Both the position numbers and the translations under genes were made by a program. Shown here piece after piece: positions 1 through 64,000 of a stretch of 64,000 bases of DNA (position 1 is its first letter; every line of letters begins with the position of its first letter). The notes below the pieces were generated by a model. It searched no databases and was not told the origin of the DNA. It saw only the letters and a program-made list of their open reading frames with translations. This stretch comes from Branchiostoma floridae (Eukaryota > Chordata > Leptocardii > Amphioxiformes > Branchiostomatidae), in NCBI RefSeq assembly GCF_000003815.2, contig NC_049981.1, positions 21,789,512 through 21,853,511 of the forward strand. The letters run 5' to 3'.

Positions 1-2245
1 AAAAGGACAGCTAGACCCTTTAATACAGGTACGTTGTTGGGGGAAAAATGAAATAAGACAGCTATGGTCATATGTCCACTGAATAGTGCAACATTTTTCA
101 AGACATATGCTTTCAAAGGTCAAATTTTACATGCCATTTTTCTTAGACCAGCTTAGGCAAAACACACATTGGTCCTTTTGTTGAATTTTCCACACAAAAC
201 AAACGCTCCCCACTGTACAAAACAAATACCCCAGAATTTCCAACAGCCATGCAGTATAATTTCATGAAAATACCAGCAATATTTGCCACATATTTCCGAT
301 GAGAAATCTTCAAGCAGGGATTTAAACATGTTCTGGTTTGATGAGCAAAACCTCCCCTGAAAGTGGGGCACAGTCTGCATTAATTAGGTGGGGCCTCATC
401 AGGGGGCTGTTTACATTATCAAGCAGTCTACTAAAGACCCGCAGCTGGGCAGTAGGCAGTGGTTTATGGCAGTTAACTAAAGATGCTCAGATAGGAGGGG
501 CACTACCATGGCCTTTCAGACAGAAATCACCTTGAACAACAGGCTTTCGCGCCTGCAATATTTGTACAACATTAGAGCCAAGACAATAATGGCCTCCCCC
601 GGGGCTCTCAAGCCCCCCAAAACACAAACAATGCCTGATCCTAGCTTCATTAGCACTTGTATGAGTGCCTGGATGTAACCATACTGCTTTTCTTTCCCCA
701 GCAGCCTACTAATAGGAATGGGCAAGAGCATGTGCTATATGGCTTGCATGCCAGTCAATCATGGCCACCACTGTAACTGGGTCTCCATAAAAGTCACATC
801 TTTCTATATTTGGATGGAAATATTACTATTCCATATGTCCCATGCCCCTCCTTTTTTCTATAACCTAACAAGGTTCAAGCAAGGTAGTTTTATAGTTTTG
901 TCTAAAAGCAAGAAAAAGGCCAAACCTAACATGCTTAGGGAAGAATTATCACCATTCCCTGTGAAAGGACTTAAATATTCCATTCATTTACCACAATGAT
1001 TACAACATGGTGGCAACAAAATTTTCTACCTTACAAAACCAGGTAGATTGAAAAGTGTCAATTCTTTACACATGTAAATGGCCAGGAAACGGAAGCTAGT
1101 CTGATTAGTTTCAAACCTGACTCTAATACAGGTCAACAATGAGTTATCTGCATTCCTAAAGCGGAACATGAAAATAATATGTTGCCTTCTCACGGCCACC
1201 ACTGATCTTTCTGTACAGGGCTACATACCAAGAATGGTTGTACAGTGAGCCTTGGAGCATAGTAACGTTAACTACAATCCAGCAACTGAACAATACTTAT
1301 GCCTTAAAATGGGTAAAAAATGGTTCACGGTGAGAATGGCTCTCATTGTGTCCGCCACCGTGTTGAAAAATGACTGTTCACCAGAAAGACAAGAGGCTTT
1401 TGTCGCAAGAAGTCAAACTGACCACAAAGAAAGGCTGACCTTGAAATAATTGGACTCTGCATGGCCAGGAAAAAAGAAAAGAAGCCGGGATTCACCACAT
1501 GAATAAACAAGAAGTTCTGGCACAGGAATGGGAGCATAAGCAACGGTAGTATTTACTCAAATACCAGAAGAAAAAGGTATACAAGAATATGTTTGGATCA
1601 CGCACACATTATGCAGTCCAACATAAAAGCTCTGAAAGCATCATTGATTTCAAATTACAAGGACTAGGCAAGCTTGCAAGATTGATGAGACATGCTGGAA
1701 GTCATCAATAAACAGCAAACAATTGGGCACAACTCCTCCAACAGAAGAAAATATCATACATACATACATTAATGTATAGAGTACTATAGTATATCATGTT
1801 ATATATCATAGTGATAGTGTATTCTTCACAATAAATCTGCCATATTCTAAAGGCACCTTTTTTGGGAACCTTAACAAATGGAATATTCTATGTGTTTATG
1901 GAACATGGACATTGTTTTACACAACTCAGGCTTCAACAGTACATGCATGTGGGCCCCAAAATTATAAAGCTCTGCAGGGTTACCCATTCCGAGGGAGCGG
2001 GTTCCAAATTTATAGGATGATTCTCTACTGGTGAGTTAATTCTGTAGCAATTGTTGACATCTCCTAATCAGTATCTGTAGCAGATATAATGTGTGGGAAC
2101 AATGATACTGGCTTACGTGCAAACATAAGCATAGGTGGAGGGGGGGGGGGGTTGTGGCTGTAGGGTCATGATAGATTACCAGCACGGTCACGAGCAATGG
2201 GAAAACTTTGGGAATAAAGGACAAAATTATACAGCAGGACAATAC
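1..2245. other. No gene seen
   Basis: AT-rich noncoding sequence. A small G/C-rich inverted motif lies near 590-625, and poly-G runs sit near 2,137-2,150. Open frames are short and lack splice context or recognisable similarity. It is probably intron of the CXXC gene or intergenic. Confidence 0.5.
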
Positions 2246-2302
2246 CGTTTTTGTCTGAGCCTTCTTTGTCCTCTGCTCCATGCCACTGCTTGTTGTCCCA
2301 AC
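2246..2302 (-). CDS. Candidate small exon, phase 0 (weak)
   Basis: A 57-nt open segment (VGTTSSGMEQRTKKAQTKT, 19 codons) is preceded by a very good acceptor (TGTTTCTCTTTTCAG) and followed by a moderate donor (GTATTG). It is on the same strand as the CXXC gene and phase-compatible with it, so it could be a downstream exon. The sequence is too short to recognise and the donor is mediocre. Confidence 0.18.
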
Positions 2303-3390
2303 CTGAAAAGAGAAACAGACATTTAACACCGAAGGAAAACAGAAAATTCGGATGCACTATGGACACAATGCACTCTGTGCACAAGATGACCCTCCGTGGC
2401 ACCATATTGCACTACAGCAAATATTTTTGCCTACACACAAAGCAAACACAACATTTCCCTTACACCTCTACCACACTAGAAATATCCAACAATCCTTTTT
2501 ACCTCCTAACACAGGGATAAAACCCACAGATCCAAATTACAACTGCCTCTCCTGACTAATACGCTGCCACATGCCAGTGTCATGGGAAAATCCTTGGTGG
2601 GGCTTTGGGGGCAACCTTTCCAAGATGGCTACTGCCGGCCCAAGCACATCCCTCTGACCCTTTCCAGTGTATTAAGAGCAAACCACAGCAACCAACGAGG
2701 GCCCCACATCCCCACAGACACACTCAATCCCTTACAACATTCGGAAGGCACTAAAAATGCACCAGTTAAGACCTACAATTCACTCTGGCCTCATCTTCCG
2801 GCACAATGGCCCCGGCAGCTGTCCATTAATTTTCAGCACTCGGCTGTGCAGGCCACCATTATGTCAGCCAATACCCTCTGCAAATAGCCAAACAGAGAGC
2901 CGCGCCCTGATTGGCTGACATTTGTATACATTCCTTTTATAGGGGTAAGGAGAACCGTATCACCTAAAGCACATCCAGGAAGATGATACCACTCTATCTG
3001 GGGTAGATTTTGAGATAGAAAGTCCCTCTTTGAGGGATAGTTTCTGTACATTATGGTCTACTTACTTATAACACTAGATTTATCTGGCATGATAGGGATC
3101 TACCGTTATCATTTGTTAGAAGGGAAATAACATGTGCTAGAAGGGGGTCTAAGAAAAAATATCCGTAGCTATACAGCAATGGGTAGTAGGGGATTGTTCA
3201 ATTCTCAAAAAATGCGAACAATAGTATCTATGCAGTATCAAGCAGGGTTATCACATAAAGAAGCAAAAAGATTTGGGTCATTTGAGGGAGGGGCAAATTG
3301 TCTCTCTCCAGGGAGGAAGAGGATAAGTAAGTGATTTGAATGCAGCTCTATCCATACAGTATCTAGCTATTACACTAAAATCATTTGGTA
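2303..3390. other. No gene seen
   Basis: Noncoding sequence. A good minus-strand acceptor (ending TATTTGCAG) occurs near 2,886, followed by only 14 open codons before a TGA. This was not considered enough to call an exon. Confidence 0.45.
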
Positions 3391-3394
3391 CATA

Positions 3395-3662
3395 CAGGGC
3401 TCGAAATTCATTTTTGGGATACTGGTGCACCCAGCTTAAAAAATTGGGTGCAGCAAAATTTTTTTGGGTGCACCACATAAAACAAGTACCATGACAGACA
3501 TGGATAGAAATGTGAAGAATATGATGTTTTCTAGTATACTTTAATATCCTTACATATGTAAACCTAAGGAAATTTTGGGTGCACCCGTGAGTGAAAAAAT
3601 TGGGTGCACAGGTCCAATTTTGGGTGCTCCAGGGTGCACATGCACCCAGTATGTCGAGCCTT
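3395..3662. mobile_element. hAT-like MITE, TIR beginning CAGGGCTCGA
   Basis: The left end reads CAGGGCTCGAAATTC, followed by ACTGGTGCACCCAG. The right end, read on the other strand, is AAGGCTCGACATACTGGGTGCA. Internally GGGTGCACC-type motifs recur in both orientations. GTACATA occurs immediately on both sides, as expected for a degraded 7-8 bp target-site duplication. A CAGGG start with a TSD of about 8 bp is typical of non-autonomous hAT elements. Confidence 0.6.
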
Positions 3663-5689
3663 GTACATATAATATCATATAAATAATAAAAGCTACTGAC
3701 ACTGTTGCTATGATGCTATATGGTTCCTATAGAAACTATAAAGTTGTAAATTCAAAAGCATGTAAGAGAACTTGAAGTCGCATCGACATAGAACTGAGTG
3801 GCAAATACTGCACAACTAAGTCTTGTAACAAATCAATAAAAAAAGCAATTCTTTTGGGGACAATATTCAAAAATTTTTAAGAATTTTTTAACAGAAAAAT
3901 AGAAATGCCTACTACTTCTTCTGGTGATCCCACAATCATTTGTAATTTGATCGCAATTCTGCCAATGGCTAAATAAAGCTCTTATCCAAACTTATCTAAT
4001 CTTATCTTACATTATCAATATATAAATCAAAATTTAACTTTGCACCTTTAATTCCTTTGTTGATAGTGACCCGGCAGTTGAACATTTCTATTGAGGAAAT
4101 CTAGGAATCAAAGCCTCTCAATCAAACTTCTACTGCAGTACCGTTACAAGCTGCGAAGAGGCCCAAAATCTCATTAAGGACTCATCAGGACTTGCTCACA
4201 CACAAAATATCAATACAATCCATCCGGGCCTTCTCGAATTATGCTGTTCGTCCGCATACATACGTAGATACACAAACATACAGATGTTACCAAAAACAAT
4301 TATGCATCATTAATTAAGCATCACAGCAACATGCACAGCCTGTTTTCTCTTACTGTGGCCTTCCCTCTGAGACCCTTAGAACTTTTTCCTACCTTTGTTT
4401 ACATCTTGCCTTCTCCGTACAATTAGAGAATGTACAAATAATCATATCCAGAGTGTACTATCTGTTTCACTTCCAATATTCAAAGACTTGTAAATATCTG
4501 CCTCTCAACTCCCTTTAGAAAAGTCGGTTGATGCCTGAAAGGTCAGACTCTACAGCCATTAAACCAGTTTCTATGTTTAGAAAGGTTGTCAGTAATGCCC
4601 CAGGACTTCTCTGGTGTTTAGTGTTGCTGCTGCCTTCGCCCTTACCAGTTGGGTTGGCAGGATGACCAAAGGGCAACCCCTGTCTGGGACTGTTCCACTG
4701 TCAACGCCGAAGGGGTGCAAGGTCGGAGGGCAAGACGAGGTCAAGGTAAGACTTGCCAAAATACTCCGCAACCACTCATCACGGAGAGAGTGTGTCTGTC
4801 TGGCATGCCTTGTTGGTTGTTAAGAGAACGGAGTGACAGCTTGTAGAAGTAAGCGTTGTGGGTTGGTCCAGTGATCACTCCGTTGCACGGAAAGTTACAA
4901 CACTGTGCATTCTTGGAGGGTGGTTTATTCCCAGACACTACGTAGTACAGTGACTCTGCTTACATTCACACTACCCTAACAAGGAGACATGTGTTTGGAT
5001 TGTTTTGTGGGACAGGTTAGAGGAATAAACAACCCAGTCAGCAACACAGAGTTAAAGAAGTTTTAAAAAAAACTTGCCCAAAACGTTTTTTTTTTTAAAC
5101 TACAGGCCCAAGCTTACTTTTCACTGGCCAGGAAATTAAATCACATCATTCTACGCAATCTTATTTGCTGCAAGGAGATCCTTTCATTTTTCAGCAGAAA
5201 AAGCATTTAAGAGCATGTAACTGGACCAGTATCTACCTTCTCCATCCATGACAAAATCATACGCGATGGAAAAATCACACCAAATTGATGTCCCTAGAAA
5301 TCAGGCCAAAGAACTTCCCTACTTGAACCAATGTATACGATACACAGACATCGCAATCAGTATGGTGATGATAGAACTTTCTGTGAGCTTTCTGTCAAGT
5401 CTAAAGTAAATGTTAAACCATACATTCCAGTTTGATGGGAAAGATTGTGATCTTTAGTCTTTAGACCTTAAGAAAACAACATTGCCTGCTATGGTCTTTT
5501 AAAGCTAAGAGCACTAGGAGCATTCTTGATAAGACGTAAGATTAGACATAAGATAAGACGTAAGACACTAAGTTTTATAATATTTCCCTCCTTCTGCACT
5601 GTATCCATGTGCCTGTTCATCTAAAGTTTAAGTCACGAAAAGATATCAACATCAAGAAGAAACAATAATAACAATAATAATAAAGTAAT
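3663..5689. other. No gene seen
   Basis: AT-rich noncoding sequence. The segment at 4,150-4,290 resembles 10,050-10,150 (a shared tract containing AATCCAT, a GGCCTT-like motif and TCTCG), suggesting an old interspersed repeat. No coding exon was found. Confidence 0.45.
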
Positions 5690-5890
5690 AACTGGCTTGG
5701 CTGGTAATACTTTGTGGTTCTCAAATGTACAAGTTAGAGCCTGTGCCAAAATAAAAATGACAAATAAGCAGCTAAGACTGCCAAACTAACAACTGACTGG
5801 CTTGGCTGGTGATACTTTGTGGTTCTCGACTGTACAATTTAGAGCCTGTGCCAAAATAAAAATGACAAATTAGCAGCAAGACTGCTAAAC
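5690..5890 (+). repeat. Direct tandem duplication, about 98-bp unit
   Basis: Two adjacent copies both contain ACTGGCTTGGCTGGT, then ATACTTTGTGGTTCTC, then AGAGCCTGTGCCAAAATAAA and GACAAAT followed by AGCAG. They start near 5,690 and 5,793 and differ at a few positions. It is a local noncoding duplication. Confidence 0.8.
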
Positions 5891-6109
5891 TGCCCCATGC
5901 CTGACTCCTTGACATTTGTGTTACCTCCAGTTTTACTCTGCATGAGTCCATCTTAAATGACCAGGTGCTTTGTTGTTTGTGCTTCTTCTGTCCATTGACC
6001 ATTTTGCTGACTAAGAGAAAAGCTGCCTGCAAGTGCTATACCTCAGGGTTGTAACTGCTATGGAGACAGAAAAGAGGGTCTGCTTGGGGGGTCCTAACAA
6101 CAATTTACG

Positions 6110-6265
6110 CTGAATTCAGAAGAACCCCCTACGTATTACGCTAAATCAAGGAAGGCAATTATGCTAAATTTGGTCGCCTCGCTACGAATTACGTAAATAA
6201 GACGGTTTTCCCTTCCCTACGAGTTACGGGAAATAGAAATAGGCTGCCTACGCCTTACAGAAAAG
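6110..6265 (+). repeat. Degenerate short-period array with CTACG and TTACG motifs
   Basis: Four consecutive blocks carry a CTACG-NN-TTACG core (CCTACGTATTACG, GCTACGAATTACG, CCTACGAGTTACGG, CCTACGCCTTAC), spaced about 40-55 bp apart. This is a decayed tandem repeat. No function is visible. Confidence 0.55.
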
Positions 6266-6889
6266 AGCATGCAGACCCTCAGAAAACGACCAGATCAAAA
6301 GGTCACCATAGGCAAACCCAGTGCCCTGCTGGTAGACAAGAAAACAAGAACTAATGGAGCACAAGAGTCTTTCAGCTACCAGCCATCACAATGGCCATCC
6401 AGCATTCATTAATGGCAGTTTCATTAAGGTGCTAAACTGTTAGCTGCTCTCTATTCAAGGAAAAGGGAACAAAAGTAAGCTGCAAATGTGCAATAGACAG
6501 AAAGACCACTTCATGGATCCCACTGAATGCTGGTAGATGTGGGTATTGCAAAGGGCCCGGCAAATAATGCCATTATCTATGACGGTGTATTCGCACTGTC
6601 TGTAGTTTACTTCTGAGTGTGTGAATTGTGTGGAAATTTGTATCAAAATGAGTTGCACATTTTCAATGTGCACATTGGTATTCTTAACTTTATGGGATTC
6701 TTCCCTGTAATTGTACAGGGAGGGTAATTTTTCAGTCAAGTGTCTTAGTAAACGAAGAATGAAACAGTGAAATTTCAAGCAAGCAATGCTGAGCATATAA
6801 AACTGACTCAGCGTGGCTGTTGGATGATGAATGAGTATCAAGGGACCATTTAAATGGTAAACTTTTCTTTTCTTGTGCTCAAGTCTCAC

Positions 6890-7024
6890 CAAGCCAAGCA
6901 AAGGATCAATAACTCCACCTGTGGTTTTACTCGGAACTGCAGAGGAGCTGGCCTCTACTTTCCTACACATTTTCCCGCATTGACGTGGTGTGTAGCAAAC
7001 ATCTTCACGTTTCCTGATAAACAG
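6890..7024 (-). CDS. Candidate downstream exon of the CXXC gene (weak)
   Basis: This 135-nt minus-strand segment is open for 45 codons (LFIRKREDVCYTPRQCGK and onward, ending DPLLGL). It starts after CCTAAG and ends at a good donor, CTTG then GTGAGAC, phase 0 at both ends. It would therefore join in frame to the phase-0 end of the CXXC exon. The acceptor lacks a strong pyrimidine tract. A better pyrimidine tract sits 19 nt upstream (CACTCTCCAAG) and would give a different frame, starting NPDRYLSC and stopping after 29 residues. No homology to TET or CXXC4/5 tails is recognised. Confidence 0.18.
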
Positions 7025-7539
7025 CTTAGGTATCGGTCAGGATTCTTGGAGAGTGCAAGATGAAAATAAGCAGTAAAAAATGTGCGTGCTTAAAAAAAAA
7101 CAGAGTGACTGAATAATTAATTGTGCCTACCGTAATTACCTTTAAAGCTTTACAAAGAAGATTTCATTTACAGAGATTGGCAAGTAGAATTCATTTACAG
7201 AGCTCAGGTCAGGACCTTTGCCATGCGGGCAAATGTTCAAGGGCAACCTACCTTTTGGCTGAGGTTGCCCAATGGACTAGCCTGAGTATCAGCCTTGTTA
7301 GTTTAGGCTTAGGTCCCAATTCCTAACCAGCTTTTGGAAACGAAAAATATGATATCAAAAGAACAAAAGACACGGAGTAGTAAAGGAAATGGTCATGAGC
7401 ATATTTCGTGTATATTCCTTGATAAACACTTTTATTTTTCGTTTCTGCAATCATTCCGACCAGGGCTGGTTTGGAAATGCTTGAACCTAGTCCTAACTGG
7501 GGCTCCTTGTTAGAGGGTCTGCATGCCTTTTTCCGTTAA

Positions 7540-7685
7540 GCGTTACGAGCCATTTTAATTAACCGTTAATCGTCACCGAACCGCTCTAATTCAACTTTAA
7601 TCGTTATCAGTATATTATTCGTCAAAGCGTTATTGGTCATTTTAATTCAACATTAATCGTTATTTGTTATCCGTTACCAAGAAAT
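7540..7685 (+). repeat. CGTTAAGCGTTAC-type short repeats
   Basis: Motifs such as CCGTTAAGCGTTACGAG, CCGTTAATCGTCACCG and TTAATCGTTAT recur here. Two near-identical copies of GAATTTACCGTTAAGCGTTACC reappear at 8,640-8,700. They bracket the 190-bp array and may be parts of the same element. Confidence 0.5.
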
Positions 7686-7689
7686 TCTT

Positions 7690-8400
7690 CGTAGCCCGTT
7701 ATACCCACGAAGTCAAATGTCAGATAGAACACCTGAAAATGCAGGAAATGGCGTTTCAATGGGTCCAGATTTCAAAATTTCTCCGAGCCTCCCGGCCTTC
7801 GGCTCTGGACATGGTAGAATATGTTGCGGAAGCTTCGCCCCCAAAAACTTTAGCATTCATACAGATTTCAGTGTCAAACTTAGCTTAATTTCGGGCAAAA
7901 AGTACTCCTAGAATACAGAAAATGAGGTTTCTCCGGACCTCCCTTGCGACGGCTTGCGCCTTCGGCGATCACGACAACATGGCGAAAATATGTTAGGGGC
8001 GTGGGTCGTTGCACAAAAAACCTTTCCTCTCTAATAAAATGTCATTTAATTTAACTTTGTCTTACAGCAAAATTTGTCCTTCAAAATGCAGCAAATGGCG
8101 TTTCAGACGGTCCATATTTTAAAATTTCCCCGAACTTATATTGCAACGTCTCGTGCCTTCCGAGCTCAAAATGGTAAAAATATGTCGGGGACTCTGGGGG
8201 TGGAGGTCAAAGCTGTAGCCATGTGTAATTTGATGAAAATGTCAAAATCAACCTAGCTTAGTCTGTCGGCAAAATTTGCCGAAAAAATGCAGGAAAAGCA
8301 TTTAGGAGGGTCTTGATTTTGAAAATTTCCCGGGGGAGCATACCCCCGGACCCCCCTGAGATGCGTTACGCCTTCAGCGCTCCATGTGCTGAAACAATAG
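7690..8400 (+). repeat. Diverged tandem repeat, about 190-bp unit, four units
   Basis: Blocks near 7,735, 7,915, 8,080 and 8,295 each carry an A-rich start (AAAATGCAGGAAATGG or variants), then GGTCC..TTTNAAAATTTC-CCG and a GCCTTCGGCGCTC-like segment. The units are diverged and the open frames in them are not conserved. It is a noncoding tandem array of unknown origin. Confidence 0.6.
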
Positions 8401-8699
8401 TTCCATCCCCCCATAAGAAATTTGCTACCGCCGTCTCTGTGGCGGGCCGGGAACTCTGCCTCCGTCAATGTACAGATGCCTTGGACATTGTCCCTGTCCT
8501 TCCTCCGGGTTCTGGGCACCTTTTTCTTCTCACAATGTCATTAGTCGGATATTTTCACCCATTGATATAACTACTCCAGCGTTGTATGAATAAGAATGCA
8601 CGTCAATGTTACTGTACAGTTATGCTTTGTAACTCTTTCTGAATTTACCGTTAAGCGTTACCAGGCCTCCTGAATTTACCGTTAAGCGTTACCGGGCCT

Positions 8700-10060
8700 C
8701 CTGACAGACATAGAGCCTGCAATTAAAGCACCATTTACATGGAATGGAGAAAAGCATGCAGGTGCCTCTAGCCAGTAAAAGTAAGATTAAGTATCTGTCA
8801 TTAACATAATATATGAGGGAATGCTACAGTAGCCTTCTTTGCTAGTATAAGACTTCATACTTAAAACAACTTGTGACCTCAATTTCATTATAATCGATAA
8901 ATGTTTTATGAGACATCACTTGATATGGTTAACATAATTTGACCAAGCTACTAAGTCATGAAACTCTAGATTTTATTGTAGCTCTGTATTGTTACAGTAC
9001 CCAGTGGAGCTACATGTATTCAAGTTGCTGCTATACATTTCTCACAAGAGAATGTTTCTAACTCTAATAACTAAAACATTCCAATTTCAAAATCTAACTG
9101 AAAAAGAAGATGCATGCGTGCATGACCTATATGTAGGATCTGCCCTGTGTGACATTGACCTTGGCCCTTACAACAGTGACAGGTCTACCCAAGCAATCTG
9201 CTGTGAGACTAATGTCCCTTAATATTGCAGCTGACACATACAAATGAGCGGTTGAGGAGGAGAAAATTGCAGCTGAGAACAACATGCCTATGACTTAACC
9301 AAAAAACTAGAGTTCCACAACCTCATATCTTTGTCAATTGGCGTTAACCTTTATGAGTGACATATCACAATTTCCTCATTAATTCTGTAACTTAAGTCCT
9401 CATTTGCATATATACATCAGTTCATCATCTTCTCTACCCAAAGAACACAAGTTGTTAAAAAATATGACTTGGTCCCTGTAGTTCGCAAAAAGCAGCTAGG
9501 TGGCCCAATTGCAACCCTACAGCACTTACTCTCAGCCCCAAGAGCTATTGACCACTTAAAATCATGACCATAAAGCATGTCCAAAACACAAGATATCAAA
9601 ATAGAAAGTTCTGCTAAGAAGAATTTTTAAGTCTTCGGTATGACTCAGGAGGGGGAACAAACTCATGACCTACAGAATGCAAGGTAGACACTCTGCCTAC
9701 TTAACAATTGTATTGATGGGGCATATAGTATGTGACTAAGTATCTCCATTCATTGTCGTTGTCCTCCACAATAACTTTTATCACTTTTCTAAACATATGT
9801 TAAACATGTCACATTTCACATTTGCCAAGTTGCCATTCACCTAAATCACACATTATTCATGAGACAGGAAGTGACAAAGCAGTTTCTATCTTAAACTAGT
9901 GTGTTTTCTTCCAGTTACAATAGTACGAAAAGTCATTTTATATCTACCACTTAAAACTCATGACAATAGTATCCCCAGAACTCACGATATCAAAATTGGA
10001 AGTTCCACCGCAGTACCTTAGAAGGCTGCTAGGGACCAAAAAAGCTAACCATTAAGAGGA
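8700..10060. other. Noncoding, with old interspersed repeats
   Basis: No exon was found. The stretch at 9,471-9,532 (GGTCCCTGTAGTTCGC..GCAGCTAGG) matches a family also seen at 19,304 and 19,646. Segments at 9,550-9,620 and 9,945-10,010 resemble each other (ACCACTTAAAA, TCATGACNATA, GATATCAAAAT). Most of it is probably relics of retroelements. Confidence 0.45.
9635..9715 (-). repeat. tRNA-like (Ala-TGC-like) SINE fragment
   Basis: Read on the minus strand, this stretch has a D-arm-like GGCAGAGTG, then CTACCTTGCATTCTGTAG, which can fold like an anticodon arm with TGC, then GGTCATGAGTTTGTTCCCC, which resembles a T arm. The paired arms are imperfect, so it is a tRNA-derived repeat or relic and not a functional tRNA gene. 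Confidence 0.4.
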
Positions 10061-10267
10061 TTCATCAAGACCTTTCCCCCAAACCAAACATGAAGACAAT
10101 CCATGAAGGCCTTTTCTCGTTATCATGTTTGCAGACAGACACAAGGTCTGTCACCTGCCGACGCTGTAGGGCTGATAGGGATTTTACCATAGTCAATATT
10201 GACAAAAGGATCGGAGGCCGTATATATATATATACATAGACAGACATACAAATGTCTCAAAACCCAC

Positions 10268-11065
10268 CTTTTTCTTGAGTTCCGTGCACTTCCTCAGCTT
10301 GCAGATCTGGTGTCCAGTCTTCCTGTTCTTGCAGCTGGAGCACTCTCCACAGTTCTCCTTCCGGGTGCATGGTTCGCACGCGCCGCACCTCTTCCTCTTC
10401 TTCCTGGGCGCCGACAGGACGGGGCTGCAGACACCATTGCTGCTGCCCTGATTGGTCGTCAGGGAGGAATCCTCGCTCCGCGGACTGGTGACAGACCTCG
10501 TGCTCTCGGAGTCGGGAGAAGACCCGGTGATGTCATCAGAAGAGGCCGGCGAGATCTCCTGCTTTACTGGCTGTTGCCCAGGAGAGAGCGCAGCATCCCT
10601 GCCAACTGTGGCAGCCACTTGGCCCCCTTCCAACTGGGAAATACCAGGGTCAGTAGGTAATGGGCACACCTCCATCCCACCTTTGTTTACATCCCTGGCC
10701 TTCTTGCTGCTGGCAGGTTTGCTCCGGTGCGCTCTCCTCACTTCCTGCGCGGAATTGGACTTGCGAGCAACCTTGGGAAACTTCCCCGTCGTCCCGTGAC
10801 TGGAGTTCCCAAGTTCAGGGGCATCGCGTGTACTGTTCTCGCTCTCACCCCGTGTCAGACTCCCAGAGAACTTTCGACCCGCATTGAGAATGACTCTATC
10901 AAGGTGAATGGCCTTTTCCACGCTCCCTGGGGGCATGTCCCCCAGCAGTGTCCCCTGGGAGCCTGGTTCCTCACCTGTTTCCCCCAGCAGGGTCTGCCGG
11001 ATGAGCGACTCCACCAGACTTTCTGTCCTGGCCGCCGGCTCCGGCCTGCCGTGGATGTCGCCCAT
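10268..11065 (-). CDS. CXXC zinc-finger protein (TET/CXXC4/CXXC5 type), 5' coding exon
   Basis: This 798-nt exon encodes 266 residues from the ATG at 11,065. Residues 1-220 are Ser/Gly-rich and probably disordered. Residues 221-266 form a CXXC DNA-binding domain with eight cysteines at 227, 230, 233, 239, 242, 245, 255 and 260, the stretch KTGHQIC, and a final ELKKK. Known CXXC domains of this subtype coordinate two zinc ions and bind CpG-containing DNA in the nucleus. The KTGHQ motif, without KFGG, is typical of CXXC4, CXXC5 and TET proteins. CEPC resembles TET1/TET3, while CSSC followed by NRKTGHQIC resembles CXXC4/5. The exon ends exactly after the third lysine at a good donor (AAG, then GTGGGT), phase 0. 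That matches my recollection of the intron position in vertebrate CXXC4/5. No catalytic dioxygenase exon is visible downstream, so TET and CXXC4/5 cannot be separated here. Confidence 0.88.
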
Positions 11066-11099
11066 GTCTCACCTCAGCGGACCTGGAATATAACCAACA

Positions 11100-13060
11100 G
11101 ACGCACGTGATACAAAAGCCTGGGTATCAACTGCCAGTCAGCCGGCCCGCAGACCTGGCGCTCGGCCAAACCGTCTAGCATTCTGACCTCCGGCAAACAG
11201 AAGCGTGCAGAGGAAAACAATAAGCAGTTACTGATCGATCTGTGAATCAAGTCTGGTGGGGGACCCGGGGTCGCCTTTCCCACACGAAGCGCGCCGTACC
11301 CATAATTTATTCAGGCGGAATTCACGTCAATACAACTAATACTATCTCCAGCTGCATGGATTGGTGAGGACTGGTAATCCAACCGCTTCTCTTGCGCCCA
11401 GAGACTTCGATTTTGCGGCTTGCCTTACAAATTAATCGCCTTTTGCCGCGGCGAGCCGGACTAAAACGGCCTGGGCGGAAATTCATGAGGTCAGGCGGGC
11501 CAACGTTTTTCAGAACGCAAATCAAATCGTTTTTATCCACACAGTTCTTCTGAGTATGACTGGAAATCCTATGGTTTCAGATCACTGTACCGGTCGTCCG
11601 TCGGGAGTCTATAAAATTAAAATCTTTCACCGGAAGGGACGAAATGATGGGGCGCCTCCCTCTAATCTGTTGACGAATTAACAAGTTCATTTTAGAGACG
11701 CCCCTCTCTTTATACCTACTTACCGTTTATGGCTTCACACCTACTTGTCAACGATATCATAGCTGGTTGCGAAGTGTGGGACTGTGAAGAAAGCACATGC
11801 GTCGGGACACACCATGGAAAGCATATTGCACACCCTTCACAATAATACTCACGACTGTGTGAAGGGCCCGGAGTTACGGACTGCCTGGGCACGTGTCTTT
11901 TCCAAATTCCACAACAAAATCCGCGCCGCACAACAAATGGCGACTCCCCCTCACAATCTCTAAGACAAACAGGAAAACTTGACTTACAGCTGCGTGGCAC
12001 TGTGCAGCAGCAGTTTGGCCGTATCTTTACTGGATCGCCGATATTCTGTCCGCGTTGTGGCCGCTTTAGTACACGAATATTGTCCATTGATAAACGGTCC
12101 TTCGGTGCGTCTTGTGGTTCCTATACAGCTGTCACTCAGAAACCGTGGGTTACTTTCGTCCCGGCCGACATAGCCTCCCCAAGGACAGACTGCCTCTTTG
12201 ATTTGCTAGCACCCCTGGAATAACTGTGTACTTGTAAGTGATCCCACCGTGTCGGGGTAGTACACCAACAAGCCAGAAGTTACGACGCTGACGTCGCGTT
12301 GTCAACGGCGGGTCAACCACCAAAACGTTCCCTACAACAAGCAGGAGGTTATGCAAAGTAGTTAGGTGACACGGCACGTCCCTCCGGGGGGAGGGAACCA
12401 TTGGCTGTCGCCGTGCGGTTTGCCTTTAGGATCCCTCGCCAATATCCGCCAGGATTCCTGCGACGACGATTCCCGTCAGTCGGTGACGTTCCGTGGAACC
12501 GTGAGTTTGGTCCGGAATGTGGATCGAGTCTCGTAGACGGCGAACCGGCGCGTTTCGTGACACAGACGACACGACAAAAGGCCCCTCCACTCTGTGATCG
12601 ATTGCTGCCCTAATGCTAGTAAATCTTCACACCAGGCGGGCGGGCACAACTAACATGACCTCACACCAGCCAGCCCGGTCTCTTTTTTTTTCGCGCCATT
12701 TTCTGAATCTGCGTAAGGCACAGATTTAGTGGATATGTTGTTGATGAAGTACAAAGTAATGGGAAAGCTCTGTAAACTTGTTTACACAAGTTTTAATTTA
12801 AAAAGAGAGAAGAGACTCTGTAGATTTTAGATGATATAAAATGTAACCCCTTTACACCTATATTCAAGTTATCTAACTCAATGCATTTAGCCCACGTTGG
12901 ACAGGAATATGCAGTAAAGGTCATTGTCGTTCACCGTGTGTGATGCCTAGTGGTACAATTGGCAGCAGGTTTTCTTAATGTTTCTGTAACAGGATATATT
13001 TATTACAGGGAGAGGTTGCGCGGGAGGCACCTTCTCGAACACGGGACCTTTCCTAAAGAT
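11100..13060. promoter_or_regulatory. CpG-rich promoter-like region upstream of the CXXC gene
   Basis: The 2 kb upstream of the CXXC start codon is visibly richer in G+C and in CpG dinucleotides than the AT-rich flanks, for example around 11,370-11,520 and 12,240-12,660. It contains no convincing protein-coding frame. This fits a CpG-dense promoter plus 5' UTR for the minus-strand gene. No clear TATA box was identified. The assignment rests on composition and position only. Confidence 0.35.
11724..12400 (-). other. Probable 5' UTR exon of the CXXC gene
   Basis: A strong minus-strand donor (AACG, then GTAAGTAGG) ends a putative exon at 11,724. A matching acceptor (TATATTCCAG) lies at about 11,084, 18 nt before the CXXC start codon. 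The spliced reading frame meets a TGA just before that ATG, so the 123-residue open frame at 11,716-12,087 would be a UTR open frame, not part of the protein. The 5' limit of this exon is a guess. Confidence 0.35.
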
Positions 13061-13069
13061 GGGCAGCCC

Positions 13070-14850
13070 GAACCAATCGATGCCCTCCCCAGTATTTGAA
13101 CCGAGTATCCTAGTATTGCTGCAGCCAGTTGAGCCACCGGGAAAACACTTTTTGGCGAAAATAGTGACCGGTCATGATATATCACTTCATCGTACGATGT
13201 GGAATTTTAATTCTTCTGTTGCCAAATTTCTTTCAAATGCTTTCCTCTTCATCAGAAGACTGGCAGTTCATAGAACTAGGATTTGTTTAAGAGTTAGACC
13301 AACAAGAAAAAAACAAGAAAAATCTGTGCAACTTTCGCAAATAAAAGCAGACAAATATACGTTAGCAACTGAATTTGCCATCAGCTTTCTTTTTTTTAAA
13401 GAATAAAGCCATCTAACGCCCACCGCCGGTAGGCTATGTATTATACAGTAGCAGTGACGTGTACTGTACACGATGACGTGCAGGGGTTAGATGATATCGC
13501 CCGATTTCCGAGTTTACAGTAAAAAGGCCGATCGCCCCTTAAACGATTGGTTGAATTATTAATGTCTGGGTCGTGCCTTCCCTTGAGGGACACGAAGTAT
13601 CGCCTTATTTGCCCATTCGATACGTGTCTTTTAGTGCGTACGCACCGATCGATTTTCCCGTGCCGATCCCGGATTAATTATACGTCGCGGTCGATATGCA
13701 CGTTAGCGCGTGCTTTCCTCCCGTTCGCACAGCTCCACGTGATTGCATGGATTGGAAACGAGTTTGTGTGGGTGGGGGTTGCTTATTCACGAGAAGCTGA
13801 AATCGACCTGCAGGCCGCTTCTTTAATATTAAAGTCACAAGGGAAAAGGTTAGGGACAGATGACAGACAACAGAGACGCATATTACTAGTATATCATTCA
13901 AGTCTTAATACATTTATAAACATGTAACATGACACATACCTACATGACACGTACAGAAACGCACTTTTTATCACTGCAAATCTCTTTTTGATTCATTTTA
14001 GCCATTGTACATCGATCCTAATTCAGTGGCAACACTCATATTTCCAATATCAAATCTGCTCATCTGGGCTTAATACGCGTATACGCAATCAGTGTGACCG
14101 CAAGTGAAAATTTGTCAACAATTTACAGCAAAGTTGTCGCAAACAGACGCGTCCAATGCCATGGCTCAGTGAGCTACCCGCTTTACGTCGAGTCACGTCA
14201 AGGCATTGGGTGCATCCAGTGCACGCGCCAGTCCGCTCGAATTGAGAGGATGTCAATGGGTTTAATCTAGGCTATCTGGCCATTTTCCAAGGACGCGAAG
14301 GCCCAAACGTAGGGATGCCAGTTTTACAACCGACCACGAATCAGGCTGGCGCTGGCGTTCTGCTTGGATCGTCGTCTGCGGGCGCTCATCATGGCGTGCG
14401 ACTTTATGTGTTCATCTCAAGACTAACCTAACTGTAGGCTTAGGAAAAATAGATTATAGAGCAGAACGCCGCGCATTATGTAATTGAACTCTTTTTGTGC
14501 TGTCGCATGCAGATGTCTTTACATTTTTTTGTCTTAGGTACATGTACGCTGGCGGCCGCTTTTTGGGGGTTCATCAAGTCAGAAAACTATGTCAATATGC
14601 AGCTAATAATAACTGAGTAATATGGACTTATATTTGCGTACAAGTGTGGAACGTGGGCACAAGGATATGATCGTGACCAACTTTTCCATTTTATTCTTAT
14701 TTACGCAGACCAGAGTATACGTCTGTGCTTACTTCTACGTATCATTGCCTATTTTCATAACGTTGTACAACGCTGGAAGTCGTGCCATCGGCTACCTCTT
14801 TACTTTATTTAGCATTATTTACGAGCTTGAATTCAAAATGTAGACGGACG
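13070..14850. other. No gene seen; CpG-rich patch at 13,530-13,720
   Basis: The longest open frame (13,547-13,927, plus strand) has no recognisable domain, no repeated or codon-like structure, and coincides with a CpG-rich patch. It is more likely chance. The rest is AT-rich noncoding sequence. Confidence 0.45.
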
Positions 14851-14852
14851 TC

Positions 14853-15163
14853 GAGCTGAACTGTGAGGCTGTCAGCCCCCGAGAATAACATCATCCTTTT
14901 ATCAGCAACCCAACGAGTCTGGAAGAGGCCACGATGGTCCAAGCAGATCCTACGTTAGCATAAGCTGCCATAGGAATAAAGTCGGTCTAGGAGTGTGTAT
15001 GCTACCGGAGATCGCAAATCTCCTCTGGCAGCTTTTGATACTATCTTATGCTTCTGTGCGATCTGCTTGGAGATTAGACTATCGTAGCCTCTTCCAGACT
15101 CGTTGGGTTGCCGAAAAAAGAATTATGTTATTCTCGGGGGCTAACAGCCTCACAGTTTAGCTC
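14853..15163. mobile_element. MITE with long terminal inverted repeats
   Basis: The left arm begins GAGCTGAACTGTGAGGCTG, then TCAGCCCCCGAGAATAACAT. The right arm read in reverse begins GAGCTAAACTGTGAGGCTG, then TTAGCCCCCGAGAATAACAT. Near-complementarity continues through CAACCCAACGAGTCTGG. A second inverted-repeat element of the CTCCAAGCAGATC family sits inside it, so two insertions are nested. No coding capacity is present. Confidence 0.8.
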
Positions 15164-15245
15164 CTGGCTCAAATCCTGGGTAGGGCATTCGGTTGGGGCC
15201 GCACCAGTCTTACGTAAGGGACGTAAAATGATGATTGATGTAGAC
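15163..15245 (+). repeat. Truncated tRNA-derived SINE (same family as 48,245-48,480)
   Basis: Directly after the MITE, the sequence reads GGCTCAAATCCTGGGTAGGGC, then GGTTGGGGCC, then CCAGTCTT and GGGACGTAAA. This matches the B-box and body of the SINE at 48,345-48,420. The tRNA-like head is missing, consistent with the MITE having interrupted or replaced it. Confidence 0.6.
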
Positions 15246-15823
15246 GGTCGGCTCTGTGAGTGATAGTTAATCCATTGCGTGCCAGAGTGGACACGCAACC
15301 CGAGCTATTGGGGATATCTCTAGCATGTCCGCTCGTGCAAGTTATATACACTAGTGACTAGGGCCACAGCAAGTACATTTTATAAATTGCATCAGTAAAT
15401 ATTCGCCTGGCTTTTAAAAAAATAAGAAAAACATTTTTTCCTTTCCTGAGGTAATGAAACACATGCGAAGCTCAACGTATGCCACACGAGGTACTTGATA
15501 TTAAGGAATGTGCGTTTTTGTGATATTTTGTATGACTATTGTTAGTACTTGTAACTGTGGGATGTTACTGGAAGGCTCTGTGGGGCAACGTCTTGCCTTT
15601 GCAAGAAAGGCAAAACAAGCTTCAAATGCTCAATGGCGCAGTGTAGACTTCAAAATACACAGTGAACGACCAGTGTCAGACAGACGGTTTAGTGTTATGT
15701 CAGCGGAGGTACGCAAGCGATCTTGCATGCAGTCTTGGTTCAGCGACATTATCCGGGAGAGCTATGACTCTTGCATCTTCCTCAACAAGACTCTATTTCA
15801 GAAACGTGGCGTCTGAAACGTAA

Positions 15824-16143
15824 CCTGGGTGCCATCCGATTACCCTCCGGGGCTAACACTAGCTGCCTTAAAATTTCATGTTCAGCTGCTCGGAGTGGAA
15901 AGGAACGGAAGTGATCTCGATCCAGCTCACTGAAGAGCCTTCCAGTCACGGTCGTGACAGAGAGCACAGACACTACGTACAGTACTTACAGGTTCATTGT
16001 CCGGGAGAAACTCTACGACAAGCGCAATGAACAGTGGACCATGGACGGCTCAACGTCCCTTCCTAAGGACTGCAACCCTTTCCCGGTAGCGTGCATGTCG
16101 GGTGAGCGTAAGGAGCCCCTGTAGTAGTCGGATGGTACCCAGG
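15824..16143. mobile_element. Inverted-repeat element carrying a SINE fragment
   Basis: The left end reads CCTGGGTGCCATCCGATTA; the right end read in reverse is CCTGGGTACCATCCGACTA, then CAGGGGCTCC. The same GATGGTACCC motif recurs at about 22,165 and 22,448. Between the arms lies a headless copy of the minus-strand SINE described at 29,340. Confidence 0.6.
15908..16112 (-). repeat. Headless SINE copy
   Basis: Plus-strand landmarks shared with the copies at 29,340 and 55,425 include GATCTCGATCCAG, CTCACTGAAGAGC, GTGACAGAGA, TACAGGTTCATTGT, GGGAGAAA and AAGGACTGCA. The tRNA-like head present in the other two copies is absent. Confidence 0.6.
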
Positions 16144-16924
16144 CCACGTCAGTCGGACACCACATAGCATGACCTTGACCTTCGTCTTCCCAAGACCTAC
16201 CCACATATCAAGCATCATCACAATCCATTCAGCATCACGGGCACAAACAAAACAGTACTTCCATTTCTACATGGAGGCAAAGGTGATGAAATGGTTTCGG
16301 GGTACAGGTTTGAGTTCACCTCGCTCACTATCTGTTGCAAAATAATATTGGATACCTACATGACTGAAAAGGGTCCGGAGTGATCTGTTTTCGCCAAAAT
16401 CGAACCATACTTCCGGGTATGCTTCCGCTTCAAATGTGATGCAATTTTTTTCCATCAGAGTTATTTCCTGGGACACACGGCCTCTACATATGAGGGTCTG
16501 CAACCTGAAATTGATGAGACTCAATATAAACAGGTGTGCGGCCCTTTAACTGTGTACAGCTTTCTGGTTATCTACTGTATAATGATTGTGAACCGTCTTC
16601 GGATTCATTGCTCCCGTGGGCCATCAGGTTTCGGCAAGCAATCAGAATTTAGTATCTCTTAGAAAACTGCGCGTGGTTGTTGGGGAAGTGTGTTCGCCAG
16701 GAGCTGAAGTGTAAGCTATTTCACACCGATGTCCAGGGAAGTGAATGCCGTTTTAAGGCATAAACCATCACGAAGTGCTTCCAATTGACAATACGTCATA
16801 AAAAGAAATCCAGGAGATGAAACCAGCGGTACGAGAAAATATTTTCATGGCAAGATGGTGGGGGAAAATGTATATTGGAGACCAAAGTTGTCCTTCTAAT
16901 TATCTCCATCACAGCTGAGGGTAT

Positions 16925-17095
16925 TGTTTCTGGCATGTATGTGCGTGTCTCGATATGTGTGCGTGCGTATGTGTGTGCGTGTGCATGTGTGAGTGTGTGT
17001 GTGCGTGTGCATGTGTCTGTGTGGGGGGGGGGGTGCATGTGCGTTCGCGCGCTTTAGTGTGTGTGTCTGACTGTATGAGAGCGTGTGTGTCGGTG
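16925..17095 (+). repeat. GT-rich microsatellite
   Basis: An imperfect (GT)n tract with interspersed GC steps runs through this stretch, with a G-run near 17,023-17,032. The open frames on both strands here are simply translations of the repeat. Confidence 0.85.
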
Positions 17096-17099
17096 TTTC

Positions 17100-18660
17100 A
17101 TGCCATCTATTAGTATAAGAATCTCTGAATATCAACATAAGTGTACTTAATTAGAGGTGTACGTAACCATGCATAGACCAAGGACATTATAAAGAAGTCC
17201 TTGCATAGACTATGTAAATGTGAAGTTCATCTGCATAATTGAAATATTTCGTGGAGGTATGACGACTACGAACTACGCGTCGTACATCTGCATGGGAAAC
17301 CTTATTGAGGCTACAACAGCACGACACGTTGACATGTCACAGACAGCGACATTCAACAGTTCTGGCTGTCAGGGGGGGCTTTGGATCGTTCCAAGTCGCT
17401 GGAACACGTTCATTATGCGAGGAGAAGTTAAAATTGTCCAACGATAGTTTCCTTTTGTATCTGTCAGCTGAATCTTTTCAACAAATCTTGCTGTGACCGG
17501 TACTTAGCCCGTTGTGGCAAAAATGTCCAATAAAGGCCCTCAAATCACTATGCATTTGACGTTCTTTAAATCTTGGTGCTGCGCGCGTGCCCCACTGCCC
17601 CACCGGACGAGGTAACCGATCTCACATCGTTATGTCTACAGTTTGACGACAGCCTTAATTGATCAACGGCGAAGGGGCGGGGCCAACAGCGCCCACAAGT
17701 ATGTGGCAAAAACCACAAACGTCTGCCGTGCTGATAGCAACACTGAGCGAGACTGTACAAGCTACGCGGCACCGGATTTAATCTGTTGCTGGTTAACTTG
17801 AGCACGATTTTCTACCTTCTCCACCTTTGCCGTACATTCGTCACGAGCTTATGTATATAGGTATACCGGAGAGAGTAATGTAACACAGGCGACGCACGTA
17901 CAGCAAATCAGCATGCAGACGTGTAACGCCTACTACTTACTCACCTGGTCGATTTTTGGCTGCGGGCTGGTCGAGTTCTGTTCTGTTCGCTCACATCAGA
18001 CAAGGCAGCCAGCCCGCACGCAGGCTCTTTCAGCTGTCACGCGATCGGAAATCTCCCCCTAACACTCACGCTACGTTCGTTCGGTGATCCATCCATCCAT
18101 CAGGTGAGCTCTACTTCAGTACGCCGCCTGCGTCCCGTCACCTCTATCCCAAACGTCGGCGCGAGGCCGGTTCGCGGTCCCACAGGTCATCAGGCGGGGG
18201 TGATCGCGTGTTATCAAATTGATCGACCCCACGCACTCCACGCGGTACTTGGCGTGGTTTGGTGCGTGTCAATCCAATCCGTCCTTTTTGGCAGACAGGC
18301 CGTACCATTGTGACTTAATATAATCTTAAGGCAGATTTACCTGTGCCCGACTGGCTCCCTTTGGTCGGCTATACTCCTTGGCAAGCTTTTGATACTACCT
18401 AAAGCCCGCTTGCAGAAGAAGAAGAAATCTCTTTTCTTTTCTGGTACAATTTTAAGGAACTAATATCCCTCGCATTTAAGAGCAGCTACATCAGCCAGTA
18501 CTTTAAAACAATGTACATAAGGGAATACCACAGTATTGTTTGAATTGCTTTCCACTAGGTTTTTTTTTTATGTTGCATTTCACATCGGTATGCAAATCTA
18601 ATCCCTTACCATTTTATTCTACTTATGTTTTCAGGCATATCATTTAGTATTACGTTTTTT
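17100..18660. other. No gene confirmed; possible plus-strand first exon near 17,980-18,103
   Basis: A G+C-rich segment ends CATCCATCCATCAG, then GTGAGCTCT, a good plus-strand donor at 18,104. This could be an untranslated first exon of an unseen gene, but no partner acceptor or coding exon was identified on the plus strand in this window. Otherwise it is AT-rich noncoding sequence. Confidence 0.25.
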
Positions 18661-18912
18661 TATTTATCTTTATCGTTAAAATGTACACGTGTATTATGTA
18701 TCGGTTATTCCTAAGTTGCTATGATTTGTATTGACAGGTATGCGTTGATTTTAAATTTCTCTTGTAATGTTACTTTTGTATTTTATTTGATATGTATGAA
18801 CATGTACATGTATATCTGGGGGTCCCCCCTTAGGGCACATAGAAAAGCGTCAAGATAAAGTGATGCGGCGCCCCTGGTAAAATAGATAAATAAACAGACT
18901 AACAAACAAACT
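18660..18912 (+). mobile_element. LINE-like 3' tail
   Basis: The segment GGGGGTCCCCCCTTAGGGC, then a run of about 55 bp ending in ATAGATAAATAAACAGAC, has the form of a non-LTR retrotransposon 3' end: a conserved 3' UTR followed by a short A-rich microsatellite tail. No reverse-transcriptase frame is attached. Confidence 0.4.
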
Positions 18913-19303
18913 TATGACACCGGTGAATCTGCCTGGAGATTAAATTTCAAGCAAATGGCGTGAAACCGATCGATGTATTCTTCCCAACTGACTGACTGTA
19001 GGAAAAATGAAGAAACTCCCATCATTTAGTTTACCACAATGGAACTATAGTATTTTCTCATTCTCATCGATTTTGCAAATAAGGTCTTGATTTAAACAAT
19101 TGATATCTATTGATATGCCCCTTTTAGTTAAATGTAATTTTGTATAATAAAATGCAGCGAATTTCATCATTAATCATTTTTCCAAAGCTGATAATTTACA
19201 TAATTAGCAACCAATTACGTAAATCATCATTTGAAATATATACATGTCCAAAACCATGACGATCATTTTTTGTTTAACAAAACAGAAACAAAACGCGCGT
19301 ACG

Positions 19304-19705
19304 GTCCCTGAACTTCCGCAAGGAGCCGCTAGGGTGCCCAATACCTACCAGTTATTGGTAAAGTGATAGCTCATTATCTCTCTACTAAATATTCAGATCC
19401 TCAATGTGTTTCCTTTCAATTTTGTATGTATAGAATAGAAACCGAATGTAGTTTCTACAAGATCTATGTTAGTTTGACGCAACAATCTGGCCTTGTCTCA
19501 CATTATATACTATGTTTTTTTTAGTATTGCATAGCTAAGAATCTACATCTACTGTTACAGTATTAGATTAATGTTACTGTATAGCTAGTTGTCTTGTACA
19601 ATATACTTAAGTTTGTCTTACATTGTAATAAACTTTGACTTGACAAAGCGGCCCCTGAACTTCCCGAAGAAGCCGCTAGGGTGCCCATCACCTACCAGTC
19701 ATTGA
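19304..19705 (+). repeat. Pair of related interspersed repeats
   Basis: GGTCCCTGAACTTCCGCAAGG, then AGCCGCTAGGGTGCCCA and CACCTACCAGT-like ends, occur at 19,304-19,365 and again at 19,646-19,705. A more diverged copy is at 9,471-9,532. A tail ending AATAAACTTTGACTTGAC at about 19,628-19,645 precedes the second copy and is typical of a retroelement 3' end. Confidence 0.55.
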
Positions 19706-20284
19706 TTTCAAGTTGTAGCTCCTTGCCTTCTGGACTTGCCGTTAGTACGGATGAATTGTTTGGATTACACATTCGAGCCTCGCGGTTCCTGGGAAAGTTG
19801 GAGAAAACGAGTCCACAAACGGGTCGGTGACCCAGCCGTAACGGAAACGTCCCGTTCCACTCCGCACCCAACAAATCACCCAACCCCCCGTGTTCGGCCA
19901 CTGTTTGGACTTGAACTTTGCTTGTTCCGTATAACCAGTAAACCGCCTTACAAACTTCTCTCAGTTCTGCAGTTTGTGATGTACATATGTATGATGTATA
20001 GCTGATGTAATTTTGTTCTAGTGCGATTAAGTGCATTTTTATGTGGAGGACCACAAGAACAAGAGCTAACAACATTGTTAAACTAAATGTCGATCAAAAT
20101 AAAGTCATGTCAAGCTAAGCTTAAGCGTAACACCAGTTTTGTACAGTAACTAGAAGCTGTGTAAGACCGGGAAACAATGTTTGATCCACCCATACTCACG
20201 GGGATGGTCCCCTGCTCCTTTTCTGGTGATCGAGGGGTGGCTCTCTGCTGGAATGTTTCCTGGGTACATTTGCCCAATTTGTAT

Positions 20285-20372
20285 TTTTTCAGCAACCTAT
20301 GGAGCCTGATAGAGACCTCCATATGGACCTCATACGGACTTGTATATATACGCAAATGTGAACCCACCTTCA
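20285..20372 (+). mobile_element. Solo end of the MITE family at 28,624
   Basis: TTTTTCAGCAACCTATGGAGCC, then GACCTCATACGGACTTG and TATATACGC, then GTGAACCCACC correspond to one arm of the inverted-repeat element at 28,624-28,885. Here only one arm is retained. Confidence 0.6.
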
Positions 20373-20415
20373 GGCAGTTCATTGATCCGCGTTGAATGCG
20401 TTACTGGCATATTGC

Positions 20416-20584
20416 CTAATCTCCAAGCAGAGCCTACGGTACCATATTAAAGATAGTATCAAAGCTGGCAAAGGAGTATTGCCGGCTAAATGGAGTCAGA
20501 ACATACACACTTATAGGCCGGCTTCACTCCTCTGCCAGCTTTCGATACTATCTTATGCAACCGTAGTATCTACTTGGAGATTAC
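20416..20584. mobile_element. Hairpin MITE, CTCCAAGCAGATC family
   Basis: The left arm starts CTAATCTCCAAGCAGAGCC and continues GATAGTATCAAAGCTGGCA. The right arm is its reverse complement, ending CTTGGAGATTA. Related hairpins lie at 34,156, 42,541 and inside the element at 14,853. Confidence 0.75.
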
Positions 20585-20649
20585 ACCTTACCACCCTTAG
20601 GCAATTCATTGATCCACGTTGCATGCGTTACTGGCACATGCTGGAACCG

Positions 20650-20906
20650 TACCCTGGGAGCCAGCCAGGACCGGGTAGCTAGCGAGTTTTGTTTGGGGAG
20701 CTAAGGCAGTCATGATCAGCCCGCCGATCTCACATAAGCGCTCCGGGGAGTTTAAGTCGGAAGGAGTTATCGCTACGGGAAAAGGGCAGGTGGACCTCAT
20801 CGGGCTTAAACTCCTCGGGCGCTGATAGGAGATCGGGCGGGCCTGACTGTCTTGGGCCACCGAATAAACTGTCCTAGCTGCCCGATCCTGGCTGGCTCCC
20901 AGGGTA
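20650..20906. mobile_element. MITE with 9-bp target-site duplication
   Basis: The element starts TACCCTGGGAGCCAGCC and ends with its exact complement GGCTGGCTCCCAGGGTA. The arms stay nearly complementary well into the element. CTGGAACCG is duplicated exactly at 20,641-20,649 and 20,907-20,915. A 9-bp duplication with long arms is typical of Mutator-like non-autonomous elements. No open frame is present. Confidence 0.88.
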
Positions 20907-20919
20907 CTGGAACCGTGGC

Positions 20920-23290
20920 ATTACCCCTGCAATGGAAACGAGGCCCAGGCGTTTTAGTCCATTACACCACCTCGTCGACTACTCTATCGATCTCACGTGT
21001 ACCACACGAGCCGTGTCGGACCCATATCGACCACGGGAAGACAGGGTTTCGATCTCAGACCCGATCGATTGGAATGATGACCATCTGTGCGTGCAATTAC
21101 TGCCCCTTCCCTGCTGCGTGTACATTTGTATCGCTGAGTTGTTGATCCGTTTGGGTTTTTACGACTGGACATGTACGTTTTATTTTATTCCAGGCTCGCG
21201 AGCTGGGTGGTGATTACACGCAGAAGTCGTAAACCCTCCGGTGGTCAAAGGGGTCAAAGTGATATCAAATGTACAACATAGAATATCTGGGGTGGGATAG
21301 AAGAGAGTGGATAACAATTTTTTTTAAACGATTTAAGATACTCAAATTACACCGCAAGGCTGGCCGGAAAACATGTGAATACTTTTCAGAAATCTGACAC
21401 AATTTAAAGATGTACAATGTACCACTTATGTACAATGTACAAAAATGTACCACAAACTATATTGAACAGCTGAACGATGATTGTTAAGATATGCTTAGGC
21501 ACAGGTCCCGGCCAGGCTAAGCCCTTGTAGATGAACAAAAAAGTTTGAAGGTATGCAGGTCATATGGGGGAGCACTTCATTGTCGAATGGTCCGTGGAAG
21601 TACCCTTAGCACAATGACGCGAACCATTTTCAACGAGTCCTTGAACCACGAAAATAGCCCAAGCGGCACGTGATGGCAAGGCCAAGGACAAAATGGTGTG
21701 TTTCCGGTTTATACCCGACCGACTCTGGCAAAAACCTCTTGACTTCAGCCTGGAAAATAACATAGACAACATCTGTTTGATGAAACTTTGTATACTAGTA
21801 ATCATTTTCATCTTCTCATAATTTCTGTTACAACCGAAGTTCGTTTACAAAGAACCAGGTCCCCTTTGTGTCGACACACACACACACACACACAATTGAA
21901 ATATGATGTTGGAAATACCGGTGTCTTGATGCATTTCACTTTTATATACTGTATTTCTTCGCTCACTTCGACTGAAATCTGAAAAAAAGAATAATAAGAA
22001 ATAAGAGAATACCATGTACTGACCAACTGACCCTAGTTGGGTGGTTTTCAGGACCGCAATAAGAAAAACATGAAATTTTTGCTAGGCCCAATCTAGGCAC
22101 CCTCGCCTGGGTACCAATGTGTTATACTCGCTACCCTAAAAGTGTAAGGAGCCCCTGCAGAAATGAGATGGTACCCAGAGTTAAGGTGCACTCTCACCGC
22201 ACTTGCGTTAAGCTTGCGTCACTGCGGGATTCGTTCATTGCGTTAGTGCTTTGTTATTTTCTCCGATTCTTACATATTGCGTAATACGTAAAAATATGAC
22301 TTAGAAGACGACAAAATACACAAAAAGCAAGAAAATTCGTTCTTTATCTTTGAAACTTTCGTTGAGTCATCTACAAACCCCGCTGCACCGCATCGGTGCC
22401 CCAAGTGCAGTGAGATGCCACCTTTAGGAGCCCCGGTAGAAATGAGATGGTACCCGGAGTAACGTGCCCAGGATGGCGCGGGTTAACCCGGATTACCAGT
22501 TTACTCCCAACATCGGCATCCGAGTTGCTATGCTAACGCGTGTATCTCAAGGGGCCTCCAAACATCGATCGCACCTCGACGTGACAGGACACGAGCACAA
22601 AGTCCGCCAGTTTGTCCCGAGGTCACCGTGCTGCACACAGGTTAGACCGTTTAAGGTCTGTACTGACCTAGAGGAGAGTTTTCGCTCTCCATACGTATGT
22701 GTCAATGAAACAGGCAGGTGCCGACCGCTAGTCAGGTTACCATCCTCCGTAGTGACTGCTGGTTCAGGCTTTTTGCTTGCTAGATTGAAAAATGACTTTT
22801 ACATCTTTATAATCTATGCTTGGTTATATACACCTTTAACAAAGGTAACAATTTTGACAATCCAATCATTTACTACAAACACTTAGAAGAATTGTGACAC
22901 TTTCATAATAATTATGCAAAATAGTACATTTAGCTAATGCCTACGTCATATTTCCAAACCGAGGCCCAGCCGGGCAGCCTTCGCGAACGAAATGTACAAT
23001 ATAATAGACACCAAAGTACACAAGACGTAAAGAGAATAGTCGCTTACGGAATACTGACAAATGCTAGAAGCGTTTGGAGTAACTCTGTTTATTATCACCA
23101 GGGGGCGTTGTTTTTTCACAAGAGCTATTTTTTGTTTCCAAAGCTACTCGACTGGGCGCCAGGTTGGGAATTGGGACCTTGGCCTAAGAAGTGGATCAGA
23201 AGAAGTATTCCAAATACACTCGACCAAACTTATTAGAACAGTTCGTTCCGACAAAAATCATACACAGTTTATTAGTCTCAGCGTCACATC
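20920..23290. other. No gene seen
   Basis: Several open frames of 90-140 codons occur (for example 22,464-22,886, plus strand), but none has a recognisable domain or consistent splice context. GGTACCC-type motifs at 22,108, 22,168 and 22,448 belong to the repeat family at 15,824. Confidence 0.45.
21874..21894 (+). repeat. (CA)n microsatellite
   Basis: A run of about ten CA units. It is noncoding. Confidence 0.95.
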
Positions 23291-23965
23291 AATACGTTTC
23301 CCCCTTGCTCAGTTTGCAATCCGCTAACATCTGTCCATCGTCAAAACTTGAACCCGAAAGCCTCGATAAAAGTTGGAGCACGCGGCGAGAACAACATCGT
23401 GTGATAGGGAGACGCTGTTCCACATATGTCCTCCCCGCAAGCTTCCATCCTGCCTATAAGAAGTCGGATGCACTTGAGTCGGATGAGAATAGCCTCTACC
23501 AAGCTTCGTGGATCGGTGGTCTAATTGTAGAAATTGGACAAATAGAGTCTATAGTACGCTAGGGGAGTTAGCCGGCCTCAAGAGGACGATTCCTCACCTC
23601 CGTGGTGAGGATAATGATTCTACCGATCCACGGAGCCTGGTAGAGGCTAGGATGAGAAGTGTTCCCCTCACTCAGTTTGTCATGGATACGCTCACTACAT
23701 CTGTCCATCGTCACAACTTGAGCCTAAAGCCCAGATAAAACTTGGAGCACGCGGCGCGAACACCAGCATGAATGACAGAGCGAAGCTCGTCCACCTGAAT
23801 TCCTGATGTCCTCCCCACAATCTTCAATCCTGCCTATAAGAAGTCGGATGAGAAGTGTTCCCCTCACTCAGTTTGTCATGGATCCGCTCACAACATCTGT
23901 CCATCGTCAAAACTTGAACCTAAAGCCCAGATAAAACTTGGAGCACGCGTCGCGAACACCTCCCG
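23290..23965 (+). repeat. Tandem repeat, about 196-bp unit, three copies
   Basis: TGTCCATCGTCAAAACTTGA-like blocks start at about 23,332, 23,702 and 23,898. Each is followed by AAGCC..GATAAAA-TTGGAGCACGCG and preceded by CCCCTCACTCAGTTTG. The first unit is longer only because the MITE at 23,490-23,649 is inserted in it. Removing the element and one target copy restores a unit of about 200 bp. Confidence 0.85.
23490..23649. mobile_element. 160-bp MITE with 9-bp target-site duplication
   Basis: The left arm is TAGCCTCTACCAAGCTTCG, then TGGATCGGT. The right arm read in reverse is TAGCCTCTACCAGGCTCCG, then TGGATCGGT. The target site GGATGAGAA is duplicated exactly at 23,481-23,489 and 23,650-23,658. 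The uninterrupted site (GGATGAGAAGTG) is present in the neighbouring tandem unit near 23,846, which proves the insertion. Confidence 0.9.
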
Positions 23966-24199
23966 AAGGTCAGCTGTTCGGCTGACGAGAACAAGCTGAC
24001 GCAAGTTGAACCCTTCCCTTATCATCTCAAAACCCACACATTACAGAAAAGGTGGGATTATTTGTCTTCTACTGTCCCAGAAAAAGAGGCCAAACCCAAT
24101 ACGACACATGCAATTTTCATGAAATCGTTAGACTTTTAGACTTGAGAAGTTGCTTATTATACTGTATACCTTTGTTTGTTTGTCATTTTGTTTTGTCAC

Positions 24200-24870
24200 T
24201 TGCAATTAGCCCTCGGGGAAAACTTGCAGCCAACTTATCACTTAACCTGGTCACCAGCGTTTCCAAGCGCTGCATGTTTCATCCCTCGGTTCGTGTCCTT
24301 AGCAGCTTGCTATGGAACTGCAGGGGCACCTTTCTTTATTGTTGTAAATTGTATAGTTGAGGATGATTTACTAGAACTTCGAAAACCATCAGGTTACAGT
24401 AGTAGTCCAGTATCGCTTTCGCTGGTGTAACACTAACAGCTTGTTCTCATCTCAGGACCAAGGTGCCAACTGGTTTAATCTCCCGTTTTCCCGTGGCGAC
24501 TGACCTTGGTACTGCAGCATAACCATCGTTTTTTTTAAATATTTTGTCCCCGACTGGGGATTTTTCGGTAGTTTCGGTAGCAGATACCTTTTGAAATAAG
24601 GAATGGAAAAGTTGCAAGTTTGGAGTTTGGGTCCCTAGCTGCTTTCTATCGAGCTGCAGGGGCGTTGGGGGGATACACTGTTTAGTTGAATATAATTCAT
24701 TAAATCTTTGGTTCAAAAAGCAACAAATTACCCCAGTAACGTTCCCGCTGGTGTAACACTAACAGCTTGTTCACATCTCGGGAACAAGGTGCCAACTAGT
24801 TTAATCTCCGGTGTTCCCCTGGCTAGCGACAGAGCTATCGTGGGTCATCTCCTCTACGGATCGGTATCAT
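24200..24870 (+). repeat. Direct tandem duplication, about 326-bp unit
   Basis: GCTGGTGTAACACTAACAGC occurs at 24,421 and 24,747, and CAAGGTGCCAACTGGTTTAAT or a near variant at about 24,459 and 24,785. CTGCAGGGGC also recurs about 333 bp apart. The open frames in it are not preserved between the copies. Confidence 0.8.
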
Positions 24871-26390
24871 CCAGTTTGGTGCACGGTCGGGTTCCAATTA
24901 AGTGTCGTTAAGCGATTCAACGGATTTCGTTTCTGTCTAAAACTATATAACGTACATGGATGATGCAGTTCTTCTGTTACCTTCCCTCAGGGCAATGCGA
25001 CTCTCCACCGCATTCTTCTGCAGCGAGAAGAATGTGGTCCCAAACGTGACTTAGCTTGTATCCCCGCCGTCATCACAGTTCTCTTTTTCTTCTACAGAAG
25101 GCTATATATGATGATGTAGTGATGTAGTGCATACTGCAGAGCGATGCCTGTTAATGAAAGAACAGTGCGGTTTGCAAGATATATACAATGTAACTTTACT
25201 CTCGCATTTATGTTTCCTGTGCATACTACGTCAAAGCGGTTGTAATATGACACATCTTCAATCTTTCTTTATGAAACCATGCCAAACCAAACCAAATCAA
25301 ACCAAACCATTCACCACATGACAAGAATGTTTCGAGCCTAGGCTGCACACGTGTTTCTTGTCCCAGGAGGCAAGACTGTGACGTGGGCGGCGTTGAGGAC
25401 GTTTAACACCAATTGGTGTCTTTCCAAGACAAGGGCCACTGAACTAAAGGAGCAGGGGATGCATTTTCCCAGCTGTTGAGCTAGTTAGGCCCAGAAAAAA
25501 TAATCTCGTGTTCCCGTCTTGAGAAAGGTGTACTACAAGACATTTTTCGGACCAGGTTTAATAGATGAAGCAGGACAGCAAAGCTAGTGACAGGCTTTCA
25601 CGTTGGGCCCCTATTCCTCTAGACGTTGGGACCTAAACTGGATCCGTGTAAACGGTCTTGATTTCATAATTGGAATAAATATATGATGCAATGTGTACAG
25701 GTATGACTGAAAAGACAACAAAACACACAGAGTGTGAAAATATTCGTTTTTTTATCCATCGAATTCGTTTAGTGCTCTGTCAGATCTCCGTTGGCAGCGA
25801 GGTTGCCTCCCTAGGGGAATGGAGGTGTTTAAGCTAGTTGAAAGTTTCGCTCAATGATGTTCAACGGAAAGGGATTGTATAGTAGCGGCTTCTAGCGGTT
25901 GCTGTACAAAGTGTTATAACTGCTAAACTTTCCCAGGTACTACTCACACAAGTACCTGCCCTATTGTTTGATGTCATACAGATTCATATATGATATATAT
26001 GCTATACATATGTACCTTTAGGATGCTACAATGTAATCTAACAATCTGATATGATATTAGAATGGCATCAGATCGCTCCGTAAGCTGGCGTCTGAATCTG
26101 GTGACTTATAATTGCTTAAAACAACATCAAAGTTATTTATAAAATATAAACATATAAATGTATGTTCCGTGTTTGAGGAGAGCCACACGTTAAGCACCTT
26201 AAAGAACCCAACACACATCAAAAAGAGTAGAGCCTTTCCCGGTAAGTGTATCAGTTAAATCAGTCCGGATAAGCAACTTATACCCTTCGGTACAAACCTG
26301 GTGTGTTACACCATGAGGCGGTTTACAGCGAATGCAATACAAATCTGTCTTAAAGATAACACTTTTCAAATCTATGTCATTAAGTTGATA
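24870..26390. other. No gene seen (3' flank of the desaturase gene)
   Basis: AT-rich noncoding sequence. A short hairpin (CCGCATTCTTCTGCAGC and its partner GAGAAGAATGTGG) is at 24,997-25,030. The desaturase 3' UTR probably occupies the right part, but no certain poly(A) signal was found. Confidence 0.4.
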
Positions 26391-26395
26391 AACAC

Positions 26396-26452
26396 GGACG
26401 GACGGACGGACGGGCGGACGGACGGATGGATGGATGGATGGATGGATGGATT
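26396..26452 (+). repeat. (GGAC)n/(GGAT)n microsatellite
   Basis: A four-base tandem array that changes from GGAC units to GGAT units part-way. It lies about 125 bp beyond the desaturase stop codon, probably in the 3' UTR. Confidence 0.95.
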
Positions 26453-26577
26453 GTGTCATGCGTTTTAAAAACACAGCCCACGTGGGCTTATAAGACACAC
26501 ATCGTCATAACAGATGATATCACAACAAAAGTGAACAGCGGACACATAATCAATAAGTACTAAACAACTTATGTATC

Positions 26578-26786
26578 TCAGTGCGCATGCTCCCCCTTCC
26601 AGGTCCCGTCCCCTGTCCGTAACGCCCGTGCCCTGACGACGTTCGGTGACGCGGTCCTGAGATCGTACGCCAGGCCCGTCCACGCCATGGCGTCTATGAA
26701 CACCGTGGTCATGTTGATTCTCCATCCCAGCTCACCAGTGGCGTAGTCGAAGGGGAAGGTGTGGTGGTAGTTGTGCCAGCCTTCAC
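26578..26786 (-). CDS. SCD: Desaturase exon 5 (third histidine box and stop)
   Basis: Residues 263-331. GEGWHNYHHTFPFDY holds the third box HNYHH; vertebrate SCD has Phe where Trp266 stands. The C-terminus ends RTGDGTWKGEHAH then TGA, close to the usual SCD ending RTGDGNYKSG. The acceptor is CACTGCAG. Confidence 0.95.
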
Positions 26787-29700
26787 CTGCAGTGGTGGTA
26801 ATTGTCTTTAGTGGCATTCGGACTTAGATTTACACTTAAAAGTATCCCGGGTCCCGGCAAAAGACCCCAATACAATAAAAGCCAGCCCCGTTCGAAGTCT
26901 GGGAAGGAGGCTAGCCTTACCGCCAGCCATAGCGGACACGAAGCCATTCTCGGCCGGGTGGATGGACCGGTCGTACGGGCGGTTTCCCCACAGGTGCGCT
27001 GCGCTGTTCACCAGCCAGGTGACGTTCAGCGTCAAGACGTAACGTGACACCACGGCGATGAAGAAGGCGTTTCTCAGGCTCTCCTGCCAGGCCAGGATCG
27101 GGACGGCCGTGGGGAGGGCGAAGCACAGCAGCAGGACAGACGCCAGGTAGTACCTGTACATGACAGAGGAAAGATACTAGAAACTTTAGAAAGGCAGCGT
27201 ATAAAGGCGATTCAAACTCTGCAACTAAATAAAAGAAATTGGAGACTGAGTGTTCTTCCGAACATTTCGAGTGCCCTTCATCACTCGTCTTCAGTGTTAT
27301 TACAGTGAACTTGCAGAACAATTCAGTACATGTACAATCTAACTGAATAAAAACGCTTTGTCCAGAAAATGCTGAAGAAGAGTGATGGATGTCACTCTGT
27401 ACGTCCGGAAGGAAGTCTCTGACTTTCATCCAGATGTAGAGTTTGAATTGCCTTTACGTGTTGTTTATCTGGCCTGGGTGACTAACCACCATAAACATAG
27501 AAAGGCATCATTTACAAGAAATGTTAATCTTTACATGGTCTGCCCTAACAAACTACTGCTGTGTACAATCTTGCTCAAACACATTCATATACATGGCGAC
27601 CAGACCTCCAGCTCTGTCCTGCCACTTGCTACATAATGTAATATATGTGTAAACTCCACAGGGTTGCGCCTCCAGTAACCATGGTGATAGCCGTTTGGTC
27701 AAGGTCATTTGTCCGATTTGTTTCCAAAAGAAGAGGACGAAACAGAGCAAAACAACGTTTTCTCTCATTGAAGGTAATTCCTTCCCTTTGTCGGTCTATC
27801 ACATTTCCTTGTACTATATATCTTACTCCTTTGATTCCTTTAATCTTAACTGGTTTCTTTTCTCACCAAGTACAAGTACCTTTTCTGAAATCTGACGACA
27901 GGGTCAGCCGCCAAGTCGGTCATGTCGATCAGTTTCCCCTTGGCCTTGACATCCGGGTGCTTTCTGAGGAGGAGCCAACCACAGTGCGAGAAGAAGAAGC
28001 CGCGCGAGGCATTGTGGGGGTCGGCATCTGTCTCGGAGTACTTGTGATGACACCGGTGGTCACGTGACCACTCGTGAATATGATTCTGCGGAGGAAAGTG
28101 GCAGATGTAGAACCATCACAAGAACCTTAAAGGTTTCCAACCTGGCTAAATTGATATTTTGACCTTTCATCATTTTCTCATCAATGAATTAAGAAAGAAC
28201 GCAATTGTAACGAATATTTGGCATGAAAGAATTCTAAGTATGATTTTTGGACCATATAGATGGTGTCATCATCTTTTATTGCCCCTGATGTTATTTTTTT
28301 TCTATGAGAAAATACAGCACTTTTGTACACACCACTGCAATGTAGCCATTTTTGCATGATGATGATGATGAAAGCTACAAACTCACGTCCACACATCTTT
28401 TTTTATGTTCTAATGACTTGTTAGAAAAATAATTGTTTTCATCTAATAATAACTTTGTTTTCTTGATAAGAAAATAATTGAAGGTCAAAATACCAGTTTA
28501 GCCAGGCATGAATCCTTAACTTGAAAATTCATCTGTGTTCCTAAAAGTCATTTTGGACCAAAGTTTGAACTGAAATTTTCCATCACAAAAATTGGCAGTT
28601 ATCCAATGTGTCTCGGGCCAACGGTGGGTTCACACGTGCGTATATATTCAAGTCCGTTTGGTGTCCGTATGGAAGTCTTAGCCTCTACCAGGCTCCATAG
28701 GTCGCCGAAAGAATAATAGACAAATACAGCCAGATAACATGCAAACGGAGTTAGCTGGTTGCCTCGGACAGTCAACTCCTCTGGCAGGTATGTGTTCATA
28801 CTTGTCCGATTTCTACGATTTTTTCAGCGACCTGTGGAGCCTGGTAGAGGCTAAGACTTCCATATGGGACCTCATACGGACTTACAACAAAATGTATTCG
28901 GTGCCATATATGTACCTGGAATGCTACAGAGTTAGCCGCTGCCATGACCACCCTGAGCGGGAGCCTGGCCTTGTAGCTCCGGTGTGTCCACAGTCGGTGT
29001 GCCCCGGCCGTGATGCCCAGCACCCCGCTGAAGTAGTGAAGGAAGATCGCTGTGGGTGAAAAAAAAGATCACTAAAAGAAGAGAAGGTTGGTGGGAGTCA
29101 AAGAGACCATCTACATCAGATCCCATCAACCTTCCCTCAACCGAGACGGGGGCCGATACCGACTTCCAAGCACCTTTGACCCTTTGCAGTCGTTACACTT
29201 CCGGTCTGGATGTGTGACATGGAAATTGGATCATTACAACTTGAAAAGAATCAGCTTGTTGATCGAAAGCTTGTTGGTAAGCGCTGAAGTAGTGAAGGAA
29301 GATCGCTGTGGGTGGAATAAGAAGGAAAGGGGAAAGTGATGTCGATCCAGTTTTAGCTCACTGAAGAGCTAGTGTTCCACTGGACGTGACAGAGAATACA
29401 GATGTTTTGTTACAGTATTTACAGGTATATTGTACCGGAGAAATTCCCCTAGCTCTTCAAGTTGCCCTAAGGACTGCACCCCTTTTGAGTACCGTGCATG
29501 TTGGGTGTGCGACACAGCCGGAATCAAACTCACGGCTTCTAGTTCAAGAGGCAGGGCCGCTAACAACTGGACTACGCACGGAACCACTTGAAAAAGATCA
29601 CTTAAAAGAACACTTAAAAGAACACTAAAAGATAAATAAGTTTCTATCATGTATCACATACACAGTTCTCAAAGGAATACGTCATCACCTCAGTGAGAAA

Positions 29701-31586
29701 TGGAAGCATCGTTTTTTTACGCGGATATGTTTCAGGATATTTATGACATTAGGAGTGTTTGAGAAGACGATGGTCAAGGTCGATTTTGGGCCGCCTGGTG
29801 TATGACCTTGGCACTTCAGTAGAACTTCTGTTTTCTTTTGGTCCCGTGGTTTATAAATGTTGCCTTGACAACGACTGAGAGATTCAGGACGGATGCGAAG
29901 AAAAGAGGTCATCAACAGAGAGAGGTATATTTAAGTTCGTAAGAAGTTCCTTGTTGTGCGTCCAAGACCACACAGCATCTCATCTCCCTGCATTCCTGCA
30001 ACCGCCCTCAGTGTGCTGGAATCTAAACACCAGAACAAAACTTCAGTTCTGTTTTGCTGGATGTAATTGAATGGACGGTTGTGAACGTTACGCTTCCCTT
30101 TGAAACAGTCACGCCGTACCTTTTGTCATTGTCCGTATGTTTTCTTTGATGCCGAGCGAAGGCGTGCGCGTAGTTTCACGTCCGACGCGGTTACTGAGGT
30201 GCCTTTAGTTGAAGACGGTGGTTGTGAACTTATGTTTCCTTTATGTCTTTCTGTTGGGCTTGATAAAAGACTTGACGTGTATAAAGACGGACATGAATCA
30301 GTCTACTACTGTAATCTGGGTAGGTCGTGCTGGAGAGAGAAAGTCGGATGGGCGGGGGGACACTAACAGGCTAACTGAATCTACAATGAAAATGGATTCC
30401 AGCAGCAACAGGGTTCTATAAAACAAATTTCCTCCAGGCCATCTTGATTTGATTACATGGATAATCATCAATTGATGATTATCAATTTGTCCGCTCCCCA
30501 AAGTTTCGACCATACTGTAAATCATACAAAACTGCTGCCCTAAACTGTAAGGAAAGCGGATTCTGATGACGTAGGATGCAGAAATTCCAAAGTCAAAGGA
30601 GTGAAAGAACAATACCATACTCATGTGCTCTGCCTTAATACTGAACTTTATTGTTTTATCAGCTTAACACTTTGCGCTTAGAAGAACTTTGAGCGCCCCA
30701 TTCCTCTTCTTATTAGATCCCATGGAGCTGCTTTAATACACGGACGTACACTACAGACCACGTGACTGAAGTGTGCTTTTCGTAAGTTTTGTTTTCCTAA
30801 TGGTACGATACTTCTCATTAGATACAGACATGTGGCAACACCACATTTTCGTCTCAGCATAAATTTATATAATCTAACACTACTTTGCCCTCTGTACCAT
30901 CTCTGGTCTATGCGTGTAGACCTGGACTTCCTTACACATGTCATCACGGAGAAACATGGATGTGTGCGTTTTCCTGATAAGGGCTGAGGTCTTTGAAGAT
31001 TACGTCAGAAGTAGATATAGTTACTTGGATGAAACAAAGTGATAACTGCCATGAGGAGCAAACTCATTATATAATGTTCTCAAGTATGATATGCATGCAT
31101 GATACGGCAGACCCACAGTTACCTCTATGAAGGAGGTTCACCTCCGACGGAGGTACTGTTTATGGGTATGGCTTTCGCACCTGTAACTCAAGATCTGATT
31201 CTTTTGATGGATTTGGTCGAAGTTTCCGAGTTTTTATTTCAGGTAAATTTGGGGTTTAGCTAATACTAAATTCCACGATTAAGATTTAATTATAAAATTT
31301 GAAGCATTGGCTCAACAACACAGCTCTAGATCATGTACGCATATACACGTGATGAATGTTAATAACACTTACCCCACACGGTTGTGTATGTATGGGCATG
31401 AGGTATGAGGACCAGCCCATACACCGCCCCGATGTGGAGAAGAGTCATGAAGACCACATTCCTCCAGACGATCTGTAGTGGTTGGGCACGAGGCTGTGGT
31501 ATTCCAGCGCCGTTCGAGGACTGCTTGGGTGTACGCACCCTGCTGGTCTCGGTAGGCGCCATGGCACCGTTGGTTGATGACGTCAT
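26578..31586 (-). CDS. SCD: Acyl-CoA delta-9 (stearoyl-CoA) desaturase, complete five-exon gene
   Basis: Joining 31,586-31,373, 29,049-28,916, 28,085-27,880, 27,153-26,921 and 26,786-26,578 on the minus strand gives 996 nt, 331 residues plus TGA. All borders are GT-AG and all phases match. The enzyme uses O2, cytochrome b5 and a di-iron centre in the ER membrane to put a cis double bond at C9 of palmitoyl- or stearoyl-CoA. The three histidine boxes are intact: HRLWTH (89-94), HRCHH (126-130) and HNYHH (267-271), plus the NSAAH motif with H238. The four-membrane-segment pattern and the length fit the animal SCD family (about 330-360). Only the symbol's family level is certain; the ortholog among amphioxus paralogs is not resolved. 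Confidence 0.95.
26921..27153 (-). CDS. SCD: Desaturase exon 4 (membrane segments 3-4)
   Basis: It completes Arg185 and encodes residues 186-262. Two hydrophobic stretches are visible (YLASVLLLCFALPTAVPIL and NAFFIAVVSRYVLTL), followed by NVTWLVNSAAHLWGNRPYD with the iron-site-associated histidine H238. The acceptor is TCATGTACAG, the donor is GGCG then GTAAGG, phase 1. Confidence 0.95.
27243..27440. mobile_element. Inverted-repeat element in desaturase intron 3
   Basis: TTCCGAACATTTCGAGTGCC, then CATCACTCGTCTTCAG, on the left matches in reverse TTCCGGACGTACAGAGTGAC, then CATCACTCTTCTTCAG, on the right. The loop is about 80 bp. No coding capacity is present. Confidence 0.55.
27880..28085 (-). 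CDS. SCD: Desaturase exon 3 (second histidine box)
   Basis: Residues 117-184 and two bases of codon 185. NHIHEWSRDHRCHHKYSETD contains the HRxHH box; vertebrate enzymes have Ala where Cys128 stands here. GFFFSHCGWLLLRKHPDV, the conserved cytosolic segment, follows. The acceptor is CCTCCGCAG, the donor is AAAAG then GTACTTG. Confidence 0.95.
28624..28885. mobile_element. MITE in desaturase intron 2, TAGCCTCTACCAGGCTCC family
   Basis: Both arms contain GGAAGTCTTAGCCTCTACC, then AGGCTCCA and GGTCGC. The outer left end reads GTGGGTTCACACGTGCG. The core arm is the same as that of the 9-bp-TSD element at 23,490, and the outer arm matches the solo end at 20,285. It ends about 30 bp from the exon 2 donor. 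Confidence 0.75.
28916..29049 (-). CDS. SCD: Desaturase exon 2 (first histidine box)
   Basis: Residues 72-116 begin AIFLHYFSGVLGITAGAH and carry the first iron-binding box HRLWTH followed by RSYKARLPLR. The acceptor is CACCCACAG, the donor is TTCCAG then GTACAT, phase 0. The first 24 nt and the acceptor are duplicated about 265 bp upstream, at 29,282-29,314. A MITE ends about 30 bp below the donor (28,624-28,885). Confidence 0.95.
29282..29314 (-). repeat. Duplicate of the desaturase exon 2 acceptor and first 24 exon bases
   Basis: The plus-strand 33-mer beginning CGCTGAAGTAGTGAAGGAAG and ending CTGTGGGTG is identical to 29,024-29,056, which spans the exon 2 acceptor (CACCCACAG) and the codons for IFLHYFS. 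No donor follows the copied bases, so it cannot itself be a full exon. Confidence 0.9.
29340..29583 (-). repeat. tRNA-derived SINE, full copy
   Basis: Read on the minus strand it opens with GCGTAGTCCAGTTGTTAGCGG (A-box-like), then the B-box-like GAGTTTGATTCCGG about 40 bp on, followed by a body shared with 55,425, 15,908 and 31,861. It lies in desaturase intron 1. Confidence 0.75.
29680..31372. other. SCD: Desaturase intron 1, remainder
   Basis: No additional exon was found. A palindrome (ATAATCATCAATTGATGATTAT) is at 30,461-30,482. A dyad TGAAGGAGGTTCACCTCC and GACGGAGGT occurs near 31,127-31,155. The sequence from 30,437 (TTGATTTGATTACATGGAT) resembles the left arm of the repeat at 54,640. 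Confidence 0.5.
31373..31586 (-). CDS. SCD: Desaturase coding exon 1
   Basis: It encodes residues 1-71 and the first base of codon 72. The short polar N-terminus (MTSSTNGAMAPTETS) leads into the first membrane segment (WRNVVFMTLLHIGAVYGLVL) and the ER-loop start IPHAHTYTTVW. The start chosen is the first ATG; a second ATG at codon 9 is in frame. The donor is GTGGG then GTAAGTG, phase 1. Confidence 0.93.
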
Positions 31587-31860
31587 CTTCAGACGATAAA
31601 TGGTCAGATGGTCACGTGCCTTTTGCTGAGGTGAACGTACGCCTTCCTTTCGAACTTTTGATTATGGTCAAGTAAATCACATGTACTTGCTATCGTGGGG
31701 CTATCGTTTCTGAGAGACTGCGCTGCGCAACGTTGGAAAGGATTTGAAATTAAGTACAAGAAAATATCAGAAGTCATCCTAAGTTTCATAAGTATAAAAA
31801 AGTGAAAGTGATCTGGAAGAGCAAAAACTCCAGTATTGGAAAAATTCCAAAAAATTCCAG

Positions 31861-32020
31861 TAGAGCAAAAATTCCAGTATTGGTGACAGAGAAGACATAC
31901 GCTACATAGACAATTTACAGTTTTCATTGTACCGGGAATTTCCGCTAGCTCTTTGCGACAAGTATTTATAATGGACCGCGGAAATTCTCAACAAACATTT
32001 TCGCAATGTCTTGGAAGACT
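31861..32020 (-). repeat. Truncated SINE copy
   Basis: It shares GTGACAGAGAAGACA, TTTACAG, TTCATTGTACCGGGAA and TTTCCGCTAGCTCTT with the SINE at 29,340. It lies just upstream of the desaturase start codon, in the 5' UTR or promoter flank. Confidence 0.5.
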
Positions 32021-32029
32021 GCAAAGTAT

Positions 32030-33925
32030 GCCTACTACGCCAGGACAATTCCCGAATGGAACAGCCTCTCCGCCCACATCGTCGACACTGGACACATTCA
32101 AGAACAGGTTGCTGTCATCCCACATCACGTAGTCTAGTCGCTGCGCCTCCTCCATCTGCGTGATATTCCTACCAGGAAGTTTGCAGATTATGAACTGGAA
32201 GATTTCATGGCACCAGGAACACGACCCACGCAGCTGATTTCTCAACACTTCAACTGATTTTCAAACTGATGTCAAAAGGACAATAGTGACCACAATTATT
32301 TGAAACTTGGTGGATACTGAATTAAAAAGATTCATACAAAGATGATGATGACCCGAAATTTGAGCTGTGTACTTATAAGTCTTCCATTAAGTTTATGTAT
32401 TCAAATTGCACACTTATTTTGTATTCTAGTCTACTTTGTATTTGTCCTTTGCGCAGTGTCATAGTCTGCATAGACTAACGGACAGTAGTAGTAGTACTTA
32501 CAGGTATTTCTAAATGAAATTTTGGACTTGTGATATTTATCACCACTCGTATCGAACTGAACTCTCAGCAAAAAAACAAGCAAGAGGCACAATGGAAAAA
32601 CACTTCACTTTATTACAGTTGAACTTCTATTGCTTCACAGCCAGAGTAATGCATACCGTTGCTCTTATACCAACCCATAAAGAAATCTTTCTACCCTACA
32701 TATTTCCCTCATACCGAAGACAGGGAAGACTAGTGTAGGATGATGCAGCAAGCTTCCCGAGCAGGCTTCTGACGATGTCCTCGACTGGCTGACTAAGTAC
32801 AACGTAACTCAAAGTCGAACACGTAACAAAAATAAGTCGTTTTATGCCCTGTAGGCAAGATTATGACACATAGTTCTTACGCCAACTGACAAATAACTAC
32901 AAACATGAATGGAACCATATAAAAGTGCTATAAATACACCATGTAAATGGATAAATATGAGATACAAATGAAATTGCACAATGTACATCTAACTTTCTCT
33001 GAACAAATTACAAAGCCTCTATTTACTTAATAATAGCTACTGTCACAGTAGTCCTGGTAGTGGACCAAAGACGGTGCCTTGAGGCACCCACCTTCCATCT
33101 ATAGCTACGGCTTTGTCTACTTTGGCAGTGAATATCCAACAAGAAGAGTTGAACTTGTTTCCTATTGCAGTCATTGGTATGCCTGGTGTTGTGTACTACA
33201 TGTACGTGGTGACTACTGACACCATCTATTATAGCAGCTTATTTCTTAGTACATCTGTATTTATTTTGATCTAGTACATTGAAGACTGTCCCCTTGAAAA
33301 TGTAAAGGGAGGGGGGTACACCACATGGATTTTCACCCAAGAATCTCATCGCTTTCCAACTCTCATCCAACTTGCTCCCTTGCTCGTATTTCTTTGGCAC
33401 CCTTTTATATACACACAGACATCTCAACTCTATGCTTAGCCCTGAACTTGTGAAACAAATAGACCAAATCTGCATAAGTCTACAAGTCTAGACCAGCACT
33501 TAAAGGAGTCCTAAAATCCACAAGAGAGTAATTTTCCGATAGATATTAATTTTAGGAAGTAAAACATGCATGTTACTTCACATTATACGATAAGTACCCA
33601 CTAGTCTTGCGTATATCAAAAAGTATTCAGTATTGTGCTAAACTGACCAAGTACTGTCTAATCAAATTAAGCAAGCTCAGCCCATGGCTGAATACAGTTT
33701 ATCAACACATAATCTATTGGAAAATAACACTCCCTTCTGGAGTTTAGGACACCTTAAGCATGCTTACTTCTATGTAATATGCTAGCATGCCTAGTACCAG
33801 TATGAATTTCTGTGAAATTTTATTTGTCAGTTTCCTCACATCCTGCACAGCACTGTGGTACACAAGGATATGTTTTTAGCCATCAGAGAGCAACATTCAC
33901 ATCGCCAGGTCATCAACAGTAATCA
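32030..33925. other. Intergenic, between the desaturase and USP-like genes
   Basis: No exon was found apart from the reverse-transcriptase relic at 33,045-33,175. It presumably holds the desaturase promoter on its left side; no core promoter element is obvious. Confidence 0.4.
33045..33175 (-). pseudogene. Decayed non-LTR reverse-transcriptase fragment
   Basis: On the minus strand the frame reads VAIDGRWVPQGTVFGPLPGLL then a stop. This resembles the conserved VPQGTVLGPLLF block (RT motif 4 area) of LINE reverse transcriptases. The neighbouring sequence is shifted and stopped, so only a relic remains. Confidence 0.45.
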
Positions 33926-33927
33926 TG

Positions 33928-34149
33928 TAACGCTAGTTCACCTTTATTTGTGGGGTAACCTGTTTCCGCTGTTTTTAAAAACGGTATTCAGGGACGAAGG
34001 GATATCGAGTAGATGGACAGTGGTTTCACATTGCAATATTTTCAATTTATTGCAAATTGAAACCACTGTCAAAATCCTCAATTATCCTGTTTTTAAAAAC
34101 AAAGGATATAGGTTATCGCTCGGATAAAGGTGAACTAGCATCAACGTTA
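33928..34149. mobile_element. MITE, CTAGTTCACCTTTAT family, copy 1
   Basis: The left end is TAACGCTAGTTCACCTTTAT; the right end is complementary (ATAAAGGTGAACTAGC, then ATCAACGTTA). A second internal stem pairs ACAGTGGTTTCA with TGAAACCACTGT. Copies 2 and 3 are at 44,782 and 62,215. Confidence 0.8.
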
Positions 34150-34155
34150 TAGTTT

Positions 34156-34312
34156 CTAGTCTCCAAGCAGATCCTATGGTGGCAAAAGATAGTATCAAAA
34201 CCTGGCAGAGGAGTGAAGCCGGCCGGCCTAGGAGTATGTTTCGCTACTGCGGGGAAGCCGGCTTCACTCCTCTGCCAGCTTTTGATACTATCATATGCTA
34301 CCCTAGGAGATA
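34156..34312. mobile_element. Hairpin MITE, CTCCAAGCAGATC family
   Basis: CTCCAAGCAGATCCTATGG, then GATAGTATCAAAACCTGGCAG and AGGAGTGAAGCCGGC, is followed by a short loop and the reverse complement. Each arm is about 60 nt. It abuts the MITE at 33,928. Confidence 0.8.
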
Positions 34313-34314
34313 AA

Positions 34315-36002
34315 TAGTTTCTTTTTACAAAAATCATAAACAAAATGGACAAGATACAGGTGGTATAGCACTATTGCATGTAAGTATATATAAGTGATGG
34401 CACAGCACCTGAACCCATTTGACACCTTCTTGCTTTACCTGAGGACAACGCATGACACCTTTTACCTCGTATACACACAGGAACATTCTCTGCGACTATA
34501 TCTTTCTTCACTTCTCAGGATAGTCTATCATAGAAAACAGTACTATAATACATTAGATAGAATGGCAAATGTGTTCTTGTTGGGGACAACAATAGGACTA
34601 CATGTACTTGCACTGACACACGAGATCACTGTCACATGATGTAAATACTTACTATCTTTTTTGTTCAGTAGCTTCTAATTACTGTCTATAAAGCTATTAC
34701 TGTATTGTTACTGTAGTTTATCTGTCTCTGATTTGGTTGGTCCCACCCAGTATCACTTCTCTAGGTACTCAGTGGACACATTTGTAGCAGCTATCTATCT
34801 ATCTCCACTGGTGTCCTCTGTTGACTCAGACACGTGTATTAAGGCTTCCGGTTCATTTTAGTAGTACATATTCTGCATTTCACAAGCTTCAAAGATAACG
34901 TTACCTACACCATAGTTGTCTATTTCTCTCTGAATATACTTTAGATATGCTCTTGGATATATGGACATCTCTAGTTAATTAACACGATCATCGTACAGAT
35001 AATATGTCTTTGTTAATTAGGCACTTTCACTGGTGGTGGGAACCCTCTAAGCCCTTTAATGGATGACTACCATATATAGAAATGGTAATAACTATACATG
35101 TATGTGGAGGTGATGCTTACCACATATGGAAACGTCGATTACCATGTATGGAAAGGATACCGTCTATTTACATCTCATAAACTACAATATACAGACTGAC
35201 ATACATGTAATCTGCCATATATACTAAGGCTATATATAATGTATTGAAATGGTCTTTGGTGACTTCCACACGTTTGACTACTTACTATATTTATTATTAT
35301 TGCAGAAAGCCTTGCTTTAGATATTTTGTGTTCAACACACCTCATTTTAACTTAGAGCCAAACTGCACATGTTACACCACATTACGATGAAATTTGTCAC
35401 TTGAACTTGCTTCACATTGCAAGCATGTTTCTCACCGATACTCGAGGCCATTGTGCTACTGTTGTGGCCCCTCAGAGGCATTTCTACGTATGTGGTGATG
35501 CTGTCACAGTGCTCTTGGTATTTCGTTCCTTTTGGATCTGTATTTAAGATAACTGGTGAACTGTAGATTTTGCTATGGATGCTTACAAGATATGACACAA
35601 CGATTTCAACATGGCAGCTTGGATCTCATCGACTCTTCAACGTTGTATGCAGCCAGATAGAGAAGTTGGCAAGACGTAAAAATGCCTTGTAGCATCTTTG
35701 TTCATAAAGCAGTGATGGCATTCTTAAGTGATGACGATAAGGTGACCACAAAGCAGTTGTTCGTAAGTATTTTACAGATATGACAAGGTTAAACACTTCT
35801 TGCAGCACTGCATTGTCTGTTCCTTCAAGTTTAAACCACAGAGACTCGTCATGAAGCACTCCAAATTCCTTACGTCTGCAGCATGGCAAGATGAATTAGA
35901 TAGCAGAAGAATTGTAACAGCAACTGCAGACTTAACATGCCAATAGTATCATCCTTTCATACTCCTTGTTGTGATTCCTTGTTGTTGTGTAGGGCCAATG
36001 GC
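34315..36002. other. Intergenic and probable 3' UTR of the USP-like gene
   Basis: No exon was found. A minus-strand AATAAA lies at 35,290-35,295, about 700 bp past the USP-like stop codon, and is a possible poly(A) signal. Short blocks with TACCANNTATGGAAA recur at 35,070-35,160. Confidence 0.4.
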
Positions 36003-37127
36003 CTATTTTCCGGGTCTAAAGCGAGACATGTACGCGTCGCACGATCCGCAGTAAATACGCGGGTGCTCGACATACACCTTCTGACACAGGTGGCATCTGA
36101 TGTACGTCGGGCGATGCGGGGAGGGGGGCTGGGACTCATGGGAAGGTGTGGAATGCTGGGAAGACGAGGAGCTTGCCCCTCCTATCCCGCCATTGGTCAG
36201 CGGTTCGGGGTTCTGTTCCACGCCACGCGCTCTGAACAGCTGCTTAAGCTCGCTGGTCAGCGGATTTTTCATTGGCTGGCGATGGGTGGACGTCGTTCCA
36301 GGGTAGCGAATCTCGTGCCAGTCAACATTGGGCGGGACGTCGTACCGAGGCTCGCGAACTCCCGGGACCCTTCCCTGTGCATTCTGGGAGTTCCATCCGG
36401 GTTTGGAAAACCCCACCTGTTTCTTGGCGGTTGCCTTCTGAGGTTGTCCTGGAGGCATCCTCTGAGGTGCCACCATCATCTCCCGGTCATGGCTATCGAG
36501 TCTTTCTGGCTCCTCTGTTGGCTTTTTTCTTGGCATGGTGGAATATTTGGGAGCGTTCCTCTGGAAGGAAGACTGACAGGAGTTCTCGGTTGCGGAATAA
36601 CTATGCCTACTCTGCTGCTGATGCAGGGCCGTCCTCTGGACCTCGTTGGATTGCTCCATAACCCGCATTTCAAACTTCTGAGCCAACACTTTTACCGGAG
36701 ACTGCGGCTCATCGCCGTCCTCTTTTTTCCCTTGCACGGCTGCTGCCTCTCTCCGTTTTGTCTGGCTATTAGCCTGTTTCTGGGGAGGTTGATCACTACT
36801 TATGTGGGCAGTGTTTTGTGGAGGGTCGTGGGCAGCACTTTTTAACAGGCTGACTGGGCGCTGCGGGCTGGCTGACGGACGCACAGGTGCCTCAGTCAGA
36901 GTTTCATCAATGTCTGTCATCAAGACTTGAGATTTCCGATTTGTTGGTTGCGTTGCAGCTTTCCTCTGTGGGCTGATGTTGGAGGGTGGGGAGTGAACCA
37001 CCTGAAGCTGCACAGGTGCACTTACGGCAGTTTGGATCGGTGCTTGCTGATTGGTGGGGATGTCATCATGCGGCTGCTGGTTGGTTGACTCAGAGGGAGG
37101 TTTCTTTGCAGAAGCTTCTGGGTGATG
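36003..37127 (-). CDS. USP-like terminal exon with C-terminal CX2CX11CX2C motif
   Basis: 1,125 nt, 374 residues and TAG. The acceptor is TTAACCGTACAG. The first 280 residues are polar and low-complexity. Then follow GYDVPPN-like text with [14 protein letters not shown] and, after a Ser-rich linker, [20 protein letters not shown], then [13 protein letters not shown]. The two CX2C pairs 11 residues apart, with an adjacent His, look like a zinc ribbon. The DNA after the stop is AT-rich and noncoding. Confidence 0.92.
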   Translation of the reverse strand, partial: HHPEASAKKPPSESTNQQPHDDIPTNQQAPIQTAVSAPVQLQVVHSPPSNISPQRKAATQPTNRKSQVLMTDIDETLTEAPVRPSASPQRPVSLLKSAAHDPPQNTAHISSDQPPQKQANSQTKRREAAAVQGKKEDGDEPQSPVKVLAQKFEMRVMEQSNEVQRTALHQQQSRHSYSATENSCQSSFQRNAPKYSTMPRKKPTEEPERLDSHDREMMVAPQRMPPGQPQKATAKKQVGFSKPGWNSQNAQGRVPGVREPRYDVPPNVDWHEIRYPGTTSTHRQPMKNPLTSELKQLFRARGVEQNPEPLTNGGIGGASSSSSQHSTPSHESQPPSPHRPTYIRCHLCQKVYVEHPRIYCGSCDAYMSRFRPGK

Positions 37128-40100
37128 CTGTACGGTTAAGAAAAAAGTCACACAATCAACGATGTTCTCAAGGCCAAATATTTGCTAATTCTTCTTGACT
37201 CTAGTGCAACTTCTTGGATTCAGCTCAAAAAACTTGTTTCACAATGGGCAAAGAACTGTTGATAATTAATGCCAATGGAGAAAAAGCAGTGTTGCTATAC
37301 TTTACACAGCAAGCAGACAGAATAAGCACACATAATGTTCTCAACAGGATATCTTCTGAATCAACGTGCCAGCCCAACAGCTGGTCAGATCATCTTTTTG
37401 TTTGTAGGTTGACCTAACCCACGGAATAGCAGACTGTGTTGTATTTCATTGATGTCATATCCAGCCGAGAAAACACATTTCAATGCCAAAAGTGCCAGGA
37501 ACTAAGGAAATTTGGTGTCTTCACTCAAAAAACCCCATTTGGCTATCGCCTGGTTCCGAACACCTAGCCTGTATCGTGATTTATCACGGCCCAGATATTC
37601 CATGAAACATAAATAACATAGCAGGGCTCTAGCCAGCGTCCGTTTTTCCGTCAATTGACGGAAATTTGCTGCATGTGACGGAAAATTTTTTAAACCAATC
37701 TGTCAACCTTGAAGGACAAAAATTCTGGTGGAAGCTACAGGCGGCTTGGGGACACTGCCCACGGTCGGAAAGCCACACACTGTTTGTTTTGCTATTGTTA
37801 TGATTGTTGACTTAGTGTGTCGGCGCCCTTTGCATACGATAATCTCATTAGAAACCTGTTTTTCAAGGTCTCAGTTCCGTCTTTCTAACTTAATTTTCGC
37901 GGTTTTCGCGACAATGAGAATTGGCTGACGGAAAAAATTCTTGAGCTGGCTAGAGCCCTGTAACATAGTTTTATTATTACATAACTAGCAAGGCTGTGAC
38001 AGTTGTTAGGTAACTTACAATGGGTGGTGTGGACTGGGGAGGAGTCAGGGGGGCTCCGAACCCTTCGTGGACAGGAACGTCAGTGGGTGGGGGTGGTTTT
38101 CTTTGCTCTACAACAAGACACAAACATTCATGCAAAGAGGGTTAGTGTTCAGGAACCTTGGTACATCCAACCCATACAAAACTTTACAACCAGGGGTGCC
38201 AATTCACATGTATGTAATGAAATTCGTAAGACTTTTACGGGATATTTAATATGGAACTCCTACGATTCAATAGTAAGAAACGTAGAAATTGCAATCCTTA
38301 CTAATAGAAAGGATTGCACTATCCATTCCATAAAACTGGTATGAATTCCGTAAAATTTGAATGTTTTTTTGTAGTGAATCGTATAAATTCCAGAAAATCT
38401 CTAATATTGTGTTTCTTACTAGTGGATAGTAATATAAATTCCGTCAACTTCATATGCATTCTGTAAAACTAGATATAATATATATATTCATTATCAATTT
38501 AGTATATTGAATGAATACTTAGGCACCCCTGACAACTGTTATTAGTTATTAGCTGTAATATATGTTCGTAAATTAAAGATCATAATATTCAGGGTTGGAC
38601 AAGTCCACTAGCCTGATTTTCCCAAGTGAGAGTGCAGATCGGGCAAGTGCATGTCCTACCCTATTTGTCTGATTGGCAAGTAAGATTGAAATTTGAGACT
38701 GAGTGAGATTTTGATATACTTATCATTGTTACTTTTTAAAGACATGACAACAAGCAATTGTCAACATAGAAAAAATAGAGGCAATTAGAAGTATTCCATT
38801 GCTGGAAGAAAATGCAAATAAAAATTAAATTTGAATTTTGGACAAGTGAAAAGTTGGTTTGGGCAAGTAAAGTTTTTACGTACTTGCCCGATAGAACAAG
38901 TGAATTTTAGAAAACTTGTCCAACCCTAAAATATCTCCAAATGAACTAACCATATGCCAGGAGTTCCTGATGGCGCTGATGCAGGACGACCTGGCGTGAC
39001 TTCAGACTGGCGATGAGGTTCTTGGCGTGCTGCTGGGCGTACAGCTGGCGCATCTGCTGCTGCAGGGCGGGGTCGGGCCACACGGAGCCGGACTTCTTCA
39101 TCTGTCGTCATAGACAGTAGCTATGGTTTGTTAGGACATTCCAACAGTCTCATTACTTCACGTAGTGTTCTAGCCAGCCTGAATTTTTTTCCATCCCCTG
39201 GATTTTGAATGGAAATCCTGTTAAAGGTGCAACAGTCCAAAGGGGGCCGGGGCATGCTTCCCCAGGAAAATTTTGAAATCTGAAGACCCTCTGAAATACT
39301 AGTTCTTTTATTTTGTGGGACAAATTTTGCATGGTTCAATATCTTTACATGCTGATTTTTGTCCGTCACAGAGGATGGAATGGGAAAAATTTGTGTCCGT
39401 CCCCATTGTCAAAATTCCGTCAAAGGACGGATGCTGGCTAGAACCCTGGCTTCAGGCATCACCAACACCAAGGAAAATCTTCAAGAATTAGTCAATTCAG
39501 AACCAGTTTACAGGAGGACAAATAAAGGCAAAAGGCTGCGGCCTTTGTTGGAAGGCCACTTTACAGGCTTGAAAAATCAGTGAAAAAGTTAAACATCAAC
39601 ACTGTAACAATTCTTTCAGGGTAAACTAAGATCACCACATTTTCACTGACACAGGAGCTTCATTGTACATGATTTACATATATGTACATACTGGGTTCAG
39701 AACAGGTCTGAACAAAAGGATAATTTTACAGAATACACAAACACGCATTGTCGAGATTTTAAAGAGATTTAACACCATTTCTTCATGTGGCAGTCTTAGT
39801 CTACCTGGCAGAATGATTGAAGGTTGATGTAATATAAGGCTTCACTCCTTTAAGCATTCAAAGCTGGACCACTCACAAACTATGATAGTAGCCACACATC
39901 AAACAACTACATGTACCAACCACCTACCCAAACCACACGTCAAGAAGATCGAGTTGATCAAGATTGAAGGAAAAAGACCTAGCAGCTACCCACAAAAAAG
40001 ATAGAAGTTTCCTGGCCAACAAACACACAACCAGGAGTTGTGAGAGAGCTTTGTCCAAACGGTTTGACTCAACTGTTGATGTGTGCCCGCCCCGGCCTGA

Positions 40101-43100
40101 AGCCCTCCTCGGGCCCTATATCCTCATATATCCTGCGCACCAAAGTTGGGAGGTGCTTTCATCCTCCTGACCGACCGACATGCAGATCAACAGAAAGAAA
40201 AGTTTTTGATTACGCTGAAATTGTGCTGCATACTTAAACTCATGTTTAGACTCAGGTTTGGATTTAGGTCCAGAGGTCCAGGTTCAGGCCTGGATTTGTA
40301 AGTCCGGACCTGTACCCTTTGTTGGTTACAAATAAAATTGCATGCTGCCATAAATTTTACATTACAATTTAAAAAACAACAACAACACCTTTGCCTTGAA
40401 GTGGTATAATGACCTCGCTCTGAACAATCTCATTAAAAAGAAAGTTGAAGGAGTTTTTCTCTCACCTGACTCTGATCTCCCTCCCCTCCCGGCACCTCCG
40501 GTCTGTTCTGTAGGCGCTGTAAGTGTTGCTGTCGAAGGGCTGCCCACTGCTGCTGTAGTGTGATGGCCTGCTGCTGTTCCTGGGTCACAAGTTGCTGCTG
40601 TTCCTGGGTCAAGAATCGCTGCTGTTCCTGGTTTATGAATTGCTGCTGTTCCTGGGTCATAAGCTGCTGCTGTTCCTGGGTCATGAATCGCTGCTGTTCA
40701 GAGGTCATGAACCGCTGCTGTTCCGGGGTCATGAATCGCTGCTGTTCCGGGGTCATGAATCGCTGCTGTTCCTGTTCTTGGGTCATCAGCTGCTGCTGCT
40801 GTTCGTCATCAGCTGCTGCTGCTGTTCCTGGGCCATTAACTGCTGTTGCTCCCAGGCTGCTGCTTGTTGCTGCTCATGCTTCAACATTTGTTGCTGTTCC
40901 GGTGAAACAGCAGCAGCATTACCATCCCTGTCAGCTGGAACCTTCATGTACAGCTCGTTTGGATGTCTACCCTCTGGTCTCGGCACTCCTCTTGAGGTAC
41001 TCCCATAACTGGCCGCACCCTGCTCTTTAACAAGATTCCTTAAGTTACCAGCACTGATGGACCTTTTGTCCGTTGATGTCCCCACCATTCCCTCAGCTCC
41101 CTCCGGCTGCCTACTGGGCAGTTGTTGACCATACAGTGGTCCTTCTCCATACTTGAGCTGCCCCCTTAAAGCAGTTGAAGCTTGATTGTCACCCACCTGT
41201 CTTCCACTAAGGCCCAGCCTTTCTGCGTCCATTTGAGACTGAAGCAACTGCTCTCTGGTAGCTCCATAAACTGCATAATGAGTAGCACTACTAGGAATGT
41301 AGTCTCGATCCCTTCTCCTGGATTCCCTCCCCCTCCTTTGCTCCGACACTGCCTGGGCGTGGGCGGCTGGTCTGCCGCGACTGTGATCGATGGACACGTA
41401 GATGGGCTGCTCGGTCTGTCTCTGACTCCCAGACGTGTAAATAGGAACGTTCGTGGTGAACGCGCTTGGCCCGTTGCCCCCCACCTGGACTGCGTGTAGG
41501 ACGTTCTGCCTCTGGCTCGGCCTGGGATGCTCCCCCTGCCCCTGGATGCCGTCGGGAGGGCGAGTTTGGATGTTGCTGCGCACCACCGGCCCGTTGGGCA
41601 CCACGGGTCGAGGTCTGGGAAGGCCCTGTGGGGGTCTTCTTGACTCGTAGAACTGTTCTGTTGTCCTGGTGGGCGTTTTGGAACGACTTCCCTCCACCAT
41701 GCCGGGAGTGGGTGTCTTGGATCTTCTCTGTGCATGAGGCATTGGTCTGTTCCTCTGACTCATCTCCCCTGGGGTGGGGGTTTTCGACCTCCTGTTGTCC
41801 TCCCGAGGCTGCGCCCTGGGCGAGGGTTCGGGCGTTCTGGACCGGGGCCGCACCGGGGCGGCCTGATCGTCCGCAGCTACCCTTGGTTGCATGGATTCGT
41901 GGTGTGAGTGTCTTCTCTGGAGGTGTCGTAGCTTGGCCCTGTGTCGGGGATCTCTAGTATACTGCATCCCCTGTTGTCCTTGGGAATCCTTCTGTGAACC
42001 AGCACCCTCCCCAGGTGGCATGGCCCCCTCCGCCGGTGCCCGCTGTCCTCTCACTGCCTGTCCCTTCATTGGAAAAACAACGTAGTTGGAATTGGTCGTC
42101 TCAAGTCTCTGTCTCTCCTCCTTTGAATAAAAATGTTCAGGTGTCTTGGGTCGGCTGCCCCTCCTGGTGTCCTCCATACTGCGGGTTCTGGTGAGAGGAG
42201 AGGGGCTGCTCCTTGCAAAATGCGCGCCCACGTTTCCAGCTGCACCCGAGGGGCTGCTCCTTGCAAAATGCGCGCCCACGTTTCCAGCTGCACCCGAGGG
42301 GCTGCTCCTTGCAAAGTGTGCGCCCATGTTTCCAGCTGAACCCAAGACACTCCCACCCACAGCGCCCCCTGGAACAGCCGCTGCTGCCGCCGGTACTGCA
42401 GCACCTCTTGGCACCTGCAACGGAGATGATGGTTATCAAAATTAAATGTTTTAGGACAATAGTCCTGTGGGTTTAGTCGGTCTCACAGTGAATCATATGC
42501 TGATTATGATTTGTTTGCATCAGAATCATGTGGATTAACTCTAATCTCCAAGCAGATCTTGCGGTGGCATAAGATAGTGTCCTAAGCTTGAGGAAGGAGT
42601 GTAGCCGGCAGAGGAGTTTCATCGGCCACCGCCGGGTAATTCGCACTTTGGCCACCACCCAGGGTAATTCACACACTGACTCTTTGACCGGTGCGTTCTG
42701 CCACAGATCTTCGCGGTGGCCAATGAAACTTTCGGTCTGATTGCTGCCCTCCATCTGTCTCTGTCAAGGGGGTTGGCTTACTGTATGACTTGTGCAGTTT
42801 TCTAATATCCTCATTGACAATTTGCACCTTCTTCCTAACGAAATTTGATTGCCTGATAATATCCTTTGACCGGTGCGTTCTACCGCAGATCTTCGCGGTG
42901 GCCAATGAAACTTCTCTGCAGGCTTAACTCCTTCCCAAGCCTATGATACTATAGGAGCTTGGAGATTAGGTTAACTCCAACGGAGCATTGGGTTTAAGTG
43001 ATTTGTTCAAGTTCGTATTCTTTTGAGGTTTCGAATCTCCCCAGTTGGTAAAGAACGGTACACTGATACTTGCATTATGTACTTCTCATCAGCTCCCAGA

Positions 43101-46100
43101 AGAAGTCCGCAGAAAAAGGTGGGACCACCAAATGAGGACTAAAAGCTACAGTGGTTGGGTTCCACTTGCCATGCCTGCTGACCTACTGTTGTCTAGGATG
43201 AGAAATTAAACACCGCACGATTAATATATGATGATGTCTAAAACAAATTATAATTGTGACATGCAAAGATGAAACATGCAAAGGAAACAAACTTAGTCTA
43301 GTCTTAAGTTTTGCAAGACTTAAGCTGCTGGGTATATTCCGTATACAGATACATGCCCCCTGTGCCGAAAGAAAACAGCACTGCACACGTGTAGTGTACG
43401 AAACCCGGAAGTTAGAGGCATCAGCCTTGTTCACAGGTATCAGTTCTCTGAGCAGTCAAACCCTCGCACTGAGAGCATGTACAGGCAGAGACTCTGGCAG
43501 CTTAAGGGTTAAAAGTAGGAAAATCTTGCTGTTTAAGCTGAAGGAATGTTGGATGAGATAATCTTGCTCCAGACCTGCTGTACTCTAGCTGCAGCCATCT
43601 GGGCGTGTCTCTGTGCCTGCAGGTTGGTGCTGTAGCCCCCGTACCCCTTCTGCAGGTACAGCTCGCGCACCTTCTGCTGCAGGACGTTCTGGCAGCTGGG
43701 GCGCTGGTCCTCCAGCTGGATGAGGTCCGGCGGGACGTCGGTGGGGCGGTTGTTGGCTCGGGTGTACATGCTGTCCGGACTGTTGGTGGGGCTCAGGTTG
43801 GTGCTACTGCAGTGGAACAGACATGTACACATTCGTAAATAATTTTATCAGGTTGGTTATTACTCATATAGTAAAATACTTTTAAACACAACCAGCCGAG
43901 GGCAGTACTCACTCAGTCTGTCAGACACCATCATCTGGGTTAGAATGACTGGATCTGCTTCTCGCTGCTGCAGTGCCATCTACATTAGCTATAAGAAGCA
44001 GATCCAGTCATTCTAACGAAGACGTTGAAGTTCTGATGATGGTGTCTGATAGAGTACTACCCTGGTTGTGTTTAAAGGAACTTTACTATATGAGACATAC
44101 ATGTACACATAGTCATGACCAGTTTCTTTAGGTTAATTGGAGACATATTGGATAACAAGTTTACAACTAAGACATAACTTCATCAACAACCAACAACCAA
44201 GACATACAATCTCACAGTCAATGTTGCTGTGACTGTCACCTTCCTCAGAGCAATCTGACTGGATTATTCCACACTGCAGCTAAGGTGTCACTGCTAGCAT
44301 TACGGTCCAAATGCTAGGACACCAATATGTTTAGTTCCCACACATGGAATTGAACCTGGGCCTGGTTAGCAGCAATACATAGCTGCAGTGAGAAATTAGA
44401 GGATGGTGACAGATGGTCACTGAAATATTTGATGTGATTGTATGCTTTGCTTGCGAATAATGAACCATGTGTTATCCTGACATACACATTGTAAAACATG
44501 CTCACAAGGACTCTAACAATTTCACATCTTGCCACAGAAATTGAAGAAAAGCAATATAGCAATGATCAACAATAATTTCTTTTATCTTTAATACATGTCC
44601 ATATATTATTGATAACACACACACACACACACACAGTAGCACACACAGTAGCACAAACAAATGTCAGTTAGCGAAGACGTTTTTCAGGGCCTAGACTGAT
44701 AAAACCTTGTTTGACAAGGTTTGGGCCAAAGTCTGGGTGATAAACTCACAATGAACAGCAAAAAATGGCTGTTTGCCACAGCAATGCTGGTTTGCCTCTA
44801 TCCACGGGGTAATTTATTTCTATTGTATTTAAAAACAGGGTATTTAGAGACATCAAGTTCACAAATGGTGATTTTGAACTGCACTATTTTATATCTTGAA
44901 AATATTGCAGTTTGAAACCGTCTGACGTTTGACACCCCTAAATACAGTTTTTGAATACAATGGATAAAGTTTACCCCACAGATAAAGGTGAACTAGCATT
45001 ACGTCCTTACAAATATATCTTGATGCGCATATCTACAGTATTATATTATTCAACAGCCAGTCAACAAAAAATGAAAATGCTGGGTTTGACCATGGTGTTA
45101 TAAACCTGTACAACAAATATAATCAAACACAGGATTACGTTAGGTATACAATGAGCCACAGACATGAAATGCAGCACTGGTATGCTGTGGGCTTTATACA
45201 ACATGGTCTGATTCTCTCTTATACAGCCTACATGTAGCTACAACTATCATTAGGCTTTGTGGTGGTAAAACTAAAAGAGAAAGTTTGTCTGATCAAGAGA
45301 TGCTGCCATTTGCAGGCATACAATGTATTCTAAAAGCAGGGGCCTTATGGTTATCTACATGACTTTGTGCATAATGGACATTTTATATCATCCTTATACA
45401 CTGTAAGTGGATTCCTTAATGTCTGAGTTTGAATGCAAAGAAAGAAAAGTACAGTTGAGTGTGGATGTAGGGAGAGTGATGAGGGGACTTGTAAACAATT
45501 CTTTTTGCATATTTCAAGTGTGTAAAATGTCAGGTGCTTTTCTTGAAACTTCAAGGTCAAAATTTTTCCTCTGGAATGGCAAAATTTCAAAGTGGTCAAT
45601 TTTGAGTTACTTCAATCTGTGATGTGAAGTTTCAAAAAGTTTACATATGCACATGTAATATATATTTCTTGCAGGCATAAAATACTTGTTAGTGGTGTTT
45701 GTTTCCCTGCACTGAACAAATAATACTGAATCCGAGTGAAAGCAACCATGGTTAAGCATGCAGTTGCATTTTGTAATTTTCAACAGCAGTAAAATGGCAT
45801 ACAGTATTCAACTTAATGCTTTAGCAGAAAAATAAGACCACATATCAAATAGATACTCATTTACCATCATCATGACATTCTGTACAACAGTTTAGTTCTG
45901 GATTTCACTGTGTTGCATTTAAAGGCGGGTAAAGGAAGTCCTAAATCTACTGCGAAGGGAGGACAACCATCACATCTTACCAAATGCAACTCATGCCTAT
46001 CCCCAGCAAACTCCTAATCCACAGAGGCAGAGGGAGGGAAAGTACAAGTCAGAAGAGAGAAAGAAAAGATCCTGGGGGAACCACGCTTCTTTTGGCAAGA

Positions 46101-49100
46101 AATTTGGCTCCCAGGACAACACATCTCCTTACCTAGAGCAGCTCCAGTAGTGAGACTTATACCGGTTGGTACAATAAAATGGATGACTTACCATCTGGCA
46201 TTATATTACTTTTTTGTGTAGGATTATGTTGTTCTTGACAATTTAATTAAAGGTATGAAAGTTTAAAAAACAAACAATTATGTGCTTGTGCTTCCTATGC
46301 GTTAAAAACTGACATAAATGGTGCCTTTTTGATGAAGTAAGGAAAATACATGATGTTACAAAGTGTACAGATAGACAAATGCAAATGTGAAAGATACAAT
46401 TCTTATGCCTGTCAAAATACATGACTAATGTGGTACTGGGCTGGTATCAAATGAAAGTTGTTTCATCCATCACTCAAAATTTCAGCAAACCGTTTCTTAT
46501 TTTACAGCAATTTACTAGGACCAATACACATTTTGAAAGTATAATGTTTGGCACACAAAAGAAATATATTTGTCTTCATCTAACTTTTATGCTATGGTCT
46601 GAAAATATTGCATCCCCAACACATCTGAGACTTGTTCTGGACCCCCTTTCCACTAGAAGGCGATCACTGATGAACAACCGTGGAGCAACCATAGCGAGAT
46701 TTTTGTAATCCTTAATTTTGCTATCTTTTTTAATATAGCGCATGATGCAAAAGTATGATCGAATTCTAAACGGCAACAAAACAGGGCTGTTTCCAGATGT
46801 TGTTTTGCGTCCCATTCATTGTTTGAGAGCCCACGTTGTTAATTATCCTTCCTTTCCTTCCTTCATTTTACACAAACATCTTGCAAAAATACATTTCATC
46901 TGCAGTATTTCACTTTTTAAGACATTCATGAATTCATAATGCAAAAATTTTCGGACAGATGGGGGGGGACTTTTAGTCCGTCAAAAGAATCAAATTTCCA
47001 TCCCAGGCCTGGAGACAACCCTGCAACAAATGAACAAAATGTACAAAAATTTGTCTTAAGTTTGTGATAAAAAATGTTGGCGGTTGCTTAGCGGTTGCTC
47101 AGCAGGAGCAACCTCTCGTGGAAAGGGGTTGTTAGTGAAAGTTCTGATGATAAGCATTAAAAAGGGGAGTTGGGAATACATTAAGTACATCTAGAAGCTC
47201 TCTTCTCCCAAATTAGTCCTGTAGAAAGACAATCCACATGCCATAGTTGAAACAAGTTTCATCTGAATCCGTGTAAAAATACAAAACTTGTACCTATAGA
47301 TGTAGCTCATGCATGCTAACAGAAGAGAAAAATATAGATACCGAAATGAACAGATGATCACAAAGAAAAACTGCCAGCTGCAAGCATACTGCTATAGACA
47401 GATTAAAGACCCACGGCATGCTTTCTTTAAGTAAGATTGTTCCCAGCTCTTGTAGTTCAAGTTTTGCTCATAGATGGTTTTCAATAATATGAGACAGGAT
47501 TTTAGGGCAATTTCAGATTTGGACTTATTTCTTTTAAGAAAACAAACTTACTGCAAGGACAACACATCACACCACAGACTCAAATACATGTACATGAGGA
47601 CACCACATTTAAGACATGCATGGAAAATGGGGTATGACCATACAATTATAGTGCATTTATACATCTTGAATAAACTTTAAACAGAACTTGGGGTTGGGAT
47701 ATCCGAATCTGCCTCAGGCTGCCATCCATTTCCTAACACAAAGATCCAGCCAACAACAAATTAACGCGTATAGCTCCTGCGTAAATTCCTCAAACGTTAC
47801 ATCCTTACTTGACAACGTTGTCCAGGCTGTCGTTCCAGTTGGTACGATGCTCCTCGACAGGAGAAGAGTGCTGCCTGCGGATAAGGAGGCGGCGATGGAG
47901 ACTGCGAGACCGCATCATGCACGTGTCGTACTTCAGCTTGGCGTAGGCCAGGGACTGGGCGTTGGATCCCGCCACGTTCACGGCGGTCTGAAGGCGAGCT
48001 AGAGATAGAAGACAGTGATGATGGCAACATCCGTGAATAATTTCATCACATTGGAAAATCACTGGACAGCAAGGTATCTTAATATATAAAACCTAAATAT
48101 AAAGTTGAATGAATAAGTATCATCAGGTAAAAGTACAGGTACTGGGGACATAGGGTCGCATGTAGGTACAGGCCCATGACTTTTCAATCTTGTGTCTACC
48201 AACCCAGTCACTAGCTATAGGCCATTGAAAACTGTTTCACAACTTGAGGATGTCCCTGTAGCTCAACTGGTAGCAATGTCACAGTTGAGCTGCTGGTCCC
48301 AATTACATGTACATGATTGTACATTTGTAGTTTGTACATGTAACAGGGAGACCCTGATTCAAATTCTGGGAAGGGCATCTTGGTTGGGATTGGACCAGTC
48401 TTTTAGAAGGGACGTGAAATAGCGGTTCAGCGTGTTTGAGGAGTTGGCTCGTGCATGTTAAAGGGGAAAGCAACTTTTAAAAATACACCCTGCTACTGAA
48501 ACAGCAAAGACACTGTATGTGACGTTTGTTTGTTTGAACCTTTGTTTATTCATGAAAGCTCAAATCTGCCTACAGGTTGCTTTTCATTAAGGTCATCAGG
48601 GAAGAGGCAAAGTATATACAGTTTACATCATTCAAAGTCCTAGTGAGTCTTATAAGTCTTTTATACACAATTTTGTGTATTCCACACGTATGTGCCTCTA
48701 CGCACTACAAGGTCGATAACAACAACAACAACACTGGAGACTTACCGATGGCTGTGGTGCAAAGACAGAGTGCCGAGGCGAGATCACCGGCCGCCTCCAC
48801 ATGGCACGATCTGAGCAGCAACTGTTCTGCCTCCTGACACAGTCTTATACAGGGGTCACCTGCACACGGACACACAAGCACAGGTTTCTGTGAACAGTTT
48901 CATTGGGTGAGCAAGTTAACAGCTTTTTGTACATGTACATGACCTAGAGTTTTGACGTTTCTGTACATAAACGATGTTACATTTGGGTCTGCACTGTAAA
49001 CACTGCATGAAGAACCATTGATTATATCTTATATATCAACCTTATATTTGGGACTGCATTGTAAACACTACAGGTATTACCTACAGTATCTAATATATGC

Positions 49101-52100
49101 ACAAGTGTAATATGTTTATAACATTTGAGGCTGAATCTGTTAGCAGTGCCTCCTACTAGAACAACCAAACTATTACTTCCTAACATTTTAGAAAATTCAA
49201 TATTCAGAAATAGAAGTTGGACCTACCAACACCTCCTGGACTCTCTTGTCCAAGGTCAATCAGGTCATTGCCACCCTTGTGTTTGCCCTCTGGTGACCTT
49301 AGATAACCTTGACCTGCAGAGGACCCTGCCACTGACCCCTGACCTTGCTGCTGCGGTGGTAGCGAAAACTCAATTAAGTTGTCCTGGTTGTTGCCCTGGG
49401 GCGCCATAGTGTAGGACCCTTCGATACTGGGGGACTCAAATGACAAGCTGCTTGTCGAGCTGGCACTGTTCCGATCCCCACTGCGGTAGCCGGAATCCCT
49501 CCAGTCCCCCGCGGCGCTCGCCCCCTGCATGATGTCCCCCCCTTGCCTACCAGCCGACACGTAACAGTAGTTTGGGTTCGGCTGGGGCACTCTCTGCTGA
49601 TCCTCCACGCTAGTGAACGACCCCGAACTCTCCTCACTGCTCCTGGAATAGATGGCCTGGTTGCCGACATGCGGCGGCCCGTTTTCCTTCTGCGAGCCGT
49701 GTCTGTGGAGGGCCAGCCTTTGATACTCCTCCACCTGTGGATTGTATGGCATCGGCTGGTACTCCGAACTGGGCACCGGAGTTCTACCGTCCATCCTGTC
49801 CCCCACGTATACCGTCTGTGGTTTGGACTGCACCATGCTGTAGTTTGCGGACGCGCCGCTACTTCTAGCCGCAGGGCTCTGGTTGTATTCCGCAGGCTGG
49901 CTCGTTTGAGGGATGTGAGTTGCATTTTTCTCGCTCACAGATCTACTACTTGCTTCAGGTCCGTAAGGTTGCGGGCTCCCAGGCCCCTGTTGGGTAAGGT
50001 ACACTAGATCCCCGTGGCTGTTTGACGCGGCAATGTTCCCAATGGAAGGGTCACTGGAGTGAACAGACAGGTTCTGCTTGAAGGTGGGGAAATTTGGGGC
50101 GCTGTTCTTCCTCTGCAGCAAGGCACGGCGGTCCTGCGGCCTGTTCGGTGATGTCATGACAAGCCCCTTTGTGTTCTGCGGACTATGCAGAAGGCTCTGC
50201 CTGAAATCTTCCTGCGGTTTCAGCTGTATCAAGTCCTGCGAGGGCCCTGACGCATAGGGGCTTCCAGTTCTTTGATTAGACTGTACACTACTTACTTGTA
50301 CATTCTGCTGAGTCTCTGGCTGAAACGTTCTGTAGTCGATCTGTGGGACCATTTTGATGTTGTCCGTCCCCTTCACGTTGTACGGACTCGACTGCTGCAT
50401 GGCCGCAGCGGACACAGGCATGTACGCTGGTTGACTACTGGTGGGATTGCCGTAGGTACCGACCTCACTCTGAATGTACCGATGGCTGGAAGAAGAGCTT
50501 TGGACGTGACTGGGAACGCTTGCGATGGCCTCAGCCCCCTGCGGTTGTCTCCTCGCACTAGTCTGTTGCACAAACAGATCATTATCAAAACTACCCGTCG
50601 GCGACGAAGGAGTGCTCTTGCTCTCATTACTATCGTTTCTCTGGTATCGCACGTAATCAGCTTTTACCCTGTCTTTCCCTTTCTTTGCACTGTCCTTTCT
50701 CACAAGCACTGTCTTCTTACTCGCACCGTCCTTTTGTGCCGGCCTGGAGTCAGGCTGTATCGGATGCGACGCCTGCCCGTTCTCCCAGTCCCGTTTCCCA
50801 GAGATCGGGGACACCGGCCCGTTGATGACATACTGCCCGTGGCTGCTGGAGCTGCGGGAACTCCTGGAGCTCTGCGAACTCTGCGACTTCACGCTCGCCG
50901 TGTCCGAGCCGCCCGACTTCCTCTTGGACTCCTTGTGGGAGGAGCCGGAGTGGTCCGACTTGCCCAGGGTGTGGGATGTGTAGCCGGATTGGCCGCTGGC
51001 GGAGGAAGACTTGCTCTTGTGGTGCGTTGGAGACACAGCAGGGCTCATCTTGGACAGACCTGTGAGTAACAGATTATATATAGCCATTACGGATAAAGTT
51101 CTGGGGGCTGAGTGGGTATAGGGGGTGTGGTGCGAACGTCCTGGAAGACTTCTGTGGATAGTTTTGTCAGGTTGGTACAACACTGGAGAATGAAGGTGTT
51201 TTTGTACCCAACAAAGTGTTATTTACCTAGCCCATGCATAGCTGCAGTAAGAAGTAGGAACCAGCCCTATGGAAGGTGATGACACAGTGACAGACCTCGC
51301 CACAAATTTAGCTCGGTAAATAACACTTTGTTATCTACCTGGAATACTTGTGTTGGTATAAAAAACAAACAACAAAAGCAGGAGAAAGATGCTGTTTAAC
51401 AGGAACGGCAAGGGGCGGTGAGGAAAGATACGACAGGGTGAGGGGCTGTGCAACCACCTGTGAAGTTTATGCTTCCAGTCTTTTGCTGAGAACATTTTCT
51501 TTTAAAACAAGGTCATGGTTAATCCATTGTGATCTATTTGTCGAATGTGCTTCACCCTGTCTAAGAAAAACCACCTAACTCTAGCTGTGACAGCACAAAA
51601 GTTCACTACTGCATGTTTGAAGGAACTGTAACGAAACATCAGTCATTGTACAGTCAGGTGATCCGATACCTTTACTTTAACATCGCCAGCTTTAATAGCA
51701 CAACTTTACATCATCAACCGCCATGCACAGCTCAGGGAAATACAAAGTTGTCCCTAGAGATTCTGATGTGTCAAAGTTGGCAAAAAGTGGCAACATCTTA
51801 TGGCCTCCTTCAGTCAATATTGACCATGGTAACATCACAATCTAGGTATCAAAACAACGTGGAACTGTTATTGTTTTGAAGCCTAAAATGGTGACATTAC
51901 ATTACTTGAAAACTTGAAATGTGGTAACTTTAGATTTCCTTCAAACACACTGCAGTGTACCTTAAGTTTGTTGGTGGGTTTGTGCCCCTCACATACAAGG
52001 ACTGTTCCTGATACAGTTTTGCTCACCGATGAATCACGCATGCTACAGGAGTCTTCCTGCTCACTTTGCACTCACGAAGGTGACAATTCTTCACTATCTG

Positions 52101-55100
52101 CTGTACCGGGAGGAAGTTACCTCAGATCTTAGTCACTTTTACCTCAGATCTTGGCAAAACTCGTAAAGTTGAAAATAAAGAAGTTTATATAGTAGTAGCT
52201 TTAAAACATGGAGCACTCAACAATACGAACATACGAACACAATTTCACCTCTTACATGTCACATTTTAATGTCTCATGTGTATCTAATGCAGCAGTACAT
52301 TTTGTACAATGTCATGTGACTGTATCTTACAGAGAAATATGGACTCATCATTGGTTGGCTGCAGTACTGGTGACTAAGTTTCTTCCAATTCCTTTTGTTC
52401 AACAACCAGCAAGGTTTGAAACCTTAATTAGCTAAATCAATTCACGCATTATGAAGCACATATATAAGTCATTACAACTCCATCTAAAACCATTACTTTC
52501 ACCAAGTTGAACATACATGTAGATGTTGATAAGTTTATCTTAAGAATGTACAATGTATTTTCAACAGTTAGATCTCTTTTTTTACAATCCTTTGTACAGT
52601 TGTTCTTCTTGAAGCTTGATTTTCAGTTTATGTTCTACTATCTTAACTTTACACCTTCCATTCTGTACTGTGCAATATACTGAGTGTATGTGCTGCACTT
52701 CTGACAAGCACCTAGCACTTAGGTATGACTCCTAGCTACTTTTGGAGGAATTGCAGTTTTGTCAAACACCACAGAACATATACAGTTGTGCACTTAGATG
52801 CACACTTTAGCTCAGACCAATATTTTGCTCGACTCTATTCTGTCCTTCAGCATTTGAGATTCATTACATTGAATCTTCCAGAAGCATTTCAAGTCTATGG
52901 CTTGTACACTTTTGCTGTCAGAGTCTAAGCCTCAAAACTGTACAGCAATTTTGAGGTAAGAACCTCTGTCTATTAAACTTTCACCTGCAAAGTATCCACT
53001 ACGTAATACAGATTTAAAGCAGGCCAAGCTCGAACAAGGAGATGCCAACTTTCTTCCCCTACAAGTTTGGATAATCCTGTTCACGTATAAATCTGCACAT
53101 GTACAGCAAAAGGCGCCATGGGTAACAGGCCGTGGGAGAAGGCTCCTAACTTAGAAACAGTTCTCATCTGCTAGACCATGCTTAATACATGTACAAATGT
53201 CCAGACTTCTGGTATCTGTGGCAAAATGGCAACTTATGCAAACACAACAATGTATATACATGAATGTACACGTTTAAGTATATATATACAATAGTATGCA
53301 AATCATTATAATGGGTAGTAAAAGACATAAAATCTTCCCTGTAACCACACTGAAACAAAGCTAGTCTCCCTAACTCAATTAAGTTTTCAATAAAATCAAA
53401 GCTTTTAAATTATCAATATGCTAGACACAATTAATGTGTTCACCAATATCCACTGCTGGGAAAATGCTACTAAAGAGTACAGAAAATGTTCACAGTTACT
53501 CTTATAATTCTGTCATAAGAGTGCCCCAAGACTTCCACGCTAAATGGTGTTATGCAGACCTTCTTATGAATGTTTTGCTGTGGCTTTGGCAGTTAGTGTA
53601 CTTGGAGGAATAAACTACTGAAAGCTGTCCTACATGAAACCAACAATGCATGAGTCCATGCAGAATATCCATAGTCTGCATTCATGACAAGGAAATGCCT
53701 TGGACATACCTGTACCTGTCACTACCTTGTGTAAATTCTTTAAACAGTTCTTGATGGCTTAATTTGATCAACCATCTCCTGAGAATATACAGTAACAGTG
53801 TATGAGATGGTGTGTACATGTTTGTACAGTAGGAGGGAATGGACAGAATTTGATCGAGACTACAGACAGCAGAAAAATTATCAAATGAATATTCCTTCAT
53901 ACCAACTATCCTAAAAACTACCACCTTACAGGTGGTCCAATGTGGGTTGGATGAATTGAGAGTTGGTAAAAATTCAATGTATCATGACAATAAAATGCAT
54001 TGCACATTGTACTCTTAAATCGAAACGAATGGTACAATGTTCCAGGATTGTCTCAAATACAGGGTTGGTGGTTGTCTGTTCATACATTGGTTTCTACATT
54101 GATAGAGGATTCCAGTGGGCTTCGACTGAAATAACTTATATGGATGAATTCTACTTCAAGTTCTGCATGGAGGGGCCCCAGAAAGCCATTTACGTCAAGC
54201 AGTGGTTACACTGACCATGATGTTTTCTTGTGCTCATCTTTTTCCTACCATTACCCTGGTGCAAAATAACTACTGTAAAATTACATCCCATTTCAAATTT
54301 GCAAACTCCACCTTCCATGACCCCTCCTTGCTTGCAACAGGCTTACTAAATGCAGGACTTGCACCAACCCATGCTTTTATTGCATTTGGAGGGCGAATTG
54401 TGAGTAAATAAGAATAGCATTTTTAACAAGTTTATTTTTGGTATCAACAAAGTCATGAAACATCACATTGCTAAGTGAATCATATAATAAAAGTAGGACT
54501 TGTACCAACCCTTGCTTTTATTGCTAGCTTTTGGAGGGCTACTTTCAAGTATATAAAAAAGTAACACATACATTTTGGCCACCTTGAGAGCATTGCTGAC
54601 AATAACAATGTTTGCATACGATAGGATATGTCTTCTTCTAAGGCCATGTTGATTTGATTACATGGATGACATCCATGCTCGCATAAATTTTCGACCATTT
54701 CCAAATATAGAAAAGACAGTTTCAATTGTACTGTAAAACGTATAAAGCAGCAGCAGAATGAGTAAACCCATGCCATACATTGGAAAAAAATATTGGAAAA
54801 AGTATACTAATGTCATAGAATGCCAACGTCAGCTCTTAGGTCAAAGAAGATGTGTAAGAACAAAAATGAAGAATTTATCGTTTGGAATACCATACGCCGT
54901 ACGTTTTGGCATACCATAGGCATTTGCACAACATTCTTGAGTACCTAGATATCATAATTACAGCAACTTTTATTTTGGGCCAAATCTGTTTTATTTGCAC
55001 ACTCGCATCAGTTTTGGGGTTCCTTGAGGATGCATCAGCCATATAATCAAATCAACATGGCCCGATTAGAACTTAGCAAATCAGGAATGGACAGTTTGAA

Positions 55101-58100
55101 GAGAGCTGGCAGACTGTACGTCTAGAAGGAGATGGACCATCCCCCGGAGGGTCTTCTCTCCACTCGGGGCACTGCCGGCAGAAACAGCAACACGCCACGA
55201 GATGGAGGAGGCAGGGAGAGAACACAGAAGATGGCACGGGTGAGGGGGGCAAAGAAACACATGAAACAAAGTGTGAATGTTGGATGAAATGATCCAGGAG
55301 CGAGATAGATAGAGCAGGTCAGGTCCCAGTGGCTTTAGCTTGAGTGGAAAAATTTCAAAAATGATCTGGACTTTATTTTTGTCTTCAATATTGTACCTTC
55401 CAGTCCTAGGAATGTGAAAGTGATGTCGATCCTGTTTTGCTCACTTGAAGAGCTATTCTTCCACTGATTGTGACAGAGAAGACAAACTCTATGTACAGTT
55501 TTTTACATGTTCATTGTAACGGGGAAATTTCCGTAGCTCTTTTGACAAGCACAATAAACAGAGGACCACGTTAAATGTCCTGTCCTATATAAGGACAGTG
55601 TGCATATCAGGTGAGAGACACTGACAAAATCAATTCACGGCTTCTAGTTTCAGAAACAGGGCCGCTAACCATTGGACTATGCAAATAGGAATGCTGTTAC
55701 AGTTAAGTTTTGTTGTCTGATATTGTCAGTAGAACCAATGTACAGAAACTCTCTTACTGTGTGAATCTATGCTTTTCACTTGAGTTTTTCCCCCCAAAAT
55801 TAAGAATGTCGTCACTGACGCTTAGCATTGCAACTATATATGATAATATTAGCCACTAGGACCTGAGAAACAGAGGAAGAAATAATGATGGATGTTGGGA
55901 AAAGAAATAAAAAACAAATAAAGCAGGAAAAGCACAAAATAGCACAAAATAACAGGATGCTTCTAATCTGCATGATTCATGGTTTATTCTTGAACAAAAA
56001 CACAAGAAGCATGACAGTGTGACATTATGTACTGATCATGATTGTATAAAAACATGTACACACTGCTCTTGCATTTAGTTTCACTACAACAGTTACAGTA
56101 ACTCTATGTTAGTATTCTACTTCAACACACACAAATAATCACACATCTTGATGATTGGTAATACATGTATGTCATACTTGGGGATGCTGGAAAGAGAATC
56201 ACAAAAGAGCCACACTTGATTCGCCGGGTGTAAGTGTCACTGGTAAGTCTCTCTCTATATACATGTATTTGTGTGATGGAAATGACTGCCATGCCAATCT
56301 TGAATGGATTTTTGCACGTACATGTAAGTGCATCTGTGACCATTTGTAACGGGATTATCATAGTGAAGATTTTAGATATCAGTGCACAAAGAAAGCCTCA
56401 ACAGAGATGGCCCTCCGACACCGACCTTTGACCCCTTGCTGATGTCACATTTTGTCACATTTCCGGTGAGGATACGTGACACAGGCTTCGGGTCATCACA
56501 ATTTGAGCAGGGTCAGAGGACTCACTGAAAGCCTGCTGGTAGCTATAGGAGGTTTTCTTTGTGTACACTATGTACAATTAGGGATGGATACCGGTTCAGA
56601 CTTGTTCAGATTTCCAGTTTTTAAAAAAAGACGGTTCAAGGCCTTTCGTTTTTTTTACTCGGTTCTTGCATGTTGCACTGGTCTTAACCAGTCCAGTTGA
56701 ACTGATATCCACCCCTAGATACAATGTTTAAAATCTTCACTGTTTGGATGAATATTATGAAATATACGTTTTGAAGCAAGACTGCCATCTACAGCAAGCA
56801 GCCTTCAATGAGTGATAGGAACAACTGCAAGACTTTGATCCCGTGGCATTGTCAAAAGTCGGCATCATAATTTATGACAGTAGCTTGCTGATGACAACTG
56901 TGCAGTCAAGTTGTAAATTTATGAACCAAAGAAGCAGAAAAATTTGCATGTGGCATCCATGCCAAGAACCAATTTCTTTAAGTTTGCATCAACTGTACTA
57001 GAACTGTACCATACAGTTTCGAAAGCTGCTCTTTCCATCCTGTCAAATGTATTGTAATAGTAATATTAATAATATGTTTGACTAAGGTGGCATATCACTG
57101 TTAGTGGGAAAGGAATTTAAGACAGTCATGCAAAAAATATTACAATGCATAGAAAATACTAACACACCAAAATTTTAACTCCCTGTCATTGTAAAATTCA
57201 CAAACTTGCATGTTATGATGGAACTCAACACAACTATAGGAATTTCTCATTTTTCTCTGCTGCACAAATCTTCTTCTGATCCATTAAAATCATTCCTTGT
57301 TGTATCCTGTAACGTTATGATACACAATCAAAACAAAATGGATAAGAAACAACAAAATTCAAAAGCAACTAACACATCATGCCATTAACTACGTAGAAAA
57401 ATATTTTTAAAAACTGTACATGATGCATTCTGTGGTGGCATTGCTTATGATAAAGAAACAAAACATGACATCATATTAATGATTATTCCCACACAATATA
57501 TGGACAAGGGACTGTATTATCAACATTTTCCAGTTTAGTGCTTTAGTCCACATTATATAGTACCCATCCGCCGCTGGCAAGCTTCAACCCAATATTGCAC
57601 TTTCTGTCCCCCACAAAGTAACTGCCTTGGGGACTATCATTACATATTGAACCTCATCTTTCTTCGGTAATCTCATGGAAAATATTTCTTACCCGCCACG
57701 TAATTACGCTCGTGGCTTTACAAGAAGCGCTGAAATGTAATTAGCAAGTTACAACGCAAAGACGACACCCACCACAAGTCATGCAGAATGAATCAGCACA
57801 TAAGGCCACATACCAATTTAATTTGTTGGTTCTCGGATTTTAAAAAAAGATTTTCATAAACCCGTATCTAGAAAAATACAATGAAGCCTGAGGACCAGGT
57901 TTGTGCCTTGGTGCACTCATTTTTCTGTTAAACGGATTATGATGCAACTTGAGAGTTGAGACTGTATTATAGTCTCAAGTTGACACGATTTTTAGATCAG
58001 GGTACTACTTGTACATAATATGATATTATGCATTTCTTGGGGTGAATACAGCCATTTTCAAGTTTTCCACCCTACCTTAAAGATGTCTTCTTGCTATATT

Positions 58101-60298
58101 TTCACTTTCAAAAATCCGAGAAAACCAAGAAATTGAATTGGTATAATGGCCTAAACATCATGATCATGCATCACAACTTAGTATCATAGGAAGATTCACT
58201 GGACGTACGTTGTGCACCTTCCCCGTGGGTGTAGCCCGGCAGCATGGTGGTCTCGGTGGGAGCGGTCTCCGTGTTGACCGGAGAGCCGAAGTGATCGGCG
58301 AACAGCAGCAGCAGCGGCTGATAGTGGCCCTTCCTGCACTTCTCCACAACATCCTTCCATTTGCTGCCGATCTGTGGGGAGAGGATTAGATAGATAAGGC
58401 CACAGCAAGTAAATTTTATGGATGACATCAGTGCACTCATTGATTTTTGCCTGATTTCAGGAAAAAAAATTTTTTCCTCTTCAGGGATGGTCAGACATAC
58501 CAACGTCCTTCCATTTGCTGCCGATTTGTGGGGAGAGGATTAGATAGATAAGGCCTTAAGGGAAAAAAAAGTTGTGGTTCCTGTTTCAGTCCTGAAAAAA
58601 AATAGGGTCAGTAGGTAGGGATTATCTTTTTTTTTCTTCTTTCTGCACTGCTCTACAACGTCCTTCCATTTGCTGCCGATCTGTGGGGAGAGGATGAGAT
58701 AGATGAGGCCACAGCAAGTAAATTTTATGGATGACATTAGCACGCTCGCGCTCATTAATTTTTCGGATTTCAGAAAAAAAACAAGATTTTTTTTCCTCTT
58801 TGTGCATCACAGATACATTTATCCTTCATTAGACAGGACAAGCAGTGTTTTTAGTTCAATAGGAATTGGGCTGAAGTGACTCCACTGCCCACCCAAAAAA
58901 TGTCTAGGGTTGGCAGGTTTTTCTCAGGTAGGTAGGGAAACAGGAAACACAATCTTTTTTCCTAGGCCTAATGTCAGAGTTACGCCTTGCTGTGAACCAC
59001 AGCTGGGCAACCTTTTAAAAGGTTGATACGGTTTCACGTTGCCATTATAAGCTTCAGCATTCAATGATGAGACTTGCAGAGAAGAATGCACAATAGGATG
59101 GGGGGGGGGATGGAGCAACATGCAAGGCAACTGGGAAATACCGTCGGAATGTAAGCATGAGGCAAAAGAGTTAACTCCCAAAACACATCAAGAAGTTCAT
59201 GGTATTTGATGTTTGATACAGATCAACTATTTTAGAAGTGAACAATCATGCATTAGTAGCCTGAGCATTACATCAGCTGCTTGGACAATGTTCCTTTGGT
59301 ATTTCTGTTGGTTAATTTCGAAAAAACCTTATCTGAGGTAGACATCCCACATGAAAGAAGAGTATGAGAACCCTTCAAAGTCTTGTCATTACAGGGGGCT
59401 TAGTTGATAATTGGGTCTGAGGAAAGAACGGTGGCTGGAAAATGAGAGAGATTGACTCTCCATTCCGTTGCCTTGATTTTCCTTCCCTTTTGGAAGCATC
59501 TGTAGTCTAGACAGTCATGACTCATAGATAAAGTTGACACATTTTAACTTTCAAGTGTCAAAGTTAACATTGTTCAGGGCTGGTGTTCTACAAACCTTTC
59601 TAAAAAGTTTGAAAATACTCAGTGAAATAACACATTTTCAAAAAATACTTGCAAAGAAAATTCTTTAATGAAACAGGATGGGTATACTGAGCTACATTTG
59701 TACTTGAGCTAACTGATGGACAGCCATTCCCTTACTTTTAAACTACAGGCTGTGACTGCTGAGCATATGTTGATCAACCAAAGATTACAAGGAACAACTT
59801 TTTGTTTGTGTTGTGTCTTTTTGCATACTTTTACATCATGCATCATATTCCAATTATGAAATCAAGGTTATATAGATCCTATTTTGTTTGCTGTATGGTC
59901 TCTCAGCAATTGCCCTTCCAATTCTAAAATTTTGAAAAAGTTAAGAGCTTGAACACAAAGTATGCACAGACTATGCCATTATTTAAGCCAAAAAGTTAAC
60001 GCACCATCATGTTTTTTTTCCCTGTGAATGTTTCAGCTCCCTTTGTCAGGTCTGCGACCCCCCCCCCTCCAACTTAAAGATGCATAGTATTACGCTATTG
60101 GAGAATCAAACCATCGAAATTCATTTCAAACACACAATAATGCCTCACCTCCTTCACTGTGGCATCATCAAAGTAGATCCACGTTTTCAAGCGGGTGTGG
60201 AAGAAGAAGGTGGAGTAGTGCTTGCCGTAGTACGTCACCACCCCCACCAGGTGCAGGACCTTCCCTGCCGCAGAGTCGTCCACCACGGAGTGGAAAAC
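36003..60298 (-). CDS. USP53/54-like ubiquitin hydrolase, 3' ten exons (5' end outside the window)
   Basis: Ten minus-strand exons with matching phases encode about 2,000 residues, allowing for a 4-nt frame break in exon 40,466-42,414. The first two give the end of a USP fold ([35 protein letters not shown]), diagnostic of USP53/54. In USP terms the His of GKHY and the Asp of FDDA are catalytic-triad positions, both present. The Cys box must lie beyond 64,000. Vertebrate USP53 and USP54 were long called inactive and are now reported to cut K63-linked chains; USP53 is linked to tight junctions. The rest is a long, mostly disordered tail. VPPNVDW near the end resembles MPPDDDW near the human USP54 C-terminus. 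At about 2,000 residues without the N-terminus, it is longer than human USP54 (about 1,680). Confidence 0.9.
37622..37960. mobile_element. hAT-like MITE with 8-bp target-site duplication
   Basis: It starts CAGGGCTCTAGCCAGCGTCC and ends with GGCTGGCTAGAGCCCTG-type complement. TAACATAG flanks it exactly at 37,614-37,621 and 37,961-37,968. It lies in a USP-like intron. A relative is at 39,163. Confidence 0.9.
38019..38107 (-). CDS. USP-like exon: small Pro-rich exon
   Basis: 89 nt: [20 protein letters not shown], then [10 protein letters not shown]. The acceptor is CTTGTTGTAG, the donor is CATT then GTAAGT. The KPPPPTDVP stretch could be an SH3 or WW ligand (inference). Phases 1 and 0 fit the flanking exons. 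Confidence 0.87.
38590..38928. mobile_element. hAT-like MITE, CAGGGTTGGACAAGT ends
   Basis: The left end is CAGGGTTGGACAAGTCC; the right end read in reverse is TAGGGTTGGACAAGTTT. Internal GGGCAAGT motifs occur in both orientations. The right end is 22 bp from a USP-like exon (38,951). The target duplication is no longer clear. Confidence 0.75.
38951..39101 (-). CDS. USP-like exon: Gln/Lys helix
   Basis: 151 nt, phase 0 in and phase 1 out: [20 protein letters not shown], then [20 protein letters not shown] and [10 protein letters not shown]. The acceptor is TATGACGACAG, the donor is CATATG then GTTAGT. A likely helical segment. hAT-like MITEs lie close on both sides (38,590-38,928 and 39,163-39,448). 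Confidence 0.88.
39163..39448. mobile_element. Degraded hAT-like MITE (GTTCTAGCCAGC ends)
   Basis: The right end read in reverse is CAGGGTTCTAGCCAGCATCC; the left is TAGTGTTCTAGCCAGCC. Flanks ACTTCACG and GCTTCAGG match at 6 of 8 positions, as expected for an old 8-bp duplication. It belongs to the same family as 37,622. Confidence 0.65.
39600..40465. other. USP-like intron
   Basis: No exon was found. A-rich triplet repeats (AAC)n occur near 40,375-40,390, and GGTCCAGG/GGCCTGGA-type dyads near 40,260-40,310. Confidence 0.45.
40466..42414 (-). CDS. USP-like exon: repeat-bearing low-complexity region with a 4-nt frame break
   Basis: 1,949 nt from [18 protein letters not shown] to GGEGDQSQ, acceptor CCGTTGCAG, donor CAG then GTGAGAG, phase 0 at both ends. 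It contains three 48-nt repeats ([16 protein letters not shown]), several RSKTPTP-type basic/Pro motifs and, at the 3' end, an array of [15 protein letters not shown] repeats. At 40,804/40,805 one repeat unit lacks 4 nt compared with its neighbour, so the upstream frame stops at 40,786 while the open frame resumes at once one step over. Both frames are coding on their own sides, so the exon is one gene with a break or a sequencing/assembly error. Confidence 0.85.
40560..40850 (-). repeat. Coding Gln-rich tandem repeat array
   Basis: About ten units of 24-33 nt encode ATG-ACC-CAG-GAA-(CAG)n blocks ([23 protein letters not shown] and so on). Unit lengths vary in whole codons except for one unit at about 40,804 that lacks 4 nt. 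Confidence 0.9.
42203..42346 (-). repeat. Coding 48-nt tandem repeat, three copies
   Basis: Copies start at 42,203, 42,251 and 42,299 with exact 48-nt spacing. The first two are nearly identical, the third has several changes. Each encodes 16 residues ([16 protein letters not shown] or variants), so the array keeps the reading frame. Confidence 0.95.
42541..42968. mobile_element. MITE, CTCCAAGCAGATC family, with an internal direct repeat
   Basis: Ends CTAATCTCCAAGCAGATC and GGAGCTTGGAGATTAG are complementary, and TTAACT flanks both sides. Inside, a block of about 50 bp (CTTTGACCGGTGCGTTCT, then GCAGATCTTCGCGGTGGCC) occurs at about 42,682 and 42,862. Confidence 0.75.
43575..43806 (-). CDS. 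USP-like exon: linker with Gln-rich helix
   Basis: 232 nt encoding [20 protein letters not shown], then [20 protein letters not shown] and [20 protein letters not shown], ending MAAARVQQ. The acceptor is CCACTGCAG. The donor CAGCAG then GTCTGG has a weak +3 to +6, which may allow variable splicing. Phases fit both neighbours. Confidence 0.88.
43863..44094. mobile_element. Hairpin MITE with arms of about 100 bp
   Basis: The left arm begins CTCATATAGTAAA, then CTTTTAAACACAACCAG, CAGACACCATCATC and GTTAGAATGACTGGATCTGC. The right arm is the reverse complement of these in the same order and ends TTTACTATATGAG. The loop is about 35 bp. It sits 57 bp upstream of the exon 43,575-43,806 acceptor. 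Confidence 0.85.
44615..44634 (+). repeat. (AC)n microsatellite
   Basis: A short pure AC run in a USP-like intron. Confidence 0.9.
44782..45001. mobile_element. MITE, CTAGTTCACCTTTAT family, copy 2
   Basis: The right end is GATAAAGGTGAACTAGCATTA; the left end (GCAATGCTGG, then TTTGCCTCTATC) is more diverged. The internal order matches copies 1 and 3, including the TTTTTAAA-like and AATATTGCA motifs. Confidence 0.7.
45010..46640. other. USP-like intron
   Basis: No exon was found. AT-rich, with short open frames on both strands that have no splice support. Confidence 0.45.
46642..47129. mobile_element. Inverted-repeat element, CCCCTTTCCACTAG family, long copy
   Basis: The left end ACCCCCTTTCCACTAGAAGG matches in reverse the right end CCTCTCGTGGAAAGGGGTT. 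Internally, GGAGCAACC motifs appear in both orientations. The shorter relative is at 60,375. Confidence 0.6.
47130..47805. other. USP-like intron
   Basis: No exon other than the one ending at 47,809 was found. Sequence is AT-rich. Confidence 0.4.
47809..47998 (-). CDS. USP-like exon: MIT-like helix, second half, and basic SRSLHRR segment
   Basis: 190 nt reading [20 protein letters not shown], then [20 protein letters not shown] and [15 protein letters not shown]. The acceptor is CTATCTCTAG, the donor is GTCAA then GTAAGG, phase 2. RSRSLHRR is a recognisable conserved element (vertebrate USP54 has KARSLQDR at this point). Confidence 0.93.
48245..48480 (+). repeat. tRNA-derived SINE
   Basis: GTCCCTGTAGCTCAACTGGTAG is tRNA-like (A box). 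A B-box-like CTGATTCAAATTCTGGG follows about 100 bp on, after an ACATGTAC-rich insertion. The body GGGCATCTTGGTTGGG, then CCAGTCTT..GAAGGGACGTGAAAT, matches the fragment at 15,163. Confidence 0.65.
48525..48620 (+). repeat. Interspersed repeat shared with 62,955-63,055
   Basis: CCTTTGTTTATTCATGAAAG and ACAGGTTGCTTTTCATTAAG, then GGGAAGAGGCAA, occur at both places with few changes. The alignable length is about 85 bp. Confidence 0.8.
48746..48859 (-). CDS. USP-like exon: MIT-like helix, first half
   Basis: 114 nt encoding [20 protein letters not shown], then [18 protein letters not shown]. The acceptor is TCCGTGTGCAG, the donor is CATCG then GTAAGT. The pattern of an amphipathic helix, then GDLASAL and a second helix matches the helical repeat in vertebrate USP54 (a GDCAAALALCNEAI-type sequence), which resembles MIT or TPR-like hairpins. 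Confidence 0.93.
49227..51059 (-). CDS. USP-like exon: long Ser/Gln-rich disordered region
   Basis: 1,833 nt. After the acceptor TTACTCACAG it reads [20 protein letters not shown] and continues through Ser-rich, basic and Gln/Pro-rich sequence to [13 protein letters not shown]. No folded domain is recognised. KRDWENGQ and the Ser clusters recall the RDWE and Ser-rich stretch of vertebrate USP54. The donor is GTTG then GTAGGT, phase 1. An ATG 124 nt upstream of the acceptor opens the frame further, but that part is intronic. Confidence 0.92.
51060..54639. other. USP-like intron (first part of the large 51,060-58,208 intron)
   Basis: No exon was found. The adjoining exons splice in phase, so no missing exon is required. 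Direct repeats of about 60 bp (GGACTTG.ACCAACCC.TGCTTTTATTGC) lie at 54,353-54,415 and 54,495-54,550. Confidence 0.5.
54640..55063. mobile_element. Inverted-repeat element with GGCCATGTTGATTTGATTA ends
   Basis: The left end AAGGCCATGTTGATTTGATTA matches in reverse TAATCAAATCAACATGGCC on the right. The left arm and the downstream TTCGACCAT motif also resemble 30,437-30,535 in the desaturase intron. Confidence 0.6.
55425..55683 (-). repeat. tRNA-derived SINE, second full copy
   Basis: It matches 29,340-29,583 over its whole length, with the head (GCATAGTCCAATGGTTAGCGG on the minus strand) and the body markers GTGATGTCGATCC, GAAGAGCTA and GTGACAGAGAAGACA. The B box is more decayed than at 29,340. 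Confidence 0.75.
55690..57800. other. USP-like intron, with one small MITE
   Basis: No exon was found. It holds the element at 56,579-56,717. The rest is AT-rich. Confidence 0.45.
56579..56717. mobile_element. Short hAT-like MITE (TAGGGATGGAT ends)
   Basis: TAGGGATGGATACCGGTTCA on the left matches in reverse TAGGGGTGGATATCAGTTCA on the right. The flanks TGTACAAT and GATACAAT agree at 6 of 8 bases, consistent with an old 8-bp duplication. Confidence 0.65.
57804..58151. mobile_element. MITE, ATACCAATTTAATTTGTTGG family, copy 1
   Basis: The left arm GGCCACATACCAATTTAATT, then TTCTCGGATTTT, pairs with the right arm ending AATTGGTATAATGGCC. TAA adjoins both ends, as expected for a Harbinger-type 3-bp target. 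It ends 58 bp from a USP-like exon. Confidence 0.75.
58209..58371 (-). CDS. USP-like exon: end of catalytic domain
   Basis: It encodes [20 protein letters not shown], then [13 protein letters not shown] and a short linker ending GYTHGEGAQ. The acceptor is CTCCCCACAG and the donor is CACAAC then GTACGT, phase 1. It joins in frame to the exon starting at 51,059 (CGT, Arg). The 5' boundary of this exon is repeated twice just upstream, at 58,501-58,555 and 58,635-58,800. Confidence 0.93.
58501..58555 (-). repeat. Decoy copy B of the USP-like exon 58,209-58,371 boundary
   Basis: 55 bp repeat the intron end and the first 24 exon bases (codons IGSKWKDV). The acceptor AG has become AA (CCCACAA), so it cannot be used. 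The copied bases are followed by GTTG then GTATGT, a good donor. Confidence 0.88.
58635..58800 (-). repeat. Decoy copy C of the same exon boundary
   Basis: About 165 bp repeat the intron and exon start. The acceptor CCCCACAG is intact and the exon part encodes [14 protein letters not shown] before running into an A-rich tract and a stop. The [12 protein letters not shown] part is missing, so use of this copy would truncate the protein. Confidence 0.9.
58810..60148. other. USP-like intron
   Basis: No exon was found. Poly-G (59,101-59,109) and poly-C (60,060-60,067) runs are present. Confidence 0.45.
60149..60298 (-). CDS. USP-like exon: catalytic-domain His box
   Basis: 50 codons, phase 0 at both ends, acceptor TTTGCTTCAG, donor GAAGGAG then GTGAGG. 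It encodes [20 protein letters not shown], then [20 protein letters not shown] and [10 protein letters not shown]. The histidine of GKHY aligns with the USP catalytic His and the FDD with the third triad residue. This is the first exon of the gene visible in the window. Confidence 0.95.
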
Positions 60299-60374
60299 CT
60301 GAAGCAAAGAAGCGGTTAGTGTGTTCCAGGAGATGAAGACATTAGAGTCAAGACATATCAACTTCTCAGTAATA

Positions 60375-60593
60375 CCCCCTTTCCACTAGGACGGTGCTCA
60401 AATTTGACATATCACTCAACGAATTGTATCAAAAGGAAACAAATCTTGTTACACTTTGTGCATTTTGTTGTCTTCTCAATCACACTTTTATGCTTTGTAT
60501 GACATACCCAGTATGAAAGTGAAGGTTACACATATCCTATGTCCTAGGTCGCAGTGAGAGCGCAGCACAATCGCTGTCCTAGTGGAAAGGGGG
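60375..60593. mobile_element. MITE, CCCCTTTCCACTAGGAC family, short copy
   Basis: Left CCCCCTTTCCACTAGGACGG pairs with right TGTCCTAGTGGAAAGGGGG. It is about 220 bp with no coding frame. Confidence 0.8.
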
Positions 60594-60599
60594 CCTAAG

Positions 60600-61570
60600 T
60601 AAGTAAGTCATAAGTTATAAGTTATACCGCCCCTTGCGAGGTGACATACCCTTTCTTTGGCTGATACAAGATGGGGTGCGCCAGGTCTTCCGTCTAGGAG
60701 AATGATGTAAATCACCGTTTTGTACGGTCAACTTCTCAAGCTGACCAACTGTCATGCAGCAATGCTGGCAGCTGCCCATTTGCTCATAAAGACGCAACAT
60801 ATAGGTCTGGCTCTAGACGAGTGAGGGATCAGAGCCCTCGAGCCATAACCTGGACCATTCATCTTTCCCTCCCGTTTTAGGGTGGACCTTTATTGTTGGG
60901 TTCCATTACCCTCTCAATACCTTCTCTGGCCTGTGCCGTTCATAACTTGGCTGTTTGAAGACACTGAAGACATATGTGCTATTCGCTTCATCCATACTTA
61001 CACCGCGGAGGCACGGGGGAAACGGTCCCGTAGGAAAAGGGCCGGCTTTAGTAAAGGACCAGGGGTCATTATTAAAAGGACAAGGTCGTGCCCTTGAAGG
61101 AGTAAACTTGCCGTTGATCCTTCTCAAGATGTGGAGCCTGTCACAGCGGCGATACCGAACCCCCGCTGCCACCACATTTAGCTGACACGGCAATGACATA
61201 TGACGAGTATTTGTTAAGGGGTTATTGCCAGATGAAATATGCCTATCGCATTTTGCGGAGACCAGGCGCAATCAATTCTTGAAGCCTACCATGCCATAAG
61301 GGAAAAAAAGTGCACAGGCATGCCATCAGCAAAATCAGGGGGAGACACAGCCAAGCATGAACAGCCTGAAGCACCGGCTTGGGGCATAATAGCATATTAG
61401 GGGGGCTCCGCCTCAGTCAAGTGTGCACACTTATAGAACAGATGTGCATTTTGCGCAATTTGGACTCTGAGCTATGAAAGCTCAGCTAGGTATAATTGTA
61501 GGTTTTCCTTCTGCTTTCCCTGTGCCATGTAAAACTGTGATAAACAAGTTTGCAAGAGAATGTCTCACAA
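60600..61570. other. USP-like intron; no exon recognised
   Basis: The open frame at 60,906-61,271 has no recognisable domain. No upstream USP exon (Cys box, zinc-binding CXXC pairs) was found here. Confidence 0.4.
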
Positions 61571-61575
61571 ACACA

Positions 61576-61757
61576 TAGTCTAGGCGATTGGTGCAAAATA
61601 TAGCTAAAATTGCTCAAAATGTGGTAAAAGCATGAATTTTGGTAATACTATGATGAATCCTGAGTATGTACTAAATATTTTCAAGGGTGGTGCCAATTCA
61701 AAATGCCTTTACCACACATTGTAAATTGAGCAATTTTTGCACCAATCGCCTAGACTA
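61576..61757. mobile_element. 182-bp MITE (TAGTCTAGGCGATTGG ends)
   Basis: TAGTCTAGGCGATTGGTGC and, further in, ATTGCTCAA and GTGGTAAA pair with the same motifs in reverse at the right end. The arms are about 60 nt with an indel between them. Confidence 0.82.
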
Positions 61758-62214
61758 ACATGGGACTGATACACTACGTACAAGGTGACACAGATGATGA
61801 TGATTTATGCAAACAAAAAAAATGTGACTCATTCTCCAAAATGGAAAAGCACAGTAATTTAGTGGCAATGATTTAATCAAGGTAATTTGTATGTCTGCAA
61901 TGCTAATTAACATGTTAATAAAGAATCAAATTGAATTGAACAAACTGAAATATGGCAGAGCTAGAACTCCTGACACCTGTCCAGTGCAGCGGACTATCAG
62001 GTGGTTTTTTAATAATGAGCTACAATTATATTGAAGCATCAAGCAAATTTCAAAATACTCTCTGCATGTGCACTTTAATTTGCCTTGGGAATTCCATCAT
62101 CAGGAATGACTGATTACACTTTGAGTTCAGTCGTGAATTGGAAAAACAATATTAGTTGACTTGATGGAACTAATTGTTTTTAGCTGGAAGTACATGCGAC
62201 ATTTACTGTAGCAG

Positions 62215-62408
62215 TAATGCTAGTTCACCTTTATCTGTAAGTAACCTTTATCAAGTATTTTTAAAATCAGGTATTTAGGAATATCAAGTGATTTCAAATT
62301 GCAAAATATTTTCAAAACATTGCAGTTCTTTCCAATATCCTTAAATACTGTTGTTTCTAACAATAATGCATTATGCATTGGCCCATAGATAAAGGTGAAC
62401 CTGTGTTA
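62215..62408. mobile_element. MITE, CTAGTTCACCTTTAT family, copy 3
   Basis: Left TAATGCTAGTTCACCTTTAT; right ATAAAGGTGAACCTGTGTTA. Internal order is as in copies 1 and 2. Confidence 0.75.
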
Positions 62409-62954
62409 TATGTATGCCAGGAAATGACACACTTTTCCCATGATTCTGTTGAATATTCCAATAAGGGACTGGCAAGTTTCTCAAGCTGGTATTCTGGCAG
62501 TATTACCAATGTTGCATTTAGCAAAGTACACGCACCTAATTTTTAAACAACAAATCCAGGTACACAAAGAACAAAGAAGATTAGGTATCACTAAGTGTAT
62601 TCACTTCCATCAATTACTGACTCAAACACTGAAAAGCAAAATTTAAACAAAAACAAAATTTGAAAGCAGAACCCCTCCTTGGAACTGTTGCTGCAATTGT
62701 CAAACAAAATTTGACAGCAGAGCACCGTTCCTTGGCACCGCTGCTGTACATGTATGTCAACTCACGCACGCTTCCAATCAGCGCCACACTGAGGTCAATT
62801 ACTGCCTGCCTATATTTCTTCAAGGCCAAGTTCCAAATCTCTGGTGACCAGGTGTCCTACACAGAACTCATTTCCGTTGCCCTGACTGGGACAGGGAGAA
62901 AATGTCAGGTGTCACAATGCATTACTTCACAGCTTCACTTCTATTGAAGATGAT

Positions 62955-63055
62955 CCTCTGAGGTTTGAGCCTTTGTTTATTCATGAAAGCTTAAATCGTC
63001 CTGCAGGTTGCTTTTCATTGAGGTGATGAGGGAAGAGGCAAGGGTCAGACAATGT
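62955..63055 (+). repeat. Interspersed repeat shared with 48,525-48,620
   Basis: See the matching blocks at 48,525: CCTTTGTTTATTCATGAAAG, then CAGGTTGCTTTTCATTGAGG and GGGAAGAGGCAAGG. Confidence 0.8.
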
Positions 63056-63719
63056 ATATAACAGAGATACAGTTAATGTTTGTATAAATGTAGTCCATAT
63101 TGTTCTCTTCCTCCATAAAGCGAACAAACTACTTTGAATCCACATGCAGTATTCTCAATCATGTGTATAAAGTGATATTGTGAACATTTCTAAGCTTTGG
63201 AAAAAGTTTGGAAACTTTATTTGGTCAAATCTCCATAAATACCTCATGAAATACAATGCATAACACATCATCAGGAAGCTTGATGGGATTTTCATCTTGC
63301 TTTGACCATACTTTCATAGATTCAGAACAGGGGCTACTTGTGTGTGTAATGTTAGATATTCATCTGTCCAGAAACAAACTACTTGTAATTATTATATAAT
63401 CATTAAACTGGTGAATTGAACAAATTTTGACCAAAACAGGAAAGCTTAGACTCTACTTTTTCCTTCTAACCCAAAATGTTTCAAGATTGAGCCAAAACGT
63501 TCAAGGAAAAGCAGGACTTTCAAGGAGTTTAAGGTGGCACTAAAATCGTACTCCAATTCTGAGCCCTCTACTGTGCAACCCAACACTCAGTTGCCCTTCT
63601 CTGGCACCTCATCAGACAATCACAGCATGTGTGACTTGGTAGATTGGCTGCACTTCGGGAGCTAACTCTCAAATGAGGAGGCTGGCTGTAACATCTGAAT
63701 ACAGTGCACGACTTCAGTC
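63056..63719. other. USP-like intron; no exon recognised
   Basis: AT-rich sequence without splice-supported frames. The USP catalytic exons 5' of 60,298 are not in this window as far as can be read. Confidence 0.4.
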
Positions 63720-63923
63720 CATACCAATTTAATGTTTTGGTTCTCAGATTTTAAAAAGCGAGACTACATAATAAAGCTTGAATGTGACTGTATTCACCCC
63801 ATAAAATTGAGTGCACCAAGGCACAAACCTGATCTTCAGGCTTCATTATCATTATGTTTTTCCAGTTAAGGGTTTTGGAAAAAAAATTTTAAAATCCGAG
63901 AACTAACAAATTAAATTGGTGTT
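63720..63923. mobile_element. MITE, ATACCAATTTAATTTGTTGG family, copy 2
   Basis: Left ATACCAATTTAATGTTTTGG, then TTCTCAGATTTTAAAA; right in reverse ACACCAATTTAATTTGTTAG, then TTCTCGGATTTTAAAA. TCAGTCC occurs just outside both ends. Internal markers GTGCCTTGGTGCAC and GGGGTGAATAC are shared with copy 1. Confidence 0.78.
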
Positions 63924-64000
63924 GCCTCAGTCCGCTATCTCCCCAGCAGCAGAGCTGTGGGGGCGTGTAGCAGCTCGGAACTGCCGATTGAGATTTCCTG

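Follow-up and report, generated by a model that had tools for sequence, protein, structure and literature searches.

A probable transposon-associated duplication scar in the intron preceding an exon of a USP54-like gene in Branchiostoma floridae

Poison exons are NMD-coupled cassette exons, and GGCC ends are typical of Tourist-like MITEs. In the available excerpts of a survey of animal Pack-TIRs, gap filling is described as the repair of a break inside a transposon with nearby DNA, with near sources being favoured and exon-containing fragments over-represented (PMC8277862). According to the same excerpts, the survey leaves out sources with a transposable element (TE) within 100 bp, because segmental duplication is then indistinguishable. 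For amphioxus, the element Harbinger-N11 is mentioned in the accessible part of PMC5802833. In a literature search covering amphioxus exon or tandem duplication, MITEs, Pack-TIRs and duplicated acceptors, the locus studied here was not described among the matches listed; in the portion of PMC8819188 available, ‘duplication’ and related words gave only two reference-list matches.

The locus lies in a window of 64,000 nucleotides (contig NC_049981.1, positions 21,789,512 to 21,853,511). All coordinates follow plus-strand numbering, and the host gene, which is USP54-like by homology, is located on the minus strand. Two of its exons were identified:

60149..60298, minus strand: upstream USP54-like exon (VFHSVVDD...DDATVKE), which joined with exon A matches PDB entry 8c61
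58209..58371, minus strand: genuine exon A, with its AG at 58373-58372 and its start at 58371

The two joined exons matched 8c61 (USP54) with E=7.3e-36 over residues 1-89, the second-ranked PDB match having E=0.66. Homology to C-terminal USP core exons of a USP53/USP54 deubiquitinase was thereby found with only two exons joined. The motif YYGKHY, whose histidine we take to be the catalytic one, is common to these exons and 8c61. The donor of the upstream exon (GAG/GTGAGG, phase 0) ranked first among the 109 GTs scored in 58200-60320, and the 3′ end of exon A is uncertain, two positions, 58208 and 58217, being candidates for its donor.

The array occupies the stretch of about 600 bp of intron that precedes exon A and comprises the following features:

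58347..58401, minus strand: copy A, the 55-bp boundary (exon 25 bp, intron end 26 bp and GGCC)
58501..58555, minus strand: copy B, acceptor lost (CACAA in place of CACAG)
58639..58806, minus strand: copy C (exon 42 bp, intron end 26 bp, GGCC and a TE2-like repeat)
58398..58500, plus strand: TE2-like repeat (GGCCACAGCAAGTAAATTTTAT...), adjoining the genuine acceptor, after TAA; its other end was not found

An initial annotation had reported that the exon boundary is present three times, and we find a 55-bp family with three members (the third, in copy C, at 58656-58710) that differ pairwise at 2–3 of 55 sites; identity to A is 96% for B and 95% for C. It had also placed the genuine exon start at 58371, noted that copy B has lost its AG and gained GTATGT, and described the acceptor of copy C as intact and followed by codons for 14 residues before an A-rich tract. 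All of these statements agree with our analysis, which puts GTATGT at 58500-58495 and the AG of copy C at 58682-58681, so that an exon would begin at 58680. The copies are spaced 154 and 155 bp from start to start. The spacers of A and B are non-homologous, their global alignment score being equalled in 375 of 500 shuffles, so the array is not a clean tandem triplication, and triplication of a 155-bp unit as the whole story was ruled out. The spacers of B and C, both T-rich, gave a marginal result (shuffles scored as high in 18 of 500 global and 5 of 500 local alignments), and a TRF scan of 57600-60600 returned no tandem array.

Beyond the 55 bp, a longer gapped match connects A and C (58330-58481 versus 58639-58800; 84.1% over 164 aligned columns, E=1.3e-43), which is far above chance level; the source of copy C lies 309 bp away. 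In the alignment, the exonic parts of A and C differ at four sites, three of them synonymous and one changing K to Q; human USP54 has K at this site, so copy C is the derived one there.

Copy C lies entirely within a sequence bounded by inverted repeats:

58552..58968, plus strand: MITE-like element of 417 bp, inverted ends GGCC...GGCC, TAA at 58549-58551 and 58969-58971
21680..22088, minus strand: second element, sharing both ends with the first and flanked on either side by CAA, interior and flanks unrelated
58807..58898 (92 bp), plus strand: remainder of the element interior, origin unexplained

Because copy C belongs to this element, the span 58341-58800 assigned in the initial annotation is too narrow. 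The left and right ends of the element match each other with z=9.9 (0 of 500 shuffles), and its ends match those of the element at 22088-21680 with z=9.7 and 11.0 (0 of 500 shuffles each), whereas no match was seen between the interiors (equalled in 388 of 500 shuffles) or between the flanks (in 343 and 291 of 500). Pairwise searches recovered both ends as well (58915-58969 to 21737-21679, E=2.3e-5; 58545-58644 to 22095-21997, E=0.001). Hidden-Markov models also matched the ends; since these models included the matched copies themselves, we base the element on the pairwise matches and the shuffle tests. Inverted ends with equal 3-bp flanks and an end score of at least 14 occurred as two pairs in the window and in none of 60 shuffles. 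The 92-bp remainder showed no similarity to the interior of the second element, to the stretch behind the repeat at 15.36 kb or to the tail of the A spacer.

The element resembles PIF/Harbinger-type MITEs, as far as the available parts of PMC4482050 and PMC2572040 describe them, in being short and in having inverted ends and a 3-bp direct repeat, TAA. Of the 3-bp TWA repeat of PIF/Harbinger, TAA/TAA is found at 58552-58968 and also at 57804-58151. It differs from such MITEs in that the second copy, at 21680-22088, carries CAA/CAA; the TIR and direct-repeat assignment comes from two copies.

The TE2-like repeat that adjoins the genuine acceptor is also present within copy C, and a similar stretch was found at 15359-15461 (65%, E=2.3e-5). 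Closing it into a full element failed, other matches at 54.65 and 18.4 kb being weak (E=0.05 each). The window has many local direct duplications: 14 loci, the array among them, make up 4.4% of its bases. Together with the nearly equal spacing of the copies and the TE2-like repeat next to both A and C, this frequency is consistent with a plainer origin, in which at least two tandem or template-switch duplications produced the array, the transposon ends were incidental (inserted later or carried along) and no function arose; that the Pack-TIR survey drops sources lying so close to a TE, as its excerpts state (PMC8277862), points the same way. We regard this course of events as possible and clearly second in probability, since it leaves the non-homologous spacers of A and B unaccounted for and does not predict matching inverted ends and equal TAA flanks framing C. 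The window is also rich in repeats, with 48 self-match pairs, which could have led to misjoined haplotypes or repeat copies in the assembly. Such an artefact is very unlikely: the copies carry private changes (4–16% divergence) with different spacers between them, and the element has matching TAA flanks.

The array in the intron is probably the scar of a local duplication associated with a transposon, rather than a splicing device under selection. A small Harbinger/MITE-like TIR element would have sat in the intron at TAA, beside the exon-edge copy B. A break inside this element may then have been repaired with sequence copied from the exon boundary nearby, copy C being the resulting filler between the two ends. 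Copy B would have arisen separately, through a shorter local duplication with an edge that chanced on GTATGT. We infer gap filling and this order of events from the position of copy C wholly inside the element and from the recurrence of the ends, but not of interiors or flanks, at 22088-21680. Several observations weigh against gap filling: only two copies of the element were seen, with unrelated interiors, which makes an uninterrupted form at this site hypothetical, the CAA flanks of the second copy depart from TWA, 92 bp of interior are unaccounted for, and copy B with the near-equal spacing requires a second event or coincidence.

Compared with animal Pack-TIRs as the excerpts of the survey define them (PMC8277862), the array agrees in having a host fragment enclosed by the two ends of a single TIR element, with a short direct repeat beyond them, and a source close by; it differs by the extra copy B outside the element. 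Each flank covers 10 bp or more from the ends of one and the same TIR element, as judged by comparing the ends with each other and with the element at 21.7 kb rather than with a consensus, and the interior (about 58640-58898, 259 bp) falls within the 100–5000 bp specified there. Identity to the parental copy, 84.1% over 164 columns, remains below the required 90%, and the match to the parent takes in about 168 of the 259 interior bases, which is outside the 80–120% set for the ratio of internal to parental length. The parent is also not free of TEs within 100 bp: A adjoins copy B and the element from 58552, and the TE2-like repeat next to A falls inside the matched A/C stretch.

The splice sites of the array were scored with human-type matrices applied to amphioxus sequence. 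Two features are relevant:

58500-58495, minus strand: donor-like GTATGT directly behind the exon piece of copy B, ranking 5 of 109 GTs
58540..58542, minus strand: in-frame TAA ending the reading frame from the C acceptor (exon nucleotides 139-141)

By these scores the C acceptor shares the top rank with the genuine A acceptor among 117 AGs, and GTATGT is the best GT between C and A. Branch-point-like motifs lie upstream of both acceptors. The C acceptor and the B donor outline an exon of 180 nt, followed by an intron of 129 nt. The initial annotation had copy C truncated by the A-rich tract; its frame in fact continues beyond the tract for 32 further residues to the TAA. The sequence thus has an acceptor, a donor and an in-frame stop, and in principle these could make up a poison exon. 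A live cassette of this kind, whose stop would lead to transcript decay and set the level of the USP54-like product, is nevertheless improbable. Donors as good as that of B follow, within the same distance, 47% of random positions on the minus strand and 45% on the plus strand; they also stand behind 9 of 14 strong minus-strand acceptors, among them C and A, and behind 3 of 8 plus-strand ones. The B donor is thus at chance expectation. Moreover, copy C shows no excess conservation, copy B has lost its acceptor AG, and the scores derive from human-type matrices. We give equally little credence to the bolder version, in which a transposon would have taken the host gene's own next acceptor as repair filler and so have created, nearly in a single step, a working poison exon tuning or lowering USP54-like deubiquitinase output. 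The initial annotation had left the choice between a decoy and a duplication; the duplication stands, refined by the element around C, and a decoy function, though anatomically possible, was unsupported. Mutually exclusive tandem exons (PMC9013439, PMC9741552) share the tandemly repeated exon sequence with the array but differ from it: the extra copies here contain no whole exon, B being without an acceptor and C without a donor of its own. An alternative last exon at C was rejected, as among six poly(A) hexamers searched on the minus strand from C to A only CATAAA was found, once, at 58420.

No signal of selection on C was found in boundary versus spacer divergence or identical-run length. 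A and C differ at 6 of 72 sites in the exon-boundary part and 9 of 84 in the spacer (Fisher p=0.79), and the longest identical run, which spans the C acceptor, is 35 bases in 101 ungapped columns (P=0.36); the four exonic changes do not suffice to test rates. As had been stated initially, use of C would cost the genuine 12 residues of the final USP core strand, although the C frame adds a hydrophobic stretch of 10 residues in their place. With this tail the Pfam UCH profile gave 24.5 bits, compared to 21.2 without a tail, 20.7–22.8 with eight shuffled tails, all of which it beats, and 20.6 for the true exon. Structural rescue by the tail was rejected, and we put the gain down to coincidence from T-rich DNA.

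We therefore hold transposon-associated duplication to be the better reading than a decoy function. The lack of a selection signal, a donor expected by chance, the abundance of local duplications and the departure of C from human USP54 at the K to Q site argue for a scar, from which we infer absence of function; the intact C acceptor, level with the genuine one, and the three synonymous changes among four argue against it. Since the copied segment carried an intact acceptor, two equally strong 3′ splice sites now stand in series, and occasional use of C, perhaps as the 180-nt exon with its premature stop, would be plausible as noise.

Local duplication and Pack-TIR-like filler are of a general kind already described in animals. 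What is new here is a copy of an exon boundary wholly inside a 417-bp inverted-repeat element whose ends recur elsewhere in the window, a pattern that resembles Pack-TIR gap filling. A gene predictor could pick the C acceptor and thereby truncate the USP domain, which is a warning for annotation. The case illustrates how an exon could gain a second acceptor of equal quality in front of it when a small transposon is repaired, which would lead directly from a transposon to alternative splicing or an allele of reduced strength.

The two exons that frame the intron under study belong to a USP54-like gene:
60298-60149, minus strand, upstream exon, ending ...DDATVKE in phase 0
from 58371, minus strand, next exon (exon A), beginning with 26 residues (letters not given)
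When joined, they match human USP54 (PDB 8c61) with E=7.3e-36, the second-best PDB sequence reaching E=0.66; an animal gene of the USP54 type would fit the suggested Branchiostoma origin. Against the general UCH model of Pfam this true two-exon fragment scores 20.6 bits, under the cut-off of 23.9, as may be expected of a fragment. USP53 and USP54 were formerly annotated as inactive and have been reported to be active K63-directed deubiquitinases (PMC12037411). Also on the minus strand, a Ser- and Gln-rich open frame of 672 residues (49204-51222) may be a long C-terminal exon of the gene.

The initial annotation described the 5′ boundary of exon A as present three times, and this is borne out. 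The repeated unit comprises 25 bp of the exon start, 26 bp of the intron end and a GGCC tetranucleotide:
58347-58401, minus strand, copy A of the 55-bp family
58501-58555, minus strand, copy B of the 55-bp family
58656-58710, minus strand, copy C of the 55-bp family
Differences amount to 2/55 between A and B and 3/55 for both A/C and B/C. Copies A and C match over a greater length, which together with the threefold 55-bp boundary confirms the observation: 38 of the 42 bp of exon common to both are identical, as are 28/30 positions of the intron end including GGCC and, in the adjoining repeat, 75/84 aligned positions, with a further 17 columns of gaps. The copies lie 154 and 155 bp apart (58347-58710), an almost equal spacing despite spacers that are unrelated in sequence: in global alignment of the B-C with the A-B spacer 375/500 shuffles scored as high, indicating no copy relation, and in local alignment 44/500 did.

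The B-C spacer is the left end of a MITE-like element (58552-58968) that contains copy C entirely (58639-58806 in its full extent). The left end of the element matches the reverse complement of its right end with z=9.9 (0/500 shuffles), both termini carry GGCC, and TAA stands on either side (58549-58551, 58969-58971). The rest of the interior (58807-58898) matched none of the three stretches compared. Two further elements are found in the window:
22088-21680, opposite orientation, second element with the same ends as 58552-58968
57804-58151, 348 bp, another element with inverted repeats, bearing GGCC at its ends and flanked by TAA on either side; it lies shortly after exon A in the direction of transcription
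The ends of 58552-58968 and 22088-21680 match with z=9.7 and 11.0 (0/500 shuffles each); their interiors are unrelated (388/500 shuffles as good), and so are their outer flanks (343/500 and 291/500). We scanned the window for pairs of GGCC at a distance of 80-900 bp whose 3-bp flanks agree. Such pairing alone is uninformative, since five pairs were found and shuffled windows average 6.1. An end-similarity score of at least 14 was reached by two of the five (57804-58151 and 58552-58968) and by none in 60 shuffled windows; the element at 22088-21680 scores 7. PIF/Harbinger elements are reported to target TWA (PMC4482050), with which the TAA of 58552-58968 agrees, whereas the CAA flanking 22088-21680 on either side (plus orientation) does not. 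For amphioxus, one paper (PMC5802833) reports a Harbinger-type non-autonomous element, Harbinger-N11, next to an opsin gene, as well as a MITE within an intron that was gained. A pair of perfect inverted repeats of 18 bp (CCCCCTTTCCACTAGGAC; 60375-60593), separated by 183 bp and preceding the 60298 exon in the direction of transcription, looks like a further small TIR element.

Animal Pack-TIRs are TIR-element ends enclosing host fragments; single-copy cases are attributed mostly to gap filling, in which a break in the element is repaired by copying DNA from close by, and in one survey 160/281 unique cases (56.9%) were no more than 15 kb from their parental copy, with a median captured size of 224 bp (PMC8277862). 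The anatomy here is similar, with a source 309 bp away. A break inside 58552-58968 would have been repaired from the nearby exon boundary, leaving copy C as filler. Copy B is bordered by the TAA/GGCC edge of the element on one side and by mid-exon sequence on the other, and would be the product of a second event. However, copy C falls short of the survey's 90% identity and outside its length ratio of 80-120%, and the source has a transposable element within 100 bp, which the survey (PMC8277862) excludes; with these three differences, we do not class the locus as a Pack-TIR member.

The main rival to such repair is plain local duplication with the transposon incidental. Self-comparison of the window by BLAST (E no higher than 1e-4) yielded 14 loci, the array among them, whose direct repeats are separated by no more than 600 bp; together they cover 2839/64000 bases (4.4%). 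Given 20 randomly scattered exon boundaries (a number assumed, not counted), the probability of a hit on one or more of them is 60%. One cluster of local direct duplications (23301-23960) includes a 115-bp pair of 95.7% identity, 196 bp apart, and overlapping direct repeats of 72-76% identity at 40549-40852 suggest an old degenerate tandem array.

A live poison exon had also been proposed; it would use the acceptor of C and the GTATGT donor of B. Splice sites in 58200-60320 were scored with rough, human-based Shapiro-Senapathy-type matrices. By these the donor of the upstream exon (GAG/GTGAGG) ranks 1/109 GTs, and the still intact acceptor of C ties with that of A for first rank among 117 AGs. 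The GTATGT of B ranks 5/109, is the top donor between C and A and outscores both candidate donors of exon A; acceptor-like sites at 58591 and 58554, between C and A, rank 4/117 and 6/117. The candidate exon (58680-58501) is 180 nt long, its nucleotides 139-141 form an in-frame TAA, and the intron left between it and A would measure 129 nt; motifs resembling branch points precede both acceptors (CTAAT for A, CTCAT for C). Given the tied acceptors, the donor, the exon length and these motifs, accidental inclusion would be quite possible. A donor of this strength is nevertheless expected anyway once an acceptor has been copied: one lies 30-308 nt downstream of 47% of random minus-strand and 45% of plus-strand positions, and of 9/14 strong minus-strand (C and A included) and 3/8 plus-strand acceptors.

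Copy C bears no mark of selection in its A/C substitutions (6/72 in the exon-boundary part, 9/84 in the spacer; Fisher p=0.79). A run of 35 identical bases across its acceptor has P=0.36 when seven differences are placed randomly in 101 columns, and the -20 to +3 region holds one difference, with 1.6 expected. The intact acceptor and the synonymous nature of three of the four exonic differences speak against a scar without function, but four changes are too few to decide; C carries a K to Q change that departs from human USP54. The C frame past the exon piece (58540-58680) fits the end of the Pfam UCH profile with 24.5 bits, above the 20.6 of the true exon and all eight shuffled tails (20.7-22.8), probably by coincidence.

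Of the earlier reading as duplication or decoy, duplication stands, with C inside a transposon-like element, and decoy function is unsupported, the donor being expected by chance and no selection being visible. The exon boundary is genuinely present in triplicate, one copy lying within a MITE-like element. With moderate confidence, we regard the array in this USP54-like gene as a repair scar that has no selected function; plain duplication ranks next, and a live poison exon is a minor, though testable, alternative.
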